In this document: one piece after another, positions 1 to 64,000 of the stretch | How positions within the stretch are numbered: position 1 is the stretch's first letter | Layout of the letters: every line of letters starts with the position of its first letter | DNA from: Caldimonas manganoxidans ATCC BAA-369 | GTDB taxonomy: Bacteria; Pseudomonadota; Gammaproteobacteria; Burkholderiales; Burkholderiaceae_C | Assembly: GCF_000381125.1 (NCBI RefSeq) | Contig: NZ_KB905931.1 | Location: 1 to 64,000, forward strand | DNA: 64,000 bases | Direction of reading: 5' to 3' | Position numbers and translations under genes: made by a program | The notes under the pieces: generated by a model | Told to the model about the DNA's origin: nothing | What the model saw: only the letters and a program-made list of their open reading frames with translations | Database searches by the model: none

Positions 1-353
1 CTGTCCTTGTCGCAGTTGAAACGCGACTGCTGGTCGCGGTGCAGGACGAAGTGGCCCAGCTCGTGCGCAATGGTGAATCGCTGGCGCTGCGGGCTGACCG
101 TGCCGTTGTAGGCGATACCCCAGACTTCAGGGTCATCAGGGTCCCGCGCCAGCAGGCCCTCGAAGGCATCGTCGTTGAACTGCACCGGCGGACGAATCTC
201 CCGAACCCCTTTGCCGTAGGGCGTGGTCGGCAGCATCTGCCGCACGACATCGAGATCGACGGTCTCGGGCACGTCTGCGCCATACCAAGCCCGCAACCAG
301 TGGTGGACTTTGTTGGCGGCGATCGCGCCGTTGAGGGCCGGGGGCGTGTTCAC
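1..353 (-). CDS. ImmA/IrrE-family metallopeptidase (partial)
   Basis: The reading frame runs off the left edge, so only the first 117 codons are present. Residues 97-101 read HELGH, followed by FVLHRD, the zinc-binding signature of the ImmA/IrrE family. In known members (ImmA of ICEBs1, IrrE/PprI of Deinococcus) the protease cleaves a partner Xre-type repressor and so derepresses a mobile element or stress regulon. The start is GTG; GTGA overlaps the stop of the Xre gene upstream by four bases, which implies translational coupling to that repressor. The cut-off C-terminus should contain the third zinc ligand, which cannot be checked here. Confidence 0.88.
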   Translation of the reverse strand, partial: MNTPPALNGAIAANKVHHWLRAWYGADVPETVDLDVVRQMLPTTPYGKGVREIRPPVQFNDDAFEGLLARDPDDPEVWGIAYNGTVSPQRQRFTIAHELGHFVLHRDQQSRFNCDKD

Positions 354-697
354 CTTTTGCTTTCCGGCAGATCCTTGTCCGGGAAGATGATCTTCAGCGC
401 TTGGCGCACCCGGTCCTTCTCAGCTTCGGTCATGCCGGCGTACGCCCGGAAGAAAGCCACATCTTCAGGGCTGGCCTCGGGAACCTGGGGGATGGGCTCA
501 CCCATGATGTCTTCCATCGTCACGCCCAACACCCTGGCCAGCGCCTGCACGCGCTCGGCCGAGGGGCGTTGACCCTCCTTCATCTCCAGTTCCCAGATGT
601 AGGCCTTGGTGCAGCCGACCGCGTCGGCGACTTGCTGCAAGGTCAATTTCTTCGCCTCGCGGAATCGCCGCAGGCGAGATCCAAACGCGGAAGCCAT
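350..697 (-). CDS. Xre-family helix-turn-helix repressor
   Basis: A 115-residue protein with an N-terminal Xre/Cro HTH (about residues 8-62; TLQQVADAVGCTKAYIWELE is the recognition region) and a short alpha-helical, charged tail. I chose ATG at 697; a TTG 69 bases further upstream is possible but gives an unconserved-looking leader. It is followed by the overlapping ImmA/IrrE-type protease and faces two plus-strand genes, so it probably represses the intergenic promoters at 698-942 and is removed by the protease under some signal. The repressor-protease pairing is typical of prophages, ICEs and defence islands; the inducing signal is unknown. Confidence 0.88.
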   Translation of the reverse strand: MASAFGSRLRRFREAKKLTLQQVADAVGCTKAYIWELEMKEGQRPSAERVQALARVLGVTMEDIMGEPIPQVPEASPEDVAFFRAYAGMTEAEKDRVRQALKIIFPDKDLPESKR

Positions 698-755
698 GGC
701 GATGCCCCGTCTCGAATCACGGGAAGTGTTGGAATGCGATCCGACAGTATAGCCC

Positions 756-855
756 TGTGATACCAAACGCCGCTAGATGTGCCATGCAGTTTGACAAGCG
801 GATCAGGCCGGGACACAATCGCGCTGTATCACGCTGCTTTACTTTGGCGTGACAC
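756..855. promoter_or_regulatory. Putative Xre operator cluster (TGTGATAC / GTATCAC / GTGACAC)
   Basis: Between the Xre gene and the plus-strand pair lie GTGATAC (757-763), its exact inverse GTATCAC (826-832) and a near copy GTGACAC (849-855). The first lies just upstream of a minus-strand -10-like TATACT (751-746); the second falls at the expected transcription start of the plus-strand promoter. This placement fits one repressor controlling both directions. The motif is read by eye only. Confidence 0.45.
791..819 (+). promoter_or_regulatory. Sigma-70 promoter for the island gene pair
   Basis: TTGACA at 791-796, a 17-base spacer and CACAAT at 814-819 make a good sigma-70 promoter. The expected start point is near 826, inside the GTATCAC operator candidate. 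The first gene starts at 943, leaving an untranslated leader of about 115 bases that contains a third operator-like copy. Confidence 0.55.
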
Positions 856-942
856 AAGTTCAGTCAGCCGTCGCCGGCCCGCGTGCCCGAAGCCTCGGTC
901 AGCAGACCTCCGACGTCACCTCAAGGAAAGGACCGAGACGCG

Positions 943-2178
943 ATGAAGAAGACCTATGTCGACGTGCTGCAGGCGCTGCCGCCGGATGAGACGCTGCACC
1001 AGTTTCTCGCCAGCCATGGGCTGGCGGTGCCGCCAGCGCTCGATGCACAGCCGCACGAGCCGCCGAACCGGGCCGTGATTGAAGCCATCATGACGTGGGG
1101 CGACACCTCGGCGCGCGACCGGCTGACGGCCGAGCTGGTGGCCAGCGTCGCGCTGGGTGATGCCGCGGGCGGCCAGGCGATGTTCGAGGCGGCGCTGTCC
1201 GATCCCGCCGTGGTGACGGGCCTGGCGTTGTGCCAGAGCGACCTGCATCGCTCGTTCTGGCTGTACGTGCGGCACCGGGCGCTGTTCGAACGCGCCAGCG
1301 ATCTCGATTTCTGGGCGCACCACAGCGCCCAGGCGCAGCAATACGACTTGGGAGTGCGGCGCCCTGCGATCCCGACGGACGCCGCACTGGCCGGTCTGCG
1401 TCGAGCGATCTCGGCCTACTACCAGCGCGAGCGCCAGTGCGGCGAGGGCTGTGTGGCCTATCTCGTGCCCAGGAGCCCCGGCATCCACCTGCTGACGGTG
1501 CACGTCAAAGACCTGGCCGAGCTGCGCCTGGAGTTCGAGGGCGTGGTGTTGAAGCAGCGCGTGGGCAACCCGAACATCCACATGGTGTTGGAGTACGCCG
1601 AAGCCACGGGCGTGGTGCGCACCCTGGCGCGCGGCGGTCACAAGGTGCAGCAGATGCTGGTGGAGGCCTTCGCCGAGCATGTGCTCGGGGTGAAGGCCAC
1701 GCCCGAGCGTATCAAGGCCCCGGCGCTGGACTTGTCGGCGCTGCGCACGGGCTTCGATGTGCCGGAGGTGTTCGAGGACGGCTTCTCGCTGGTGCAGCTG
1801 AAGTCGCTCACGCTGCTGAGTCCGGAGGGAGATCTGAAAATCGAGTGCACGGCCATGCAGGCCAGTCAGCACCGCTCGGTGCATGAACTGCTGCGCGATC
1901 AACTGCCGGGCCCGCTGGAAGGCCGCTGGGCGGTGCTGGCGGCTCAGATCAACCTGTACTACCCTCCCGAGCCAGGGCGCACCCGGGCGCGCGTGGTGCC
2001 CATCGAGGTCACGAGCCGCGGGCGGCTCAACCTGCACCAGTTCGATGCCAAGCTGCAAGCGCAGCTGGAGCGCTACCTGGTACGCATCGGCATCCTGCGC
2101 CCCGGCCAGACCTTGAGCGCACAGGAGGCACCCTTCGCCGCGGGCACGGTCAGGGCGACGACTCCCGAGGACGCGTGA
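943..2178 (+). CDS. Unrecognised island protein A (411 aa)
   Basis: I do not recognise this protein. It is soluble-looking, without signal peptide or membrane segment. The N-terminal half is mostly alpha-helical; the middle (about residues 150-260) alternates short beta-like stretches (HLLTVHVKDL, LRLEFEGVVL); the C-terminal part has hydrophobic strands around VVPIEV. Two cysteines sit close together (QCGEGC). ATG at 943 is chosen because AAGGAAAGGA lies about ten bases upstream; a GTG at 883 is less likely. The next gene starts one base after the stop, so the two are co-translated. Divergent Xre/ImmA genes suggest inducible control and an accessory role (defence, mobile-element or stress function), which is inference. 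Confidence 0.75.
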   Translation: MKKTYVDVLQALPPDETLHQFLASHGLAVPPALDAQPHEPPNRAVIEAIMTWGDTSARDRLTAELVASVALGDAAGGQAMFEAALSDPAVVTGLALCQSDLHRSFWLYVRHRALFERASDLDFWAHHSAQAQQYDLGVRRPAIPTDAALAGLRRAISAYYQRERQCGEGCVAYLVPRSPGIHLLTVHVKDLAELRLEFEGVVLKQRVGNPNIHMVLEYAEATGVVRTLARGGHKVQQMLVEAFAEHVLGVKATPERIKAPALDLSALRTGFDVPEVFEDGFSLVQLKSLTLLSPEGDLKIECTAMQASQHRSVHELLRDQLPGPLEGRWAVLAAQINLYYPPEPGRTRARVVPIEVTSRGRLNLHQFDAKLQAQLERYLVRIGILRPGQTLSAQEAPFAAGTVRATTPEDA

Positions 2179-2179
2179 G

Positions 2180-3145
2180 ATGTCGGCACACGAGGGCTGG
2201 CAGTTCGTCTGCCGGCTGTTCGCCGCGGGCATGCCGGTGCTGCGCGCCACCCTGTCGCCGCGCGAGGTGGCGCTGCTGCCGCACCTGGGCCGCGCGATCC
2301 AGGCGGCCGTGACTGATCAATCTTGCGTGCTGTGCCCGCATTGTGCGCTGCATCGGGCGCCGGTGTTCGGCGACGGGCGCGGCGGACGCTTGTGCCGCTG
2401 CCCGGACTGCGGGCCGGTGCCGGTCTCGCCGCAGGACGGCGCAGCGCTGCGGTTGAACGAGGACTGGCTGCGCCAGAAGCTGCGCCTGGCCCTTGCGATC
2501 GACAGCCGCGACGGCATCGACGACCTTGGTGACGGCGTGTGGCGGCTGGGCGAATCCCGGCGCGCGCCGGTGCTGCTCGCACGCGACATCGTGAGGCTGT
2601 GGCAAGAACCAGCGCTGCTGGATCGGGTGCGCGTGACCGGTGGCGACGTTCGGGTGATTACACCCAAACCGCGCGAAACGCGCGGTGCGCCCTTCGGGCC
2701 GGGCGTGCAGTGGTGGGCGTTGGAAGATCGCTTCACCCTCTACGGTGGCGGCATCGCGCTCATCGGCCTGCCGGGTGAGCCGCCAGACCCGCAGGCCAGC
2801 GATCCAACGACGCCAGTGAAGGGGCCTTTCTCGGCGGATTTCCGCTGGGTCACGCTGCCCGACTGGCCGCACGGCCCGATCCGGCTGACCGAGGCTCAGG
2901 CAGCAGTGTTCGAGGCCCTGTGGTCGTTCAAGGGGGAGCCCCGCACCGCCGAACAGGTCATGCGGCGTGCCGGGCTCGACAGCGCCAAGCCCATCGACGT
3001 GTTCAAGGTCAAGACGCGCGACAAGGGCAAGCCGGAAGCCGAAGGGCCACTCGTTGCATACCGGGCCCTCGTCCAGGTCGTGCAGGGGCGCCCGGGGCTG
3101 TACTCGATGCCCTGTGCTGCAGCATTGAGCCCCGTGCAGGCTTGA
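2180..3145 (+). CDS. Unrecognised zinc-ribbon island protein B (321 aa)
   Basis: A 321-residue soluble protein with a zinc-ribbon-like pattern near the N-terminus: Cys49, CPHC at 52-55 and CRCPDC with cysteines at 72, 74 and 77. The C-terminal third (about 235-310, starting LTEAQAAVFEALWSFKG) reads like a winged-helix fold, with AEQVMRRAG as a possible recognition helix. It may therefore bind nucleic acid, but I cannot name a family. It starts one base after protein A ends and nothing else follows on this strand before the tRNA gene, so A and B form a two-gene operon. Confidence 0.75.
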   Translation: MSAHEGWQFVCRLFAAGMPVLRATLSPREVALLPHLGRAIQAAVTDQSCVLCPHCALHRAPVFGDGRGGRLCRCPDCGPVPVSPQDGAALRLNEDWLRQKLRLALAIDSRDGIDDLGDGVWRLGESRRAPVLLARDIVRLWQEPALLDRVRVTGGDVRVITPKPRETRGAPFGPGVQWWALEDRFTLYGGGIALIGLPGEPPDPQASDPTTPVKGPFSADFRWVTLPDWPHGPIRLTEAQAAVFEALWSFKGEPRTAEQVMRRAGLDSAKPIDVFKVKTRDKGKPEAEGPLVAYRALVQVVQGRPGLYSMPCAAALSPVQA

Positions 3146-3375
3146 TGCCTTGCTCATCCAAGCACGATGGACAACCGCTGGCCGTGACGCACGCGCAAGT
3201 CATTGACGTACGAGGCCGCCTGCGTGCGCTTCCGCCAAGAAGTTGGCGCCGGTTTTGAGAGAAGAGAGAGCAAAAGAGAGTCGAACTGGGCGACTTTCGG
3301 GCGGTGCGGCTTCACTGCGTGGCACACGCAGATCGGCCCGCAGCCCCGCGTGGTGTGGCGGAACCCGGAGACGAA
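3146..3375. other. Island/tRNA junction without a gene
   Basis: About 230 bases lie between the last island gene and the tRNA terminator. Short open frames exist on both strands but none has a ribosome site or a recognisable product. If the island entered at the tRNA gene, the tRNA-proximal attachment site would be expected at or beside the tRNA 3' end; the other end is outside the window. Confidence 0.4.
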
Positions 3376-3403
3376 AACGCCCAACCGATAGAGGTTGGGC
3401 GTT
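3376..3403 (-). terminator. Intrinsic terminator after tRNA-Ala
   Basis: An 11-bp perfect stem (3376-3386 pairs with 3393-3403, loop of 6) is followed on the minus strand by TTTTCG. It lies seven bases beyond the CCA end of the tRNA gene, in the right orientation to end its transcript. Confidence 0.8.
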
Positions 3404-3409
3404 GAAAAG

Positions 3410-3485
3410 TGGTGGACCGAAGGAGGATCGAACTCCCGACCTCTGCATTGCGAACGCAGCGCTCTCCCAGCTGAGCTATCGGCCC
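3410..3485 (-). tRNA. tRNA-Ala (anticodon CGC)
   Basis: A 76-base cloverleaf read on the minus strand: acceptor GGGCCGA pairs with TCGGTCC, D arm GCTC/GAGC, anticodon stem CTGCG/TGCAG with loop TTCGCAA (anticodon CGC, reads GCG), T arm with GTTCGATC, and an encoded CCA end. It follows the dehydrogenase gene by 23 bases on the same strand and has its own terminator. The island genes sit at its 3' side, the usual integration side for tRNA-targeting elements. Confidence 0.97.
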
Positions 3486-3508
3486 GATGAGCCCAAGATT
3501 TTAGCAGA

Positions 3509-4378
3509 TCATTTCATGCCGTTGCGACGGGCGAGTTCGACGAACAGGGCGGAGTGGTCATATTCGGACAGACCATGGTCCACGCCGTCGGCGTACAGCC
3601 TTGCGAAGAGTTCGGTGATGGGCGCTTGAAAGTCCAGCGCGCTGGCGGTGTCCAGGGCATTGCGCAGGTCTTTGAGCTGCACGCTCATGGCCGCACGCTT
3701 GGCGAAGTCTCGTTCGATCATGCGCTGGCCGTGCACCTCGAGGATACGGCTCTCGGCGAAGCCGCCACGGATGGCCTCGCGCACTTTGGCCATGTCGGCG
3801 CCGCCACGGGCGGCCAGCAGCAGGGCCTCGCTGACCGCGCCGATGGTGATGCCCACGATCATTTGATTGGCCAGCTTGGCCAGTTGCCCGGCGCCATGGG
3901 GGCCGACGTGGGTGGCGCGTCCCAGTGGGGTAAAGACGGGTTGAGCCCGTTGGAAGTCGGCTTCATGACCGCCGACCATGATGGCCAGGGTGCCTGCCTG
4001 TGCGCCGACCGTGCCGCCGGAGACGGGCGCATCGAGGTAGGCGCAGCCGCGCTCGGTGATCCGGCGGGCGTGGTCGCGCGCCTGGGCCGGCTTGATGGAG
4101 CTCATGTCGATGACCAAGGTGCCGGGCTTGAGCACCTGGGCCACGCCCTGACCGAAGAGCACCGCCTCGACCGCGTCGCCGTTTTCGAGCATGGTGATGA
4201 CGATGTCGGCCTCGCGCACGGCCTGCGCCGCGGTGTGGGCCACCCGGGCGCCGTGGGCGGCCAGGCGCATGGCTTTTTCCAGGGTACGGTTCCAGGCCGT
4301 GACGGCCAAGCCCGCCTCACGCAGGCGCTGAGCCATGGGCAGGCCCATGAGGCCGATGCCCAGCACGGTGATGTTCAT
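3509..4378 (-). CDS. NAD(P)-dependent 3-hydroxyisobutyrate dehydrogenase-family oxidoreductase
   Basis: A 289-residue beta-hydroxyacid dehydrogenase. An N-terminal Rossmann fold starts at residue 4 (VLGIGLMGLPMA), the substrate motif DAPVSGGTVGAQAG follows in the middle, and GAGQLAKLANQ holds the catalytic lysine. Family members reduce tartronate semialdehyde or succinic semialdehyde, or oxidise 3-hydroxyisobutyrate; the sequence alone does not settle the substrate. ATG at 4378 is chosen because it begins directly before the Rossmann strand with AGAGGA upstream; upstream codons on the frame are not conserved-looking. Divergent from the esterase gene. Confidence 0.88.
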   Translation of the reverse strand: MNITVLGIGLMGLPMAQRLREAGLAVTAWNRTLEKAMRLAAHGARVAHTAAQAVREADIVITMLENGDAVEAVLFGQGVAQVLKPGTLVIDMSSIKPAQARDHARRITERGCAYLDAPVSGGTVGAQAGTLAIMVGGHEADFQRAQPVFTPLGRATHVGPHGAGQLAKLANQMIVGITIGAVSEALLLAARGGADMAKVREAIRGGFAESRILEVHGQRMIERDFAKRAAMSVQLKDLRNALDTASALDFQAPITELFARLYADGVDHGLSEYDHSALFVELARRNGMK

Positions 4379-4464
4379 GGCGGCAGGTCCTCTGGTGCAA
4401 GGAAGCCAATCAGTATAGAAAGTGGGCCAGTTCTCCACCAGGTCCCTGTCACAGGAGCAAGTGC

Positions 4465-5319
4465 ATGCGTTTTCCGCCGGATCCACAGTGGCTCGAGGGG
4501 CAGTACAACAACCGGGCGCGGATTCCGGAGCATGCGCAGATCTTCGCCCGGTGGGCGCAGGATTCCGCGTCGGCGCGCGAGCGCTACGCGCCGGTGTTGG
4601 ACCTGGCCTACGGCGCCTCGGCGGCCGAGACCCTGGATGTTTTCATGCCTCGGCGCCACGGCGCGCCGGTGCTGGTGTTCATCCATGGCGGCTGGTGGCG
4701 GGCCTTGGACAAGGCCGATCATTCCTTCGTCGCCCCGGCGTTCGTGGAGGCCGGAGCATGCGTGGTGGTGCCGAACTATGGGTTGTGCCCGGCGGTGACG
4801 ATCGAGACCATCACGTGGCAGATGGTGCGTGCGCTGGTGTGGACTTGGCGCCACATTGCAGCCTACGGAGGCGACCCGCATCGCATCGTGGTGGCCGGTC
4901 ACTCGGCTGGCGGCCATCTGACGGCGATGATGCTGTCGTGCCGTTGGCCGCAGGTGGCCGTCGACCTGCCGGCCGACTTGGTGAAGGCCGGTCTGTCGAT
5001 CTCGGGGGTGTTCGACCTGGAGCCGATTCGCCTGACGCCGTTTCTGCAGGCCGACTTGCGCCTGCGGCCGCAGGACGTGGCACGCCTGAGCCCGGCGTAC
5101 TTTCCGCCGCCGGGGAGCCCATTGTGGGCCACCGTGGGGGCTTTGGAGAGCGAGGAGTTCCTGCGCCAGAATCGCCTGATCCGCCAGCGTTGGGGCCGGC
5201 GTGCGGTGCCGGTGTGCGAGACCATCGCCGCAGCCCATCACTTGAACATACTGGACTCGCTGGCCCGGCCGGGCCAGCGCCTTCATGCGCTGGCACTGGA
5301 GATGCTGGGTCGGGTGTGA
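4465..5319 (+). CDS. Alpha/beta-hydrolase, acetyl-esterase/arylformamidase-like
   Basis: A 284-residue serine hydrolase. The oxyanion-hole motif HGGWW is at 74-78 and the nucleophile elbow GHSAGG has Ser148; a late histidine (AAHHLN) completes the likely triad. The HGG signature and size match the hormone-sensitive-lipase/kynurenine-formamidase-like group, but no tryptophan-degradation genes are adjacent, so the substrate is open. No signal peptide. The 3' end overlaps the convergent truC by 37 bases. Confidence 0.82.
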   Translation: MRFPPDPQWLEGQYNNRARIPEHAQIFARWAQDSASARERYAPVLDLAYGASAAETLDVFMPRRHGAPVLVFIHGGWWRALDKADHSFVAPAFVEAGACVVVPNYGLCPAVTIETITWQMVRALVWTWRHIAAYGGDPHRIVVAGHSAGGHLTAMMLSCRWPQVAVDLPADLVKAGLSISGVFDLEPIRLTPFLQADLRLRPQDVARLSPAYFPPPGSPLWATVGALESEEFLRQNRLIRQRWGRRAVPVCETIAAAHHLNILDSLARPGQRLHALALEMLGRV

Positions 5320-6098
5320 GCCGCCAGGGCGCCGCCAAGCAACTCGTGCAGCGCATCGGGGTGTTCGATCTGCCAGCCGGGCTCGGCCAGCAGGGTGGCC
5401 CACGCGGGGCCAGCGGGGGCCTGCAAGGTCAAGGGTGTCCCGCTGACGGGGTGGTGCAGCCTCAAGCGGGCCGCGTGCAGCCACAGCCGACTCACGCCCA
5501 GGCGGGCGGCCCACCAGCGGTTGTGGTCGCCTTTGCCGTAGGTGGCATCGCCGATGAGCGGATGGCTGATGTGCTTGAAGTGGCGGCGGATCTGATGCTG
5601 GCGACCCGTCTGCGGCTCCACGGCCATCAGGGCATAGCGGGCCGTCGGATGCGGGGGGAGGGGGCTGGCGCATTCCAGCCGCGCCAGGCGCTGGTAGCGG
5701 GTGAGGGCCGGTTGCGCATCGGTGGATCGACCGCGGTCTATGCGGGGCGCAGCCTCATCGAGGCGTCGCAGCGGGTGATCGACCTCGCCGCAGGTCGCAG
5801 GCCAGCCTCGCACCAGCGCGAGATAAGTTTTGCGCACCTGCTGCGCTTCGAATTGCCGGGCCAGGGCGCGGGCGGTGTCGGGATCCAGGGCCATGAGCAG
5901 CACCCCTGAGGTGCCGCGATCGAGCCGGTGCACGGGGTAGACCATTCGCTTCAGGTGATGGCGCAGCCACTGCAAGGCGAATTGCGATGCCTCGGCGGCC
6001 AGCGCCGAGCGGTGCACCAGCAGTCCGGGCGGCTTGTTCATGGCCACCAGGTACTCGTCGTGATACAGCAGGGTGGGGGTGTCGCACGGGGTGGACAT
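5283..6098 (-). CDS. truC: tRNA pseudouridine(65) synthase C
   Basis: A 271-residue RluA-family synthase. The catalytic motif HRLDRGTSGVLL holds the active-site aspartate, and QTGRQHQIRRHFKHISHPL plus GDATYGKGDHNR are TruC-type. It modifies U65 of certain tRNAs. I start at ATG 6098 (MSTPCDTPTLLYHDEYL), just before the first family strand. The open frame continues 58 codons upstream through an unusually Cys/Arg-rich stretch that is probably not translated. The 3' end overlaps the convergent esterase gene. Confidence 0.9.
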   Translation of the reverse strand: MSTPCDTPTLLYHDEYLVAMNKPPGLLVHRSALAAEASQFALQWLRHHLKRMVYPVHRLDRGTSGVLLMALDPDTARALARQFEAQQVRKTYLALVRGWPATCGEVDHPLRRLDEAAPRIDRGRSTDAQPALTRYQRLARLECASPLPPHPTARYALMAVEPQTGRQHQIRRHFKHISHPLIGDATYGKGDHNRWWAARLGVSRLWLHAARLRLHHPVSGTPLTLQAPAGPAWATLLAEPGWQIEHPDALHELLGGALAAHTRPSISSASA

Positions 6099-6292
6099 GC
6101 GGGCGATTGTGCCGCGGCATCGGCGGCACCAGCGGCTGCAGGGCGTGCCGCACCGGCGCCGTGCGCCGGGGTCTCGGCTCAGGTCGCCGTCCACGCAGTA
6201 CCAGCGCCCTTGCTCGCACACGGATCGGCGCGGCTCGTGCAGGCTGGTAATCTTGCTGCGTTCATCGTTCACAAGTCTTTCTCGCTCGCCCG

Positions 6293-7069
6293 ATGCTGTT
6301 CCTGTTGTCGCCTGCCAAGACGCTCGACTATGAGACTCCCGCGCATGTGACTGCGCACACCCGCCCTATCTTCGTGGACGAAGCCGCCGAGCTGATCGAG
6401 GTCTTGCGCCGCAAGACGCCGGCCGAGATCGCCGAGTTGATGTCGCTCAGCGATGCGCTGGCCACGCTCAATGTGGGCCGCTATGCGGCCTGGTCCAAGC
6501 GCTTCACGCAGGCCAATGCCAAGCAGGCCGTGCTGGCTTTCGACGGGGACGTGTACGAGGGCTTGCAGGCCCGCAGCTTGAGTGCGCAGGCGCTGGATTG
6601 GGCGCAGCAGCACTTGATCATTCTCAGTGGTCTGTATGGCGTGCTGCGTCCGCTGGACCTCATGCAGCCGTACCGCCTGGAAATGGGCACTCGCTTGGCC
6701 ACCTCGCGCGGCAAGGATTTGTATGCCTTTTGGGGCCCGCGCATTGCCGAATACCTCAATGAACGGCTGAAGGCCGATGCCTCGCCGGTGGTGGTCAACT
6801 TGGCCTCCGAGGAGTATTTCAAGGCGGTGGATCTCAACGTGCTCAAGGCCCGCGTGGTGCATTGCGTGTTCCAAGACTGGAAGGGCGGCGCCTGGAAGAT
6901 CATCAGTTTCCATGCCAAGCGTGCCCGTGGTCTGATGGCGCGCTACGCCATCGAAACCCGCGCGCGCCTGCCCGAGCAGTTGCAAGGCTTCGACCTCGAA
7001 GGCTATGCCTATGACGCAGCGGCCTCCGATCGTGATCGCTTGGTCTTCCGGCGGCGCGTGGCCTCGTAG
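6293..7069 (+). CDS. yaaA: Peroxide stress protein YaaA (DUF328/UPF0246)
   Basis: 258 residues, full length for the family. [12 protein letters not shown] at the N-terminus, the central [21 protein letters not shown] block and the [17 protein letters not shown] block are diagnostic. YaaA lowers free iron and limits Fenton damage under hydrogen peroxide in E. coli and is proposed to bind DNA through a helix-hairpin-helix-like element. The 194 bases before it, shared with truC, hold no recognised site. Confidence 0.93.
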
Positions 7070-7147
7070 CACAATCGGGCCCAGGGACCACGCGCAAGCG
7101 AGTACGCACCCGGGCCGCAGATTCGGGCACGGGTGTCAGGGGACACC

Positions 7148-8020
7148 ATGAGTCAAACCATCACAGCCGAACTTCGCCAGTGGATCACGCAGCAGGTGGC
7201 CGCCGGCCATGGGCCCGAGGCGGTGCTTCAGTCGATGATGGCCAGTGGCTGGCAGGAGGACGTGGCCTTGCAGGCGCTGGAGCAAACGCTGGAAACTTTC
7301 CTGCGCGAGCGGGGTATCGATCCGCAAGCCGTCTACGAGCGCGGCACCGCGGCGCTGCATGACAAGCCGGTGCCTGGGCCATCGCTGCAAGGCGATCCCA
7401 CCGAGATCGACCTTGGCGACGCCCAGGTTCAGGTGGTCATGCGCATGGAGTCGCCGAGGGTGGTCGTGTTTGCCAACTTGCTCAGCGCGCAAGAGTGTGA
7501 CGAGCTCATTGCCCTGGCGGCGCCCCGCTTGGAGCGTTCGCTGACGGTGAAAACCGACACCGGCACCAGTGAAGTCAACCCGGCGCGCACCAGCGATGGC
7601 ATGTTCTTTCAGCGCGGCGAGTTCCCCTTGTGCGATCGCATCGAGCAGCGCATCGCACGGCTGCTGAATTGGCCGGTCGAAAATGGTGAAGGGCTGCAGG
7701 TGTTGCGCTATCGGCCCGGAGCCGAGTACAAGCCCCACTATGACTATTTCGACCCAGCCCAACCCGGCACGCCCACCATCCTCAAGCGTGGCGGCCAGCG
7801 CGTGGGCACGCTGGTGATGTACCTCAACACCCCTTTGGGCGGCGGCGCCACGACGTTTCCCGACGTGAAGCTTTCGGTGAACCCGGTCAAGGGGAGCGCG
7901 GTGTTCTTCAGCTACGCGCTGCCGCATCCGTCCACCCAAACCCTGCATGGCGGCGCGCCGGTGCTGGCTGGCGAAAAATGGGTGGCCACCAAGTGGTTGC
8001 GTGAGAGGCGTTTCGAGTGA
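7148..8020 (+). CDS. 2OG-Fe(II) oxygenase, prolyl-4-hydroxylase-like
   Basis: A 290-residue protein: an N-terminal helical region of about 60 residues, then a P4Hc-type dioxygenase domain. The iron ligands are the HYD of YKPHYDYFD and the histidine of ALPHPSTQTLHGG; the lysine of GEKWVATKW is the likely 2-oxoglutarate anchor. Bacterial members hydroxylate proline in proteins or peptides; the target here is unknown. ATG 7148 has CAGGGG upstream. The stop overlaps the GTG start of the next gene (GTGA), so both are coupled. Confidence 0.87.
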   Translation: MSQTITAELRQWITQQVAAGHGPEAVLQSMMASGWQEDVALQALEQTLETFLRERGIDPQAVYERGTAALHDKPVPGPSLQGDPTEIDLGDAQVQVVMRMESPRVVVFANLLSAQECDELIALAAPRLERSLTVKTDTGTSEVNPARTSDGMFFQRGEFPLCDRIEQRIARLLNWPVENGEGLQVLRYRPGAEYKPHYDYFDPAQPGTPTILKRGGQRVGTLVMYLNTPLGGGATTFPDVKLSVNPVKGSAVFFSYALPHPSTQTLHGGAPVLAGEKWVATKWLRERRFE

Positions 8021-9051
8021 GCGCCAGTGACGACGACCTGCCCCTGGCCGGCGTCCGGGTGATCGATCTGACCCGCTTGCTGCCCGGGCCGTTCGCCACC
8101 TTGCACCTGCGCCGCCTGGGGGCCGACGTCCTCAAGATCGAGGCCCCTGGGACGGGCGACGAGGCCCGTTGGATGTTGCGCTCGGTCCAGGACGTGGCCC
8201 AGGGGCGGCCCAGCCTCTTCTTCCGTTGGCTCCATGAAGGCAAGCGCCTGCATCGCATCGACCTGACCCAGCCGGCGGGCCGCTTCGAGCTGCTGGACCT
8301 GGTGCGCCAGGCCGATGTGCTGGTGGAAGGATTTCGTCCGGGCGTGATGGACAAGCTCGGCGTGGGCTGGTCGGTGCTGCGGGACGTCAACCCGCGCTTG
8401 GTGATGGCCTCTATCAGCGGGTATGGCCAAACAGGCCCGTTTGCGCGCAAGGCGGGGCACGACCTCAACTACATCGGCTATGCCGGGGTGCTGGATCAGA
8501 TCGCCACGCGCGAGGGCCAGTTGGCCATTCCGAATTTTCAGATCGGCGATCTCCTGGGCGGCACGCAGGCGGCGGTGTCGGGCATCCTGGCCGCGCTGCT
8601 GGCGGCTCAACGCACTGGCCGAGGCCGTCATGTGGACGTCTCGATGACCCATGCCGTGTTCGAACACAACCTGTTGGCGCGCTTGGCGGTGAGTGCCACG
8701 GGCCGCACGCCCTTGCCCGGGCGCGACCTGCTCACCGGCGGCGTGCCGTGCTACAACGTCTATCGCACCAGCGACGACCGCTGGATGGCCGTGGGGGCTT
8801 TGGAGCTGAAGTTCTGGCGCAAGACCTGCGAGGTGCTGGGGCATCCGGAGTGGGGGGATCGCCACTGGTCGCTGGGCCAAGAGATCGGCGGTGAGGACGC
8901 GATGGCCCTGCGCGAAGCCGTGGCGGCCGTGTTTGCCACGCGCAGCCAAGCGCAGTGGACGGCCGCCTTCGAGGCCGCCGACTGTTGCGTGAGCCCGGTG
9001 CTGCGCATGGACGAGGCCATGCGTCATCCCTTGTTCATGCAGTCTCAGTAA
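8017..9051 (+). CDS. CaiB/BaiF CoA-transferase family, alpha-methylacyl-CoA racemase-like, C-terminally short
   Basis: 344 residues of class III CoA-transferase fold: GVRVIDLTRLLPGPFAT at the start, LKIEAPGTGDEARWM, VLVEGFRPGVMDKLG, and the racemase-type catalytic pair GHDLNY (His about 148) and IGDLLGG (Asp about 177). This points to alpha-methylacyl-CoA racemase rather than carnitine CoA-transferase. It ends at HPLFMQSQ, where family members usually continue for a few dozen residues through a Pro-rich segment; it may be a trimmed but functional form or a decaying one. GTG start overlaps the oxygenase stop. The 3' end overlaps the convergent helicase by seven bases. Confidence 0.82.
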   Translation: MSASDDDLPLAGVRVIDLTRLLPGPFATLHLRRLGADVLKIEAPGTGDEARWMLRSVQDVAQGRPSLFFRWLHEGKRLHRIDLTQPAGRFELLDLVRQADVLVEGFRPGVMDKLGVGWSVLRDVNPRLVMASISGYGQTGPFARKAGHDLNYIGYAGVLDQIATREGQLAIPNFQIGDLLGGTQAAVSGILAALLAAQRTGRGRHVDVSMTHAVFEHNLLARLAVSATGRTPLPGRDLLTGGVPCYNVYRTSDDRWMAVGALELKFWRKTCEVLGHPEWGDRHWSLGQEIGGEDAMALREAVAAVFATRSQAQWTAAFEAADCCVSPVLRMDEAMRHPLFMQSQ

Positions 9052-10595
9052 TCGCGGCGCTTGCCGACGGGTTTGCCCGCCCGTGGCTTGATCCCGAAGG
9101 GCTTGCCACCGGAGGCGGGCCGGCCGGCCCAGGCCTTTTTCTGGCCCCAGGGCTGCTCGTCACCCGAACCACGGGCTGGCCCCCGCGGCTTGCGGTCGCC
9201 CAAGGAGGCGGTGTAGGCCACGCTGCCGCGGCCTGGGCTGTGGCTGCGCGGTTTACTCGGGTGACTTGGGCGGCCATCGTCGCGCCCGGGGCAGGCCGCG
9301 GAGGCGCCAGGCTCGCGCTGCGGCGCCTCCCACGGGGCATCCTCACGGCGGCGGTGAGCTCGTGGCTTGAAGCCGGCCTTGCCCATGCCGGGCCTCCAGC
9401 CTTCGGGCTTTTTGCGCTCCACGGGCGGCGCGGCTTGAGGTTCCAGTCCGGCGATGGTGGCTGCCTCGATGCGCTGAGTGGTGAAGCGCTCGATGCGGCG
9501 GATCATGCCGGCGTCGCGGCGCTCGGCCAGGGTGATGGCCAGGCCGTTGCGGCCGGCACGGCCCGTGCGGCCGATGCGATGCACGTAGTCTTCGGCCTTC
9601 ATCGGCAAGCCGTAGTTGATCACGTGGGTGATGGTGGGCACGTCGATGCCGCGCGCGGCCACGTCGGTGGCCACCAGCACACGCAGCCGACGCTGACGCA
9701 AGCCTTGCAGCACGCGATTGCGGCGGCCCTGCGGCATGCCCCCGTGCAGCGCGGCCACGGCATGGCCCATCTCGCCCAGGCGGTCGGCCAGCAGATCGGC
9801 ATCGCGCTGCGTGCTGGTGAACACCACGGCCTGGTCCAGTTCGCGCGTGGCCAGAATGTGGTCGAGCAGGGCGTTTTTGTGGCTGAGGCTGTCGGCCCAG
9901 TGCAGGCGTTGCTCGATGTGCGCGTGCGTGTCGGTGTGCGAGGCCACATCGATGCGCCGCGGCTCGCGTGTGAGCTGCTGCGCCAGGCCGCCCACATGGC
10001 CGGCGAAGGTGGCGCTGAACATCAGGGTCTGGCGCTGGACGGGCAAGGTGTGGGCGATGGCGCGAATGTCGTCGATGAAGCCCATGTCCAGCATGCGGTC
10101 GGCTTCGTCCAGCACCAGCATTTGCACATGGTCGAGCACGGCCGCGCCGCTGCCCAGGTGGTCGAGCAAGCGGCCCGGGGTGGCGATCAGCACGTCCAGC
10201 TGGCCGCGCAAGGCCTTGAGTTGAGCGGCATAGGGCACGCCGCCCACGACGGTGGCCACACGCAGACCCTGCACATGGCGGCCGTAGCTCGTGCAGGCCT
10301 TGGCGACTTGCAGGGCCAGCTCGCGGGTGGGGGCCAGCACGACCACGCGCGGGCCGCGAGCCTTGCCCTGGTCACGCCGTGTCGTGTGGTGGCCGCGCGC
10401 GGCCAGGATGCCTTCCAGCGCGGGCAGCACGAAAGCGGCGGTCTTGCCGCTGCCCGTCGAGGACGACACCAGCAAGTCGTGGCCTTCGAGCGCGGCCGGA
10501 ATGGCGCGGCTTTGCACGTCGGTGGGCTGGGCATAGCCAGCGTCGTCGAGCGCTCGTTGCAGGGCGGGGCTCAGGCCCAGGGAGGAGAAAGTCAT
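9045..10595 (-). CDS. DEAD-box ATP-dependent RNA helicase, RhlE-like
   Basis: 516 residues. All core motifs are present in order: Q motif (FSSLGLSPALQRAL...QPTDVQ), I (STGSGKT), Ia (PTRELALQV), Ib (TPGRLLDH), II ([11 protein letters not shown]), III (SATF), V (ATDVAARGID) and VI ([10 protein letters not shown]). After the core comes a basic, low-complexity tail rich in Arg, Lys, Gly and Pro, typical of RNA-chaperone helicases in ribosome assembly or cold adaptation. ATG 10595 is chosen with GAGGA-type bases nearby; the frame is open upstream but not conserved-looking. A second helicase of the same class lies 2.5 kb away. Confidence 0.92.
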   Translation of the reverse strand: MTFSSLGLSPALQRALDDAGYAQPTDVQSRAIPAALEGHDLLVSSSTGSGKTAAFVLPALEGILAARGHHTTRRDQGKARGPRVVVLAPTRELALQVAKACTSYGRHVQGLRVATVVGGVPYAAQLKALRGQLDVLIATPGRLLDHLGSGAAVLDHVQMLVLDEADRMLDMGFIDDIRAIAHTLPVQRQTLMFSATFAGHVGGLAQQLTREPRRIDVASHTDTHAHIEQRLHWADSLSHKNALLDHILATRELDQAVVFTSTQRDADLLADRLGEMGHAVAALHGGMPQGRRNRVLQGLRQRRLRVLVATDVAARGIDVPTITHVINYGLPMKAEDYVHRIGRTGRAGRNGLAITLAERRDAGMIRRIERFTTQRIEAATIAGLEPQAAPPVERKKPEGWRPGMGKAGFKPRAHRRREDAPWEAPQREPGASAACPGRDDGRPSHPSKPRSHSPGRGSVAYTASLGDRKPRGPARGSGDEQPWGQKKAWAGRPASGGKPFGIKPRAGKPVGKRRDY

Positions 10596-10963
10596 GACGG
10601 TTCTTTTCAAGGCACAGCCTGCCGCCATGGCGCCAAGCCACGGCCAGACAGGCAAGACGCTGGCACCGACGCCAAGCGTCAAGAAGACATGTCGCAGGTC
10701 AGGGGCGGCACCTGCATGGCATACGCAGGTCACGGGCCTCGAGTCGGTGGATTGCGACGGCATCGCCGCCAACCGGGACTCAAGACACCGGGCATGCCGC
10801 CCGGGGCGCTGCGCAGGCGCCCTGCCTGAAAAGGTCAGAGGGGATGAACGACGCGCTGCATTGCTGCAACGCACAAGACCCATTATGCCCGAAGTGGCGC
10901 CCCCGCGCTCGCGGGCCCTGCAAGCTGTCGTATCCTGCAGTTTGAACGACGCAAGGCACGGTC
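10596..10963. other. Divergent intergenic region, helicase / LysE exporter
   Basis: 368 bases without a supported gene. It must carry the promoter and a long 5' leader for the helicase on the minus strand and the promoter for the exporter on the plus strand. I see no clear -10/-35 pair, RNA element or terminator; short frames on both strands lack ribosome sites. Confidence 0.4.
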
Positions 10964-11575
10964 ATGGATTTCCACGTTTGGCTCCTCTACACCCTGGCAG
11001 CGCTGGGGCTGTCATTGTCACCGGGCCCCAACGGGCTGCTGGCCCTCACCCATGGGGCGCTGTACGGCCGGCGCCGCACGCTGTACACCGTCGCCGGTGG
11101 GTCGCTCGGTTTCGTGGTGATCATTGCGCTGTCGCTGTTTGGCATCGGCGCGCTGCTGCAAACCTCGGTCGTGTGGCTGACCGTGCTCAAGTGGGTGGGG
11201 GGCGCTTATTTGGTGTGGTTGGGTGTGCAAGTCTGGCGTGCGCCGCCGATCGGCCTGTCAACGCCGGTGCGTGCCGAGCAGCGCAGCAATGCCTCGCTGT
11301 TTCGGCAAGGAGCCCTGTCGGCCCTGACCAATCCCAAGGGCATTCTGTTTTTTGCGGCTTTCCTGCCGCAATTCATCGACCCGCAGCGCAGCTTGTTGAT
11401 GCAGTTCGTGGTGATGGCGGGCACTTTTGCGGCCATCGAGTTCGTCACCGAGGTGTTCATCGCCAGCGTGGCCCAGCGCGTCAGCCGTTGGCTGGCGCGT
11501 GTGGGGCGGGCCTTCAATCAGGCCTGCGGCGGCCTGTTCATGGCCATCGGCGCAGCTTTGCCCTTGCGGTCCTGA
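10964..11575 (+). CDS. LysE/RhtB-family amino-acid exporter
   Basis: 203 residues with five to six hydrophobic segments. The N-terminal LSLSPGPNGLLALTHGALYG and the central GALSALTNPKGILFFAAFLPQFI are the family signatures. Members export amino acids such as homoserine, threonine or lysine by proton exchange across the inner membrane; the substrate is not readable. Start ATG with AAGG about ten bases upstream. Convergent with the nuclease gene. Confidence 0.9.
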   Translation: MDFHVWLLYTLAALGLSLSPGPNGLLALTHGALYGRRRTLYTVAGGSLGFVVIIALSLFGIGALLQTSVVWLTVLKWVGGAYLVWLGVQVWRAPPIGLSTPVRAEQRSNASLFRQGALSALTNPKGILFFAAFLPQFIDPQRSLLMQFVVMAGTFAAIEFVTEVFIASVAQRVSRWLARVGRAFNQACGGLFMAIGAALPLRS

Positions 11576-11603
11576 GCACCACGGCCCCACGGGCGCGACG
11601 CGG

Positions 11604-12971
11604 TCAGCTTCCACCCCAGGCGACGCAAGCCTGGTGGTCGGGCACGCTCACACGCCAACCAAGATCGTCCTGGATGCGGGTGCGCAAGGCATCGGCGGCC
11701 TCGGGCTCGCCGTGCACGACATACGTGTGCGCCGGCGGTGTGCGCAACTGGCGCAGCCAGTGCATCAGTCCTTGCGCATCGGCATGCCCTGAAAAGCCTT
11801 CGATGTGGCGCACCTCGGCCTTGATGGGCACGTATGCACCGTGGATCTTGACTTCGGTGGCGCCAGCGATCATCTTCGCGCCGCGGCTGCCACCGACCTG
11901 GAAGCCAGGGAAGACGATGAGGTGCTGCGGGTGCGGCGCCATCACTTTGAGATGGTGCAACACGCGCCCGCCGGTGGCCATGCCGCTGGCCGACAGCACG
12001 ATGCGCGGATAGTGCAACTGCGTGAGGGCTTCGGAATCCTGGGGGCTGGTCACCAGCGTCACGCCTTCGCACATGTGTGCGATGTCCTCCGGCGGCACGC
12101 GCAGCAAGGCTTTGTGGCGTTCGTACAGCTGCGTGGCTTCGGCGGCCATGGGGCTGTCGAGGAAGACGGGCACTTGCGCCGGGATTCGTCCGGCGCGCTT
12201 GAGGCGGTGCAAGGCCAGCAGCAGCGCCTGCGCGCGCCCCACGGCGAAGGTGGGCATCAAGACCGATCCGCCGCGCCGCAAGGCGCCGCGGATCGCTTCG
12301 CCCAAGACTTCGAGGACATCCCCTGCAGGATGCAGCCGGTTGCCGTAAGTGGATTCGATCAGCAGCACGTCGGCTTCGTGCACGGGCTGCGGCGGGGGCA
12401 TCAGCAGGTCATCGTCGCGTCCCAAGTCGCCAGAGTAGACCAGGCTGCGGCCCCGACACCGCAGCGTGACGGCTGCAGCCCCCAACAAGTGGCCGGCGGG
12501 GGTGAATTGCACCGTCACCCCCGGATGCAGCTCGACCTCTTGCCCGAAGGGCAGGGGATGAAGCCGGCTGACGGCGCGGCGCGCGTCGTCCACGGTGTAC
12601 AGGGGCTGGGCCGGGCGGTGTTTCGAGTCGCCGTGGAGATTGGCGCGACGTGCGTCTTCTTCTTGCAAATGGGCGCTGTCCAGCAGCAGCACCTCGGCCA
12701 GATCGCAGGTGGCCGGCGTGGCGAACACGCGGCCACGAAAACCCTGCTTGACCAGGGCCGGCAAATAGCCGCTGTGGTCCAAATGCGCATGGCTGAGCAC
12801 CACCGTGTCGATGTGGCTTGCTGGCACCGGCAGCGGCGACCAGTTGCGCTCACGCAGGTTCTTGTAGCCCTGGAACAGGCCGCAATCCAGCAAGATGCGG
12901 TGTGAGCCGGTATCGACGAGGTGCTTGGAGCCGGTGACCGTGTCGGCGGCGCCGAGGAAGTGGATGTGCAT
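11604..12971 (-). CDS. Metallo-beta-lactamase/beta-CASP ribonuclease
   Basis: 455 residues. MBL motifs: SHAHLDHSGYLP (motif 2), PAGHLLGAAAV (motif 3), YSGDLGR (motif 4). The beta-CASP domain follows with ESTYGNRLH, FAVGRAQ and a C-terminal HIEGFSGHADAQGLMHWL. This is the RNA-specificity type (CPSF73/YSH1-like bacterial exonuclease) rather than a DNA nuclease. Cytosolic RNA processing is inferred from the family. A purine-rich AAGGGGG precedes the start. It lies just downstream of rhlE on the same strand, 79 bases away. Confidence 0.9.
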   Translation of the reverse strand: MHIHFLGAADTVTGSKHLVDTGSHRILLDCGLFQGYKNLRERNWSPLPVPASHIDTVVLSHAHLDHSGYLPALVKQGFRGRVFATPATCDLAEVLLLDSAHLQEEDARRANLHGDSKHRPAQPLYTVDDARRAVSRLHPLPFGQEVELHPGVTVQFTPAGHLLGAAAVTLRCRGRSLVYSGDLGRDDDLLMPPPQPVHEADVLLIESTYGNRLHPAGDVLEVLGEAIRGALRRGGSVLMPTFAVGRAQALLLALHRLKRAGRIPAQVPVFLDSPMAAEATQLYERHKALLRVPPEDIAHMCEGVTLVTSPQDSEALTQLHYPRIVLSASGMATGGRVLHHLKVMAPHPQHLIVFPGFQVGGSRGAKMIAGATEVKIHGAYVPIKAEVRHIEGFSGHADAQGLMHWLRQLRTPPAHTYVVHGEPEAADALRTRIQDDLGWRVSVPDHQACVAWGGS

Positions 12972-13050
12972 GCAGACCCCCTTGGTGAGGGCATGCTAGC
13001 GGCTCTCGGCACACTTCGGGCTTGACCTGCGTCAAGCCTGGGCTCGGCCC

Positions 13051-14505
13051 TCAGCGGCGCGGCTTGCCACTCAAGAGGGCTGCTGACTGAGTCGGGCGGC
13101 GGGCTTGACCGGCGGCGGCCTGGGGCGAGCCCGATGGCAGCGCTGCGGCTGGTTTCACGGCGGCAGCCCCATGGGGGCTTGGGCGCGCCGCCTGGGCCCG
13201 CAGCGGGCCGCTGGCCGGTCGGGCTCGCGCCTCATGGTGCGGGGGGCGGGTCGCGTCCGATCGGGCCGGGCCTTCGCTGCGGCTACGGTCTCGACGGCCG
13301 GCGCCCAGACCCCCATGCAAAGTCATGCGGCCGAGTTTGATCGGCTGGGGCCGGGCGTTGGGGTCGGGTTCGAAGCCTGGCACCAGCTCGCGCGGGATGG
13401 GGCGCTTGATGAGCCTTTCGATGTCACGCAGAAAGCCTTCCTCGTCGACACACACCAGGGAGATCGCCTCGCCCTGCGCGCCGGCACGGCCGGTGCGCCC
13501 GATGCGGTGTACGTAGTCTTCAGGGACGTTGGGCAACTCGTAGTTCACCACATGGGGCAGCTGGTCGATGTCGATGCCGCGTGCGGCGATGTCGGTGGCC
13601 ACCAGCACTTGCAGCTCGCCGCGCTTGAACTCGGTCAGCGCCTTGGTGCGCGCGCCCTGGCTCTTGTTGCCGTGGATGGCCATGGCGGTGATGCCTTCCT
13701 TCACCAGAAACTCGACCAGCCGGTTGGCCCCGTGCTTCATGCGGGTGAAGACCAGCACCTGATGCCAATCGTTCTGCTGGATGAGGTGGGCCAGCAGCTC
13801 CTTTTTCTTGTCGCGATCGACCGGATGGACCTTCTGTTCGATGGTCTCGGCCGTGGTGTTGCGCCGCGCCACTTCGATCACCTGGGGCTGGTTGAGCAGC
13901 CGCTCGGCCAGGGCCTTGATCTCGTCGGAAAAGGTGGCCGAGAAGAGCAGACTCTGCTTGTGCTTCGGCACGATGGCCAGCACCTTCTTGATGTCGTGGA
14001 TGAAGCCCATGTCGAGCATGCGGTCGGCTTCGTCCAACACGAAATACTCGACCCGGCTCAGATCGAGCGTGCCTTGTTGGTGGTGGTCGAGCAGGCGGCC
14101 CGGGGTGGCCACGAGGATGTCCACGCCGCGCTTGATCGCATCGATTTGCGGCTGCATGCCCACGCCGCCGAACATCACCATGCTCTTGACGCTGAGGTAC
14201 TTGCCATAGGTGCGCACGCTTTCTTCCACCTGGGCTGCCAGTTCGCGGGTGGGCGTGAGGATGAGTGCACGGATGGCCCGGCGGCCCTTGTCGTCAAGCG
14301 GGGCAGGGTCTTGAGAGAGTTTGTGCAGCAGCGGCAATGTGAAGCCGGCGGTTTTGCCGGTGCCGGTTTGGGCGCCGGCCAGCAAGTCGCCGCCGGCCAG
14401 GATGGCAGGAATGGCTTGTTGCTGGATCGGCGTGGGGTGGACATAGCCCTGCTCGCGCACGGCACGCACAAGAGGCTCGGCCAGGCCGAGATCGTCGAAT
14501 CGCAT
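13051..14505 (-). CDS. rhlE: DEAD-box RNA helicase RhlE
   Basis: 484 residues. Motifs: Q ([14 protein letters not shown]...[11 protein letters not shown]), I (AQTGTGKT), Ia (PTRELAAQV), II ([11 protein letters not shown]), III (SATF), V ([15 protein letters not shown]), VI ([15 protein letters not shown]). The spacing and the long basic Gln/Ala/Arg-rich tail after about residue 390 match RhlE of beta- and gammaproteobacteria, an RNA helicase in ribosome maturation and RNA turnover. Followed on the same strand by the beta-CASP nuclease, which may act on the same RNAs (inference). Divergent from ettA. Confidence 0.93.
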
Positions 14506-14826
14506 GTGAAGTGAGGCTCCCTCGGGGGAGCGGGGATCGGCCTGTCACCACTCTGGAGGAGGGCGCCAGTCGGCAAGGCAGATGGAAAGAAAACGTCGGA
14601 AGCGACCGCAACGCCTGGACTGGAATCGACGTTGCAGCGCCGCATTGTAGCGGCAAGCGTCCCGCACGGGCGCCTGGAGGCGCGGGTCGAGGCGCCGCCC
14701 ATGACCTCGGGTCGATGGGCTTGTCACCGGTGCTGCCGCCGGCCGTGCCAGTTGCGGCGACAATAGCGCAGTTGCGCGGCTGCTCCGCGCTTTGCTTTTT
14801 TCGCATCCACAGCCTCAGGACAGACC
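14506..14826. other. Divergent intergenic region rhlE / ettA
   Basis: 321 bases with no supported gene. It contains the rhlE promoter on the minus strand and the ettA leader on the plus strand, including the terminator-like hairpin at 14774-14801. A -10-like GACAAT at 14759-14764 lies before the hairpin but I find no matching -35. Confidence 0.4.
14774..14801 (+). terminator. Terminator-like hairpin in the ettA leader (possible attenuator)
   Basis: GCGCGG (14774-14779) pairs with CCGCGC (14785-14790) across a five-base loop, followed by TTTGCTTTTTT. It stands 26 bases before the ettA start and there is no plus-strand gene upstream to terminate, so it most likely sits inside the ettA transcript leader. 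Confidence 0.5.
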
Positions 14827-16494
14827 ATGGCCCAATACGTCTTTACGATGAACCGCGTCGGGAAAATCGTGCCTCCGAAGCGGCAGATCCTGAAGGACAT
14901 TTCCCTGTCCTTTTTTCCGGGCGCCAAGATCGGTGTGCTTGGCCTGAATGGTTCGGGCAAGTCCACGTTGCTGAAGATCATGGCCGGCCTGGACAAGGAC
15001 ATCGAAGGCGAAGCCGTGCCCATGCCGGGCATCAAGATCGGCTACTTGCCTCAAGAGCCCGAGCTCAACCCGCAGCACACCGTGCGGCAGGCGGTCGAGG
15101 AAGGCATCGGCGGCGTGCTGGCGGCCAAGAAGCGGCTGGAGGAGGTCTATGCCGCCTATGCCGAGCCGGATGCCGATTTCGACAAGCTCGCGGCCGAGCA
15201 GGCCGAACTCGAAGCCATCATCGCCGCAGCCGGCGCAGAAAACACCGATCTGCAGCTCGAGCTGGCGGCCGATGCGCTGCGCCTGCCGCCCTGGGATGCC
15301 CAAATCAGCACCTTGTCCGGCGGCGAGAAGCGCCGCGTGGCGCTGTGCCGCTTGCTGCTGAGCCAGCCCGACATGCTGCTGCTGGACGAGCCCACCAACC
15401 ACCTCGATGCCGAATCGGTGGAATGGCTGGAGCAGTTCCTCCAGCGCTTTCCTGGCACCGTGGTGGCCATCACCCACGACCGCTACTTCCTCGACAACGC
15501 GGCCGAGTGGATCCTCGAACTCGACCGAGGCATGGGCATTCCCTACAAAGGCAACTACTCCGAGTGGTTGGAACAAAAAGAACGTCGCCTGGAGCTCGAA
15601 CAGAAACAGGAAGACGCTCGCATCAAAGCGATGAAAGAGGAGCTCAAGTGGGTGCGCTCCAATGCCAAGGGCCGGCAGGCCAAGAGCAAGGCGCGTCTGG
15701 CCCGCTTCGAGGAGCTGAGCGACGTCGAATACCAAAAGCGCAACGAGACCAACGAGATCTTCATCCCGGTGGCCGAGCGCCTGGGCAATGAGGTGATCGA
15801 GTTCAAGAATGTCTCCAAGAGCTTCGGCGACCGACTGCTGATCGACAACCTCAGCTTCAAGGTGCCGCCGGGGGCCATCGTGGGCATCATCGGCCCCAAC
15901 GGCGCGGGCAAGTCCACGCTGTTTCGCATGATCCAAGGCACGGAGAAGCCCGACTCCGGCGAGGTGCTCATCGGTCAGACCGTCAAGATGGCCTACGTGG
16001 ACCAAAGCCGTGAGACCCTGGACGGCGACAAGACCGTCTGGGAGGACGTCTCCGGCGGGCTGGACAACATCGTGGTGGGCAAGTTCGTGATGCCCTCGCG
16101 TGCCTACCTCGGCCGCTTCAACTTCAAGGGCAACGACCAGCAAAAGCTGGTGAAGAACCTCTCCGGCGGTGAGCGCGGCCGCTTGCACTTGGCCAAGACG
16201 CTGGCCAAAGGCGGCAACGTGTTGCTGCTGGACGAGCCCTCCAACGACCTGGACGTCGAAACCCTGCGCGCGCTCGAAGAGGCCCTGTTGGAGTTCGCCG
16301 GCTCGGCGCTCGTGATCAGCCACGACCGCTGGTTCCTCGATCGCATTTGCACCCACATCCTGGCGGCCGAAGGCGACTCCCAGTGGTACTTCTACACCGG
16401 CAACTACCGGGAATACGAGGAAGACAAGAAACGGCGTCTGGGGGAGGAAGGGGCCCGCCCGCACCGCCTGCGCTACAAGCCCATCACCCGCTGA
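14827..16494 (+). CDS. ettA: Energy-dependent translational throttle protein EttA (ABC-F)
   Basis: 555 residues, full length. Two ABC domains without membrane parts: first Walker A GLNGSGKST and LSGGEKRRVAL; second GPNGAGKST and LSGGERGRLHLAKTL with LLLDEPSNDLD. Between them is the charged linker/arm region (ELKWVRSNAKGRQAKSKARL). EttA binds the ribosomal E site and gates entry into elongation according to the ATP/ADP ratio. The start is supported by AGGAC seven bases upstream. No cotranscribed neighbour is obvious; the sensor-kinase gene begins about 160 bases later. Confidence 0.95.
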   Translation: MAQYVFTMNRVGKIVPPKRQILKDISLSFFPGAKIGVLGLNGSGKSTLLKIMAGLDKDIEGEAVPMPGIKIGYLPQEPELNPQHTVRQAVEEGIGGVLAAKKRLEEVYAAYAEPDADFDKLAAEQAELEAIIAAAGAENTDLQLELAADALRLPPWDAQISTLSGGEKRRVALCRLLLSQPDMLLLDEPTNHLDAESVEWLEQFLQRFPGTVVAITHDRYFLDNAAEWILELDRGMGIPYKGNYSEWLEQKERRLELEQKQEDARIKAMKEELKWVRSNAKGRQAKSKARLARFEELSDVEYQKRNETNEIFIPVAERLGNEVIEFKNVSKSFGDRLLIDNLSFKVPPGAIVGIIGPNGAGKSTLFRMIQGTEKPDSGEVLIGQTVKMAYVDQSRETLDGDKTVWEDVSGGLDNIVVGKFVMPSRAYLGRFNFKGNDQQKLVKNLSGGERGRLHLAKTLAKGGNVLLLDEPSNDLDVETLRALEEALLEFAGSALVISHDRWFLDRICTHILAAEGDSQWYFYTGNYREYEEDKKRRLGEEGARPHRLRYKPITR

Positions 16495-16651
16495 GCCGCC
16501 GCGCTGTGGCCGCGGCTGCGGGCTGGCGTGGTCGCCTGGCCGCCTGAACACTGCGTGGCGCGATCTTCGCACCGATGGCTCGGTGACCCCGTTCGGGGTG
16601 TCGCGCAACTCAAACGCGGGGCGCCACGCAGCGCCAGACGGTGCTACAAGC

Positions 16652-19171
<2,520 letters not shown>

Positions 19172-19185
19172 ACCCGTGACTGAGC

Positions 19186-19746
19186 ATGACCGACCCGATG
19201 ACCGAGGAGCAGGTGATCGCCCGCACCCGCCACTGGCTGGAGCGGGCCGTGATCGGGCTGAATCTGTGCCCCTTTGCCAAGGCGGTGCATGTTCGTGGCC
19301 AGATCCGCTGGGTGGTGAGTGCGGCCACCACGACCGAGGCGCTGTTGCAAAACCTGCGTGCCGAATTGCAGTGGCTTGCGCAAGCCGATCCGGCGGCGGT
19401 GGACACGACCCTGCTGATCCACCCGCATGTGTTGACCGATTTCCTCGACTTCAACGATTTCCTCGACGATGCCGAGGCCGCCGTGGCCGAGCTGGGGCTC
19501 GAAGGGGTGCTGCAAGTGGCCAGTTTCCACCCCGACTATCGTTTTGCCGGCACCGAGGCCGAGGACATCGCCAATGCCACCAACCGCTCGCCCTATCCCA
19601 CCTTGCACCTGCTGCGCGAAGCCAGCATCGAGCGGGCGGTGGCCGCGTTTCCCGCGCCGGAAGCCATTTACGAAGCCAACATAGCCACGCTGCGACGGCT
19701 GGGCCCACAGGGCTGGGCCCGGCTGATGGACGATACCGACTCATGA
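19186..19746 (+). CDS. DUF1415-family protein
   Basis: 186 residues. The N-terminal VIGLNLCPFAKAV and the central LEGVLQVASFHPDYRFAGTE with RSPYPTLHLLRE are typical of the DUF1415 family, which is widespread in proteobacteria and has no established function. ATG start with a second ATG four codons later. Its stop overlaps the next gene's start (ATGA), so the two are co-translated, and a third gene follows closely. Confidence 0.88.
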   Translation: MTDPMTEEQVIARTRHWLERAVIGLNLCPFAKAVHVRGQIRWVVSAATTTEALLQNLRAELQWLAQADPAAVDTTLLIHPHVLTDFLDFNDFLDDAEAAVAELGLEGVLQVASFHPDYRFAGTEAEDIANATNRSPYPTLHLLREASIERAVAAFPAPEAIYEANIATLRRLGPQGWARLMDDTDS

Positions 19747-20642
19747 GCCTGATCCTGGACGCATTCTGGCGCGCGCTGGCCTACTGCCTGCACCCGCGCG
19801 TCATCCTGTTGTCACTGGCGCCGCTGCTGCTGACGGCCGGTCTGTGTTTCGTGCTGGGCTGGTTCTACTGGGAGGCCGCGGTCGATGCGGTGGATGCCTG
19901 GCTGCGAGGCTGGGCCCTGGTGAACAGCTTCACGCTGTGGTTGGAATCGATGGGCGCCACCGGCCTGCGTGCGGTGATGGCGCCATTGATCGTGGTGGCG
20001 CTGGCCGTGCCGGTGATCGTCGTGGTGTCGCTGATGGCCGTCTCGGCCCTGATGACGCCGGCCTTGGTGCGCCTGGTGGGCGCTCGACGCTTCCCGCAGC
20101 TGCAGCGTCGCCAAGGCGACTCGTTCTGGCGGTCCCTCCTGTGGATGCTGGGGCACACCCTGGTGGCACTGGTCGCCTTGGTGATCAGCCTGCCGCTGTG
20201 GCTCATCCCACCGCTGGCGCTGGTGTTGCCGCCGCTGATTTGGGGCTGGCTCACCTACCGTGTGTTGGCCTTCGATGCCTTGGCCGACCATGCCGAGCGC
20301 GCCGAGCGCCGCGCCCTCATGCGCGAACACCGCTGGCCCTTGCTGGGCATGGGCTTGCTCAGCGGCTACCTTGGGGCTGCCCCGGCCTTGCTGTGGGCGC
20401 TGGGCGCCTTGGCCTTCATCCTGGCGCCGCTGCTGGTGGTGGTGTCGGTGTGGCTTTACACCTTGGTGTTTGCGTTTTCCTCGCTATGGTTCATCCACTA
20501 CGCCTTGGCGGCGTTGGAGCGCCGGCGCCACCAGGCCGATCCCTGCGTTGCGTCCGTCGAGGCCCCCGCGGTGTCGCCTCCCGAGGCCGTGCCTGGGGCG
20601 GGCCGGCTCGAGCCCCCCGCAGGGCCGGGGACGCCGGACTGA
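19743..20642 (+). CDS. EI24/CysZ-like integral membrane protein
   Basis: 299 residues with about six hydrophobic segments; LTYRVLAFDALADHAERAERRALMREHRW is a conserved cytoplasmic loop of the EI24-domain group. CysZ members are sulfate transporters, but this Burkholderiales type is not proven to be one and no sulfur-assimilation genes lie nearby. The last 40 residues are Pro/Ala-rich. The start ATG overlaps the DUF1415 gene stop. Confidence 0.82.
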   Translation: MSLILDAFWRALAYCLHPRVILLSLAPLLLTAGLCFVLGWFYWEAAVDAVDAWLRGWALVNSFTLWLESMGATGLRAVMAPLIVVALAVPVIVVVSLMAVSALMTPALVRLVGARRFPQLQRRQGDSFWRSLLWMLGHTLVALVALVISLPLWLIPPLALVLPPLIWGWLTYRVLAFDALADHAERAERRALMREHRWPLLGMGLLSGYLGAAPALLWALGALAFILAPLLVVVSVWLYTLVFAFSSLWFIHYALAALERRRHQADPCVASVEAPAVSPPEAVPGAGRLEPPAGPGTPD

Positions 20643-20678
20643 GCCCCCAGCCACCCCCATCGATCCACGAGGGTTTTC

Positions 20679-21494
20679 ATGGACTTCGGACTGATCATCG
20701 TTGGCGACGAGATCCTCTCGGGCAAGCGCCAGGACCAGCACCTGCCGCGGCTGTTGGCGCTGCTGTCGCAGCGCGGGCTGGCGCTGCGCTGGGCCCGGTA
20801 CGTGGGTGACGACCCGCCGCGCCTGGAGGCCGCGCTCAAAGACGCCTTTGCCAGCGGTGATGTGGTGTTCAGCTGTGGGGGCATTGGCGCGACGCCCGAT
20901 GACCACACCCGCCAATGCGCCGCGCGTGCGCTGGGCGTGCCGCTGGCGTTGCATCCCCAGGCCAAAGCGCTCATCGAAGAGCGCATGCGCGACCTGGCGC
21001 GCGAACAAGGGCAGCCCTTCGAACCCGATCGGCCCGACAACGTCCACCGCCTCAACATGGGCGTCTTTCCCGAGGGGGCGACGATCATTCCCAACCCCTA
21101 CAACAAGATTCCCGGCTTCTCCGTGGGGCATGTGCATTTCTTGCCGGGTTTCCCGGTCATGGCCTGGCCGATGATGGAATGGGTGCTGGACCATCGGTAC
21201 CGGCATCTCTTCCATGCCCGCCCCCGATCGGAGCGCTCGGTCATCGTCTACGGCAGCATGGAGGCCACCCTCACCCCGTTGATGGAGTCCATCGAAGGGC
21301 GGCATCCCCAGGTGCGGGTGTTCAGCCTGCCCAGCGTCGATCATCCCGAGCACGGTCGGCACATCGAACTCGGGGTCAAAGGGCCGCCCGATGCGGTGAA
21401 TCCAGCCTATGCCGACTTGCTGGCCGGCCTGCGGGCACTGGGCGTGTCATTGGGCCCCGAATTGGTGCGAGACGCGGCCGCGACCAGCCCTTGA
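20679..21494 (+). CDS. CinA-like N-terminal (MoaB/Mog fold) protein
   Basis: 271 residues. GLIIVGDEILSGKRQDQH and FSCGGIGATPDDHTRQCAA match the molybdopterin-binding fold of competence/damage-inducible protein CinA, and the FPEGATIIPNP...PGFPVMAWPMME part matches the CinA ADP-ribose-pyrophosphatase-type domain. The C-terminal nicotinamide-nucleotide amidohydrolase domain is absent. A role in nucleotide clean-up is inferred from the family. Third gene of the run DUF1415-EI24-CinA; the glnA regulatory region follows immediately. Confidence 0.87.
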   Translation: MDFGLIIVGDEILSGKRQDQHLPRLLALLSQRGLALRWARYVGDDPPRLEAALKDAFASGDVVFSCGGIGATPDDHTRQCAARALGVPLALHPQAKALIEERMRDLAREQGQPFEPDRPDNVHRLNMGVFPEGATIIPNPYNKIPGFSVGHVHFLPGFPVMAWPMMEWVLDHRYRHLFHARPRSERSVIVYGSMEATLTPLMESIEGRHPQVRVFSLPSVDHPEHGRHIELGVKGPPDAVNPAYADLLAGLRALGVSLGPELVRDAAATSP

Positions 21495-21508
21495 TTGGTG
21501 CATCTCAT

Positions 21509-21525
21509 TGCACTATTGTGGTGCC
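21509..21525. promoter_or_regulatory. NtrC-binding site upstream of glnA
   Basis: TGCAC at 21509-21513, seven bases, then GTGCC at 21521-21525: nine of ten arm bases match the NtrC consensus TGCAC-N7-GTGCA. A further GGTGCA half-site lies at 21497-21502. The centre is about 117 bases before the -24 element of the sigma-54 promoter, a normal enhancer distance. Confidence 0.7.
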
Positions 21526-21631
21526 TTGAGGGCGCCATGCCCCGTGGCGGTCGAGGGAGGTCGCGGGGGGGCGGTCAGGGAGAGGGCTGCGACCCGTTGT
21601 CGTGCCGACGATGCACCGGAATGCGTCGGTC

Positions 21632-21650
21632 TTGGCATGCTTTCTGCTAA
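21632..21650 (+). promoter_or_regulatory. Sigma-54 promoter of glnA
   Basis: TTGGCAT-GCTTT-CTGCTAA gives the GG and GC dinucleotides exactly ten bases apart, matching the -24/-12 consensus TGGCAC-N5-TTGCW closely. The expected start near 21659 leaves a leader of about 57 bases before the glnA ATG. Confidence 0.72.
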
Positions 21651-21715
21651 ATTGCCCGCGCGGGCCGTGCTTCGGCCTCCCCTTTCCCCTCACACACATC
21701 CGCTAGGAGCATTTG

Positions 21716-23134
21716 ATGGCCAACAAGACGGTCGCCGACGTGATGAAGATGGTGAAGGACCACGAAGTCAAATTCGTCGACTTCCGCTTCACCGATACCC
21801 GTGGCAAGGAGCAGCACGTCACCGTGCCCATCTCGGCCTTCGACGAAGACAAGTTCACGTCGGGTCACGCCTTCGACGGTTCCTCGATCGCCGGCTGGAA
21901 AGGCATCGAGGCCTCGGACATGCTGCTGATGCCTGACCCCAACACTGCCAACATCGATCCGTTCTACGAAGAGCCTACGCTTTTCATGACCTGCGACGTG
22001 ATCGAGCCGGGCGACGGCAAGCCCTATGAGCGCGATCCGCGCTCGCTGGCCAAGCGGGCCGAGGCCTATCTGAAGTCCTCTGGCATCGGCGATGCGGCCT
22101 ACTTCGGTCCGGAGCCCGAATTCTTCGTGTTCGACAGCATTCGCTGGAACGTGGACATGTCCGGCTGCTTCGTGAAGATCGAGTCCGAAGAAGCGGCTTG
22201 GAACACCGGCAAGGAGTACGAGCACGGCAATACCGGCTACCGTCCCACCGTCAAGGGCGGCTACTTCCCGGTGCCCCCGGTCGACTCCGGTCAGGACCTG
22301 CGCTCGGAGATGTGCCTGATCCTGGAGCAGCTGGGTGTTCCGGTGGAAGTGCATCACCACGAAGTGGCCAACGCCGGCCAAATGGAGATCGGCACCAAGT
22401 TCAGCACCCTGGTGCAACGTGCCGACTGGCTGCAGCTGCAGAAGTACGTGATCCAAAACGTGGCCCATGCCTATGGCAAGACGGCCACCTTCATGCCCAA
22501 GCCCATCGTGGGTGACAACGGCTCGGGCATGCACGTGCACCAGTCGGTGTGGAAAGACGGCAAGAACCTGTTTGCGGGCGATGGCTATGCCGGCCTGTCG
22601 GACTTCGCGCTGTACTACATCGGCGGCATCATCAAGCACGCCCGTGCCCTCAATGCCATCACCAACCCGACCACCAACAGCTACAAGCGTCTGGTGCCGG
22701 GCTTCGAAGCGCCGGTCAAGCTGGCCTACTCCAGCCGCAACCGTTCGGCGTCCATCCGCATCCCCTACGTGGCCAATCCGAAGGGGCGCCGCATCGAGGC
22801 CCGCTTCCCGGACCCCATGGCCAACCCGTACCTGTGCTTCGCGGCGCTGCTGATGGCCGGCCTGGACGGCGTGGAAAACAAGATCCACCCCGGCGAAGCC
22901 GCCACCAAGGACCTGTACCACCTGCCGCCCGAGGAAGACGCGAAGATCCCGACCGTCTGCCACAGCCTCGACCAAGCGCTGGAGTACCTGGACAAAGACC
23001 GTGCCTTCCTGACCAAGGGTGGGGTGTTCACCGATGCCTTCATCGATGCCTACATCGAACTGAAGATGCAAGAAGTGACGCGCTTCCGCATGACCACCCA
23101 CCCGGTGGAATTCGACATGTACTACAGCCTGTAA
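21716..23134 (+). CDS. glnA: Type I glutamine synthetase
   Basis: 472 residues. It makes glutamine from glutamate, ammonium and ATP as a dodecamer in the cytosol. Visible motifs: [26 protein letters not shown], the ATP-site [25 protein letters not shown] and the adenylylation loop [12 protein letters not shown], whose tyrosine is the GlnE target. ATG 21716 is preceded by TAGGAG; a TTG directly before it is ignored. The upstream NtrC site and sigma-54 promoter and the downstream ntrBC genes indicate nitrogen-starvation induction. Confidence 0.97.
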
Positions 23135-23175
23135 GGCCAACCGACGGCTCTTGCGAGGGAGCCGCTTGCGTGACG

Positions 23176-23197
23176 AAGGGTGGCATTTGCCACCCTT
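23176..23197 (+). terminator. Hairpin terminator after glnA
   Basis: A 9-bp perfect stem (23176-23184 with 23189-23197, loop of 4) follows the glnA stop by 41 bases. The downstream bases are only moderately T-rich, so it may act as a partial terminator or an mRNA 3' stabiliser before the ntr genes. Confidence 0.6.
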
Positions 23198-23343
23198 TGT
23201 CGCTTTCCAAGGCAGGCATGGCTGGACCCTGATGCCGCAGATGCCCGATACTGCAGGTTTGGCGACGCCGCAGACGAGCCGTGAACCCGGCGGCCGAGCC
23301 CAGGTCTATTCAGACGACAGAACAGCCCGTTCGCACTGACCTC

Positions 23344-23859
23344 ATGCCACGAATCGACTTCTGCCGCTTGCTGGTGATGGCCGCCTGCATCACGTCTGCT
23401 GCGCCAGCCTGGTCGCAGACGGTCTACCGTTGCCCAGGCAACCATTTCACCAATGCCCTCACGCCCAAAGAGGCCGAGGCCAAAGGCTGTCGCGTGGTCG
23501 AAGGTGGCAATGTGACCATCGTGGAGTCGCGCCGGCCGCCCCCCGCGGCGGCCCGGCCCTCAGGCGGTGGCACGAGTTCGGCTGCGGCTTCGCCCGGCCC
23601 GCGCATCGACCCCAACGAGCAGCGGGCCCGTGACAGCGATGCCCGGCGCATCCTGGAGGCCGAACTGCGCCGTGAGGAGGAAGCCTTGGCTGCATTGCGC
23701 AAGGAGTACAACAACGGCGAGCCCGAGCGTCGCGGCGACGAGCGCAACTATCAGAAGTATCTCGACCGTGTGGCGGCTTTGCAGGCCGACATCGCTCGCA
23801 AGGAGGCCGACATCGCCTCCATCCGCCGTGAGTTGGCCCGGCTGCCGGCTGCGCCTTGA
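23344..23859 (+). CDS. Small secreted coiled-coil protein between glnA and ntrB
   Basis: 171 residues. A signal peptide (RLLVMAACITSAAPAWS) is followed by a DUF4124-like start (QTVYRCPGNHFTN), a Pro/Ser-rich linker, and a C-terminal charged coiled coil of about 90 residues. The function is unknown; it probably acts in the periplasm. Start ATG 23344 is chosen to place the signal peptide properly. Its stop overlaps the TTG start of ntrB, so the nitrogen sensor kinase is translated from the same message. Confidence 0.78.
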   Translation: MPRIDFCRLLVMAACITSAAPAWSQTVYRCPGNHFTNALTPKEAEAKGCRVVEGGNVTIVESRRPPPAAARPSGGGTSSAAASPGPRIDPNEQRARDSDARRILEAELRREEEALAALRKEYNNGEPERRGDERNYQKYLDRVAALQADIARKEADIASIRRELARLPAAP

Positions 23860-24992
23860 GGTCCAGGTCCTTGGCGGAGTCCTCTGCCCGCGTTGCCTCG
23901 CCTGATGGCGCCGATGTTGCCCAGGCACTGTCGGCCCATGTGGCGGCGTTCGACCAATTGGCCACCATGGTGGCCTTGGTGCGCACCGATGGCAGTTGCC
24001 GCTTCGTCAATGCGGCCTTCGAAACCGTGCTGGGCTTGTCCCGACGCAGCATGCTGCGTGGTTCGCTGTTCGACTGGTTTGTCGAGCCCGATATCGTGCG
24101 CGAGACCGTCGCGGCCGTGGCCCGCAATGAGTTTTCCATCAGCCGCTTCGAGACCCAGTTGCGGCGCCCACCGGGTGCGGCGACCACCGAATGGCTGCCG
24201 GTGCACGTGATCGTCACCCAAACCGACGAGCCCGAGCAGGTGTTGGTCGAATTGGTGGAGATCGAGCAGCAAACCCGGCAGGACCGCGAGGAACGTGCGC
24301 TGGACCAGGCTCAAGCCACCAAGGAGCTGATTCGCAACCTCGCTCATGAGATCAAGAACCCCTTGGGGGGCATCCGTGGGGCCGCCCAGTTGCTGCAAAT
24401 GGAGGTCGAATCCAAGGGCTTGGCCGAATACACCCAGGTCATCATCCACGAGGCCGACCGCTTGCAAGCCCTGGTCGATCGCCTGCTCGCGCCGCACCGC
24501 AAACCCCATGTCGTGGGCGATGTGAACGTGCATGAAGTCTGCGAGCGGGTGCGGTCGCTGATCCTGGCGGAGTTCCCGCGGGGCCTGACCGTGCGGCGCG
24601 ACTACGACATTTCCATCCCGGAGTTCCGGGGCGACCGTGAGCAGCTCATCCAGGCGGTGCTCAACATTGCCCACAACGCCGCCCAGGCGCTCAGCCAGCG
24701 CATCGCCGCGGGGGATGCCTGCATCACCTTGCGCACCCGTATCGCGCGCCAAGTCACGATTGGCAAGCAGCGCTATCGTCTGGCATTGGAATTGCATGTC
24801 CAAGACAACGGCCCGGGCGTGCCCGAGTCGATCCGTGATCGCATCTTCTTCCCATTGGTGTCGGGGCGCGAAGGCGGATCGGGTTTGGGGCTGACGCTGG
24901 CGCAGACTTTCGTGCAGCAACATCAAGGCACGATCGAATGCGAAAGCGAGCCTGGGCACACGGTGTTCAAGATCCTGATTCCTCTGCCCTGA
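23856..24992 (+). CDS. ntrB: Nitrogen regulation sensor histidine kinase NtrB (GlnL)
   Basis: 378 residues with the TTG start. A PAS domain (about 30-130) precedes the HisKA motif LIRNLAHEIKNPLGGIRGAAQLL and the ATPase motifs NIAHNAAQAL, DNGPGVP and GGSGLGLTLAQ. NtrB phosphorylates NtrC when nitrogen is limiting and is inhibited through PII. The start is not certain: TTG at 23856 overlaps the previous stop (TTGA) and keeps the whole PAS domain; the first in-frame ATG would cut into it. Followed by ntrC after 61 bases. Confidence 0.93.
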   Translation: MRSRSLAESSARVASPDGADVAQALSAHVAAFDQLATMVALVRTDGSCRFVNAAFETVLGLSRRSMLRGSLFDWFVEPDIVRETVAAVARNEFSISRFETQLRRPPGAATTEWLPVHVIVTQTDEPEQVLVELVEIEQQTRQDREERALDQAQATKELIRNLAHEIKNPLGGIRGAAQLLQMEVESKGLAEYTQVIIHEADRLQALVDRLLAPHRKPHVVGDVNVHEVCERVRSLILAEFPRGLTVRRDYDISIPEFRGDREQLIQAVLNIAHNAAQALSQRIAAGDACITLRTRIARQVTIGKQRYRLALELHVQDNGPGVPESIRDRIFFPLVSGREGGSGLGLTLAQTFVQQHQGTIECESEPGHTVFKILIPLP

Positions 24993-25053
24993 GCACAATC
25001 CGGGAGGGGCTCAGGCCCACAGACCACAGGCGAGGAGCGCAGGCGGCAGCCCT

Positions 25054-26556
25054 ATGAAACCCATCTGGATCGTTGACGACGACCAATCCATTCGCTTCGT
25101 GCTGGAAAAGGCCCTGGCACGCGAGGCCCTCCCGGTGCGCAGCTTCACCAACGCGCGCGACGTGCTGGCCGCGCTGGAAGACGATGAGCCGCAAGTGTTG
25201 GTGTCGGACATCCGCATGCCCGGCGGCTCGGGGATCGACTTGCTGGCACGGGTCAAGGAGCGTCATCCGGGGCTGCCGGTCATCATCATGACGGCCTTCT
25301 CCGATTTGGACAGCGCCGTCTCCGCCTTCCAAGGCGGGGCGTTCGAATACCTGCCCAAGCCTTTCGATCTGCCCAAGGCCGTGGAGCTGATCCGCCGCGC
25401 GGTGGACGAAAGCTTGCGTGAGGAGGTGCGCGACGAGCGCTTGGCGCAGGTGCCCGAGATGCTGGGCCAAGCCCCAGCGATGCAAGACGTCTTTCGCGCC
25501 ATTGGTCGCCTCAGCCAGAGCAATGTCACCGTCTTGATCACGGGCGAAAGCGGTTCGGGCAAGGAACTGGTGGCGCGTGCGCTGCACAAGCACAGCCCGC
25601 GCGCCAGCGGGCCCTTCATCGCCATCAACACTGCGGCCATTCCGAAGGATTTGCTCGAAAGCGAGCTGTTCGGCCACGAGCGTGGGGCGTTCACCGGCGC
25701 GCAGACGACACGGCGCGGCCGCTTCGAGCAGGCCGATGGCGGCACGCTCTTCCTCGACGAAATCGGCGACATGCCCTTCGACCTGCAAACACGCCTGTTG
25801 CGCGTGCTCAGCGATGGGCAGTTTTATCGGGTCGGGGGTCACAACCCGCTGCGCAGCAATGTGCGGGTGATCGCCGCCACGCATCAAAACTTGGAAGAGC
25901 GTGTCCGGCAGGGGGTGTTCCGTGAGGACTTGTTCCATCGTCTCAACGTCATTCGCCTGCGCCTGCCGCCACTGCGTGAGCGGCGCGAAGACATTCCCAC
26001 GCTGGCACGCTACTTCTTGCAAAAAAGCGCCAAGGAATTGGGGGTGGAGGCCAAGCGCATTTCCGATGCGGCGCTGGAGCGTTTGCTCAGCTTCGACTTT
26101 CCGGGCAACGTGCGTCAGCTCGAAAACATCTGCCACTGGCTCACCGTAATGGCGCCGGCGCAGGTCATCGAGGCCAAGGACTTGCCGCCTGAACTGCTGG
26201 GCGAGGCCACGCTGTCGCCCAAGCCGGCGGTGTCGGTGCTGCCGCCGGTGCCGCCCAGCGCGACGGCCGTGGTGGGCGCTGGGGCCACTGCCGCAGTGCA
26301 GCCCCCAGCGCCTGGCGAGGCGGCCAGCGCCCCGGCCGGTGACTGGCTGCGCGATTTGGAGCGCGAAGCCCGCGATCTGCTGTTGGCCGGGCAGCCCAAT
26401 GTGTGGGATACCTTGAGCCGCCGCTTCGAGGCTCGGCTCATCCACACGGCGCTGGAGCTGACGCGCGGACGGCGTATCGAGGCGGCTCAGAAGCTGGGCA
26501 TCGGGCGCAACACCATCACCCGCAAGATCCAGGAACTCGGTCTGGACGAGTCATGA
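25054..26556 (+). CDS. ntrC: Nitrogen response regulator NtrC (GlnG)
   Basis: 500 residues. Receiver (1-120) with the DD pair in IVDDDQSIRF, phospho-Asp in VLVSDIRMPGGSG and lysine in LPKPF; sigma-54 AAA+ domain with Walker A GESGSGKE, the sigma-54 contact GAFTGA and Walker B GGTLFLDEIGD; a Pro/Ala linker of about 50 residues; C-terminal Fis-type HTH ending AAQKLGIGRNTITRKIQEL. It activates glnA and other nitrogen genes from sites such as 21509-21525. Its end lies 18 bases from the convergent xth. Confidence 0.96.
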   Translation: MKPIWIVDDDQSIRFVLEKALAREALPVRSFTNARDVLAALEDDEPQVLVSDIRMPGGSGIDLLARVKERHPGLPVIIMTAFSDLDSAVSAFQGGAFEYLPKPFDLPKAVELIRRAVDESLREEVRDERLAQVPEMLGQAPAMQDVFRAIGRLSQSNVTVLITGESGSGKELVARALHKHSPRASGPFIAINTAAIPKDLLESELFGHERGAFTGAQTTRRGRFEQADGGTLFLDEIGDMPFDLQTRLLRVLSDGQFYRVGGHNPLRSNVRVIAATHQNLEERVRQGVFREDLFHRLNVIRLRLPPLRERREDIPTLARYFLQKSAKELGVEAKRISDAALERLLSFDFPGNVRQLENICHWLTVMAPAQVIEAKDLPPELLGEATLSPKPAVSVLPPVPPSATAVVGAGATAAVQPPAPGEAASAPAGDWLRDLEREARDLLLAGQPNVWDTLSRRFEARLIHTALELTRGRRIEAAQKLGIGRNTITRKIQELGLDES

Positions 26557-26574
26557 GGGGCTGACCGCGAGCCG

Positions 26575-27339
26575 TCAGTCCAGGTGGGCCAGCACCGGGG
26601 CGTGGTCGCTGGGGCGCTCGTTTTTCCGCGGGGTTTTGTCGATGGTGCAAGCCCTCACCCTGGGCTTGAGCGCTTCGCTGACCAGAATGTGGTCGATGCG
26701 CAGGCCCTGGTTCTTGCGAAACGCCAAGTTGCGGTAGTCCCACCACGACCAGCTCTTGGGCGGCTGCTCGAAGAGCCGGAAGGCATCGTGCAAGCCCAGG
26801 GCCAGTAGTTGGCGAAACTGCTCGCGTTCTTCGGGCGTGCAATGGATCTGTCCGGCCCAGGCGACCGGGTCGTACACATCGCGGTCTTCGGGGGCGATGT
26901 TGTAGTCGCCCATCAGCACCAGCCGCGGGTGGCGGCTCAATTCCTCGCGCACCCAGTCGCGCAAGGCGCGCATCCACTGCATTTTGTAGTCGAACTTGTC
27001 GGTGCCCGGGGCCTGTCCGTTGGGGACATAGGCCCCGATCACGCGCAGCTCGCCCACCGTGCCGGCGATGACGCGGGCCTGCTCGTCGGCAAAGCCAGGG
27101 ATGTTGCGCACCACGTCTTGGGCGGGCGTTTTGCTCAGCAAGGCCACGCCGTTGTAGGTCTTTTGGCCGAAACACTGCGCGCAGTAGCCGGCCTGTGCAA
27201 ATTCGGCGTGCGGAAACTTGTCATCGGTCAGCTTGGTTTCCTGCAGCACCAACACGTCGGGCTGCTGCTGACGCAGCCAGTCCAGCACCTGGGGCAGGCG
27301 CACGGCCAGGGAGTTGACATTCCAGGTGGCAAGTTGCAT
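26575..27339 (-). CDS. xth: Exodeoxyribonuclease III (AP endonuclease)
   Basis: 254 residues of the endonuclease/exonuclease/phosphatase fold. TWNVNSLAVRLPQVLDWL, LQETKL (catalytic Glu), LMGDYNIAPEDRDVYDP (Asp and Asn), GLRIDHILVS and the terminal SDHAPVLAHLD (Asp-His) are all present. It cleaves abasic sites and removes 3' blocks in base-excision repair in the cytosol. Monocistronic-looking, convergent with ntrC. Confidence 0.95.
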   Translation of the reverse strand: MQLATWNVNSLAVRLPQVLDWLRQQQPDVLVLQETKLTDDKFPHAEFAQAGYCAQCFGQKTYNGVALLSKTPAQDVVRNIPGFADEQARVIAGTVGELRVIGAYVPNGQAPGTDKFDYKMQWMRALRDWVREELSRHPRLVLMGDYNIAPEDRDVYDPVAWAGQIHCTPEEREQFRQLLALGLHDAFRLFEQPPKSWSWWDYRNLAFRKNQGLRIDHILVSEALKPRVRACTIDKTPRKNERPSDHAPVLAHLD

Positions 27340-27689
27340 CGGGTGTGGGGTGCAAGAGGTGGGACGAGGAGTTTAGACGCTGCACACCGAACCGCAACCG
27401 GCCTCGATGGCCGCACTGCAGCGCCCAAGACGTGGACGGTCTGGCCGCGCCGTCCGAGCCAGCACCCGGCGCTGGCCCCCATGCAAAGCGAGCCCATGCC
27501 CCAGTCATGACCGAGGCCAGTGGCGCCGGCCCACGATGAGGGGATCAAAAAGAAGCCTGATCAAAAAGAAGCCTGGCTACCAGACGGGTGTGCACCCGCC
27601 TTTGGCTGGCCAAAACGATCAAGGGCTTGCAGCCCCGGATCGCCCCACGATGACCGGCGTCGGGGCCCTGCTGAGGGCAGGGCGATGAC
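27340..27689. other. Gene-free stretch with a short tandem repeat
   Basis: About 350 bases between xth and the Fur-box promoter. Apart from the tandem 16-base repeat at 27543-27574 I find no gene, RNA or terminator. A short plus-strand frame crosses the repeat but has no ribosome site. Confidence 0.4.
27543..27574. repeat. Perfect tandem duplication of 16 bases
   Basis: GATCAAAAAGAAGCCT occurs twice head to tail (27543-27558 and 27559-27574). It is A-rich against a GC-rich background. No inverted partner or adjacent element end is visible. Confidence 0.85.
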
Positions 27690-27727
27690 TTGACGTGCAG
27701 TATAAACACAAATGAGAATCGTTCGCA
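27690..27727 (+). promoter_or_regulatory. Fur-box-type promoter before the small coiled-coil gene
   Basis: TTGACG (27690-27695), an 18-base spacer and GAGAAT (27714-27719) form a plausible sigma-70 promoter. The -10 is covered by TGAGAATCGTTCGCA (27713-27727), which matches 10 of 14 arm positions of the 7-1-7 Fur consensus TGATAAT-N-ATTATCA. Overlap with the -10 is the usual repression geometry. Confidence 0.55.
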
Positions 27728-27800
27728 AGTTATCTGGGGTTCTGCGATGGCCTCTTGGACGCCGAGGGTGTCCGCGGCCTCATGAATGGGAGAGTCAGCC

Positions 27801-28139
27801 ATGGTCGACGTGGGAACGCTGGCGCAAGAGCATCGCGCCTTGGTGGCCTTGTATGGGCAGGTTCAAACCCGCTGCAGTGCGCAACTGCGGGAGCAGTCGC
27901 GGCGGATCCAATGTTTGGAGGCCGAGGTGATGCGCTTGCGCGCTGCCGTGATCGTGCAGCAAACGGCCTTGGCCATCGCGCAAGAAGAGCGCCGTCAGTG
28001 GGAAGCCGCGCTGCCAGGCTTGCCGCGGCGCATGGAGCTGAGCCGGCGCATCGAAGGCCTGGTCCAGCACCTGCAGTCTTTGTTGCGCGAACGCTCGCGC
28101 GCGGCATGGATGGTCATCGATCGACCCGGTCCGGGCTGA
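27801..28139 (+). CDS. Small coiled-coil protein of unknown function
   Basis: 112 residues, cytosolic-looking, almost wholly helical: repeated Leu/Ala/Gln/Arg heptads (QLREQSRRIQCLEAEVMRLR and following) suggest a coiled coil. No family recognised. ATG 27801 has GGGAGAG at a good distance; an ATG five codons upstream is less suited. It stands between a Fur-type promoter and the cobalamin riboswitch, so it may be the first gene of an iron-responsive transcript that continues into the riboswitch operon. Confidence 0.6.
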   Translation: MVDVGTLAQEHRALVALYGQVQTRCSAQLREQSRRIQCLEAEVMRLRAAVIVQQTALAIAQEERRQWEAALPGLPRRMELSRRIEGLVQHLQSLLRERSRAAWMVIDRPGPG

Positions 28140-28149
28140 TAGGATACGA

Positions 28150-28378
28150 CGGTCGGTGCTCGCAGTGCAGTTCATGCGCTGCAGTTCAACGGGAAGCTGG
28201 GGGGTGCCGTCCCATGCCGGTCGCACCTAACCAGCGCTGCCCCCGCAACGGTAAGTGGACGGAGACCGTGTCCTTGCTGGCACGCTCCAGCTTTCATCTG
28301 GCAAGCCACTGGTGATGCGCCTAGCGCATCGCCGGGAAGGCGATGAAGGTTGCATCCACCAGCCCGGATACCGGCCAA
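28150..28378 (+). promoter_or_regulatory. Cobalamin (B12) riboswitch
   Basis: The conserved landmarks are in order: AACGGGAA (about 28188), GCTGCCCCCGCAACGGTAA (28236-28254), GCCACTGG (28304-28311), GCCGGGAAGGCGA, and the B12 box AGCCCGGATACCGGCC (28361-28376). The aptamer ends about 90 bases before the DUF2796 gene, leaving room for an expression platform. Binding of adenosylcobalamin or related cobalamins normally shuts off the downstream genes, so this operon should be on when B12 is scarce. Confidence 0.95.
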
Positions 28379-28465
28379 CAGGGTGGCCCGGCCAATGTGC
28401 TGGGCCGTGAGGCTCATGCACCGTCGGGGAAGGCGGTGAGAGCGGATCTCTTTGCAGCGACCGTC

Positions 28466-29005
28466 ATGTTCGAGTCGTTTCGTCGCGCGCGTCGGGTGTC
28501 GCGCACCGGAGCCCGTCTTTGCGCGGGGCTGTCTTTGGTGCTTGCCTCCACCGTCTGGGCGCATGGCAGTCACAGCCACGGCCATGGTACGGTGCGTCTG
28601 GTGATAGAAGGCCACCACCTGACGGCCAGTTTCGATGTGCCGTTGGAGAGCTTTCTTGGCTATGACTACCCGCCGCAGGGCGCCGAGCAGGAGCAGGTGT
28701 GGCGGGCCTTCAAGGCCCGACTGCAGGACCCGACCCAGTTCATTCAACCCGCTGCCGAAGCCGACTGCCGCGTTCTGGGCCATGACCTCATGCCCGAGCT
28801 GACGCAGGCCGACCCGATGGGCGACATTCCCAACATCGTGTACCGCGTGCAGTTTCGCTGCCACCGTCCCGAGGCGCTGCAAGCGGTGGTGTTCACCGCG
28901 TTTGCCGATCATCCCGGCTTGAAGCAGTTGCGTGTGCAGCTCATCACGCCGCAGGGGCGCAAGACGGTCACGGTGCGCCCGCGCTTTCCGGCGCTGACGT
29001 TCTGA
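28466..29005 (+). CDS. Exported DUF2796 (ZrgA-like) protein with His-rich N-terminus
   Basis: 179 residues. A signal peptide (about residues 20-36, ending STVWA) is followed at once by HGSHSHGHG, a likely metal-binding stretch, then the DUF2796 body (RLVIEGHHLTASFDVPLESFLGYDY). Relatives are linked to zinc uptake (ZrgA); the ligand here could equally be cobalt. ATG 28466 has no strong ribosome site, which is compatible with the riboswitch acting on translation or transcription. First gene of the riboswitch operon; the ExbB-like gene starts 9 bases after its stop. Confidence 0.82.
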   Translation: MFESFRRARRVSRTGARLCAGLSLVLASTVWAHGSHSHGHGTVRLVIEGHHLTASFDVPLESFLGYDYPPQGAEQEQVWRAFKARLQDPTQFIQPAAEADCRVLGHDLMPELTQADPMGDIPNIVYRVQFRCHRPEALQAVVFTAFADHPGLKQLRVQLITPQGRKTVTVRPRFPALTF

Positions 29006-29014
29006 GGGGGACAC

Positions 29015-29479
29015 ATGCTGGAGCTGGGTTTCCTGCACATCGTGCAGTGGTTGCTGACGCCGGTGCTGGTGTTGTTGGCTTGTGCCTTGGCCTATGCCTT
29101 GTGGATGACCGGGGTGGTGGCGATGGAGGCTTGGCAGCGCCGCGTGCGGGGCTTTGCCTTGTTGCGCGGTGTCGATGCCTTGACGCTGGAGGAATTGGAA
29201 CTGCAGGCCTTGGCCCGTGTGGAGCCTTTGCGGCTGCTCAGTCGGGTCACGCCCATGCTGGGGCTGATCGCCACCATGATCCCCTTGGGCCCGGCCTTGC
29301 AGAGCGTGGCGCATGGGGATGGACGTGCGGCCTTGTCGGTGTTCAGTGGAGCATTTGCGGGCGTGGTGTTGGCGTTGACGGCCGCCTCTTTGGGCTTGGT
29401 GCTGCATTCGGTGCGCCGGCGCTGGCTGCTGGCCGAGCTGCTGGCGGTGAAGCGGGCGCGCGCGCAGGAGGGGGCATGA
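29015..29479 (+). CDS. MotA/TolQ/ExbB-type proton channel protein (HmuU-like)
   Basis: 154 residues, three membrane segments (about 10-32, 80-100 and 115-138). RVTPMLGLIATMIPLGPALQ is the ExbB/TolQ channel signature. It would couple proton flow in the inner membrane to work in the periplasm. GAGGGGG precedes the start. The stop overlaps the DUF2149 start (ATGA). In Bacteroidetes hmu operons a protein of this type stands beside a DUF2149 protein and the CobN-like HmuS, the same set as here. Confidence 0.87.
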   Translation: MLELGFLHIVQWLLTPVLVLLACALAYALWMTGVVAMEAWQRRVRGFALLRGVDALTLEELELQALARVEPLRLLSRVTPMLGLIATMIPLGPALQSVAHGDGRAALSVFSGAFAGVVLALTAASLGLVLHSVRRRWLLAELLAVKRARAQEGA

Positions 29480-29799
29480 GCCTGCGCCATTTCGAGGTCT
29501 TCGACGAGGACGACGATCCGATGTCGTCGGCCATCAACCTGGTGGACGTGTTCTTGGTCTTGGTGGTGGCCTTGCTGATTGCCGTGAGCATGGCTCGGCA
29601 GCATGAGGCCATGGCCGAGGGCGACGCAGCGCCGGACCTCGTGGTGCGAGAGCCGGGCCGGGAGGTGCGCTATCGCGGCAGCGGCTCGACCGGCGAAGGC
29701 CAGGGGGTACGCGCCGGCGTGGCTTATCGGCTGCGCGATGGCAGCATCGTCTATGTCCCTGAAGTCGCGTCCGCCCCGGACGCGTCAGCGTCCCGATGA
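29476..29799 (+). CDS. DUF2149 (ExbD-analogue, HmuV-like) membrane protein
   Basis: 107 residues with one membrane segment (SAINLVDVFLVLVVALLIAV, about 16-38) and a short periplasmic tail. The architecture is like ExbD/TolR: cytoplasmic start, one helix with an early aspartate, periplasmic domain. The DUF2149 assignment rests on SSAINLVDVFLV and the C-terminal GVRAGVAYRLRDGSIVYVPE. Both ends overlap its neighbours by four bases, so ExbB-like, DUF2149 and CobN-like proteins are made as a coupled set. Confidence 0.85.
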   Translation: MSLRHFEVFDEDDDPMSSAINLVDVFLVLVVALLIAVSMARQHEAMAEGDAAPDLVVREPGREVRYRGSGSTGEGQGVRAGVAYRLRDGSIVYVPEVASAPDASASR

Positions 29800-32700
29800 G
29801 CGTCTGGCACCGTTGGCTGCACGTGGTCGCGCTGGGATGGGTCTGTGGGCTTGGGCTTGGCAGCGCGGTGCAGGCGCGTACCTTGCTGTGGGTGACGATG
29901 GAGGTGACGCCGGCGTCTCGCACCGCGCAGGTCGAGCGTGTTGCGGCCGAGCGCGGCTGGCAGGTGCTGCACCTGGACCATCCCTTGCGGGACGACCCGG
30001 CCCGCGAGCCGGCGCAACGGCAGGCCATGGCCGAAGCGCTGGAGCGCGCCGACCTGGTGTGGGTCGATGCGCCGCATGCCACGGTGCTGGGGCGGCTGCA
30101 GCGCTCGTTCGGTGCGCTGTTCGATGCGCATGCGCGCCAGCACCCAGGTCGTCTGGTGTGGATCCTCGCGCACGAGCCCGCCGCCACCGTCGCCGAGGAC
30201 GTGGGCGGCCGCATGGCGGCTTATTTGCGCGCTGGCGGGAGGGCGAACCTGCGTCATGCCTTGCAGTTGGGTGAGGCTTGGTTGGACTGCGGTGGCTGTG
30301 ATGTGGCGGCGCTCGCGTCGGATCTGCCCGCGCCGCAGGCTTGGCCCTTGCGGGGCCTTTATCACCCGCAGGCGACGGGCTTTTTCGCCGATGTCCAGGA
30401 GTGGCGCCGCTGGCGGGGCGAGCGCGGGCATCGAAGCGAGGTGGCCGTGCTGGTGCATCGTCATCACTTCATCGACGGGGACACCGTCTGGCTGGACCGC
30501 TGGTTAAAGCTCTTCGAGGCCCAAGGCCTGGATGCCTATGCCGTCTTTGGTCAGCAGCTCGATGCCGGCGGGCTGCGCGATGTGCTGGGCGCCGCACCGC
30601 CGCGCTTGGTGGTCTTGCATCAGATCAGTTCGCAGTCGGCGGCCCTGCAGTCCTTGTTTCAAACCTGGGACGTGCCGGTGCTGGCCACGCAGCCTTATCG
30701 GCATGGCCCCACCGGTGCCTGGGAGCGCGACCCGACGGGTCTGAAATTGTCGGATGCCCCGTTCTATCTGGTGCAACCCGAGGCGGCCGGCGCGATCGAC
30801 CCGGTGGTGGTGACGGCCCATGCCGATGGGGGGCGGCAGGTCGAGTTGATCGAGCGCCAGGCTCAGGCGGTGGTGGACAAGGCGCGGCGCCTGCTGGCGC
30901 TGCGCGACACCCCGGCAGCGCACAAGCAGCTCGTGGCCATGGTCTACAACTATCCGCCCGGTGGCAGCCACTTCGGGGCGTCGTTTCTCAATGTGCCGCG
31001 CAGCTTGGAAGTGGTGAGCACCGCGCTGGCCGAGGCGGGCTACGCGGTGCGGCCGACCCGCGAGGCCGAGTGGATCGAGGGGCTGCGTCCGCTGTTGCGG
31101 GCCTACTATCCAGAGGCGGATCTGATCGACTTGCTGCGCAAGGACCAAGCCGCCGCCTTGCCGCTGCGCGAGTATCTCGCCTGGTGGCGCACGCTGCCCG
31201 AGCCGGTGCGTGCGCGCATCGCGGCCCGCTGGGGCGAACCTGCGGCCAGTCGTTATGTGGTGTCCTGGCGGGGCGAGCCGGTGTTCGTGATTCCCCGCAT
31301 GCGGGCCGGACACTTGTCGGTGCTGCCGCAGCCGCCGCGCGAAGAAACCTTGCGTCATGGTCAAAACCCCTTCATGCATCGCAGCCGCGAGCCCGTCTCA
31401 CACCATTACCTGGCGGTTTACCTATGGGCTCGACAAGCCCATGCGGTGATCCACTTCGGCACCCACGGCACGCAGGAATGGGCCAATGGCAAGGCGCGCG
31501 GGCTGGACGTGCATGACGATGCGCTTTTGCCACTGGGGGACGTGCCCGTGGTGTATCCCTACATCGTCGACAACCTCGGCGAGGCGCTCACCGCCAAGCG
31601 CCGGGGCCGCTCGTTGTTGGTCAGTCACCGCACGCCGGTGCTGTCCACCACCGCCTTGTCGCCGCCGATGGCACAACTGCATGAGCTGATGCACGACTGG
31701 GCCATGGCCGATGCCGGTCCGACGAAACAGCACATCGGCCAGCGCCTGGTGGACTCGATCGTCGAGCATCGTTTACACCTCGACTTGAAGTGGACGGTCG
31801 ATCAGCTGCATGCTCGCTTGGATGAATTCCTCGAAGTGCTGCACCCGTGGTTGGACCAGCTGGCCCATGCCAGCCAACCGCAGGGCTTGGCCGTGTTCGG
31901 ACGCGCGCCTGAGGAGTCCGCGCGGCGCGCGATGGTGCTGCAGGCGCTGCGCACCCCGCTGCTGGATGCGCTGGGCGAGGACGTGGACGAAACCTTCCTG
32001 ATCGATCATCGGCAGCTGGCCCAGTCGCGCCCGATGCGCTGGCTGGATGTGGCGCTGCGCGATGCGCAGGCCGCCAGCCAGCTCGATCTGCGGCCAACGG
32101 CTCCGCCCAGCACCGTGCCCAACCGGGCGGCCGTGCATGCCATCGACCGCGAGGCATTGCGCGCGCTGGCCGAGCAGGCGCAGGCGTTGGACCGGCTCTA
32201 TGCCACCGAGAATGAACTCAACGGCCTGCTGGCCGCGCTGGAAGGGCGCTTCGTGCCAGCCGCCTATGGAGGCGATCCGCTGCGCAACCCCGACAGCCTG
32301 CCCACCGGGCGCAACCTCACCGGGTTGGACCCCAGCCGCTTGCCCACACGCCAGGCCTACACGGTGGCGCAAGTGCTCTTTGAGCAATGGCTGGCCCAGT
32401 GGCGCCAGGCCCATGCGGGGCGTGCGCCCCGGCGGCTCGTGTTGTCCCTGTGGGCCGGCGAAACCCTGCGCCATCATGGGATCATGGAGGCGCAGGCCCT
32501 GGTGGCCTTGGGTGTGCGGCCGGTGTGGGATGCCGCAGGGCGCCCCACGCGCGTGGAGGTGATTCCCGATGAGCAACTGGGGCGGCCTCGGGTCGATGTC
32601 CTGCTCAGCGTCACGGGGTCTTATCGCGATCAGTTTCCGGCGCTGATGGCCCTGATCGATGCCGCGGTGGCGCAGGTCGGCGCGGCCGACCCGGGCGGTG

Positions 32701-33860
32701 TGGTGGCGCAGCACAGCCAAGCCGTGGCCGATGAGCTGCAGCGCCAGGGCGTGCCGGCGGAACGAGCACAGCGGCTGGGGCAGGCGCGCGTGTTTGGCAA
32801 TGCGATGGGCGACTACGGCACGGGGCTGAGCGAGGCCGTCCAGGACGACCGGTTGCAAGCGCGGGACGATCGGCTGGGTGAGCTGTTTTTGCAACGCATG
32901 GGGCAGCCTTACCTCGGCGGAGAGCCCGTGCCGGACATCGACGCGATGCAGGCTGCGCGCGCCTTTGGGGCGCAGTTGAAGCGGGCCGATGCCGCGATAC
33001 TGTCGCGCAGCTCGCATCTGTACGGCATGGTCACCTCCGACGACCCGTTCCAGTACCTCGGTGGACTGGCCGCGGCGGCCCGTCGGGCGGGCCGATCGGA
33101 GCCCTTGCCCTTGTTCGTGCACCAATTGCACAACGCCGATGAGCCCCATGCCCAGACGGCCGCGCAGAGCGTGGCGCTGGAGATGCAATCGCGCTACCTG
33201 CATCCTGGATGGGTGAGGGCGCAGAAGGACGAGGGCTACGCGGGTACCTTGCAGGTGCTCAAGGCCGTGCAGTTCCTCTGGGGCTGGCAAAGCGTGACCG
33301 AAGGCGTGGTGCGCCCCGACCATTGGCAAAGCCTGCACGAGGTGTATGTGAAGGACCGGCTGGGGCTGGGCGTGGCCAGTTGGCTGCGCAGCCATCCACA
33401 GGCCTATGCCCAGGTGATCGAACGGTTGATCCAGGCGCAGCGGCATGGTCACTGGACGCCCGATGCGGCCACCAGCCGCGCACTGGCCGAGCTTTATCGT
33501 GAGCTGACGCGCCAAGCGCCCTTGTACCAGGAGCTCGCCGGCGTGCGCGCCTGGGTGGACCGTGCCCTGACGGCTGCGGCCGCGCATGGCGCGCGAGGCG
33601 TCTCCCGCGGGGCCGAAGCCGCCTCGGTGCAGCCCATGTTGCAGCCCATGTCGGCGCCGCCGCAGGCTGCACCGGCCGCGGCGGATGCCACCGCCACGTG
33701 GGTGCCGGTCAAGGGTGAGAGGCTGGAACCCGTGTCAGGGCCATCGCAGAGCCCGGCCGAAGCGCTGACGGCTTGGCTGGCACTGATGCTCATGCTCGGC
33801 CTGGTCTTGGGTGGCGCTGTGCAGCAGTGGCAACGCGCAAGGCGGACCTACGCCGTCTGA
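29796..33860 (+). CDS. Exported, membrane-anchored CobN/HmuS-like chelatase
   Basis: 1354 residues of the CobN/magnesium-chelatase H family. Conserved blocks: AMVYNYPPGGSHFGASFLNVP, VIHFGTHGTQEWANGKARGLD, LPTGRNLTGLDPSRLPTRQA, LSLWAGETLRHHGIMEAQAL, VFGNAMGDYGTGLSEAV, SSHLYGMVTSDDPFQYLGGL and LKAVQFLWGWQSV. Unlike cytoplasmic CobN it begins with a signal-peptide-like segment (about 5-27) and ends with a membrane helix (about 1325-1346) and RRTYAV tail. No CobS/CobT or ChlI/ChlD partners lie nearby. With the ExbB-like and DUF2149 genes this matches HmuS-type haem dechelatases; B12 control points to a corrinoid or cobalt tetrapyrrole (inference). Confidence 0.9.
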   Translation: MSVWHRWLHVVALGWVCGLGLGSAVQARTLLWVTMEVTPASRTAQVERVAAERGWQVLHLDHPLRDDPAREPAQRQAMAEALERADLVWVDAPHATVLGRLQRSFGALFDAHARQHPGRLVWILAHEPAATVAEDVGGRMAAYLRAGGRANLRHALQLGEAWLDCGGCDVAALASDLPAPQAWPLRGLYHPQATGFFADVQEWRRWRGERGHRSEVAVLVHRHHFIDGDTVWLDRWLKLFEAQGLDAYAVFGQQLDAGGLRDVLGAAPPRLVVLHQISSQSAALQSLFQTWDVPVLATQPYRHGPTGAWERDPTGLKLSDAPFYLVQPEAAGAIDPVVVTAHADGGRQVELIERQAQAVVDKARRLLALRDTPAAHKQLVAMVYNYPPGGSHFGASFLNVPRSLEVVSTALAEAGYAVRPTREAEWIEGLRPLLRAYYPEADLIDLLRKDQAAALPLREYLAWWRTLPEPVRARIAARWGEPAASRYVVSWRGEPVFVIPRMRAGHLSVLPQPPREETLRHGQNPFMHRSREPVSHHYLAVYLWARQAHAVIHFGTHGTQEWANGKARGLDVHDDALLPLGDVPVVYPYIVDNLGEALTAKRRGRSLLVSHRTPVLSTTALSPPMAQLHELMHDWAMADAGPTKQHIGQRLVDSIVEHRLHLDLKWTVDQLHARLDEFLEVLHPWLDQLAHASQPQGLAVFGRAPEESARRAMVLQALRTPLLDALGEDVDETFLIDHRQLAQSRPMRWLDVALRDAQAASQLDLRPTAPPSTVPNRAAVHAIDREALRALAEQAQALDRLYATENELNGLLAALEGRFVPAAYGGDPLRNPDSLPTGRNLTGLDPSRLPTRQAYTVAQVLFEQWLAQWRQAHAGRAPRRLVLSLWAGETLRHHGIMEAQALVALGVRPVWDAAGRPTRVEVIPDEQLGRPRVDVLLSVTGSYRDQFPALMALIDAAVAQVGAADPGGVVAQHSQAVADELQRQGVPAERAQRLGQARVFGNAMGDYGTGLSEAVQDDRLQARDDRLGELFLQRMGQPYLGGEPVPDIDAMQAARAFGAQLKRADAAILSRSSHLYGMVTSDDPFQYLGGLAAAARRAGRSEPLPLFVHQLHNADEPHAQTAAQSVALEMQSRYLHPGWVRAQKDEGYAGTLQVLKAVQFLWGWQSVTEGVVRPDHWQSLHEVYVKDRLGLGVASWLRSHPQAYAQVIERLIQAQRHGHWTPDAATSRALAELYRELTRQAPLYQELAGVRAWVDRALTAAAAHGARGVSRGAEAASVQPMLQPMSAPPQAAPAAADATATWVPVKGERLEPVSGPSQSPAEALTAWLALMLMLGLVLGGAVQQWQRARRTYAV

Positions 33861-33938
33861 CGTATTCCGAAGCTCTTGGTCCTTCATCACGCTGGGGTTG
33901 CTGGCGTGCCACGCCGCTGGATCGTGGGGGGCGCCAGT

Positions 33939-34090
33939 TGGTGCAGCTGAATACGGCGCTGGTGCTGGTGACGCACGATGACGACATCGCGACTGCGGTG
34001 TCGTCGCGGGTGTTGCGCTTCGGCGAATCCGGCTGGGCCGAAGTCCCTGCAGCGAAGGCCGCCGCGGCCGAACCCGTGGGCGCCATCTGA
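33939..34090 (+). pseudogene. C-terminal remnant of an ABC transporter ATPase
   Basis: The frame reads RQLVQLNTALVLVTHDDDIA, then SSRVLRFGESGW, which matches the switch-histidine loop and end of LolD/MacB-type ATPases (normally ...LNRELGTALVLVTHD...). No Walker A, signature or Walker B motif precedes it. It lies just after the CobN-like gene and runs up to the convergent folA. Best read as a deletion remnant of an ABC ATPase gene. Confidence 0.6.
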
Positions 34091-34091
34091 A

Positions 34092-34622
34092 TCAGGGCTC
34101 GTCGGGCACGGGGGGCGGGCGGCGCTGGTAGGTCACGAAGTGGTAGCGCCAGCCTTCGGGCGAGGTATGGGTTTCGCGTGCGACTTCGGTGAAGGCTGCG
34201 CGGTCCCAGACGGGAAAGTAGGTGTCGCCCTCGAAGTCGTGGTCGATCTCGGTGAGGACCAGCTCGTCGGCCCAGGGCAGGGCTTCGGCATAGACCTGGG
34301 CGCCGCCGATCACGTAGATCTTGGTGGCGTGCTTGAGGAGCTCCAGCGCAGCTTCGAAGGAGGGGGCTTCCTCGATGCCTGGGGCTTCCCAATGGATGTT
34401 GCGGGTGATGACCACGTTGCGCCGGCCTGGCAGTGGCCGACCGATGGACTCGTAGGTTTTGCGCCCCATCAGCACGGGGCAGCCCATCGTGACCCGCTTG
34501 AAGTGCTGCAGGTCTTCGGGCAGATGCCACGCGAGCTGGTTGTTGCGACCGATCACGCCGTTGCGCGCCACGGCGGCGATGAGGGCGATCTGCGGGCGGT
34601 CCGATGGAAGAGCTTGGCTCAT
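34092..34622 (-). CDS. folA: Dihydrofolate reductase
   Basis: 176 residues. IALIAAVARNGVIGRNNQLAWHLPEDLQHFK, GRKTYESIGRPLPGRRNVVITR and IYVIGGAQVYAEALPWADEL are the DHFR signatures; it reduces dihydrofolate with NADPH. ATG 34622 follows the family N-terminus; upstream codons are not conserved-looking. Last gene of thyA-eamA-folA; thymidylate synthase upstream produces the dihydrofolate this enzyme recycles. Confidence 0.95.
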   Translation of the reverse strand: MSQALPSDRPQIALIAAVARNGVIGRNNQLAWHLPEDLQHFKRVTMGCPVLMGRKTYESIGRPLPGRRNVVITRNIHWEAPGIEEAPSFEAALELLKHATKIYVIGGAQVYAEALPWADELVLTEIDHDFEGDTYFPVWDRAAFTEVARETHTSPEGWRYHFVTYQRRPPPVPDEP

Positions 34623-34653
34623 GCCTGCATTGTGACCTGAGCCGGGCCGGACG

Positions 34654-35535
34654 TCATCGCATGCGCGTGCGAGCTGGTAACAAGGCACTGCCGATGGCCA
34701 CCATGATCAGCCCGGCGGCGGCCAGGTCGGGCCAGTGCGGCACTTCGCCCACGATGAGAGTGGCCGAGCCGGTGCCGATCAGCGGCACGGCCATGATGGA
34801 AAACGCACTGGCCGCCGGCGGCAGGCGGCGTGCCATGCCGAACCAGATGATTTGCGCAAAGCCGTAGTTGATGGTGGCGCCCCAGACGAGCGACCACCAC
34901 ATCGGCGTGCTGAAGCGCCAGTGCGGCGCGGGCTCCATCACCGGCGCGAGGATCCAGAAGGCCACGGAGCCCATCCCCATCATCCACACCGTGAGGGCCT
35001 CGGTGGGCATGGTGCTGGTCGTGCGGCGCATCAGCACGGTGCCCAGGGCCCAGCTGAAGGCGGCGATTTGCATCCACACGATGCCCACCGGCCGGCCCGC
35101 CAACACGGTGAACTCTTGCGCCACCAGCAGGCCCACGGCTGCCGCGCCACAGACCACGCTGAGAAAGATCCGGCGGCCGAGGCGTTCGCCAAAGAGCAGG
35201 GCGGCGATGAGCACCGTCCAGATCGGCATCGTGAAGCCCAGAATGGCCGCGCGGCCCGAGGCCAGCTCCTGCACCCCCAGGATGGAGAACAGGTGCCAGC
35301 CCAGGATGTTGGGCAACGCCAGCCAGGCGATGCGGGTGAATTCGCCGGGCGGCAGCGCGAAGCGCACGCCGCGCCAGCGGTAGAAGGCCAGCAGCATCAA
35401 GGCCCCGCCGGTCATCGTGACGGCGCGAAAGTACAGGGGCGAGAGTTCCCGCAGCGAGAACTTCATCATCGGCCAGTTCAGCCCCCACATCAGCGTGAGC
35501 AGCACCAGCGCGCCGAGCTGGCGACGGGTCAGCAT
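34654..35535 (-). CDS. EamA/DMT-family transporter
   Basis: 293 residues with about ten hydrophobic segments and two EamA repeats (LLTLMWGLNWPMMKFSL in the first, IAAFSWALGTVLMRR starting the second). Members export metabolites or drugs; the substrate is not readable. It sits between thyA (12 bases upstream) and folA (31 bases downstream) on the same strand, an insertion into the classical thyA-folA pair. Confidence 0.88.
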   Translation of the reverse strand: MLTRRQLGALVLLTLMWGLNWPMMKFSLRELSPLYFRAVTMTGGALMLLAFYRWRGVRFALPPGEFTRIAWLALPNILGWHLFSILGVQELASGRAAILGFTMPIWTVLIAALLFGERLGRRIFLSVVCGAAAVGLLVAQEFTVLAGRPVGIVWMQIAAFSWALGTVLMRRTTSTMPTEALTVWMMGMGSVAFWILAPVMEPAPHWRFSTPMWWSLVWGATINYGFAQIIWFGMARRLPPAASAFSIMAVPLIGTGSATLIVGEVPHWPDLAAAGLIMVAIGSALLPARTRMR

Positions 35536-35547
35536 GACCGCGGGGGC

Positions 35548-36363
35548 TCAGACGGCCACCGGCGCCTTGATGGCCGGATGGTGTTGGTAGTCCAGCACCT
35601 CGAAGTCCTCGTACTCGTAGTCGAAGATCGATGCCGGTCGGCGCTTGAGGCGCAGCACCGGATAGGGATAGGGCGTGCGCGACAGTTGCAGCTCGACCTG
35701 CTCGAAATGGTTGTTGTAGATGTGGCAGTCGCCGCCGGTCCAGATGAACTCGCCCACCCCCAGGTCGCACTGCTGGGCCAGCATGTGGGTCAGCAAGGCA
35801 TAGCTGGCGATGTTGAAAGGCACGCCCAGGAAGATGTCGGCGCTGCGTTGGTAGAGCTGGCAGCTCAGGCGGCCTTGGGCCACGTAGAACTGAAAGAAGG
35901 CATGGCACGGTGCCAGCGCCATTTTCGGCAGATCGGCCACGTTCCAGGCGCTGACGATGATGCGGCGCGAGTCGGGGTCGGTCTTGAGCTGCCGAACCAC
36001 CTCGGCGATCTGGTCGATGTGGCCACCGTCGGGCGTGGGCCAGGAGCGCCACTGCACGCCATAGATGGGGCCGAGATCCCCATCGGCGCGCGCCCATTCG
36101 TCCCAGATGGTCACGCCGCGCTCTTGCAGCCAGCGCACGTTGCTGTCGCCACGCAGGAACCACAGCAGTTCCAGGATGACGCTTTTCAGGTGCACTTTTT
36201 TGGTGGTCACCAGCGGGAAGCCTTCGTTCAGGTCGAAGCGCATTTGGTAGCCGAAGACGCTGCGTGTGCCGGTGCCGGTGCGGTCGGTCTTGGCCACGCC
36301 GTGGGTGTAGACGTGGCGCATGAAGTCTTCGTACTGGGTGCGGATGGGGCGAGCGGGGGTCAT
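35548..36363 (-). CDS. thyA: Thymidylate synthase
   Basis: 271 residues. [33 protein letters not shown], the catalytic cysteine in [37 protein letters not shown] and [10 protein letters not shown] are all present. It methylates dUMP using methylenetetrahydrofolate. ATG 36363 is chosen over one nine codons upstream because family homology begins right after it. Same strand as the ABC exporter 30 bases upstream and folA downstream. Confidence 0.96.
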
Positions 36364-36393
36364 GGGCGGCTGGGTGGGGGGCGAAACCACCGA

Positions 36394-38181
36394 TTATCCA
36401 GGGTTCGCATTGGCCAGTTGCAGGGCGGCCAGCTGCGCGTACAGGCCGCCGCGTGCGATCAGTTCGGCATGCGTGCCGACCTCGACGATGCGCCCCTGGT
36501 CCAGCACCACGATGCGATCGGCACGTTGCACGGTGGATAGGCGATGAGCGATCACCAGCGTCGTGCGGCCACGCATGAGTTCGTCCAAGGCGGCTTGCAC
36601 CAGGCGCTCGCTTTCGGCGTCGAGGGCGCTGGTGGCCTCATCCAGCAACAGCAGGGGCGGGTTCTTCAATAGGGCTCGCGCGATGGCCAGGCGCTGGCGC
36701 TGTCCGCCGGACAAGCGCACGCCGCGCTCGCCCAAGAACGTGAGATATCCCTGCGGCAGCGCGCGCAGGAACTCGTCGGCATGGGCGGCACGGGCGGCCG
36801 CCATCACTTCCTCATCGCTGGCCTGGGGCCGTCCATAGCGGATGTTTTCCAGGGCATTGGCGGAAAAGACCACGCTGTCTTGCGGCACCCAACCGATGCG
36901 CGCGCGCAGTTCGTGCAAGGCGATGTCGGTGATGGGCACACCGTCGATCTCGATGCGTCCCTGCTGGGCATCGTAAAAGCGCAGCAGCAGCTGAAACAGC
37001 GTGCTCTTGCCTGCCCCACTGGGCCCCACCAGGGCCACGGTTTCCCCGGGGTGCACCACGAGGCTCACGTCCTGCAGGGCGGGCGTCTGCGGGCGCGACG
37101 GGTAGGCGAAGCGCAGATGCTCCAGCCGGATCGAGGAGCCGCCGCGCACGGCAGGCAGGCCGCGCGGGGCTGCCGGGTCCTGGATCGGTGAGCGGGTGGC
37201 CAGCAGCTCCATGAGGCGCTCGGTCGCGCCGGCGGCGCGCAGCAAGTCGCCCCAGACCTCGGCCAGCACGGCCACCGAACTGACCAGCAGCACCACGTAG
37301 ACCACCGTCTGCCCCAAGTGGCCCGGGGTGATTTGGCCGGTGAGCACTGCCTCGGTGCCTTGGTACAGCCCCCAAAGCAAGGCGCCGAAGGTGCCAATGA
37401 TGATGAAGGCCACCAGCACGGATCGTGCCTGGGTGCGCCGCACCGCCGTGTGGAAGGCCTGCTCGGCCGCATGGCCGAAGCGACGGGCTTCATGCGCTTC
37501 CTGCGTGAAACTCTGCACCACGGTGACCGCGTTGAGCGTTTCGGCGGCGATGGCGCTGAAGTCGGCCACCCGGTCTTGGCTGGCGCGAGACAGCTTGCGC
37601 ACGTGCCGGCCGATCGCCAGCGCAGGCAGCACCAGCAGCAGCAACAGGCCCAGCACCTGGGACATCACGTGAGGGTTGGTGACGATCAGCATCACCAGCG
37701 CCCCGCATCCCATCAGCAAGTTGCGCAAGCCCATGGACAGGCTGGAGCCCACCACGGTTTGCACCAGCGTGGTGTCGGTGCTCAGGCGCGAGAGCACTTC
37801 GCCGCTGCGCGTCGTCTCGAAGAATTCGGGGCTTTGGCCGATCACGTGCCGATACACCGCGGCACGCAGATCGGCCGTGATGCGTTCACCCAACCAGCTG
37901 ACCAGGTAGTAGCGTGCGGCCGAGAACAGGCCCAAGGCCGCGCCGACGGCGAACAGTTCGGCGAAATGACTTTGCAGCGCCAACAAGCGCTGCGGCCCCG
38001 GGGTGTCCACCAGCCCTTGGTCGATCAGGCCGCGCAGGGCCATAGGCAACACCAGGGTGGTCAGCGCTGCCAGCACCAGAAAGCACGCTGCGGCGGCCAC
38101 ACGTCGGCGGTAGGGGCGCACGAACGGTGCCAGCTGGCGCAAGGTGGACAGGCGGCGTACGGCCGGGGTGGGGGTGTTCAT
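36394..38181 (-). CDS. ABCB-type exporter (fused membrane and ATPase domains)
   Basis: 595 residues. Six-helix transmembrane domain (about 20-320), then ATPase with Walker A GPSGAGKST, signature LSGGQRQRLAIARALL and Walker B LLLLDEATSALD. A half-size MsbA/LmrA-like exporter that works as a homodimer in the inner membrane; lipid or drug substrate unknown. It starts 73 bases from the divergent marR gene, so the MarR operator at 38229 may also affect it. First gene of the run exporter-thyA-eamA-folA. Confidence 0.92.
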   Translation of the reverse strand: MNTPTPAVRRLSTLRQLAPFVRPYRRRVAAAACFLVLAALTTLVLPMALRGLIDQGLVDTPGPQRLLALQSHFAELFAVGAALGLFSAARYYLVSWLGERITADLRAAVYRHVIGQSPEFFETTRSGEVLSRLSTDTTLVQTVVGSSLSMGLRNLLMGCGALVMLIVTNPHVMSQVLGLLLLLVLPALAIGRHVRKLSRASQDRVADFSAIAAETLNAVTVVQSFTQEAHEARRFGHAAEQAFHTAVRRTQARSVLVAFIIIGTFGALLWGLYQGTEAVLTGQITPGHLGQTVVYVVLLVSSVAVLAEVWGDLLRAAGATERLMELLATRSPIQDPAAPRGLPAVRGGSSIRLEHLRFAYPSRPQTPALQDVSLVVHPGETVALVGPSGAGKSTLFQLLLRFYDAQQGRIEIDGVPITDIALHELRARIGWVPQDSVVFSANALENIRYGRPQASDEEVMAAARAAHADEFLRALPQGYLTFLGERGVRLSGGQRQRLAIARALLKNPPLLLLDEATSALDAESERLVQAALDELMRGRTTLVIAHRLSTVQRADRIVVLDQGRIVEVGTHAELIARGGLYAQLAALQLANANPG

Positions 38182-38218
38182 CGGAGGAGGGGATGCCGCG
38201 GGCCGGCAAATACTTGCC

Positions 38219-38247
38219 TTGACATTGATTGCTTATGCAAATATTAT
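38219..38247 (+). promoter_or_regulatory. Consensus sigma-70 promoter of marR
   Basis: TTGACA (38219-38224), 17 bases, TATTAT (38242-38247). The expected start is about 38254, directly before the marR ATG at 38255, so the message is likely leaderless or nearly so. The MarR operator candidate lies in the spacer. Confidence 0.75.
38229..38243. promoter_or_regulatory. Putative MarR operator, copy 1
   Basis: TTGCTTATGCAAATA, containing the dyad TTGC-N4-GCAA (38229-38240). It lies between the -35 and -10 of the marR promoter, so binding would give autorepression. A near-identical copy occurs at the efflux operon start. Confidence 0.6.
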
Positions 38248-38254
38248 AGTGATC

Positions 38255-38731
38255 ATGACGGACGGTTCGCCTTCCGAGGCCAATTTTTACAGTGTCGAGC
38301 GGTACAGCGCGCAAGACAGCATCGGCTATTTGATGCGCATGGTGCTGGCTCGCGCCGGTCAGGCGATCGACCGCCGCTTGGCCCAGCATGGTTTGACCCA
38401 TGCGCAATGGGTGCCCTTGATTCGCATCCGCACATGCCAGACGCCCACGCTGGCCGAGTTGGCGCGGTCGATGGACGTGGATCCCGGGGCCATGACGCGG
38501 ATGATCGATCGGCTCGAAGCCAAAGGTTTGTGCCGTCGCGTGCGCTCCACCGAGGATCGGCGCGTGGTGCACTTGCAGCTCACGGCCGAGGGTGAGCGTC
38601 TGGCCGACGCAGTTCGGCCGGTGTTGGTGGAGGTGATGAATCGCTTGCTGGCCGGCTTTTCGCCGCAGGAATTCGAGACGCTGAAGCGGTTGTTGAACCG
38701 TATGCTCGCCAACGCGCAAGCCCTGCAGTAG
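38255..38731 (+). CDS. MarR-family transcriptional regulator
   Basis: 158 residues. Winged-helix core with LAELARSMDVDPGAMTRMIDRLEAKG (recognition helix) and the wing RRVRSTEDRRVVHLQLT. ATG 38255 has no ribosome site but sits at the predicted transcription start; the frame is open upstream without homology. It precedes the efflux operon on the same strand and probably represses it and itself through the shared TTGC-N4-GCAA motif, released by a drug-like ligand (inference from the EmrR/MarR family). Confidence 0.9.
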   Translation: MTDGSPSEANFYSVERYSAQDSIGYLMRMVLARAGQAIDRRLAQHGLTHAQWVPLIRIRTCQTPTLAELARSMDVDPGAMTRMIDRLEAKGLCRRVRSTEDRRVVHLQLTAEGERLADAVRPVLVEVMNRLLAGFSPQEFETLKRLLNRMLANAQALQ

Positions 38732-38773
38732 GGGCCGGTGGCGCAGGGTGAGGCCTTTTGTTCGCCGATATAG

Positions 38774-38788
38774 TTGCCTATGCAAACA
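38774..38788. promoter_or_regulatory. Putative MarR operator, copy 2
   Basis: TTGCCTATGCAAACA shares 12 of 15 bases and the full dyad TTGC-N4-GCAA with copy 1. It overlaps the end of a -10-like TATAGT (38769-38774) and the first codons of the efflux lipoprotein gene. Confidence 0.6.
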
Positions 38789-40282
38789 AAGCCCATGCAA
38801 GTTTTGAAGCGGCCCCGGGCTCGCCCCTGGGGGGCCGGGGCGGCGCTGTGGAGTGCCGCCGTCTTGGTGGCATGCGCCAGCCCGGCCGGGATCGAGCCCA
38901 GCGCTCGGCTGGTGCAGGCCGAGGCCTTGGGGGTGCCTGAGGAGGGCGCGAGGGCGGCGCTGTCGGATCGCTGGTGGCAGGACCTGGGCGATGCGGCGCT
39001 GGACGGCTTGGTGGCCCGTGCGATCGAGGGCCACCCGAGCCTGGGCATGGCGCGCGCCCGTCTGCGCGGCGCCTGGGCGGCGGCCCAAGCGGCGGATGCG
39101 GCTGGCGAGCCGCAGCTGCAAGCCGGCTTGGAGGCAACGCGCCAGCGGTATACCGACCATGGCATGGTGCCGCCACCGCTGGCCGGCTCGATGGCCACCA
39201 GCGCCACGCTGCAGCTCAGCGGCGCGTGGGAGATCGATTTCTTCGGCCGACACCGTGCAGCGCTGCAAGCGGCATTGGGGCAGGTGCGTGCGGCGCAGGC
39301 CGAAGCAGCGGCCGCGCAGCTGTTGCTGACCTCGCAGGTGGCGCAGACCTATGTGCAGCTGGCCCGTTTGCTGGCGCAGCAGGAGGTGGCACAACGGGCC
39401 TTGGCGCAGCGAGAGACGGTGTTGCAGCTGATTCGGCAGCGTGTGGCGGTGGGGCTGGACAGCCAGGTCGAATTGGCTCAGGGCGAAGCGGCCTTGCCCG
39501 AGATGCGGCAGCAGATCGAAGCCTTGGACGAGCAGATCGCCCAGACGCGCCATGCCTTGGCGGCGCTGACGGTGCAGCCGCCCGAGGCGCTGGCCCGGCT
39601 GGCCCCGCGTCTGCAGGCGTTGCGAGAGCCGGTCGTGCCCAGCGTGATTCCTGCGGACTGGCTGGGGCGCCGGCCCGATCTGCAGGCCGCGCGCGAGCGG
39701 GTGGAGGCGGCCGTGCAGGAGGTGGCCGTGGCGCGGGCGCAGTTCTATCCCAATGTCAATTTGGTGGCCTTTGCCGGGGTGGCGTCGCTGGGGCTGGACC
39801 GCTTGCTGCAAGCCGGCAGCGCGCAGTACGGCATCGGTCCGGCCGTTCGATTGCCGATCCTGGACGGCGGGCGCTTGCGGGCACAGTTGCGCGGCAAGAC
39901 CGCCGAGCTGGATGCCGCCGTCGAGGCGTACAACGCGGCCTTGCTGGAAGCGCTGCGCGAGACGGCCGACCAGATCACGGCGCTGGGCGCGATCCAGCGG
40001 CAACAGGCCCAGCAGCGCCAGGCACAACTGGCCGCCGAGACGGCATTCGAGCTGGCTGTGCAGCGCTACCGCGCCGGGCTGGGCACCTTGCTGACGGTGC
40101 TGTCTGCCGAAACCCATGTGTTGACGCAGCGCCGGCTTGCGGCCGATCTGCAAGCGCGAGCACTGAGCGCGCGCATTGCTTTGGCTCGCGCCCTGGGCGG
40201 AGGCTATCACGCCCCTGCGGCCGCACGATCAGCCGACGCATCCGGCGGCGCCGAGGCGCCGCCGCCGGGGGCCTCACGCTGA
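38780..40282 (+). CDS. TolC/NodT-type outer-membrane efflux lipoprotein
   Basis: About 500 residues. A lipoprotein signal with lipobox LVAC precedes the mature part. Two OEP repeats are recognisable (DRWWQDLGDAALDGLVARAIEGHPSLGMARARLR at the start; DWLGRRPDLQAARERVEAAVQEV...FYPNVNL in the second half), as in the NodT family. It forms the outer-membrane channel of a tripartite pump. ATG 38780 or ATG 38795 are both possible; neither has a ribosome site and the first lies inside the operator, close to the probable transcript start. The EmrA-like gene follows after 50 bases. Confidence 0.88.
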   Translation: MQTKPMQVLKRPRARPWGAGAALWSAAVLVACASPAGIEPSARLVQAEALGVPEEGARAALSDRWWQDLGDAALDGLVARAIEGHPSLGMARARLRGAWAAAQAADAAGEPQLQAGLEATRQRYTDHGMVPPPLAGSMATSATLQLSGAWEIDFFGRHRAALQAALGQVRAAQAEAAAAQLLLTSQVAQTYVQLARLLAQQEVAQRALAQRETVLQLIRQRVAVGLDSQVELAQGEAALPEMRQQIEALDEQIAQTRHALAALTVQPPEALARLAPRLQALREPVVPSVIPADWLGRRPDLQAARERVEAAVQEVAVARAQFYPNVNLVAFAGVASLGLDRLLQAGSAQYGIGPAVRLPILDGGRLRAQLRGKTAELDAAVEAYNAALLEALRETADQITALGAIQRQQAQQRQAQLAAETAFELAVQRYRAGLGTLLTVLSAETHVLTQRRLAADLQARALSARIALARALGGGYHAPAAARSADASGGAEAPPPGASR

Positions 40283-40332
40283 AACGGGCGTGTTCTTCCT
40301 CGCTGCAACTCTTTCATTCAGGACTCATCTCG

Positions 40333-41586
40333 ATGAACGCGACACACGAAGAAGCACCTGCCGCACCGGTGGGTCGTGGCCCAGCCCGCCGGCGTGGGCT
40401 GATGGCGGTGGCCCTGGCGGTGGCGCTGGCCGGCGTGGCCTGGGCCGGCTACGACATGGCCGTGGCCAGCCGCTACGAAAGCACCGACAACGCTTATGTG
40501 CAAGGCGATCTGGTGCAGATCACGCCGCAAGTGGCCGGCACCGTGCTGGCCATCCATGCGGAGGACACCGAGATGGTGCGTGCAGGCCAGCCGCTGGTGG
40601 ACTTGGATCCGGCGGACATGCGGGTGGCGCTGGAGCAGGCCGAAGCCCAGCTGGCGCAGACGGTGCGTGAAGTGCGCATGCTCTTTGCCAACGATGCGGC
40701 GCTGCAAGCGCAGATGGCTTTGCGCGAGGCCGAACTGGCGCGTGCTCGCACAGAGCTGGCCCGTGTCCAGCAGGACATGGACCGCCGCATGCCGCTGGTG
40801 GTCACCGGCGCCGTGGGCAAGGAGGAATTCGAGCATGCCCAGGCGCAGGCCCAGGCCGCACACAGTGCGATGCTGGCGGCGCAGGCCGCGCTGAACGCGG
40901 CGCGCCAGCAGTGGCAGGCCAATCGGGCCTTGACCGAAGGCACCGACGTGGCCTCGCATCCCACGGTGCAACGCGCCGCTGCCCGTGTCCGCGAGGCCTA
41001 TCTCGCCTACAAACGGACGCAGCTGGTCTCGCCGGTGGACGGATATGTCGCCAAGCGCAGCGTGCAACCGGGGCAACGGGTGCAGCCGGGGGCTGCCTTG
41101 ATGACCGTGGTGCCGCTGGCTCGGGTGTGGGTGGAGGCGAATTTCAAGGAAGGCCAGCTGCGGCGGCTGCGTCTGGGCCAGCCCGTCACGTTGGTGTCCG
41201 ACGTGTATGGCAGCCAGGTGTCGTATCACGGCAGGATTGCCGGTCTGGGGGCGGGCACCGGGGCGGCGTTTTCGCTGCTGCCGGCTCAAAACGCGACGGG
41301 CAACTGGATCAAGGTGGTCCAGCGGGTGCCGGTGCGCATCGTGCTCGACCCGCAGGAGCTGGCCCAGCACCCCTTGCGCGTGGGTCTGTCGATGGAGGCC
41401 ACGGTGGATGTCTCCAAGCAGGACGGCCCCATGCTCGCACAGGCCGTGCGCCGTGAGCCGGTGGCTCGCACCGCGGTGTTCGACGAGGTGGAGGCGCAGG
41501 CGCAGGCCGAGGTGGAGCGCATCATCGGCCAGCAGCTCGGATCGGCCCGCCGCAGCGCAGGCCACACCTCCGGGGCGCATTCCTGA
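40333..41586 (+). CDS. EmrA/HlyD-type periplasmic adaptor
   Basis: 417 residues: one N-terminal membrane helix (about 23-42), then STDNAYVQGDLVQITPQVAGTV (lipoyl-like half), a long alpha-hairpin, the second lipoyl half TQLVSPVDGYVAKRSVQPGQRVQPG and a beta-barrel part. It links the EmrB-type pump to the outer-membrane channel. The stop and next start overlap as TGATG. Confidence 0.92.
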   Translation: MNATHEEAPAAPVGRGPARRRGLMAVALAVALAGVAWAGYDMAVASRYESTDNAYVQGDLVQITPQVAGTVLAIHAEDTEMVRAGQPLVDLDPADMRVALEQAEAQLAQTVREVRMLFANDAALQAQMALREAELARARTELARVQQDMDRRMPLVVTGAVGKEEFEHAQAQAQAAHSAMLAAQAALNAARQQWQANRALTEGTDVASHPTVQRAAARVREAYLAYKRTQLVSPVDGYVAKRSVQPGQRVQPGAALMTVVPLARVWVEANFKEGQLRRLRLGQPVTLVSDVYGSQVSYHGRIAGLGAGTGAAFSLLPAQNATGNWIKVVQRVPVRIVLDPQELAQHPLRVGLSMEATVDVSKQDGPMLAQAVRREPVARTAVFDEVEAQAQAEVERIIGQQLGSARRSAGHTSGAHS

Positions 41587-43172
41587 TGCCTGGCCAAGCC
41601 CCCATGGATCGAGCGTCCCCCACCCCACCAGCTGCGCCTGCGCCGCTGTCTGGCGGCGCGCTGGTGCTGGGCACGGTCGCGCTGTCGCTGGCGACCTTCA
41701 TGAATGTGCTGGATTCCTCGATCGCCAACGTCTCTTTGCCGGCCATTGCCGGCGATCTGGGCGTCAGCCCCAGTCAGGGCACGTGGGTGATCACCAGCTT
41801 TGGTGTGGCCAATGCGATTTCGGTGCCGTTGACGGGCTGGCTCACGCAGCGTTTGGGCGCGGTGCGCCTGTTCACCGCCAGCGTGTTGCTGTTCGTGCTG
41901 GCCTCGTGGTTGTGCGGCTTTGCGCCGTCATTGGAATGGTTGATCGCCTGTCGGGTGCTGCAAGGGCTGGTGGCCGGGCCCATGATTCCTTTGTCGCAGA
42001 CGCTGCTGCTGTCGAGCTACCCTGCGGCGCGCTCGGGCATGGCCTTGGCGATGTGGTCCATGACCACCTTGGTGGCACCGGTGATGGGACCGCTGCTGGG
42101 CGGATGGATCACCGACAACCTGTCCTGGCCCTGGATTTTCTACATCAACGTGCCGGTGGGGCTGGCTGCTGCGGCGGTGACGTGGCGCTTGTACGCCCGC
42201 CGCGAAACGCCCACGCGCAAGCTGCCCATCGACGGCATCGGTCTGGCGCTCATCGTGCTATGGGTCGGGGCCCTGCAATTGATGCTGGACAAAGGCAAGG
42301 AGTTGGATTGGTTTGCCTCGCCGCAGATCGTCTGGCTGGCTGCAGTGTCGGTCGTCGGGTTGGCGGTGTTTCTGGTGTGGGAGCTCACCGCCGAGCATCC
42401 CGTGGTGGATTTGCGCCTGTTCGCGCGGCGCAACTTCATGTTGGGGTCGATCACCTTGGCCGTGGCCTACGCGCTGTTCTTCGGCAATGTGGTGCTGCTG
42501 CCATTGTGGTTGCAGCAATTCATGGGCTACACCGCCACGGCCGCCGGGATGGCGCTGGCCCCGGTGGGGGTGCTGGCGATCGTCTTGTCGCCCTGGGTGG
42601 GCCGCAACGTGGGCAAGATCGACCCGCGCCGGCTGGCCAGCGTGTCCTTCTTGCTGTTCGGCTTGGTGCTGTGGATGCGTTCGCATTTCACCACGCAGAC
42701 GGACCCGTGGCACATCATCGTGCCCACCCTCATCCAAGGTGCGGCCGTGGCGTTCTTCTTCATTCCGCTCAATGCCATCGTGCTGTCCGGGCTCGGGCCG
42801 GATCGCATTCCGTCGGCGTCGGGCCTGAGCAATTTCGCGCGCATCACCGCCGGCGCGATGGGCACCTCCATCGCAACGACTTTGTGGGACCACCGCGCCG
42901 CGCTGCATCATGCCCATTTGGTCGAGCAGCTCACGCCGGACCATCCTGCCTATATCGAGGCCGTGGGCCGGATGAGCGAGGCCGGGCTCAGCCCGGCACA
43001 GATCGCGCTGCAGCTGAACCGATGGGTCGACCAGCAGGCCTACACCCGCGCCGCCGATGACATCTTCTACGGCTCGGCGTTGCTCTTTCTGGGGCTGCTG
43101 GCGCTGCTGTGGTGGACGCGGCCGGTGCGACGCTCGGGTGGCACGGCGCCCGTGGGCGATGCGGCGCATTGA
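41586..43172 (+). CDS. EmrB/QacA (DHA2) major-facilitator drug exporter
   Basis: 528 residues and about 14 membrane segments. LDSSIANVSLPAIAGDLG is the DHA2 motif D1; GWLTQRLGAVRLF is motif A; GLVAGPMIPLSQTLLLSSYP and the motif-C region TTLVAPVMGPLLGGWI follow. It exports hydrophobic drugs or uncouplers by proton antiport, here with the adaptor and channel encoded upstream in one operon under the MarR regulator. Convergent with the CsgG-like gene. Confidence 0.93.
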   Translation: MPGQAPMDRASPTPPAAPAPLSGGALVLGTVALSLATFMNVLDSSIANVSLPAIAGDLGVSPSQGTWVITSFGVANAISVPLTGWLTQRLGAVRLFTASVLLFVLASWLCGFAPSLEWLIACRVLQGLVAGPMIPLSQTLLLSSYPAARSGMALAMWSMTTLVAPVMGPLLGGWITDNLSWPWIFYINVPVGLAAAAVTWRLYARRETPTRKLPIDGIGLALIVLWVGALQLMLDKGKELDWFASPQIVWLAAVSVVGLAVFLVWELTAEHPVVDLRLFARRNFMLGSITLAVAYALFFGNVVLLPLWLQQFMGYTATAAGMALAPVGVLAIVLSPWVGRNVGKIDPRRLASVSFLLFGLVLWMRSHFTTQTDPWHIIVPTLIQGAAVAFFFIPLNAIVLSGLGPDRIPSASGLSNFARITAGAMGTSIATTLWDHRAALHHAHLVEQLTPDHPAYIEAVGRMSEAGLSPAQIALQLNRWVDQQAYTRAADDIFYGSALLFLGLLALLWWTRPVRRSGGTAPVGDAAH

Positions 43173-43206
43173 GCCGCGCGCGCGGCAGGAGACGCCACCT
43201 TGGGCA

Positions 43207-44052
43207 TCAAGGTCCCTGGAGTCTGCCGCCTCGACCCACCGGCCCTTGGGCTTTTTGCGGCACATACTGCCGTGCGGCGATCACGAGCTTGTTGTAGGCG
43301 TCCAGAAAAGCGGCTGCGACGATCTTGCCCTGTGGCGTTGCGGCATAAGCGTTGATGCCGCCGATGAGGCCACCCAACAAGCCCACGCCCATGCCCAGAT
43401 CGTAGTTTTTCGCGCTGCCTTGGGCCGCGATGATTTGTGCGCCACTGGCGTTGTCCAGCAACAGCAGGGTTGTCGATGCGCCCAGCGCCTGGACTTGGGC
43501 GGAGGTGTCCACCTTGTTGGAACCCCGGCCGAACAAGCCTCCCAACCCGGTGCTCAACGCAAAGCCTGAGGGTTCGGCAAACGTCACCGAAGGCACGAGG
43601 GTGTAATCGGCGGCCAGCAAGGTGCCACCGGCCTGTGGCGGCGGCTCGGCCTGGCCGCTGTGCGGTGGCCTGGACCCGTCGGACCGACGGGTCAGGCCTG
43701 CCTGGTTGAGCTGCCGCTCGAAGTCCACGTTGTTGTAGGCGCGCCCGCGCTCGACGACGATGAAGCAGTTGGACTGTTGCACGATCATGCGCACGATGGG
43801 CACATAGGGGTCGCCGGTGTCGGTCAAGCCCACGGTGCCCAGCGGCTCGGCACAGCGTTGCAGTGGCTCGGCCGCGGCGATCGCCTTTGCACCGCCAGCG
43901 GCGCCTTGGGTCATGGGATCGTCGCCACCCAGGACGGGGGAGGTCGAGCATCCGGTCGCAAGCATTGCGAGGGTCAGCGCGATGACCGCCCGCCGCGCGC
44001 TGGCTGCCACAGGGCGGCAGCCCCGGTCCGTGAGATTGGGCGATTCCTTCAT
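43207..44052 (-). CDS. CsgG/HfaB-family lipoprotein
   Basis: 281 residues. A lipoprotein signal with lipobox MLATGC is followed by a CsgG-like body: IVRMIVQQSNCFIVVERGRAYNNVDFERQLNQAG, then LLAADYTLVPSVTFAE and a late YNKLVIAARQYVPQ. CsgG forms an outer-membrane secretion pore for curli; HfaB anchors holdfasts. No curli subunit genes adjoin, so it may secrete or anchor the two small exported proteins encoded just upstream (inference). Last gene of the minus-strand cluster that starts with the ECF sigma factor. Confidence 0.82.
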   Translation of the reverse strand: MKESPNLTDRGCRPVAASARRAVIALTLAMLATGCSTSPVLGGDDPMTQGAAGGAKAIAAAEPLQRCAEPLGTVGLTDTGDPYVPIVRMIVQQSNCFIVVERGRAYNNVDFERQLNQAGLTRRSDGSRPPHSGQAEPPPQAGGTLLAADYTLVPSVTFAEPSGFALSTGLGGLFGRGSNKVDTSAQVQALGASTTLLLLDNASGAQIIAAQGSAKNYDLGMGVGLLGGLIGGINAYAATPQGKIVAAAFLDAYNKLVIAARQYVPQKAQGPVGRGGRLQGP

Positions 44053-44128
44053 GGATGCGTACTCGAGTGGATGCGTACCTGAGCAGGCCTCCCCTCTGGA
44101 CGCCGTCGAGGCGCCCAGAGGAGGGGGA

Positions 44129-44923
44129 TCACGGCTTGAAGTTGGGCTTCACACAGCAGCCGCTGACCACCAGTTTGGCATCGAGCACCGCCGAATCATC
44201 CTGAACCTGGAAGCTCAATCGGCAGCCATCGAGCCAAGAGGGTTGCACGGGAATCGTCAGTGTCTTGACGCTGCCTGCTGCCACCGGGAAGGTGGTGTAG
44301 ATGGGCTGTGAATACAGCACGGTCCCGTTCTTCCAGATCGAAATGGCATCGTTGCCAGCGTCTGCACTGCTGTTCGATAGACCATTGAGCAGCGCCTTGA
44401 CCTTGACTTCCAGCTTGGCCTTGTACACCTCGCAGCACTTGTTTTGCTTGCACCCATCCCATTGGAAGGTGTGCCGAACATGCCGGTTGGGCGTGGTGCC
44501 GTTGAAGTTGGGCTCGATCCACTGCGCCCCCGGCGTGCTGGGAAAGTCTGGGGCGTAGGGCGTGGCTGCATTGGGAGGCGGTGCCTTGAGCACGATGGTC
44601 TTCGGGCACGGTTTCTTGGCGTCACCGTGAAGATCGGGCCCGGCTTGGCGCTCCTCGATCTCATCGGGCATGGGCAGCGGCTGATCGCCCGGTGCGGCCA
44701 AGCGCTGCGCGGGCGCCGGCGGATGTTCCACCTCGGCCGGGACGTTGCGCTCCTCGATGGGGGCTTTGCCTGGCATCGGCGCGGCCATGGGCCCCGGCAT
44801 GGGGCGAGTGCCGGGCAGCTGCGGCGCAGTCGGGGCTTGCCCATGTGCGACGGTTGCGCTGCCCAGCGCGAAGAAAACGGCCCAAGCCAAGCGGTTGTTC
44901 GCGTTCAGCAAGCGTGTCACCAT
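44129..44923 (-). CDS. Secreted Pro-rich/Cys-containing protein with IEER motifs
   Basis: 264 residues, no family recognised. Signal peptide (about 8-30, ending TVAHG), a Pro/Met-rich segment carrying two IEER motifs (PIEERNVPAEVEHP and EIEERQAGPDLH), and a C-terminal beta-rich domain of about 150 residues with paired cysteines (CKQNKCCEV, CRLSF, SGCCVKP). Start ATG 44923 has GAGGAGA upstream. The next gene upstream encodes another small exported protein that shares the IEER motif, so the two may interact or be processed together. Confidence 0.75.
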   Translation of the reverse strand: MVTRLLNANNRLAWAVFFALGSATVAHGQAPTAPQLPGTRPMPGPMAAPMPGKAPIEERNVPAEVEHPPAPAQRLAAPGDQPLPMPDEIEERQAGPDLHGDAKKPCPKTIVLKAPPPNAATPYAPDFPSTPGAQWIEPNFNGTTPNRHVRHTFQWDGCKQNKCCEVYKAKLEVKVKALLNGLSNSSADAGNDAISIWKNGTVLYSQPIYTTFPVAAGSVKTLTIPVQPSWLDGCRLSFQVQDDSAVLDAKLVVSGCCVKPNFKP

Positions 44924-44955
44924 GGCGGCGGTTCTCCTCGATCGTGGCGTGTCGC

Positions 44956-45342
44956 TCAGCACGTGCTGGTCTTCGGGTCACCGGGTTTGGTCGGCCCGCA
45001 TCCGCCGGGTGGGACCGGCTGGCCCGGTTGGGTGCCGACCACGCCGCGCCGGATATCCTTTTTCTCAATGCCGCGCAAATGCTCGCCACCGGAAGGCTGT
45101 CCGGGATTGGCGCTGCGCTCTTCGATCTGCTCGGGGTTCTGAGGGACCACTGCCGGGCTCGATTTGGTCTTGATGGTGATGTGGCTCGGCTGTGCACCGG
45201 GCGCCGTCCAGGTGGGCGTCGACGTCGGCGTTCCGGAGGGCTGCCCCGGATTGGTGGGCATGGGTTTCTGCTCGGCCCAGGTGCTGCCCGCAGCCAGGGC
45301 GAAAGCGATGGCACTGGCGAGGAGGGATGGCTGAATACGCAT
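44956..45342 (-). CDS. Small secreted Pro/Gly-rich protein with IEER motif
   Basis: 128 residues, no family recognised. Signal peptide (about 1-23, ending STWA), then a low-complexity Pro/Thr/Gly/Ser chain with NPGQPSG at two places and an EQIEERS motif as in the following gene; two cysteines close to the C-terminus. Strong AAGGAG ribosome site. It lies between the subtilase and the larger IEER protein in the sigma-factor cluster. Confidence 0.72.
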   Translation of the reverse strand: MRIQPSLLASAIAFALAAGSTWAEQKPMPTNPGQPSGTPTSTPTWTAPGAQPSHITIKTKSSPAVVPQNPEQIEERSANPGQPSGGEHLRGIEKKDIRRGVVGTQPGQPVPPGGCGPTKPGDPKTSTC

Positions 45343-45467
45343 GATGGATCTCCTTCAGTCTCGTGGTGGATGGAAGTGACCTCGTGGCAGCTGCGCGTTC
45401 GGTCACTCTTTTGTCGTGGGCCGCGAGATGATTTTTCAATCCTCGTCCATCCGGCCCGAGCCAGGCG

Positions 45468-46715
45468 TCAATGCCGATGGGTCGCGGGCCACTGGAGCAA
45501 GCCGCAGCCGCTGGCGTCATCCCGCCCGGCCGGCGGCAAGTCGATCGCCTCGGCGCACAGATCCGATGCGTGGGTGCTTTGTCCCCGTGCGGCGCGCATG
45601 GCCAGCGCCGCCGTCACGAACGGCGCGGCAAAGGACGTGCCGGTGAAATAGCGGCCGCCCCCCACGGGCAGCCACAGGTCCACGCCGGGGGCGGCCATCG
45701 CAATGTGAGGGCCGCGGGTGCCGCCGCGCCAGGGCTTGGCATCGGCATCGACCGCTGCAACGGCCACCACGCCGGGGTGGCTGGCCGGAAACGGCGCTGG
45801 CCCCTCGGGCCCGCGGTTGCCGCCGGCGGCAACGAAACCCCGCACCTTGGGCAATACGCGCTGCACGACGCGGCCGAGCACGGCATCGGCCGTGGTGCCC
45901 AGGCTCATGTGCACCAGATCCACCCGTCGGCTGACCAACACATCCAGCGCTCGCGCGACGGTGTAGGTGTTGCTCACCGTGCGGCCGGCGCGGTCGGTGG
46001 CCAGCACGGCGGCAAACAGCAGATGCGCGCCGCGCGCCAATCCTGGAGCCCCGGTCTCGGGGGCGCAGGCCAGCAGACACGCCACGGCGGTGGCGTGTTC
46101 GGCTCCCGACGGGGTTTCGGCCATCGGAAATAGGGTGAGACTGGCGACATCCAGGCCGAGCGTGGGATCGGGAATGCCGTCGACGATGCCGATACGCACT
46201 GCGGCCTCGAGCCGCGGCGGCTCATCCGGCGCGGCGATGAGCCGTGTGGCATAGCGCACGGGCTGGCGGCCGCTTGCGGTCGGCGCTTCTTGGGCCGTGT
46301 ACTGGCGGTGGCGGTCGAATACCGCATCAGGATAGCGTTCGCGCAGCTGTTGCAGCACCGTCTGCGTTCGATCGGGCGCGACCTCCAGGAGGAGCAGCGC
46401 CAAATCCAGCGTCTCCAGGCGCTGGGCGAGGACCCGCTCGGCCCTGACCATGGCAGCCACGGTGTTCGGATCGGGCATGGCATCGGCATCGAAAACGCCG
46501 ACGATCTGGCCGGGCAGGCTGGATTCGTCCTGCGCCGCGGCTGAGCGCGCGCTGAGCGTGCGCCACAAGGCCCCGATGTCCAGCTGGATGCCGATGCCGC
46601 CATGGGAGCCACTGCGAGGCCCGGGCTCGGGCATGCCGGGCTGTGCCCCGGCCGCCGTGGCCAGCAAAACCACCGAGGCCGCGGCGATGCGACGCAACGA
46701 GCGCACGGCCTTCAT
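45468..46715 (-). CDS. Exported S8 (subtilisin-like) serine protease
   Basis: 415 residues with a signal peptide (ends TAAGA). Catalytic triad: Asp in RIGIVDGIPD, His in AEHATAVACLL and Ser in GTSFAAPFVTAALAM; the oxyanion Asn lies in AAGGNRGPEG. The usual HGT is HAT and the usual DTG is DGI, so activity or specificity may be altered. The start ATG overlaps the stop of the anti-sigma gene (ATGA). Translational coupling to a membrane anti-sigma factor suggests that the protease acts with, or on, that protein. Confidence 0.88.
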   Translation of the reverse strand: MKAVRSLRRIAAASVVLLATAAGAQPGMPEPGPRSGSHGGIGIQLDIGALWRTLSARSAAAQDESSLPGQIVGVFDADAMPDPNTVAAMVRAERVLAQRLETLDLALLLLEVAPDRTQTVLQQLRERYPDAVFDRHRQYTAQEAPTASGRQPVRYATRLIAAPDEPPRLEAAVRIGIVDGIPDPTLGLDVASLTLFPMAETPSGAEHATAVACLLACAPETGAPGLARGAHLLFAAVLATDRAGRTVSNTYTVARALDVLVSRRVDLVHMSLGTTADAVLGRVVQRVLPKVRGFVAAGGNRGPEGPAPFPASHPGVVAVAAVDADAKPWRGGTRGPHIAMAAPGVDLWLPVGGGRYFTGTSFAAPFVTAALAMRAARGQSTHASDLCAEAIDLPPAGRDDASGCGLLQWPATHRH

Positions 46716-47266
46716 GGCGCGGGCTGCACGTCGAGCACGATGGGGTTGGAGGCCAAGCGATCGAGCTTGCTGGGGGTCGGGTCGGTCATGCGGATGCGCC
46801 ACAGCCCCAAGGCGCCCGGGCCGCCGATGACTTCGCCGTCCACCGCTTGCAGGGCCGCGCGCATGGCCGACAACGTGGCGTCATCGCGAAAGCGCACGTG
46901 CCACTGCGTTGGCGACCCCGGTTCGGAGGAGGCCGCTTGACCCAGCGGCTCGACCACCGTGGGGGGCTCGAGCCATTGAGGAGCCCAGACCAGCATCAGG
47001 AGGGCCGCCACAGCCGCGCCCAGGCCAAAAGAGCTCGCGGGCATCCAAGCGCGCTGCCATGCCTGCCGCAGGCGTGCCCAGCGCTGGGGCTGGCCTTGCG
47101 CGCGCGCTTGCTTCAGGCGGCGCTCGATACCCCGGAAATGGGCCTCGGGGTCGAACCCAGGGGGATCGACGTCGAGCACCGAGCGCAGCGCCGCATCGAG
47201 GGTGTCGTGGCCCTCATGAGGGTCTGGGGTGCTGCGCTGCGTGGAAGGAAGGGGATGCTCGCTCAT
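46712..47266 (-). CDS. Anti-sigma factor-like membrane protein with propeptide-like tail
   Basis: 184 residues: cytosolic part (1-75) without a zinc-finger HxxxCxxC motif, one membrane helix (SFGLGAAVAALLMLVWAP, about 78-97), and a periplasmic domain WHVRFRDDATLSAMRAALQAVDGEVIGGPGALGLWRIRM that resembles subtilisin propeptide/inhibitor I9 folds. It lies 31 bases after the ECF sigma gene and overlaps the subtilase gene. Position and layout indicate it holds the sigma factor at the membrane; the tail may dock the protease. Family membership is inferred from context, not from a named domain. Confidence 0.72.
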   Translation of the reverse strand: MSEHPLPSTQRSTPDPHEGHDTLDAALRSVLDVDPPGFDPEAHFRGIERRLKQARAQGQPQRWARLRQAWQRAWMPASSFGLGAAVAALLMLVWAPQWLEPPTVVEPLGQAASSEPGSPTQWHVRFRDDATLSAMRAALQAVDGEVIGGPGALGLWRIRMTDPTPSKLDRLASNPIVLDVQPAP

Positions 47267-47297
47267 GCCTTTGAGTCGTGGGCAGCTGGCGCGGATT

Positions 47298-47864
47298 TCA
47301 TTCGCCTTGCGCACATTCACGCAGTTTGCGCCGCCCGTGGTGGATGCGGGTGGCGACCGTTCCCGGCGCCACCGCTTGGATACACGCGATTTCCGCGACC
47401 GTCAAACCTTCGACCACGGCCAAGTAGAGGGCTTCTCGTTGATCGGGATTGAGCTTTTCGAAGCACGCCAGCAATCGTTCGACGTCTTGCCGACGCATGG
47501 CGAGATCCTCGGGGTCGGCAGCGATGCCGAGGTTTTGCGCGTCCGGCCCCTCGTCCTCCAGGGACACGGTCGGGCTGCTATGCCGCCGCCGCAGCCGATC
47601 CAAGGCCTTGTGCCGCACGATCCCCAACATCCAGGTGCGCACGCGTGAGGCCCCACCGAAGCGGTGCGCTTGCTGCCACACATCGCAAAAGGCATCGGCG
47701 ACCGCCTCCTCGGCCTCGGCCACGTCATTCAGCATGCGCCAGGCAAAGCGAACGGCTGCTGCGGCATGGCGGCGGTGCAATTCTCGCAAGGCCGCATGAT
47801 CGCCGCGGGCCACGGCAGCCAGCAATTGCTCGTCGGTGAGGGCAGAACCGTCGCGTTCGGGCAT
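47298..47864 (-). CDS. ECF RNA polymerase sigma factor
   Basis: 188 residues. Region 2 (ALRELHRRHAAAAVRFAWRML...AEEAVADAFCDVWQQAHRF) and region 4 (LNPDQREALYLAVVEGLTVAEIACIQAVAPGTVATRIHHGRRKLRE) are clear. ATG 47864 is chosen; a TTG five codons upstream exists. It heads a minus-strand cluster of anti-sigma factor, subtilase, two secreted proteins and CsgG-like lipoprotein, which are its likely targets or partners. I could not identify an ECF promoter motif before it. Confidence 0.92.
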   Translation of the reverse strand: MPERDGSALTDEQLLAAVARGDHAALRELHRRHAAAAVRFAWRMLNDVAEAEEAVADAFCDVWQQAHRFGGASRVRTWMLGIVRHKALDRLRRRHSSPTVSLEDEGPDAQNLGIAADPEDLAMRRQDVERLLACFEKLNPDQREALYLAVVEGLTVAEIACIQAVAPGTVATRIHHGRRKLRECAQGE

Positions 47865-48233
47865 GTCCGATGCGTACAACGCTGTCGATCAGCGCTGGGC
47901 CTCGTCCAGGAGGCGGCGGATCACGCCTCCTCGGCCAGCGGCACGAGGCATCTCCAACGGGTGATGTCGACGATCGGTCGCGGCGATCGTGGTCACGCCG
48001 AATCGGCTCGATCGGGGGAACCCAAGGGGCCAGGAGCGCGTAGGCGCCGCCCCATCGGCGATGCGTTCATCCATCGTTGCCATGCGCGAGGCTGAGGCCG
48101 GCTTGGTCGAGCCAGCTGGGTGCAATCCGGGCGGATTCTACAGTCCACGGCCGCGCTTGGGGCCGGCCGACTGGCCCCATGGCCTCGCTGGCCCCGACGG
48201 GCCGATGGGCCGGCGCACTCACAGCCCGCGCCA
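47865..48233. other. Gene-free stretch between the sigma-factor gene and the AttH-like gene
   Basis: 369 bases. Short frames on both strands have no ribosome site or recognisable product. It must contain the sigma-operon promoter on the minus strand, but no clear -35/-10 is visible. Confidence 0.4.
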
Positions 48234-49310
48234 CTACAGTTTCACTGGCCGGACATATCCGGTCATTTCCAGGTAGCCTTGACCGAGACGGCGGCCGTGC
48301 ATGTCGCGCAGTTCGCTGAGGCCCTCCCAATAGATGGTGCCGGTGGTGGCGCGGCTGTCGAGCTCTTGGGCGTCGAGCCGGCTGAGGATCAGGAAGCGGC
48401 CCACCGGCGTCTGCAGCGTCCATTCCACCGGGTAGCGGGCCTGGGTGGCGGGGCTCACCCAGAGGCGCCCGGGCTGGAAGCCCACTTCATCCGGCCCGAA
48501 GCTGCGCACCGCCTGGCCGGGCGCGCGCCAACTGCCCCCTGCCCACAGCGGGCGGCCGTCGCGTCGGCGCAGCTGGAAGGCCGTGAGCGCGGCCCCATCG
48601 TCCAGGTTCATGCCCACCCAGTCCCAGCCGACCGCGTCCGGGGGCATCAAGGCCTCGCTCCATTCATGATCCAGCCAGGCGCGGCCGCGCACCACATGCT
48701 CGCGCTGTAGCAGCCGCAGCCGGCCCTGCACGGCCATCTGCGGATGGCTGTAGTAATGACTGGCTTGCGCCGGATCGGGGCCCTTGCGCGAGTAGCCGGC
48801 CTGGCCTTGGAGCAACACGGGCTGGGTTTGGGCGATGTCCAGCCTCAGGGCAAAGTCGCGCGAGGCCAACCGTGCACGGTACACACTGGCGTGGATCGGC
48901 CCGTCACGCTGCAAGGTCCAGTCGCGCAGGCGCAGGTCGGTGTCGGCCGTGGCGGCTTGTGCCACGCCGAAGCCTTCCCGGGCGATGCGCTGGTCGTGTC
49001 GCAGCCGCCCGTGGGCCAGATCGGTGAGCGCCACATGGGCGAAGATGAGCTGGCGCGGGGTGAAGGCGCTGGGGTTGTCGTCTGCGCGGTCATTGCGGCT
49101 GCGGAAAAAGGTGATCTGGAATCCCCAGGGCAGGGCCTGAGTTTCGTCCTCCAGGGCGCCGGTGATGTACCACCATTCCGTGCGGTACTGGGGATGGGCG
49201 CCATGGTCGCGCGGGAAGTGCAGCCGGGTGTGTGGGTGGACCGTTGCGTGGGCTGCGGCCAAGATGGGGGGCAGCCCGAGCCCGGCGGCCAGCAGGGTGC
49301 GGCGTCGCAT
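48234..49310 (-). CDS. AttH-like lipocalin-domain (carotenoid 1,2-hydratase-like) secreted protein
   Basis: 358 residues. A signal peptide (RRTLLAAGLGLPPILAAAHA) is followed by LHFPRDHGAHPQYRTEWWYITGALED, the hallmark of the AttH/CrtC lipocalin-like family; AWLDHEWSEALMPPDAVGWDWVGMNLDDG and the C-terminal TGTIYWEGLSEL are also typical. These proteins usually accompany an FtsX-type ABC transporter and probably handle a lipid-like ligand in the periplasm. The start overlaps the end of the permease gene (TGATG). Confidence 0.87.
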   Translation of the reverse strand: MRRRTLLAAGLGLPPILAAAHATVHPHTRLHFPRDHGAHPQYRTEWWYITGALEDETQALPWGFQITFFRSRNDRADDNPSAFTPRQLIFAHVALTDLAHGRLRHDQRIAREGFGVAQAATADTDLRLRDWTLQRDGPIHASVYRARLASRDFALRLDIAQTQPVLLQGQAGYSRKGPDPAQASHYYSHPQMAVQGRLRLLQREHVVRGRAWLDHEWSEALMPPDAVGWDWVGMNLDDGAALTAFQLRRRDGRPLWAGGSWRAPGQAVRSFGPDEVGFQPGRLWVSPATQARYPVEWTLQTPVGRFLILSRLDAQELDSRATTGTIYWEGLSELRDMHGRRLGQGYLEMTGYVRPVKL

Positions 49311-51856
49311 CACCAGTCCTCCTTGACTGCCAACACCGCATCGTGCCGGGTGGCCGCTTGGCCGCTGAGGGCGGCCGTCAGCGCGCCGGCGGCCGTCATC
49401 GCGGCGGCCAGCATGAGCAGTCGTTCCCACGGGGGTTGCAGCTCCATGGTCCAGTGGAAGCTTTGTGGGTTGACCACATAGACCAAGATCACACTGACGG
49501 CCAGCCCCAGCGCCAGACCCAGCAAGGCCCCGGCGCCGCTCCAGACCAGGCCTTCACCGGCGACGATGCCCAACACCTGCCTGCGGGTGAACCCCAGATG
49601 TCGTAACACACCGAATTCCTTGCGCCGCGCCAGCACCTGGGCCGAGAAGCTGGCGGCCACCCCGGACAGGCCAATGACGATGGCCACGGTCTGCAGCCAC
49701 GAGGTCACGGCAAAGCTGCGATCGAAGATGCGCAGCGAGGCTGCCCGAATCTCATGCGGTTGCGCGAATTCGATCAGCGACGGGTCGGGCGCCAGCCTGC
49801 GGATGGCGGCCTGCACCTCAGCGACCGAGGCGCCGTCCTCCAGCCACAGGGCCAGGTCGTTGACGCGAGCATCGCCGCTGATGCGCTGGAACTCGGCGCC
49901 GTCGATCACCACGCTGCCATGCTGCCGGGCGTAATCGCGCCAGACGCCGCGCACCCAGGTGGGCAGGGGCGCTTGGCCATCGATCAGCGGCAAGGCCAGC
50001 ACCTGGCCGGGCCGCATGTCGTACAGCGCCACGATCGCTTCGCTGACGTAGCTGGAGACCATGCCTGGACGCGGCGGCAGCAAGGCGCCAGTCAGTGGCA
50101 GGGCGGGCACCGGCTCGGACAGAGGGCGGGCGATCAAGGCCACGGGCGGGCGCGCGGGATCGAGCTGCAGCCTCAGCACCCGCAAGGTGTCGAGCTGGCG
50201 GATGCCCGGCAGGCGGCGTACCGCGGCCACGAAGTCCGGTTCCAGAAAGGCCGTGTCGGCCGCGGCAGCGCTGACGGCGGTGCGGACATAGAGATCGGCC
50301 GGCAGGACCGCATCGAGCCAGTCCGACACCGAGGCGCGAAAACTGGCCACCATGGTGGTCAAGGCCACGGCCAGGCTGAGGCTGGCCACCACGCCGGCCA
50401 CGGCGACGGTGGCTGCGTGGCCTTGGTGATGCGCCCGTCGCAAGACCAACAGCAGCCCGGGGTGACGCCAGCGACCTGTCGGCACGGCAAGGGCCAGTGC
50501 GCGGATCACCGTCGGAATGCAGACGATCCCACCCATCAGCACGGCCGCCACGGCCAGGTAGGCCATCAGCGGCAAGCCGTCCACCGGGGGCAGCAGCGCA
50601 AGCAGCGCCCCCAGGGCCAGCAGCCCCAGTCCCACCAGGGGGTGGGCATGCATGCGAGTGCTGGGCCCCAGACCTTTGAGGGCCTCGGCCGGCGCCAGGC
50701 GCTGCGCCAGGCGCGCCGGCCGCCAGCCGCCGATCAAGGCCGCGGCCATGCCCAGGCTGGCATAGACCAGGGCGGCAGGCGTGGACCAGCGCAGCCGAGG
50801 GGCCACGCCAGGGAAAAATCCGCCGCCCAAGTCACCTGCCAGCCAGGTCAACGCACCTTGCGCCAGCGCGGTCCCCAGGGCCAGTCCGAGCACGCTGCCC
50901 AGGCCGCCCAGCACGGCGGCTTCGGTCAGCACCAGGCGCAGCCGCTGGCCTGCATCCAGCCCCAGCACACCCAGCAGCGCCAATTGCGGCACGCGCTGGG
51001 CCACCGACAGCGACATCACCGAAAACACCAGGAAGGCCCCGGTGAACAGAGCCACCAGGGCCAGCACGGTGAGATTGACCCGATAGGCCCGTGAGACATT
51101 GGACAGGCGCTGCGAGGCCTGCTCGGGGGTGTGCACCAAGATGTCCGGCGGCAGGTCGAGCTTGCTTCGCACCAGGTCCCAGGTGACGCCGGGCTGCAAG
51201 CGCAGGTCGATGCGGTTGAGCCGGCCGAGCAGCCCGAAATGCCATTGGACGGCCGCGATGTCGGCCACGGCCAGCGGTGGCCCCGGCGCCGCGATCTCGC
51301 CTACCACCGTGTAGCGACGCCAGTTCAACCCGCTTTGGATCTCGACGCTGTCGCCGATGCTCACGCCCAAGGCTTCACGCGCGCGGGCATTGAGCGATAG
51401 GCTGTCGGGGGCCAGCAGCGCCAAGCGGTCCACACCGTCGGCCAGCTGCACGGCCAGCGCGGGGGCGAGCTCGGGCGCGACCAGCGGGTCCAGACCGATC
51501 AGCCGCAACTCCATGCGACGGCCGTGGCGGTCGCGGGCATGCGCGGACAGCTCGATCGCCGCGCTGGCGCGGGCCACGCCGGGAAGGTGCACGAGCGTTT
51601 CGTACACGGACTCCTCGAACCCGCCACGCACGGCGCGCAATTCCACATCAGGCTCGCCCTGGATCGAGCGCACGGCCGCGCTGAACTCGCTCAGGGCGGA
51701 CTCATGGATCAGGTGCACCGCAAAAGCCAAGGCCACGCCCAGCATGACCGCCACGGCGGCCATGCCATGGCGCCACGGATGGTGACGCCACTGCGGCCAG
51801 GACCAGCGGGCCCACCAACGCAAGCAGCTCATGGGGGTGGGATCGGCAAGGGGCAT
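49310..51856 (-). CDS. FtsX/MacB-type ABC transporter permease (double FtsX domain)
   Basis: 848 residues. Membrane helix near residue 35 (MAAVAVMLGVALAFAVHL), a periplasmic domain, an FtsX core of helices (about 260-460), a second periplasmic region, and a second FtsX core at the C-terminus (FAVTSWLQTVAIVIGLSGVAASFSAQVL). It extracts or moves lipoproteins/lipids with an ATPase partner. That partner is not adjacent: the LolD-like ATPase lies 1.9 kb upstream beyond two unrelated genes. ATG 51856 or ATG 51832 could be the start; neither has a clear ribosome site. Confidence 0.88.
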   Translation of the reverse strand: MPLADPTPMSCLRWWARWSWPQWRHHPWRHGMAAVAVMLGVALAFAVHLIHESALSEFSAAVRSIQGEPDVELRAVRGGFEESVYETLVHLPGVARASAAIELSAHARDRHGRRMELRLIGLDPLVAPELAPALAVQLADGVDRLALLAPDSLSLNARAREALGVSIGDSVEIQSGLNWRRYTVVGEIAAPGPPLAVADIAAVQWHFGLLGRLNRIDLRLQPGVTWDLVRSKLDLPPDILVHTPEQASQRLSNVSRAYRVNLTVLALVALFTGAFLVFSVMSLSVAQRVPQLALLGVLGLDAGQRLRLVLTEAAVLGGLGSVLGLALGTALAQGALTWLAGDLGGGFFPGVAPRLRWSTPAALVYASLGMAAALIGGWRPARLAQRLAPAEALKGLGPSTRMHAHPLVGLGLLALGALLALLPPVDGLPLMAYLAVAAVLMGGIVCIPTVIRALALAVPTGRWRHPGLLLVLRRAHHQGHAATVAVAGVVASLSLAVALTTMVASFRASVSDWLDAVLPADLYVRTAVSAAAADTAFLEPDFVAAVRRLPGIRQLDTLRVLRLQLDPARPPVALIARPLSEPVPALPLTGALLPPRPGMVSSYVSEAIVALYDMRPGQVLALPLIDGQAPLPTWVRGVWRDYARQHGSVVIDGAEFQRISGDARVNDLALWLEDGASVAEVQAAIRRLAPDPSLIEFAQPHEIRAASLRIFDRSFAVTSWLQTVAIVIGLSGVAASFSAQVLARRKEFGVLRHLGFTRRQVLGIVAGEGLVWSGAGALLGLALGLAVSVILVYVVNPQSFHWTMELQPPWERLLMLAAAMTAAGALTAALSGQAATRHDAVLAVKEDW

Positions 51857-52044
51857 GTCGCGTTCGGGGTGCCATCGACGGAGGCGCGGGCCGGCGCACG
51901 CGCATCATGCACCGGCTCGACTGGGCATGGCCCCGACGGGGGGCCCAAGTCCCCCCTCATTTCAGGGGGGTGATCCTAGGGGGCTTCCCGAATGTCCGTA
52001 AAGCATGCGAGGATAAAAATCTTTCGTTTCAGGGGGGGCTGGCC

Positions 52045-52887
52045 ATGACCTCTCCTCGCCATGAGGCGTCGGGCAGCGAAGCTGCGGATTGGCAATGGGA
52101 TCGGTGGCATCGAGTTTTGCTGTCGTGGGGTCTGTGGCCTTCGGTGGCCGTGCTGGTGTCGCTGGCCTGGTTGTTGGCCGCCCTGATCACCGTGGCGGTG
52201 ATCGGCTTGCTGGGGCAGGGCTCGTGGCGCTTGGGTTTGGTCATCGCCACGGCCTGCGTGTGGGTGTCGGCCCCGCCCATGGTGTATGTGATATTGCGCC
52301 AGGTGTTCCGTTTGGAGCAATTGCGTCAACGTCTGCAGGCCCTGGCCGTCACCGATGATCTGACCGGCTGCTACAACCGTCGGTACTTCTGGGACCGTAT
52401 CGAGCAGGAGTGGGCGCGTGCGCATCGGCACGGACTGCCGCTGGCGGTGTTGCTGATCGATGTGGACGATTTCAAGCGCATCAACGATGCCCACGGCCAT
52501 CATGCGGGCGACTTGATGCTGCAGGCGCTGGTGCGGGCATGCGGCGCGTCCTTGCGCAGCACCGATGTGCTGGCGCGTTACGGTGGCGAGGAGCTTGCGG
52601 TCTTGCTCCCGCAAACGAATTTGTCGGGGGCTTTGGCCATGGCCGAGCGCATCCGCGCTGCATTGCAGCAGGTGCGTATCGATTGGCAGGGCCAATCGGT
52701 GGGGGCCACGGTCAGCGTCGGCGTGGCCGCCTTGCATGACTCGCATGCGAATGTCCAAGCCATGGTCCACGATGCCGATGTGGCGCTTTACGAGGCCAAG
52801 CGTGCCGGGCGCAACCGTGTGCACGGCGCCCCGATGCCCGGGGCCTGCGCTGCGCTGACTCAGTCGGCGGCGATCGGCACGCTGTAA
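52045..52887 (+). CDS. Membrane diguanylate cyclase
   Basis: 280 residues: two N-terminal membrane helices (about 27-52 and 58-82), then a GGDEF domain with DDLTGCYNRRYF, ID-VDDFKRINDAHGHHAGD, the active site YGGEEL and the inhibitory RxxD site (RSTD) five residues before it. It should make cyclic di-GMP and be product-inhibited. ATG 52045 follows AGGGGGGG. Its 3' end overlaps the convergent diiron-protein gene by 28 bases, and the pair sits inside what would otherwise be an ABC-transporter operon. Confidence 0.92.
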   Translation: MTSPRHEASGSEAADWQWDRWHRVLLSWGLWPSVAVLVSLAWLLAALITVAVIGLLGQGSWRLGLVIATACVWVSAPPMVYVILRQVFRLEQLRQRLQALAVTDDLTGCYNRRYFWDRIEQEWARAHRHGLPLAVLLIDVDDFKRINDAHGHHAGDLMLQALVRACGASLRSTDVLARYGGEELAVLLPQTNLSGALAMAERIRAALQQVRIDWQGQSVGATVSVGVAALHDSHANVQAMVHDADVALYEAKRAGRNRVHGAPMPGACAALTQSAAIGTL

Positions 52888-53636
52888 TGCGCATCGCCCA
52901 GCAGGTCGATGCCGCAAGACAGGTCCTGCACCCATTCGATGAATTCACGCACCGCCGCCCCGGCCATGGGCGCGCCATGTTGCGGCACGATCATCTCGAT
53001 GTCCAGCGTGCGCGCCATGCGGGCCCACAAGCGCAACACCTTGTTCGACACCATGTAGCGGCGGTGGAAACTTTCCATGGCCGGGATGTGGCCGCTCAGC
53101 GAGGTGACCGGGCGGCGCGGGTCGACTTGGCGCCCCATCGAGGCGCCCAAGTCGCCAGAGAACAGAATGCGGCTGACCGGGTCGTAAAACTGGAAGTTGC
53201 CCTCGGCGTGCAGGAAGTGCGCCGGCAGGGCCCACAGTTCGCTGCGTCCGACCCGGATGCGCAGCCCCGCATCCGGAATGCCGATCACCCGGCCGGCTGT
53301 TTTGCCGGGCTTGCAAAAGTGCGGCACGAAGCGCTCCCACACGCGCGAGATGTACACCGGCGCGGTGGTGGCCGTCATCCAGCGGTCCAAGGAGGCGATG
53401 ATGTCCGGATCGGCATGCGAGGCCAGAATGGCCGACAGCTGGTGGGGGGGAAAGTGCCGCGTCATGCCCAAGTAAAGCTCGCTGTAGGCCAGGTTACCGC
53501 CCGGGTCGATGATCGCGCCGGTGTCGTCATCGACGATCAAGAACTGGTTGGCCTGCACCGCCTCGCCGTGTTCGACGGAGGTGTCGCAGAACATCAGGCA
53601 CTGATGGCCCTTGTGGTGGTATAGCTCGAAGGACAT
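52860..53636 (-). CDS. MBL-fold diiron protein, ODP/flavodiiron-like
   Basis: 258 residues. It has the metallo-beta-lactamase core of flavodiiron proteins without a flavodoxin domain: HADPD in place of HxExDH, then ALPAHFLHAEGNFQFYD, ILFSGDLGAS and VPQHGAPM. This fits the ODP group of oxygen-binding diiron proteins, which sense rather than reduce oxygen in some signalling systems. One expected histidine (after DPD) is isoleucine. Convergent with the diguanylate cyclase; a sensor-output pairing is possible but unproven. Confidence 0.82.
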   Translation of the reverse strand: MSFELYHHKGHQCLMFCDTSVEHGEAVQANQFLIVDDDTGAIIDPGGNLAYSELYLGMTRHFPPHQLSAILASHADPDIIASLDRWMTATTAPVYISRVWERFVPHFCKPGKTAGRVIGIPDAGLRIRVGRSELWALPAHFLHAEGNFQFYDPVSRILFSGDLGASMGRQVDPRRPVTSLSGHIPAMESFHRRYMVSNKVLRLWARMARTLDIEMIVPQHGAPMAGAAVREFIEWVQDLSCGIDLLGDAHYSVPIAAD

Positions 53637-53749
53637 GGTTCGGCTCGCAGCGGCACGGGAGGCGATGAGCGCGAACTCTAGGGGGCTTGCCTGTCAGCGG
53701 GCTTGATGTGAATCAACCCGTGCGGGGGCGGCCCGCCTGGCGGGCAGGC

Positions 53750-54418
53750 TCAGCGCACACTGCGCAGCCCCTGGGGGGTGAGCTGGTAGACCGCGTCGGC
53801 GTGGGCTGCGGCCGCCTGGGAATGGGTCACCATCACACAGGCCGCGCCATGCCGGCGCACCTGAGCGGCCAGGGCCTGCAACACGCGCTCGGCGGTGTCG
53901 GGGTCGAGATTGCCCGAGGGCTCGTCGGCCAGCAACAGCGCCGGCCGATGCACCAGCGCGCGAGCGATGGCCACGCGCTGCAACTGGCCGCCGGACAGCT
54001 GCTCGGGCAAACGCTGCGCCACGGCCAGCAAACCGACCTCGGCCAAGACCTCCTGCACGCGCGCCGGATCGTCACGGCCAAGCAGCAGCAGGGGCAAGGC
54101 CACGTTGTCGGCCACGCTCAAGTGCGGCAGCACGTGGAACGCCTGGAAGACGAAGCCCAGATGCGCTCGCCGCAGCCTGGCGCGGGCCGCCTCGTCCAGC
54201 CCGGCCAAGTCCTGCCCGAGCAGCTCGACGCGACCGGCCGTGGGCTCATCGAGCCCGGCCAGGCAGTTCAGCAGCGTGGACTTGCCCACGCCGGACTCTC
54301 CCAGCAAGGCGATGAAGCGGCCGCGCGGCAGTTCCAGATCCACGCCTTCGAAGACACCCGTCTGGCCGAAGCGCTTGGCCAGCCCTTGCACCCGCAGCAC
54401 GGGCCCGGGGGGGCTCAT
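53750..54418 (-). CDS. LolD/MacB-type ABC transporter ATPase
   Basis: 222 residues. Walker [11 protein letters not shown] loop [12 protein letters not shown], signature [15 protein letters not shown], Walker [14 protein letters not shown], switch MVTHS. By family it should drive an FtsX-type permease; the nearest is at 49310-51856 on the same strand. The start overlaps the miaA stop (ATGA), so it is translated with miaA and the Bcr/CflA gene. Confidence 0.92.
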
Positions 54419-55353
54419 GCCCACTCCTGGGCCCAGGCCTGGGCTCGCCGCACCACGTGGTCCAGGGCATCGGTGCGATCGCAGGCCACGGTCTCGCGCC
54501 AAGGCATGCTGCGCAGCCAGGTGAGTTGGCGCTTGGCCAGTTGCCGGGTGGCGGCGATGCCGCGCTCGGCCAGCGTGTCGGGGGGATGCAAGCCGTCGAG
54601 CATTTCCCACACTTGCCGGTAGCCGACGCAGCGCATCGATGGCTGGGCCAGGCTCAGATCGCCGCGCGCACGCAAGGCGCGCACTTCGTCGATGAAGCCG
54701 GCGGCCAGCATGGCATGGAAGCGCTCGGCGATACGCCGGTGCAGCCAGGTGCGGTCCGTGGGCTCCAGGGCGATGAGTCGGGGGCGCTCTCGTGCAGCCG
54801 GGCTGGTGCGGCCGGTGTGCCACTGCGACAACGGCCGGCCGCTCAGCTCCCACACCTCCAGCGCGCGCTGGATGCGCTGGCTGTCGTTGGGCGACAGCCG
54901 CGCGGCGGTGACCGGATCGACCCGGGCCAACTCGGCATGCAGGGCCGGCCAGCCGCACTGCGCCGCACGCGCGTCGATGCGCGCGCGCACCTGCGCATCG
55001 GCCGCCGGCAGCGCATCCATCCCGTCGAACAGGGCCTTGAAATAAAGCAAGGTGCCGCCGACCAACACCGGCAGCCGCCCGCGTGATCGGATCTCGTTCA
55101 CCAGTCGGGTCGCGTCGGCGACGAACTGCGCGGCGCTATAGGCTTCGGTGGGGTCGATCAGGTCGATCAGATGGTGCGGCACCGCAGCGCGCTCGGCCGC
55201 GCTGGGTTTGGCCGTGCCGATGTCCATGCCGCGGTAAACCAGGGCCGAGTCCACACTGATGATCTCGATCGGCAAGACCCGCGCCAGTGCGAGTGCGGCG
55301 GCGGTTTTGCCCGAGGCGGTTGGCCCGGCCAGGCACAAATAGGGAACACTCAT
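54415..55353 (-). CDS. miaA: tRNA dimethylallyltransferase
   Basis: 312 residues. P-loop [66 protein letters not shown] and [18 protein letters not shown] are diagnostic. It adds dimethylallyl to A37 of tRNAs reading UNN codons. The start overlaps the stop of the Bcr/CflA gene. mutL, its frequent neighbour, is 5 kb away here. Confidence 0.96.
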
Positions 55354-56612
55354 CGGACCGTATTGTCCAAGGCTGGCGAACGCGCGGTGGGCTTCGCCTG
55401 CCCCCACCGGCCCACTCCCAGCCAGGCCGCAGCGGCCAGCGCGAAACACCACGCGGCCATGGTCAGTGCCAGAGGATAGACCGTGCCATTGTGGCTCCAA
55501 CCCATCCAGTAGCCCATGCCGAAGGCCAAGGCCATGCTGAGAAAACCCGACAAGGCCGTGGCTGCCCCGGCACGGGTGGGGAACGGCCCGACCGCGCCCA
55601 TCTGAGCGCAGGGCTGGTGGATGCCATGCGCAAAGGTGTAGACGAAGGCTGGCATCATCAAGGCCAACGGGTGATGCACCCCGGCCAGCGCCAAAGCGGC
55701 CATCGCCGTTCCTGCGGCCACGGAGATGAAAGCGGCCCAGCGGATCGATCCCACCAAGCCGAGCCGCGGCACGAGGCGGCGGCAGGTGGCCGAGCCGATC
55801 AGGAAACCCGAGGTCACGATGGCGAAGGCGACCCCATATTCGCGTCGCGACAGGCCCAAGACATCGACCATCACGAACGACGACCCCGCAATGAAGCAAA
55901 ACAGCCCGGCATAGGTGAAGCTGGACACCGCGGTGTAGGCCCAAAAGCTGGGGTGGCTCAGCACCACGCGCCAGCTGTGCCACATCGGGCGCCAGCGCAG
56001 GGCATGCGGATTGGGGTGCCGCAGGGTTTCGGGCAGCCGCAGCGCGATGACGGCCAAGCCGGTCGCACCGAACAGCGTGAGCACGCCGAAAGCTCCCCGC
56101 CAGCCCAGTGTGGTTTCCAGGTAGCCGCCCAGGATGGGGCCGCTGACCGGCAGCAAGCCCATCCAGGTGGCCGCGCGCGCCATCACATGGGCGCCTTGGG
56201 CCGGGTCGTACAGATCACGCAGCATCGCGCGGGCGCACACGACGCAGGCCGCCATGCCCAGGCCCTGGGCGGCCCGGCACGCGATCAGCCAGGCGATGGT
56301 CGGCGACACCAAGGCCGCAGCGCTGGCCAGCGTGTACAAGGACAATCCGGCCAGCAGCACTGGGCGGCGGCCGAAGCGGTCGGCCACCGGGCCGAGCACG
56401 AGCTGGCCGAAGCCAAAGCTGATCACGAGCACGCTCAGCGTGAGCTGCACCTTGGTCAGTGGCACACCGAAGACCTGCGGCAGCGAGGGCAGAGAAGGCA
56501 GGTACAAATCGGTGGACACCGGCTGGGTGCCCAGCAAGAGCATCAGAGCGAGCACGACCACACCGGTCGACGGCGAGGCAGGCTGGGAGGGAAGGGTGGT
56601 GGCCGACACCAT
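55350..56612 (-). CDS. Bcr/CflA-family multidrug exporter (MFS)
   Basis: 420 residues and 12 hydrophobic segments. [18 protein letters not shown] at the end of helix 1, [16 protein letters not shown] (MFS motif A) and [14 protein letters not shown] (motif C) are typical of Bcr/CflA exporters. ATG 56612 is chosen; an ATG seven codons upstream is possible. It shares a four-base overlap with miaA, making a run exporter-miaA-ATPase. Confidence 0.9.
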
Positions 56613-56814
56613 GCGAAGGTCCCCGGTTGGCAAGCCGCCCGAGGGTAGCAGACCTGGGGCTTTCCCGAGGCTCGATCACATTTGTAAACAGACTGGGCAT
56701 GGGCCGGGGGCGAAATGGGCAATTTCCATCGCACAATGTCGCGGCATGGCAGCGCCATGCAGGTGCTGCCCGACCTGTCTTGACATCATTCATGAATGAG
56801 CGAAGGAGTCCTTC

Positions 56815-57228
56815 ATGTCCCGTTTCATCCGTGCCGTTGCGCTGACCGTGTCGCTGTCCATGGGCACCTTGGCGCTGGCGCAACCGGGCCAGCTCACGCT
56901 GATCACGACCGAACAGATCGCACGGCAGGGGCTCTCGCCGGCCGGTTCGGATGCGGGCGCGGCCTCGCGTGAGCGGCTGATGGCCGAGCTCGACCGTCCC
57001 GAGTTGCAGGCCAAGCTGCAGGACTGGGGCGTCAGCCCCGAGCAAGCGCGCGCCCGTGTGCAGGCTTTGACCGACGAGGAGGCTCAGCAGCTGGTGGCCC
57101 GCATCGACCAGGCGCCGGCCGGCGCCGGCGATGTGCTGGGCGCGATCGTCTTCATCTTCGTGCTGCTGCTGGTCACCGACATCTTGGGGTTGACCAAGGT
57201 CTTCCCCTTCACCCGTTCGGTGCGTTGA
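56815..57228 (+). CDS. PA2779-family small exported/membrane protein
   Basis: 137 residues: signal peptide (ends LALAQ), a charged helical middle (ELQAKLQDWGVSPEQARARVQALTDEEAQQLVARID) and a C-terminal membrane helix (VLGAIVFIFVLLLVTDILGL). This is the PA2779 family of unknown function, regularly encoded before a PA2778-type cysteine peptidase. It is co-translated with that gene through a TTGA overlap. Confidence 0.87.
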   Translation: MSRFIRAVALTVSLSMGTLALAQPGQLTLITTEQIARQGLSPAGSDAGAASRERLMAELDRPELQAKLQDWGVSPEQARARVQALTDEEAQQLVARIDQAPAGAGDVLGAIVFIFVLLLVTDILGLTKVFPFTRSVR

Positions 57229-58175
57229 GCCGCCGCCTGTCGCGTCGCGGCTGGCTGGCGGGCGCGGCGCTGAGCGTCCTGGGTGCGAGCGGCTGCGCGA
57301 GCCAGACGGCGGCTTTGCGCGCCGGGGCTGCGGTCGGCCTGCCACGGCGTGCCGAGCTCGAGCAGGTGCCGTTTTTCCCCCAAAGCGGGCCGAATCTGTG
57401 TGGCCCGGAAACCCTGGCCACGGTGCTGCAGGCCGAGGGCTTTGCGCAGACCCCGGCCGATCTGGTGCCCCTGGTGTACCTGCCAGGCCGCCACGGCTCG
57501 CTGCAGGTCGAAATGCTGGCCGCCGCACGGCGCTGTGGCGCGGTGGCGGTGCGTTTGCCTGCGAGTTTGCGCGCCTTGTGCGAGGAAATCGCAGGCGGCC
57601 GAGCGGCCGTGGTGCTGCAAAACCTGGGCTTGAGTGTGGCGCCGCTGTGGCACTATGCCGTGGCCGTGGGCTATGACTTGGACGAGGGCTGGATGGTCCT
57701 GCGCTCGGGCGCACAGCGCCGCCAGCGGTTGGCCATGCGCACTTTCGAACACACCTGGGCGCGTTCGCAGTATTGGGCCTTCGTGACCGTGGCGCCAGGC
57801 CGCCTGCCGCGCACGGCCAGCGAAGACGAGATCGTGCGCGCCATGCTCGCGTTCGAGCGGGTGGCGTCGCCCGAGGCGGCCGTGCGAGCCTATGCGGCGG
57901 CGCAGACCCGCTGGCCTGACAACCTCACGCTGGCCATGGGCCTAGGCAATAGCCTGTATGCCGCCGGCCGCAAGACCGACGCGGCGCGGGCTTTCGAAGC
58001 TGCGGCGCGGGCCCATGCCAGTGCAGCCGCTTGGGTCAACCTGGGCGTGGTCGCACTGGATCTGGGGCAGCCCCAGCGGGCCTTGGCGGCCGCGCGCGAA
58101 GCCTTGGCGCTGGGGGGGCCTTGGGCCGAGCAGGCGCGGGCCTTGCTCGACCGTGTACAGGCGTCGCAGCCTTGA
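57225..58175 (+). CDS. PA2778-family C39-like cysteine peptidase lipoprotein with TPR-like tail
   Basis: 316 residues. Twin-Arg/lipoprotein-like start (SRRLSRRGWLAGAALSVLGASGC), then a C39-type domain with catalytic Cys in SGPNLCGPETLATVLQ and His in PLWHYAVAVGYD, and a C-terminal tetratricopeptide-like helical part from about residue 210. TTG start overlaps the PA2779 gene stop. Substrate unknown; probably a periplasmic peptidase working with its small neighbour. Confidence 0.88.
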   Translation: MSRRLSRRGWLAGAALSVLGASGCASQTAALRAGAAVGLPRRAELEQVPFFPQSGPNLCGPETLATVLQAEGFAQTPADLVPLVYLPGRHGSLQVEMLAAARRCGAVAVRLPASLRALCEEIAGGRAAVVLQNLGLSVAPLWHYAVAVGYDLDEGWMVLRSGAQRRQRLAMRTFEHTWARSQYWAFVTVAPGRLPRTASEDEIVRAMLAFERVASPEAAVRAYAAAQTRWPDNLTLAMGLGNSLYAAGRKTDAARAFEAAARAHASAAAWVNLGVVALDLGQPQRALAAAREALALGGPWAEQARALLDRVQASQP

Positions 58176-58192
58176 GCCTGGCGACCGCACCC

Positions 58193-58406
58193 GTGAAAGC
58201 CATTGACGTCCTCGTCGGTGCTGAACTGATCGTGCTGGGTGGGTTCGTGTCGTTTCGTGGACTGTCCTACACCCAACACGAAACCGTCTTTCAACTCGGC
58301 CAACTCAAGGCCGAGGTGCGCAAGGAACAGCGCATTCCTTCATGGGCCGGCGCAGGTGGCGATCGCCGCCGGCGTGGTGCTGGTGGTCATCGGCCTGCGC
58401 CGATGA
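58193..58406 (+). pseudogene. Small two-helix membrane protein gene with a frameshift
   Basis: One frame from GTG 58193 encodes a hydrophobic helix then GLSYTQHETVFQLGQLKAEV and KEQRIPSW, as in small two-helix membrane proteins. The expected second helix, QVAIAAGVVLVVIGLRR with a stop at 58404-58406, is found in a different frame from about 58350. A one-base indel around 58340-58352 restores the whole protein. Either a real inactivating mutation or a sequencing error in a G/C-rich run. Confidence 0.65.
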
Positions 58407-58418
58407 ACCGACGGGGGG

Positions 58419-59294
58419 TCAGAACCGCTCGTGCGGCCCCAAGTACCGCCATTGGCCCAGCGGCAGGGCCCCCAGCGTGACCTGGCCGATGCGGATGCGT
58501 TTGAGCCCCACGACTTTCAGGCCCACCAACTCGCACATGCGTCGGATTTGGCGCTTGCGTCCCTCGCGCAGCACGACGCGCAGCTGATGTTCGTTCTGCC
58601 AGCTCACCTGGGCGGGCCGCAGCGGACGGCCATCGAGGCTGAGGCCGTGGCGCAGCAAGGCCAGCCGCTCCGGCGGCACGGTGTGCGAGGGCGGGCCCTT
58701 GCTGCGGGCATCCATGTGTTCCACGCGGACCAAGTATTCCTTCTCCACCTCGGAGTCCGCGCCGATCAGCCAACGCGCGATGCGGCCGTCTTGCGTAAAC
58801 ACGAGCAGACCGGTGGAGTCGATGTCCAGCCGGCCAGCGGGTGCCAGCTTGCGCAGCTGATGGGCGCCGAAGCGCCACGGGCTGCGGTCCTGGCGCCAAT
58901 GGTTTTCGGGGGTGAGGAGCGCCACGGCCGGTTCATGGCCGTCTTCGGCCTGACCGCTCACATAGCCGATCGGCTTGTTCAGCAACATGGTGACGCGCCG
59001 GCCCTGCTCGTGCCGGGCGGCCGGGTCCACCTCGATGCGCTGATGCGGCAGCACGCGCGCGCCCAGGGTGTCGATCACCTGACCGTCCACGCGCACCCAG
59101 CCGCGTTCGATCCACAGGTCGGCCTCGCGGCGCGAGGCCAATCCCAGTGCGCTCATGCGCTTGGACAGGCGCTCGCCTGCCGGCGCGATGGCGGCCGTCG
59201 GGGGCTGGGCCGGCGCCGGCGCGTGCCGGCGGGGGGCTTCAGGGGTGGCGAGTGAGGACTTGCGGGGCACGGATGGCTTGGGGCGGGACTTCAT
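58419..59294 (-). CDS. RsuA/RluB/RluF-family 23S rRNA pseudouridine synthase
   Basis: 291 residues. A Pro/Ala-rich leader (1-40), S4 RNA-binding domain ([27 protein letters not shown]), then the catalytic motif [17 protein letters not shown] and [24 protein letters not shown]. The C-terminal [12 protein letters not shown] and the RRMCELVG block look most like RluF (U2604). The start is set at ATG 59294, which overlaps the preceding hydrolase gene by 56 bases; the S4 motif begins too early to allow the next ATG. Confidence 0.88.
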
Positions 59295-60186
59295 GGCGCG
59301 AACGGGGTGGCAGAGGGGATTGGACCATGTCTGGCGCCTGCTGCAACCCGAATAGTTCTTGCAAGGCGGCGCGATACGCGTCCCGACCGAGGGCGCTGGC
59401 GTTGTGATGGCTGGCGCCTTCGACCAGCAGCCAGCGTTTGGGCGGTGGCGCGCGCTCGTAGAGCCGATGGCCCAAGGCCGGGGGAATGAAGCGATCGGCG
59501 CTGCCGTGCACCACCAGCACCGGGGCTCGGACCCGCTGGATGTGTTCGCCGGCTTCGAAGCGCTGCGTCAGCAGGGGCCCCACGGGCAGCCAGCCCCAGC
59601 GGAAGGTACTGACCACGTCGCGAATCGAAGGAAAGCTGGCCTCCACGATCAAGCCCGCCGCATCGTCCACCTGCGAGGCCAAGTGCGTGGCGATCGCTCC
59701 GCCCAGTGAATGGCCGTAAATGAAGCGCCGGGCATCGCGATGTCGATGCGCCAGCCAGTCCCAAGCGGCACGGGCGTCTTCGTAGGCCAGGCGCTCCGAA
59801 GGCAGCTCGCCGGAACTCTGCCCGAAGCCGCGATAGTCGATGCCCAACACCGCAAAGCCCAGGCCATGCAGGCGGCGCATGCGTGCAGCGCTGCTGCGCA
59901 CATCCCAGCGGGCGCCATGCAGGTACAGCAAGATCGGCGCGTCTGACCGATCCTGTGGCAACCACAGGGCATGCAGCCGGGCGCGTTGGCCGTCCAGGCG
60001 CGAGTCGAACTCGATCCAGCGCTCTTCCAAGCCTTCGGCGGCTTGGGCGGCGCCGCGCCAGCTTGCTTGGCTGGGCTGGAAGATCCAGCGACGCTGCTGG
60101 GTGTCGAGCACCGCGCAGCCCACCAACAGCGCTGCTGCGGCAAGAAAGACGAGCCCCCACCGAACGATACGTTGCAAGCCGATCAT
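59239..60186 (-). CDS. Alpha/beta-hydrolase lipoprotein (BAAT/ABHD-like)
   Basis: 315 residues. A membrane or lipoprotein signal ([12 protein letters not shown]) opens the protein. The hydrolase core has [21 protein letters not shown], the nucleophile elbow YGHSLGG, the acid in HGSADRFIP and histidine in GASHHNA. Esterase or thioesterase of the cell envelope; substrate unknown. Starts 33 bases after mutL ends on the same strand. Confidence 0.87.
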
Positions 60187-60219
60187 GGCTCGGGAGCGAT
60201 CCGCCCGGCCCACGAAAGT

Positions 60220-62055
60220 TCACCGACCGCGCAAAAACAGCGCATCCAACTCCCGCAGCGTGAGCTGTCGCCAGGTCGGGCGGCCATGATTGCACTGGTC
60301 GGCCCGCTCGGTGCGCTCCATGTCGCGCAGCAAGGCGTTCATCTCGTCCAGCGTGAGGCGACGGTTGGCACGCACGGCGCCGTGGCAAGCCATGGTGGCC
60401 AACAATTCATGCTGCGCCCGCTCGATCACATTGCTGGCCTCGTACTGCGCCAGCTCGGCCAGCACGCTGCGGGCCAGCTCCACCACGTTCGCGTCGGTCA
60501 GGGCCGTGGGGCATGAACGTACCGCCAGTGTGGTGGGCGACAGCGGCGTGATTTCCAGCCCGAGGGTGAGCAAGGCGTCTTGACAGGCTTCGGCCGTGGC
60601 CACTTCTTGGGGCGTGGCGGCGAAGGTGGCTGGAATCAGCAGCGGCTGTGACTCGATGCGCTGATGGCGCAAATGCTGCTTGAGCCGCTCGTAGACGATG
60701 CGTTCATGGGCCGCATGCATGTCCACGATCACCAGACCTTGGGCATTTTCGGCCAGCACATAGACGCCTCCCACCTGGGCGATGGCCCGACCCAGGGGCC
60801 AGCTCTCGGGATCCCAGGCCGGCTCGGCCGCAGGCTGGGGTTCGGCCGGCGCCGATGGCCGACGCAGCCAGCCGGCCGGCGGCTCTTGCGCGAACAGCGT
60901 GGCGGCCTGCTCCAGCGCCAGCTGGGCTTGCGCGGGCGCCGGTCGGCTCCAGCCTGGGGCCGACCCTGTCGGCCGCGCCGATGGTGCTGGTGCGGCAACG
61001 GCGGGCGCCGGGGGGGCGAGGCCCACGCAGGCAGCACCGTGCACCGCCTCGGCGCGTGACGGCGCCAAAGCGTTTTCCACGGCGTGACGCACGGCTTGGT
61101 GGACTTCGCGCGCATCGCGGAACCGCACCTCGATTTTGGTCGGGTGCACGTTCACGTCCACCCGATCCGGGGCGATTTCGAGAAACAGCACATAGCTGGG
61201 CTGCCGCGAACCATGCAGCACGTCTTCATAGGCTGAGCGCACGCCGTGGGCGAGCAACTTGTCGCGCACGTAACGGCCGTTGACATAGGCGTACTGCAAG
61301 TCCGAGCGCGAGCGGGCCGCATCGGGCAAGCCCGCACGGCCGAACAGGCGCAGCGGGCCGATGCGGGCCTCCACCGCTCGGCTTTGGGCGAAGAAATCCT
61401 CGCCCAGCACCTCGCGCAGCCGTTGTTCCCCGCTGCCGCGGCGCCACTGCGCCACCAGCTTGCCTTCGTGCCAAACGGCAAAGCTCACATCCGGCCGGGC
61501 CAGGGCATGGCGGCGCACGGCTTCCAGGCAATGCGCCAGCTCGGTGGCTTCGGTCTTGAGGAATTTGCGCCGCGCCGGCGTGTTGAAGAAGAGCTCGCGC
61601 ACCTCCACCGTGGTGCCCACGCCGCGCGCGGCCGGGCTCAGTTCGCCCGAGCGGGCATCCAGCCGGTGGGCGTGGGCAGCCTCGGGCGGGCGGCTGCACA
61701 GGGCGACTTCGGCCACCGAGGCGATGGCCGCCAGCGCCTCGCCTCGGAAGCCCATGGTCTGCACCTGCTCCAGCTCGGCCAGCGAGGCGATCTTGCTGGT
61801 GGCATGGCGGCGCAGCGCCAGCGGCATTTCGTCGGCTGGCATGCCCTGGCCGTTGTCTTCGACGACGATGGCGCGCACCCCTCCGCCGGCCAACTTCACC
61901 GTCACCTCGGTGGCGCCGGCATCCAAGGCGTTGTCCACCAGCTCACGCACCACCGACGCGGGCCGCTCGACCACTTCGCCAGCGGCGATCTGGCTGACCA
62001 ACTCGTCGGGCAGTTCGCGGATGGGCCGACGCGGGGCAAGAGTGGGAGCATTCAT
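60220..62055 (-). CDS. mutL: DNA mismatch repair protein MutL
   Basis: 611 residues. N-terminal GHKL ATPase motifs: ELVDNALDAGAT, VEDNGQGM, TMGFRGEALAAIASV; then the MutL-specific FFNTPARRKFLK and VDVNVHPTKIEVRF. A Pro/Ala linker (about 335-420) leads to the C-terminal dimerisation domain (LVIVDMHAAHERIVYERLK). No DQHAxxExE endonuclease motif is seen (DMHAAHERI instead), as in MutH-type or other non-nicking forms. First of mutL-hydrolase-rluF, divergent from dedA. Confidence 0.96.
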   Translation of the reverse strand: MNAPTLAPRRPIRELPDELVSQIAAGEVVERPASVVRELVDNALDAGATEVTVKLAGGGVRAIVVEDNGQGMPADEMPLALRRHATSKIASLAELEQVQTMGFRGEALAAIASVAEVALCSRPPEAAHAHRLDARSGELSPAARGVGTTVEVRELFFNTPARRKFLKTEATELAHCLEAVRRHALARPDVSFAVWHEGKLVAQWRRGSGEQRLREVLGEDFFAQSRAVEARIGPLRLFGRAGLPDAARSRSDLQYAYVNGRYVRDKLLAHGVRSAYEDVLHGSRQPSYVLFLEIAPDRVDVNVHPTKIEVRFRDAREVHQAVRHAVENALAPSRAEAVHGAACVGLAPPAPAVAAPAPSARPTGSAPGWSRPAPAQAQLALEQAATLFAQEPPAGWLRRPSAPAEPQPAAEPAWDPESWPLGRAIAQVGGVYVLAENAQGLVIVDMHAAHERIVYERLKQHLRHQRIESQPLLIPATFAATPQEVATAEACQDALLTLGLEITPLSPTTLAVRSCPTALTDANVVELARSVLAELAQYEASNVIERAQHELLATMACHGAVRANRRLTLDEMNALLRDMERTERADQCNHGRPTWRQLTLRELDALFLRGR

Positions 62056-62116
62056 TCACGGGGATTGTAGGTCGGCGCTCCGTCGGGACCCTGCCCGGCG
62101 GGGATAATCCCGCCCC

Positions 62117-62758
62117 ATGGACTGGATCGCCTTCCTGATCGACTTCATCCTGAACGTGGACCACCATCTGGCCCGCTTCGTGGATGCCTATGGGCCTTGG
62201 GTGTATGCCCTGCTGTTTGCCATCGTCTTCGTGGAAACCGGGCTGGTGGTCATGCCCTTCCTGCCCGGCGATTCCCTGCTGTTCGTGGTGGGCACGATGT
62301 GTGGAGCCGGCTTGATGGACATCCGGCTGTCCATCGGCCTGCTGCTGGTGGCCGCGATCGCGGGCGACCAGGTCAATTACTCCATCGGCCGCTACTTCGG
62401 CCCCAAGGTGTTCCAGTGGGAGCAGTCGCGCTTTTTCAACAAACGTGCCTTCAACCAGGCGCATGAGTTCTACGAGCGCTATGGCGGCATCACCATCATC
62501 CTGGCGCGCTTCCTGCCATTCGTGCGCACCTTCGCGCCCTTCGTGGCCGGCGTGGCCGACATGAATCGGGCCAAGTTCACGCTGTATAACGTGGTGGGTG
62601 CCGTGCTGTGGGTGGTCGGCATCACGCTGGCGGGCTATTTCTTCGGCAACCTCAGCTTCGTCCAGAACAACCTGGAAAAGATCATCTGGGCGCTGATCGT
62701 CGTGCCGGGCGTGGTTGCCATGTATGGGGCGTGGAAGGCCAAACGTGCGGCACCCTGA
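62117..62758 (+). CDS. DedA-family membrane protein
   Basis: 213 residues, four to five hydrophobic stretches. FVETGLVVMPFLPGDSLLFVVG, GDQVNYSIGRYFGPKVF and ILARFLPFVRTFAPFVAGVADM are the DedA/SNARE-associated signatures. These proteins act in polyprenyl-phosphate or phospholipid flipping and membrane homeostasis. A -10-like GATAAT (62103-62108) stands just before the ATG, so the leader is very short. Confidence 0.92.
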   Translation: MDWIAFLIDFILNVDHHLARFVDAYGPWVYALLFAIVFVETGLVVMPFLPGDSLLFVVGTMCGAGLMDIRLSIGLLLVAAIAGDQVNYSIGRYFGPKVFQWEQSRFFNKRAFNQAHEFYERYGGITIILARFLPFVRTFAPFVAGVADMNRAKFTLYNVVGAVLWVVGITLAGYFFGNLSFVQNNLEKIIWALIVVPGVVAMYGAWKAKRAAP

Positions 62759-62790
62759 GGACCATCTGCGGCTGTGTTGCGGCCAGTGCA

Positions 62791-62810
62791 AGGGCCGGGC
62801 CTTCGGCCCT
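62791..62810 (+). terminator. Hairpin after dedA
   Basis: AGGGCCG (62791-62797) pairs with CGGCCCT (62804-62810), loop of 6. No T-run follows, so termination is uncertain; it lies between dedA and the subtilase gene. Confidence 0.4.
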
Positions 62811-62831
62811 CTCAGAGGGGGGGGAGGTCTG

Positions 62832-64000
62832 GTGAAATCCTTGGTGCTGTGCTGCGCGATTGGGCTGGCCGCTGTGCTGGGTATGCCGGCGGCCTGGGCC
62901 ATGGACCAGACGGCGGGGCCGTCCCAGACGACCCACCGTTTGCTGGTTCGCCTGCATGAGTCGCCCAACGTGGGTCGCTCGGCCCCGCCCAGCGGCGCGC
63001 CGGTGGCAAGGCAAGATCGCACCGCCGAACGCCTGCAGGCGCTGATGGCACGCTTGGCGATCCAGGGGACGCCCAAGCACCGTCTTGGCGATGGCGCCTG
63101 GGTGCTCCGGCTCGACCAGCCCCGCAGTCTGCGCGAGGCCGAGCAGCTGGCCCGCGTGTTGGCGAGCCAACCGGAGGTGGCTGACGTCGGGGTGGACCTG
63201 TGGGTGCGTCCCCAGGCCTTCATTCCGAACGATCCCCACTTTTTCGAGCAATGGGCGTTGCTTCCGCGCGATGCCCGCGTGGCGGGTAGCGCGCATTTCA
63301 GCGATGCATGGAACGTGCCTGGCGCGGCATTCACCGGCTCTCCCTCGGTGATCGTGGCCGTCATCGACACCGGTTGGGTGCCCCATCCGGACCTGGACGG
63401 CGCTGTGCTCGACGGTTATGACTTCGTCTCCTCGGGCAGTATCGACGGGCAGGACGTGGCCGGTGACGGCGATGGCCGCGACGGCGATCCGTTCGACCCG
63501 GGCGACTATTGCGTCCCGCGAGGTGAAGCGTCCTCGTGGCATGGATTGAAGATGACCAGCCTGATCGCCGCGACGATCCACAACGGACGTGGCATCGCCG
63601 GGGCGGCTCCTGGTGTGAGGGTGCAACACATCCGGGCCTTGGGCCGCTGCGGGGGCTGGCTCAGCGATGTGACCGATGCCTTGCGATGGGCCGTGGGCGA
63701 CTCGCTGTCTGGCGTGCCCGACAACCCCAGCGCGGCTCAGGTGCGGGTGGTGAGCTTGAGCTTGGGCTCCGCGCCCGGACTCGATTGCTCCTCCGGCGCA
63801 TATCGGTACGTGCGCGAGGCGGTCGATCGCGCCCGTGCCGCAGGGGTCTTGGTGGTGGCTGCGGCTGGCAACGAGTCCAGCGAGTCGGTCAGCCTGCCTG
63901 CGGGCTGCCCCGGGGTGCTTGCCGTCGGCGCACACACGTCGCAAGGGGATTTGGCCGACTACTCCAATCGCTCGCCACGGCTGAGCTTGACCGCACCGGG
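62832..64000 (+). CDS. Exported S8 subtilisin-like protease (partial)
   Basis: The gene runs past the right edge; 389 codons are visible. GTG start with GGGAGG six bases upstream, signal peptide (LVLCCAIGLAAVLGMPAAWA), an I9-like propeptide (THRLLVRLHES...DVGVDLWVRP), then the subtilase domain: Asp in VIDTGWVPHPD, His in SSWHGLKMTSLIAA and Asn in AAAGNESSES; the catalytic Ser lies beyond the window. Acidic calcium-site-like loop GQDVAGDGDGRDGD. The DTG motif is canonical, but HGT reads HGL. Resembles secreted extracellular proteases. Confidence 0.9.
   Translation, partial: MKSLVLCCAIGLAAVLGMPAAWAMDQTAGPSQTTHRLLVRLHESPNVGRSAPPSGAPVARQDRTAERLQALMARLAIQGTPKHRLGDGAWVLRLDQPRSLREAEQLARVLASQPEVADVGVDLWVRPQAFIPNDPHFFEQWALLPRDARVAGSAHFSDAWNVPGAAFTGSPSVIVAVIDTGWVPHPDLDGAVLDGYDFVSSGSIDGQDVAGDGDGRDGDPFDPGDYCVPRGEASSWHGLKMTSLIAATIHNGRGIAGAAPGVRVQHIRALGRCGGWLSDVTDALRWAVGDSLSGVPDNPSAAQVRVVSLSLGSAPGLDCSSGAYRYVREAVDRARAAGVLVVAAAGNESSESVSLPAGCPGVLAVGAHTSQGDLADYSNRSPRLSLTAP

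Follow-up and report, generated by a model that had tools for sequence, protein, structure and literature searches.

A B12-riboswitch operon of Caldimonas manganoxidans encoding a predicted periplasmic CobN-like protein with a probable role in corrinoid salvage

A four-gene operon of Caldimonas manganoxidans ATCC BAA-369, headed by a cobalamin riboswitch, encodes a predicted exported relative of the chelatase subunit CobN together with an ExbB-like channel protein, a DUF2149 protein and a ZrgA-like protein. Since related sets lie in B12-scavenging operons of many bacteria, the operon product probably acts, outside the cytoplasm, on the metal carried by scavenged corrinoids (B12-like molecules). 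The best explanation, which we regard as reasonably likely, is a chelatase-type step of corrinoid salvage in the periplasm, with a dedicated ExbB/DUF2149 pair and with its direction left open. The riboswitch, the gene order, the predicted export and anchor, the fold, the kinship, the genomic tie to corrinoid salvage and the failure to find CobS and CbiC were all directly computed; the motor and its partner, the substrate, the metal and the direction we infer as parts of that explanation. Within the window (the whole stretch of 64,000 nucleotides analysed), the operon comprises the following features.

28137..28393, + strand: cobalamin riboswitch aptamer (RF00174; 62.7 bits against a gathering score of 31.5, model positions 1-189 complete)
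28466..29005, + strand: zrgA-like gene, predicted exported His-rich DUF2796/ZrgA metal-binding protein (PF10986, E 5.9e-30)
29015..29479, + strand: ExbB/TolQ/MotA-like channel protein of 154 aa with three hydrophobic segments (family matches to MotA_ExbB)
29476..29799, + strand: DUF2149 protein with one membrane helix (PF09919, E 6e-16)
29796..33860, + strand: cobN-like gene, predicted exported and C-terminally anchored class I chelatase subunit of 1354 aa (PF02514, E 2.5e-254)

The aptamer was matched above the gathering score and over the full model length (E 3.8e-13), and the genes behind it are tightly spaced, with 9 nt between zrgA and exbB and 4-nt overlaps at exbB/DUF2149 and DUF2149/cobN, which confirms the B12 riboswitch ahead of a four-gene operon described in a sequence-only reading of this DNA. 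The products named in that reading were likewise borne out by the matches above: an exported His-rich DUF2796 protein, now placed in the known ZrgA metal-binding family, an ExbB-like channel, a DUF2149 protein and a 1354-aa CobN homologue, whose signal and C-terminal helix were recovered by hydropathy prediction of both ends. The zrgA start was set at the ATG at 28466, the alternative ATG at 28343 falling within the aptamer. Terminator-like sites in 27900-34200 were not above chance (4 found against 3.2 expected).

PF02514 spans residues 142-1226 of the CobN-like protein. By hydropathy rules rather than SignalP, its N-terminus contains a hydrophobic core that starts at residue 10 and has AVQA after it, and its C-terminus a hydrophobic stretch starting at residue 1326; the protein is thus predicted to be exported and membrane-anchored at both ends. 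H553 and H557 of the HFG(T/A)HG motif are kept in every aligned sequence. The nearest PDB folds to the predicted model (pLDDT 88.5) are MtCobN, the closest, and HmuS, with TM values of 0.81 to 7c6o (CobN) and 0.78 to 9d26 (HmuS). In its head and neck the fold is similar to that of periplasmic binding proteins (Z 8-9 in the VIA-align rows), a likeness also remarked in PMC12583661.

Gene neighbourhoods were compared in a named sample, the best 80 of 589 confirmed relatives, which leans to close relatives. In it, 33 relatives and the window protein form a clade of 34 with a support of 1.0, termed type A. Among these best 80 of 589, exbB-DUF2149 stands ahead of cobN in 32 of the 34 type A loci, a cobalamin riboswitch lies upstream in 30 (the other four are cut by contig ends), cbiA is found in 28 of the 33 named loci, mostly in btuB/cobU/btuFCD/btuR/cbiB operons, and CobQ is encoded in 33 of the 34 genomes. 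The tie of riboswitch, exbB-DUF2149 and cbiA and the prevalence of CobQ argue for the best explanation and put the earlier suggested corrinoid link on a firmer footing than the operon sequence alone could. Against it stand several observations from the same best 80 of 589: the type A locus L081 has neither exbB nor DUF2149; zrgA was detected in 3 of the 33 named loci (tblastn, E<=1e-5, with the window's own protein as sole query, so that distant ZrgA may be missed); CbiC occurs in 5 of the 33 named genomes, of which two have the zrgA form, in counts that include MAGs of unknown completeness; and eight type A Variovorax genomes hold CobS-like matches of 511-524 bits, under the cut-off of 558.55. 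Other genomes with exported CobN-like proteins have CobS over the cut-off (G083) or near it (G158, 530 bits; G176, 490 bits).

Further support comes from beyond type A. Riboswitch-led CobN-like genes with the same B12 tie are present in two more lineages, G116, whose locus reads RS-btuB-btuR-cbiA-cobN-exbB-DUF2149-bluB-btuF-cobU, and T. lovleyi, and a plasmid relative carries a minimal RS-exbB-DUF2149-cobN set. T. lovleyi possesses exbB-DUF2149 alongside a full exbB-exbD-tonB set, so the former is not just the receptor's energiser. A motif script found the riboswitch in none of 47 type B loci of the best 80 of 589, a soft negative since, of 10 riboswitches that cmscan had identified, the script recovered 7; cmscan itself found none in 11 other exported-type loci, nor in L101 and L126. 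The possibility that CbiA marks the salvage of metal-free corrins was not supported in 250 genomes of the order. CbiA-type matches were found in 46 genomes (split by eye, with matches above 350 bits, which we take to be a DsrN-like subfamily, set aside and a partial match in G170 left out); 16 of these genomes also have CbiC, the other 30 do not. A B12-linked CobN-like protein accompanies 5 of these 30 (G000, G171, G116, G025 and G072, of which G025 and G072 were counted solely because cobN and cbiA adjoin); the other 25, in a survey that scored mostly two CobN-like candidates per genome and may have missed paralogues, weigh against the best explanation and indicate that CbiA in salvagers does not need a CobN-like enzyme.

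The CobN-like, ExbB-like and DUF2149 proteins together make up the hmuS/hmuU/hmuV set, as the sequence-only reading had recognised and as PMC10434189 and PMC13227078 describe. Membership of the HmuS haem-dechelatase family, implied in the title of that reading, was not supported, because the HmuS-defining sequence features are missing. The LSLDHxxEFMGG site of HmuS (His1209, the second axial His, and Glu1212) reads TSDDPFQYLGG in the window protein, and these two positions are D/Q in all 34 type A proteins (from the best 80 of 589). At the position of the HmuS haem ligand His254 (His-Gly-Arg), in a region of uncertain alignment, all 34 type A proteins carry L or I, and 13 of the 44 type B proteins carry H (both sets from the best 80 of 589). 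The Met-rich insertion of HmuS (about 120 residues) is indirectly judged absent, from the spacing of two matched stretches (179 residues against 325 in HmuS) and from a model free of any long low-confidence insertion. With all three features lacking, membership of HmuS was ruled out. The D/Q pair was considered as a B12 signature and dropped: most type B proteins have it too (D in 27 and Q in 26 of 44, within the best 80 of 589), so it is not B12-specific. Conversely, the H534/H538 motif of HmuS is kept, and an RxS loop is common to the window protein and HmuS but not to CobN. In both trees, the second built with FastTree, five canonical CobN proteins form their own clade (support 1.0) outside which the window protein falls, and none of the refuting outcomes named in the sequence-only reading was obtained; the grouping of HmuS with the CobN-like proteins is weaker (0.874 in the first tree and 0.574 in the second).

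With regard to the putative motor, the single ExbB-like sequence has no Pfam match at E<=0.1 (MotA_ExbB appears at E 0.7, below cut-off), yet all 17 sequences in the alignment of its family hit MotA_ExbB at E<=1, the best at 4.9e-12, and a PDB search with the profile built from them recovers MotA (best E 6.4e-4), TolQ and ExbB. Its hydrophobic segments begin at residues 17, 81 and 112 by hydropathy. An ExbD-like role is proposed for the DUF2149 protein, whose membrane-helix residue D24 is invariant in 26 of 26 aligned sequences; its match to ExbD is weak (3 of 26 members, best E 0.056; TolR in the PDB, E 1.4) and its model of low confidence (pLDDT 67, pTM 0.31), and the unproven ExbD homology counts against the best explanation. 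In favour of the best explanation, the ExbB and DUF2149 distances track those of the CobN-like proteins (r 0.94 and 0.90 across 66 loci, 0 of 999 permutations).

The ZrgA-like protein passes PF10986 (104.8 bits against a gathering score of 27.4) and misses the NCBIfam ZrgA equivalog NF047873 (56.2 against 185 bits); its PDB relatives are PA4063 (E 2.1e-8) and Vibrio cholerae ZrgA (E 1.3e-4), with which it has the His-rich N-terminus and Cys pair in common. A His-x-His, an Asp and two Cys are invariant in 4 of 4 aligned sequences, and at site 1 of ZrgA (His35, His37, Glu66; positions mapped by hand) the His-x-His is kept and Glu66 is replaced by Asp in all four. Unlike Vibrio zrgABCDE, the operon has no ZrgB/ZrgC neighbours and is under B12 control, and the long central His loop is missing. 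PA4063 binds Zn or Co according to PMC11481552, and the ZrgA-like protein is a possible metal donor for cobalt insertion.

The host genome (G000) contains exactly one PF02514 protein. The suggested search for CobS gave no TIGR01650 match, and CbiC, the corrin-ring marker, was not found either; both absences favour the best explanation. The earlier statement that no other cobalamin-synthesis gene is present holds within the operon and fails genome-wide, where the late genes cbiA, btuR, cbiP and cbiB and B12-uptake genes occur: btuB-btuC-btuD-btuR-cbiA behind a second riboswitch (C50) and cbiP, cbiB, cobD and btuF on C2 at about 203-208 kb, the names btuB, btuC, btuF and cobD being best matches below curated cut-offs.

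Several described systems resemble the operon in part. HmuS-HmuU/HmuV of Bacteroidota (hmuYRSTUV; PMC12583661) has the class I chelatase fold, export and membrane anchoring as predicted here, and adjoining ExbB-like and DUF2149 genes, and differs in its iron control and in having HmuY/HmuR/HmuT rather than ZrgA. CobN of CobNST has the fold and the D/Q pair but is cytoplasmic and ATP-driven. B12-linked CobN-like relatives are already in print. The cobN cluster of pSZ77/pGLOV01 in Geobacter (Trichlorobacter) lovleyi, reported in 2012 (PMC3403914), combines a cobalamin riboswitch, exbB, DUF2149 and a cobN-like gene near B12 genes, and differs in lineage, in its extra exbB-exbD-tonB, two receptors and DUF2162, and in lacking zrgA. 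BtuS, which Rodionov proposed in 2003 as a third kind of CobN-like protein, is cited in PMC6460266 as distinct from CobN and ChlH, periplasmic, membrane-anchored and with a proposed salvage role; BtuS1/BtuS2 of B. fragilis were tested for haem iron, and the likeness is by description only. Also likened by description, PA1922-PA1925 of P. aeruginosa (PMC4542158) resembles type B in bringing together a CobN-like protein, an ExbD-like protein and a TonB receptor, and differs in its Zur/zinc control and in the receptor inside the operon. A literature search, covering few subscription papers, found no B12-riboswitch CobN/ExbB/DUF2149 system in Betaproteobacteria.

In the scheme that we envisage, low B12 would open the riboswitch of the B12-repressed operon and corrinoid would enter via BtuB. 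The CobN-like protein, anchored in the inner membrane and facing the periplasm, would bind it in the central cleft around H557, ExbB/DUF2149 would move the chelatase by proton flow, taking over the role of the cytoplasmic CobS/CobT ATPase, and in this lineage ZrgA may hand over the metal ion. The product would then be imported by BtuF/BtuCD and completed by CbiA, BtuR, CbiP and CbiB. Free periplasmic metal-free corrins are an assumption of this scheme. Insertion of cobalt into corrinoids that lack a metal or contain the wrong one is tentatively favoured as the direction, given the D/Q pair in common with CobN where HmuS has His/Glu, the nearest fold and the possible metal donor. Supplied with NADH, isolated HmuS released iron in vitro (PMC12583661); the motor is thus not strictly needed for HmuS, which weighs against the best explanation.

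Other readings fit parts of the same evidence. The CobN-like protein might perform no metal chemistry and serve as a corrinoid receptor or carrier, with ExbB/DUF2149 energising capture or the hand-over from BtuB to BtuF, as its gene's place among btuB/btuF/btuC/btuD genes and the binding-protein-like head and neck would suggest; the conserved cleft histidines, the proven enzymatic nature of HmuS with the same partners, and the btuF and tonB sets already present make this rather unlikely. Removal of cobalt or a wrong metal from a corrinoid or another tetrapyrrole by an HmuS-like dechelatase overlaps the best explanation, whose direction stays open, and draws on the shared trio, the RxS loop and the first-tree grouping with HmuS. 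It is nonetheless improbable, for the His/Glu pair is D/Q throughout type A, the destruction of corrinoids would be ill-timed under B12 limitation, and the grouping loses support in the second tree.

Little credence is given to cobalt (or zinc) acquisition, whereby a receptor would import a metallophore complex, the CobN-like protein strip the metal and ZrgA collect the ion. Zn/Co binding in the ZrgA family, the zinc-regulated PA1922-1925 operon and a siderophore-type receptor with a PepSY protein within three type A operons (from the best 80 of 589) point that way, whereas zrgA is rare in type A and the absence of CbiC from the host and from 28 of 33 named type A genomes of those best 80 leaves little evident need for cobalt. 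Least credible of all is that the protein is simply the CobN subunit of a cytoplasmic CobNST cobaltochelatase: NF004644, 'cobaltochelatase subunit CobN', is passed (1417 bits, cut-off 1248) and the closest plasmid relative carries a cobN annotation, but predicted export and anchoring, the separate canonical clade and the failure to find CobS or CbiC led to its rejection, in keeping with the earlier judgement that cytoplasmic cobalt chelation is unlikely.

Both the NCBIfam model and the inspected annotated records assign the CobN-like protein to B12 synthesis as a cobaltochelatase subunit, a naming that can make B12 scavengers pass for makers. If a periplasmic chelatase-type step is the right reading, B12 salvage would be united with the extraction of haem iron and an operon for zinc starvation in one class of membrane-anchored periplasmic chelatases, and the operon would let one ask directly whether the AAA+ motor of class I chelatases can be exchanged for a proton motor. 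It also suggests, as a testable idea, that bacteria trade corrins that are metal-free or mismetallated. In its boldest form, which we hold to be doubtful, the system would be a class I cobaltochelatase whose ATPase motor is replaced by proton-driven ExbB/DUF2149. It would insert cobalt, in the periplasm, into corrins scavenged from neighbouring cells, either metal-free or carrying the wrong metal, and would thereby allow bacteria without corrin-ring synthesis to finish B12 from discarded rings. HmuS, the Zur-controlled relatives and the B12 form would in that case belong to a single family of periplasmic chelatases driven by protons.

The operon opens with a complete cobalamin riboswitch, and the gene set that the sequence-only reading had placed behind it (DUF2796, ExbB-like, DUF2149 and CobN-like) was borne out, with all four genes located:

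28137-28393, complete cobalamin riboswitch (RF00174, 62.7 bits against a gathering score of 31.5)
28466-29005, zrgA (DUF2796) gene
29015-29479, exbB-like gene
29476-29799, DUF2149 gene
29796-33860, cobN-like gene (1354 residues encoded)

Nine nucleotides separate zrgA from the exbB-like gene, and overlaps of 4 nt join the latter to the DUF2149 gene and the DUF2149 gene to the cobN-like gene. The flanks are unrelated: a gene of the endonuclease/exonuclease family and one for a sigma-54 response regulator precede the operon, and dihydrofolate reductase follows it; terminator-like sites around the operon were no more frequent than expected by chance (4 found versus 3.2).

A CobN-like relative is encoded in 57 of 250 genomes of the order, 12 of which (besides that of the window) give matches spanning most of the protein (36-62% identity); the remaining matches are weaker (27-38%), and many of them are shorter pieces. 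Among 12 stretches taken from those 12 genomes, a cobalamin riboswitch was detected by cmscan in L037 only. The best 80 named relatives of the 589 confirmed matches listed were sorted into two types. Type A comprises 33 named loci and the window, from genera including Thauera, Parazoarcus, Azonexus, Acidovorax, Xylophilus, Leptothrix, Aquabacterium, Roseateles, Pelomonas, Mitsuaria, Variovorax and Polaromonas, among others. Here exbB-DUF2149 stands ahead of cobN in 31 of the 33 named loci, the exceptions being L067, which is cut, and L081, which is real. An upstream riboswitch was found by motif in 28 and by cmscan in L074, and the loci in which none was detected (L067, L077, L084, L086) are all cut; cbiA lies within the locus in 28/33, with a BtuB match upstream in 26. 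In the 47 type B loci, exbB-DUF2149 follows cobN in 44, precedes it in one and is missing from two that are cut; a receptor matching the BtuB query lies upstream in 40, and a motif script of 7/10 sensitivity found a same-strand riboswitch in 0/47.

The four-gene form with zrgA recurs in three loci (L065, L066 and L068), in all of which cmscan detected a riboswitch, and a Comamonadaceae plasmid carries the minimal riboswitch-exbB-DUF2149-cobN form. In Azonexus hydrophilus, a second DUF2149/exbB/cobN-like set with TonB-receptor matches (L068:13998-17195 onward, opposite strand) directly adjoins the B12-riboswitch set. In some long B12 operons, btuR is followed by a TonB receptor of the siderophore type and a PepSY_TM protein (L037:1164-3332, L063:13597-15141; also L071 and L077), and in L078 and L096 a TonB receptor immediately follows cobN.

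The export signal and C-terminal membrane helix claimed for the CobN-like protein were both predicted by a hydropathy rule, with a hydrophobic core near the N-terminus followed by AVQA and a second hydrophobic stretch at the C-terminus. By the same rule, the N-terminal core is present in 30 of the 34 type A proteins (not in L065, L067, L075 and L076, L067 being cut at that end) and the C-terminal stretch in 33 (the sole miss, L065, being cut there), with corresponding counts of 38/44 and 41/44 in type B, 4/4 and 4/4 in four divergent exported CobN-like proteins, and 1/5 and 0/5 in cytoplasmic CobN. The window's own ExbB-like protein matches MotA_ExbB at only E 0.7; its identity is confirmed at the sequence level through its family, all 17 members of which match at E<=1 (best 4.9e-12). 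The DUF2149 protein has a single membrane helix carrying an Asp invariant in 26/26 sequences, as is also found in ExbD/TolR; homology to ExbD/TolR was sought and none established, the DUF2149 model being of low confidence (pLDDT 67).

Trees of CobN, HmuS and the window protein likewise agree with the expectation that the latter is no cytoplasmic CobN. In a FastTree phylogeny of 89 sequences and 1012 columns, with ChlH as root, cytoplasmic CobN branches separately (support 1.0), HmuS groups with the exported CobN-like proteins (0.874), the type A proteins are monophyletic (1.0), and the window falls inside a zrgA branch with L065-L068 (1.0), nested among long-operon forms. A second tree of 78 sequences, including two plasmid relatives, agrees, with the HmuS grouping supported at only 0.574 and the exported proteins excluding HmuS holding together (0.992); the plasmid relative L177 lies inside type A, that of T. 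lovleyi (L178) joins L051/L052 (1.0), and G116 (L053) stands apart, its cobN-like gene running together with a riboswitch, btuB, btuR, cbiA, bluB, btuF and cobU. The B12 tie thus recurs in three lineages of the CobN-like protein, an argument for its being genuine.

The proposed likeness to HmuSUV stood for the partner set and the class I chelatase body, and failed for the diagnostic HmuS features. In a structure prediction covering residues 29-1225 (pLDDT 88.5, pTM 0.87), the window protein has the complete body of a class I chelatase, closest in fold to M. tuberculosis CobN (TM 0.81; VIA-align Z 45.5 over 1072 residues) and next to HmuS (TM 0.78; Z 39.7 over 1003). H553 and H557, equivalent to HmuS H534 and H538, are invariant in every row counted, and the RxS loop is as in HmuS, unlike CobN. 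The position aligned to HmuS His254, where the alignment is uncertain, is L or I in 34/34 type A and H in 13/44 type B proteins; those of His1209/Glu1212 are D/Q in 34/34 type A and 5/5 canonical CobN proteins, with H and E each in 17/44 of type B; and the Met-rich insertion is missing from the window protein, judged by spacing. Identity with HmuS was rejected because these defining features are missing. At position 1083, type B itself (e.g. L126 and L135) splits into an HmuS-like His group (17/44, including Pseudomonas and Stutzerimonas) and an Asp group (27/44), which may differ in reaction direction.

The PDB relatives of the window ZrgA are PA4063 and V. cholerae ZrgA. The site-1 ligands of the latter, given as His35, His37 and Glu66 in the excerpted text of PMC9820375, would correspond by eye to H37, H39 and D68 of alignment A3 (numbered from one codon ahead of the zrgA ATG), each invariant in 4/4 ZrgA sequences.

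The Caldimonas genome (3.53 Mb, completeness listed as 100%) encodes one PF02514 protein, and the absence of CobS held up genome-wide, with no match in the search. CbiC/CobH also gave no match, so that, judged by that marker, the corrin ring is not made. A second riboswitch on contig C50 precedes btuB-btuC-btuD-btuR-cbiA, and contig C2 holds cbiP, cbiB, cobD and btuF (btuB, btuC, btuF and cobD being best matches that score under curated cut-offs). From its gene content, the organism looks like a B12 salvager retaining the late half of the pathway; 46% of precursor salvagers have cbiA, according to the portion of PMC6461909 available. A further, strong cobalamin riboswitch (100.5 bits; L005:6176-6382, contig C13:66175-66381) sits immediately past the 3' end of metE and in the orientation of that gene, an unusual position for a riboswitch; the ORF that follows encodes a 4HBT thioesterase domain.

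Within the passages available of each source, haem dechelatase activity is proven for HmuS, whose authors deem reliable annotation impossible for most remaining sequences (PMC12583661); a third kind of CobN, named BtuS, goes back to a 2003 proposal (cited in PMC6460266); a 2012 description of the T. lovleyi cluster reports a CobN without CobS/CobT, in a role given as unknown (PMC3403914); and the P. aeruginosa operon PA1922-1925, which includes a CobN-like protein, belongs to the response to zinc starvation (PMC4542158). Our literature search found no published account of how widespread the B12-riboswitch form is or of its gene order, its separate lineages and zrgA variant, or its residue-level separation from HmuS.

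Distances among the ExbB-like and among the DUF2149 proteins correlate with CobN-like distances (r 0.94 and 0.90; 66 loci, 0/999 permutations), an agreement to which species history contributes. In T. lovleyi the exbB-DUF2149 pair adjoins a complete exbB-exbD-tonB set, which argues that the pair is not simply the receptor's energiser. The CobS/CobT ATPase would be unable to run on ATP in the periplasm, and ExbB/DUF2149 would be a dedicated proton motor substituting for it. CobQ was found in 33/34 type A genomes and CobS above its cut-off in 0/34; in eight CbiC-negative Variovorax genomes (L087-L092, L094, L095), CobS-like proteins score 511-524 bits, short of that cut-off.

Metal insertion is favoured as the direction of the reaction because the D/Q pair is CobN-like, ZrgA might supply the metal and late-pathway genes stand behind the step. 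Several observations nonetheless weigh against forcing this choice: CbiC is present in 5/33 named type A genomes and 6/17 type B genomes tested, and 25 of the 30 CbiA-positive, CbiC-negative genomes (among 250) are without a B12-linked CobN-like protein. Isolated HmuS, moreover, freed iron from haem with NADH (PMC12583661, as excerpted), so that a motor is not strictly needed for HmuS. The Giesbergeria MAG locus (L081), in which cobN lies in a B12 operon and exbB/DUF2149 are missing at the locus, offers a natural test of the need for the pair.
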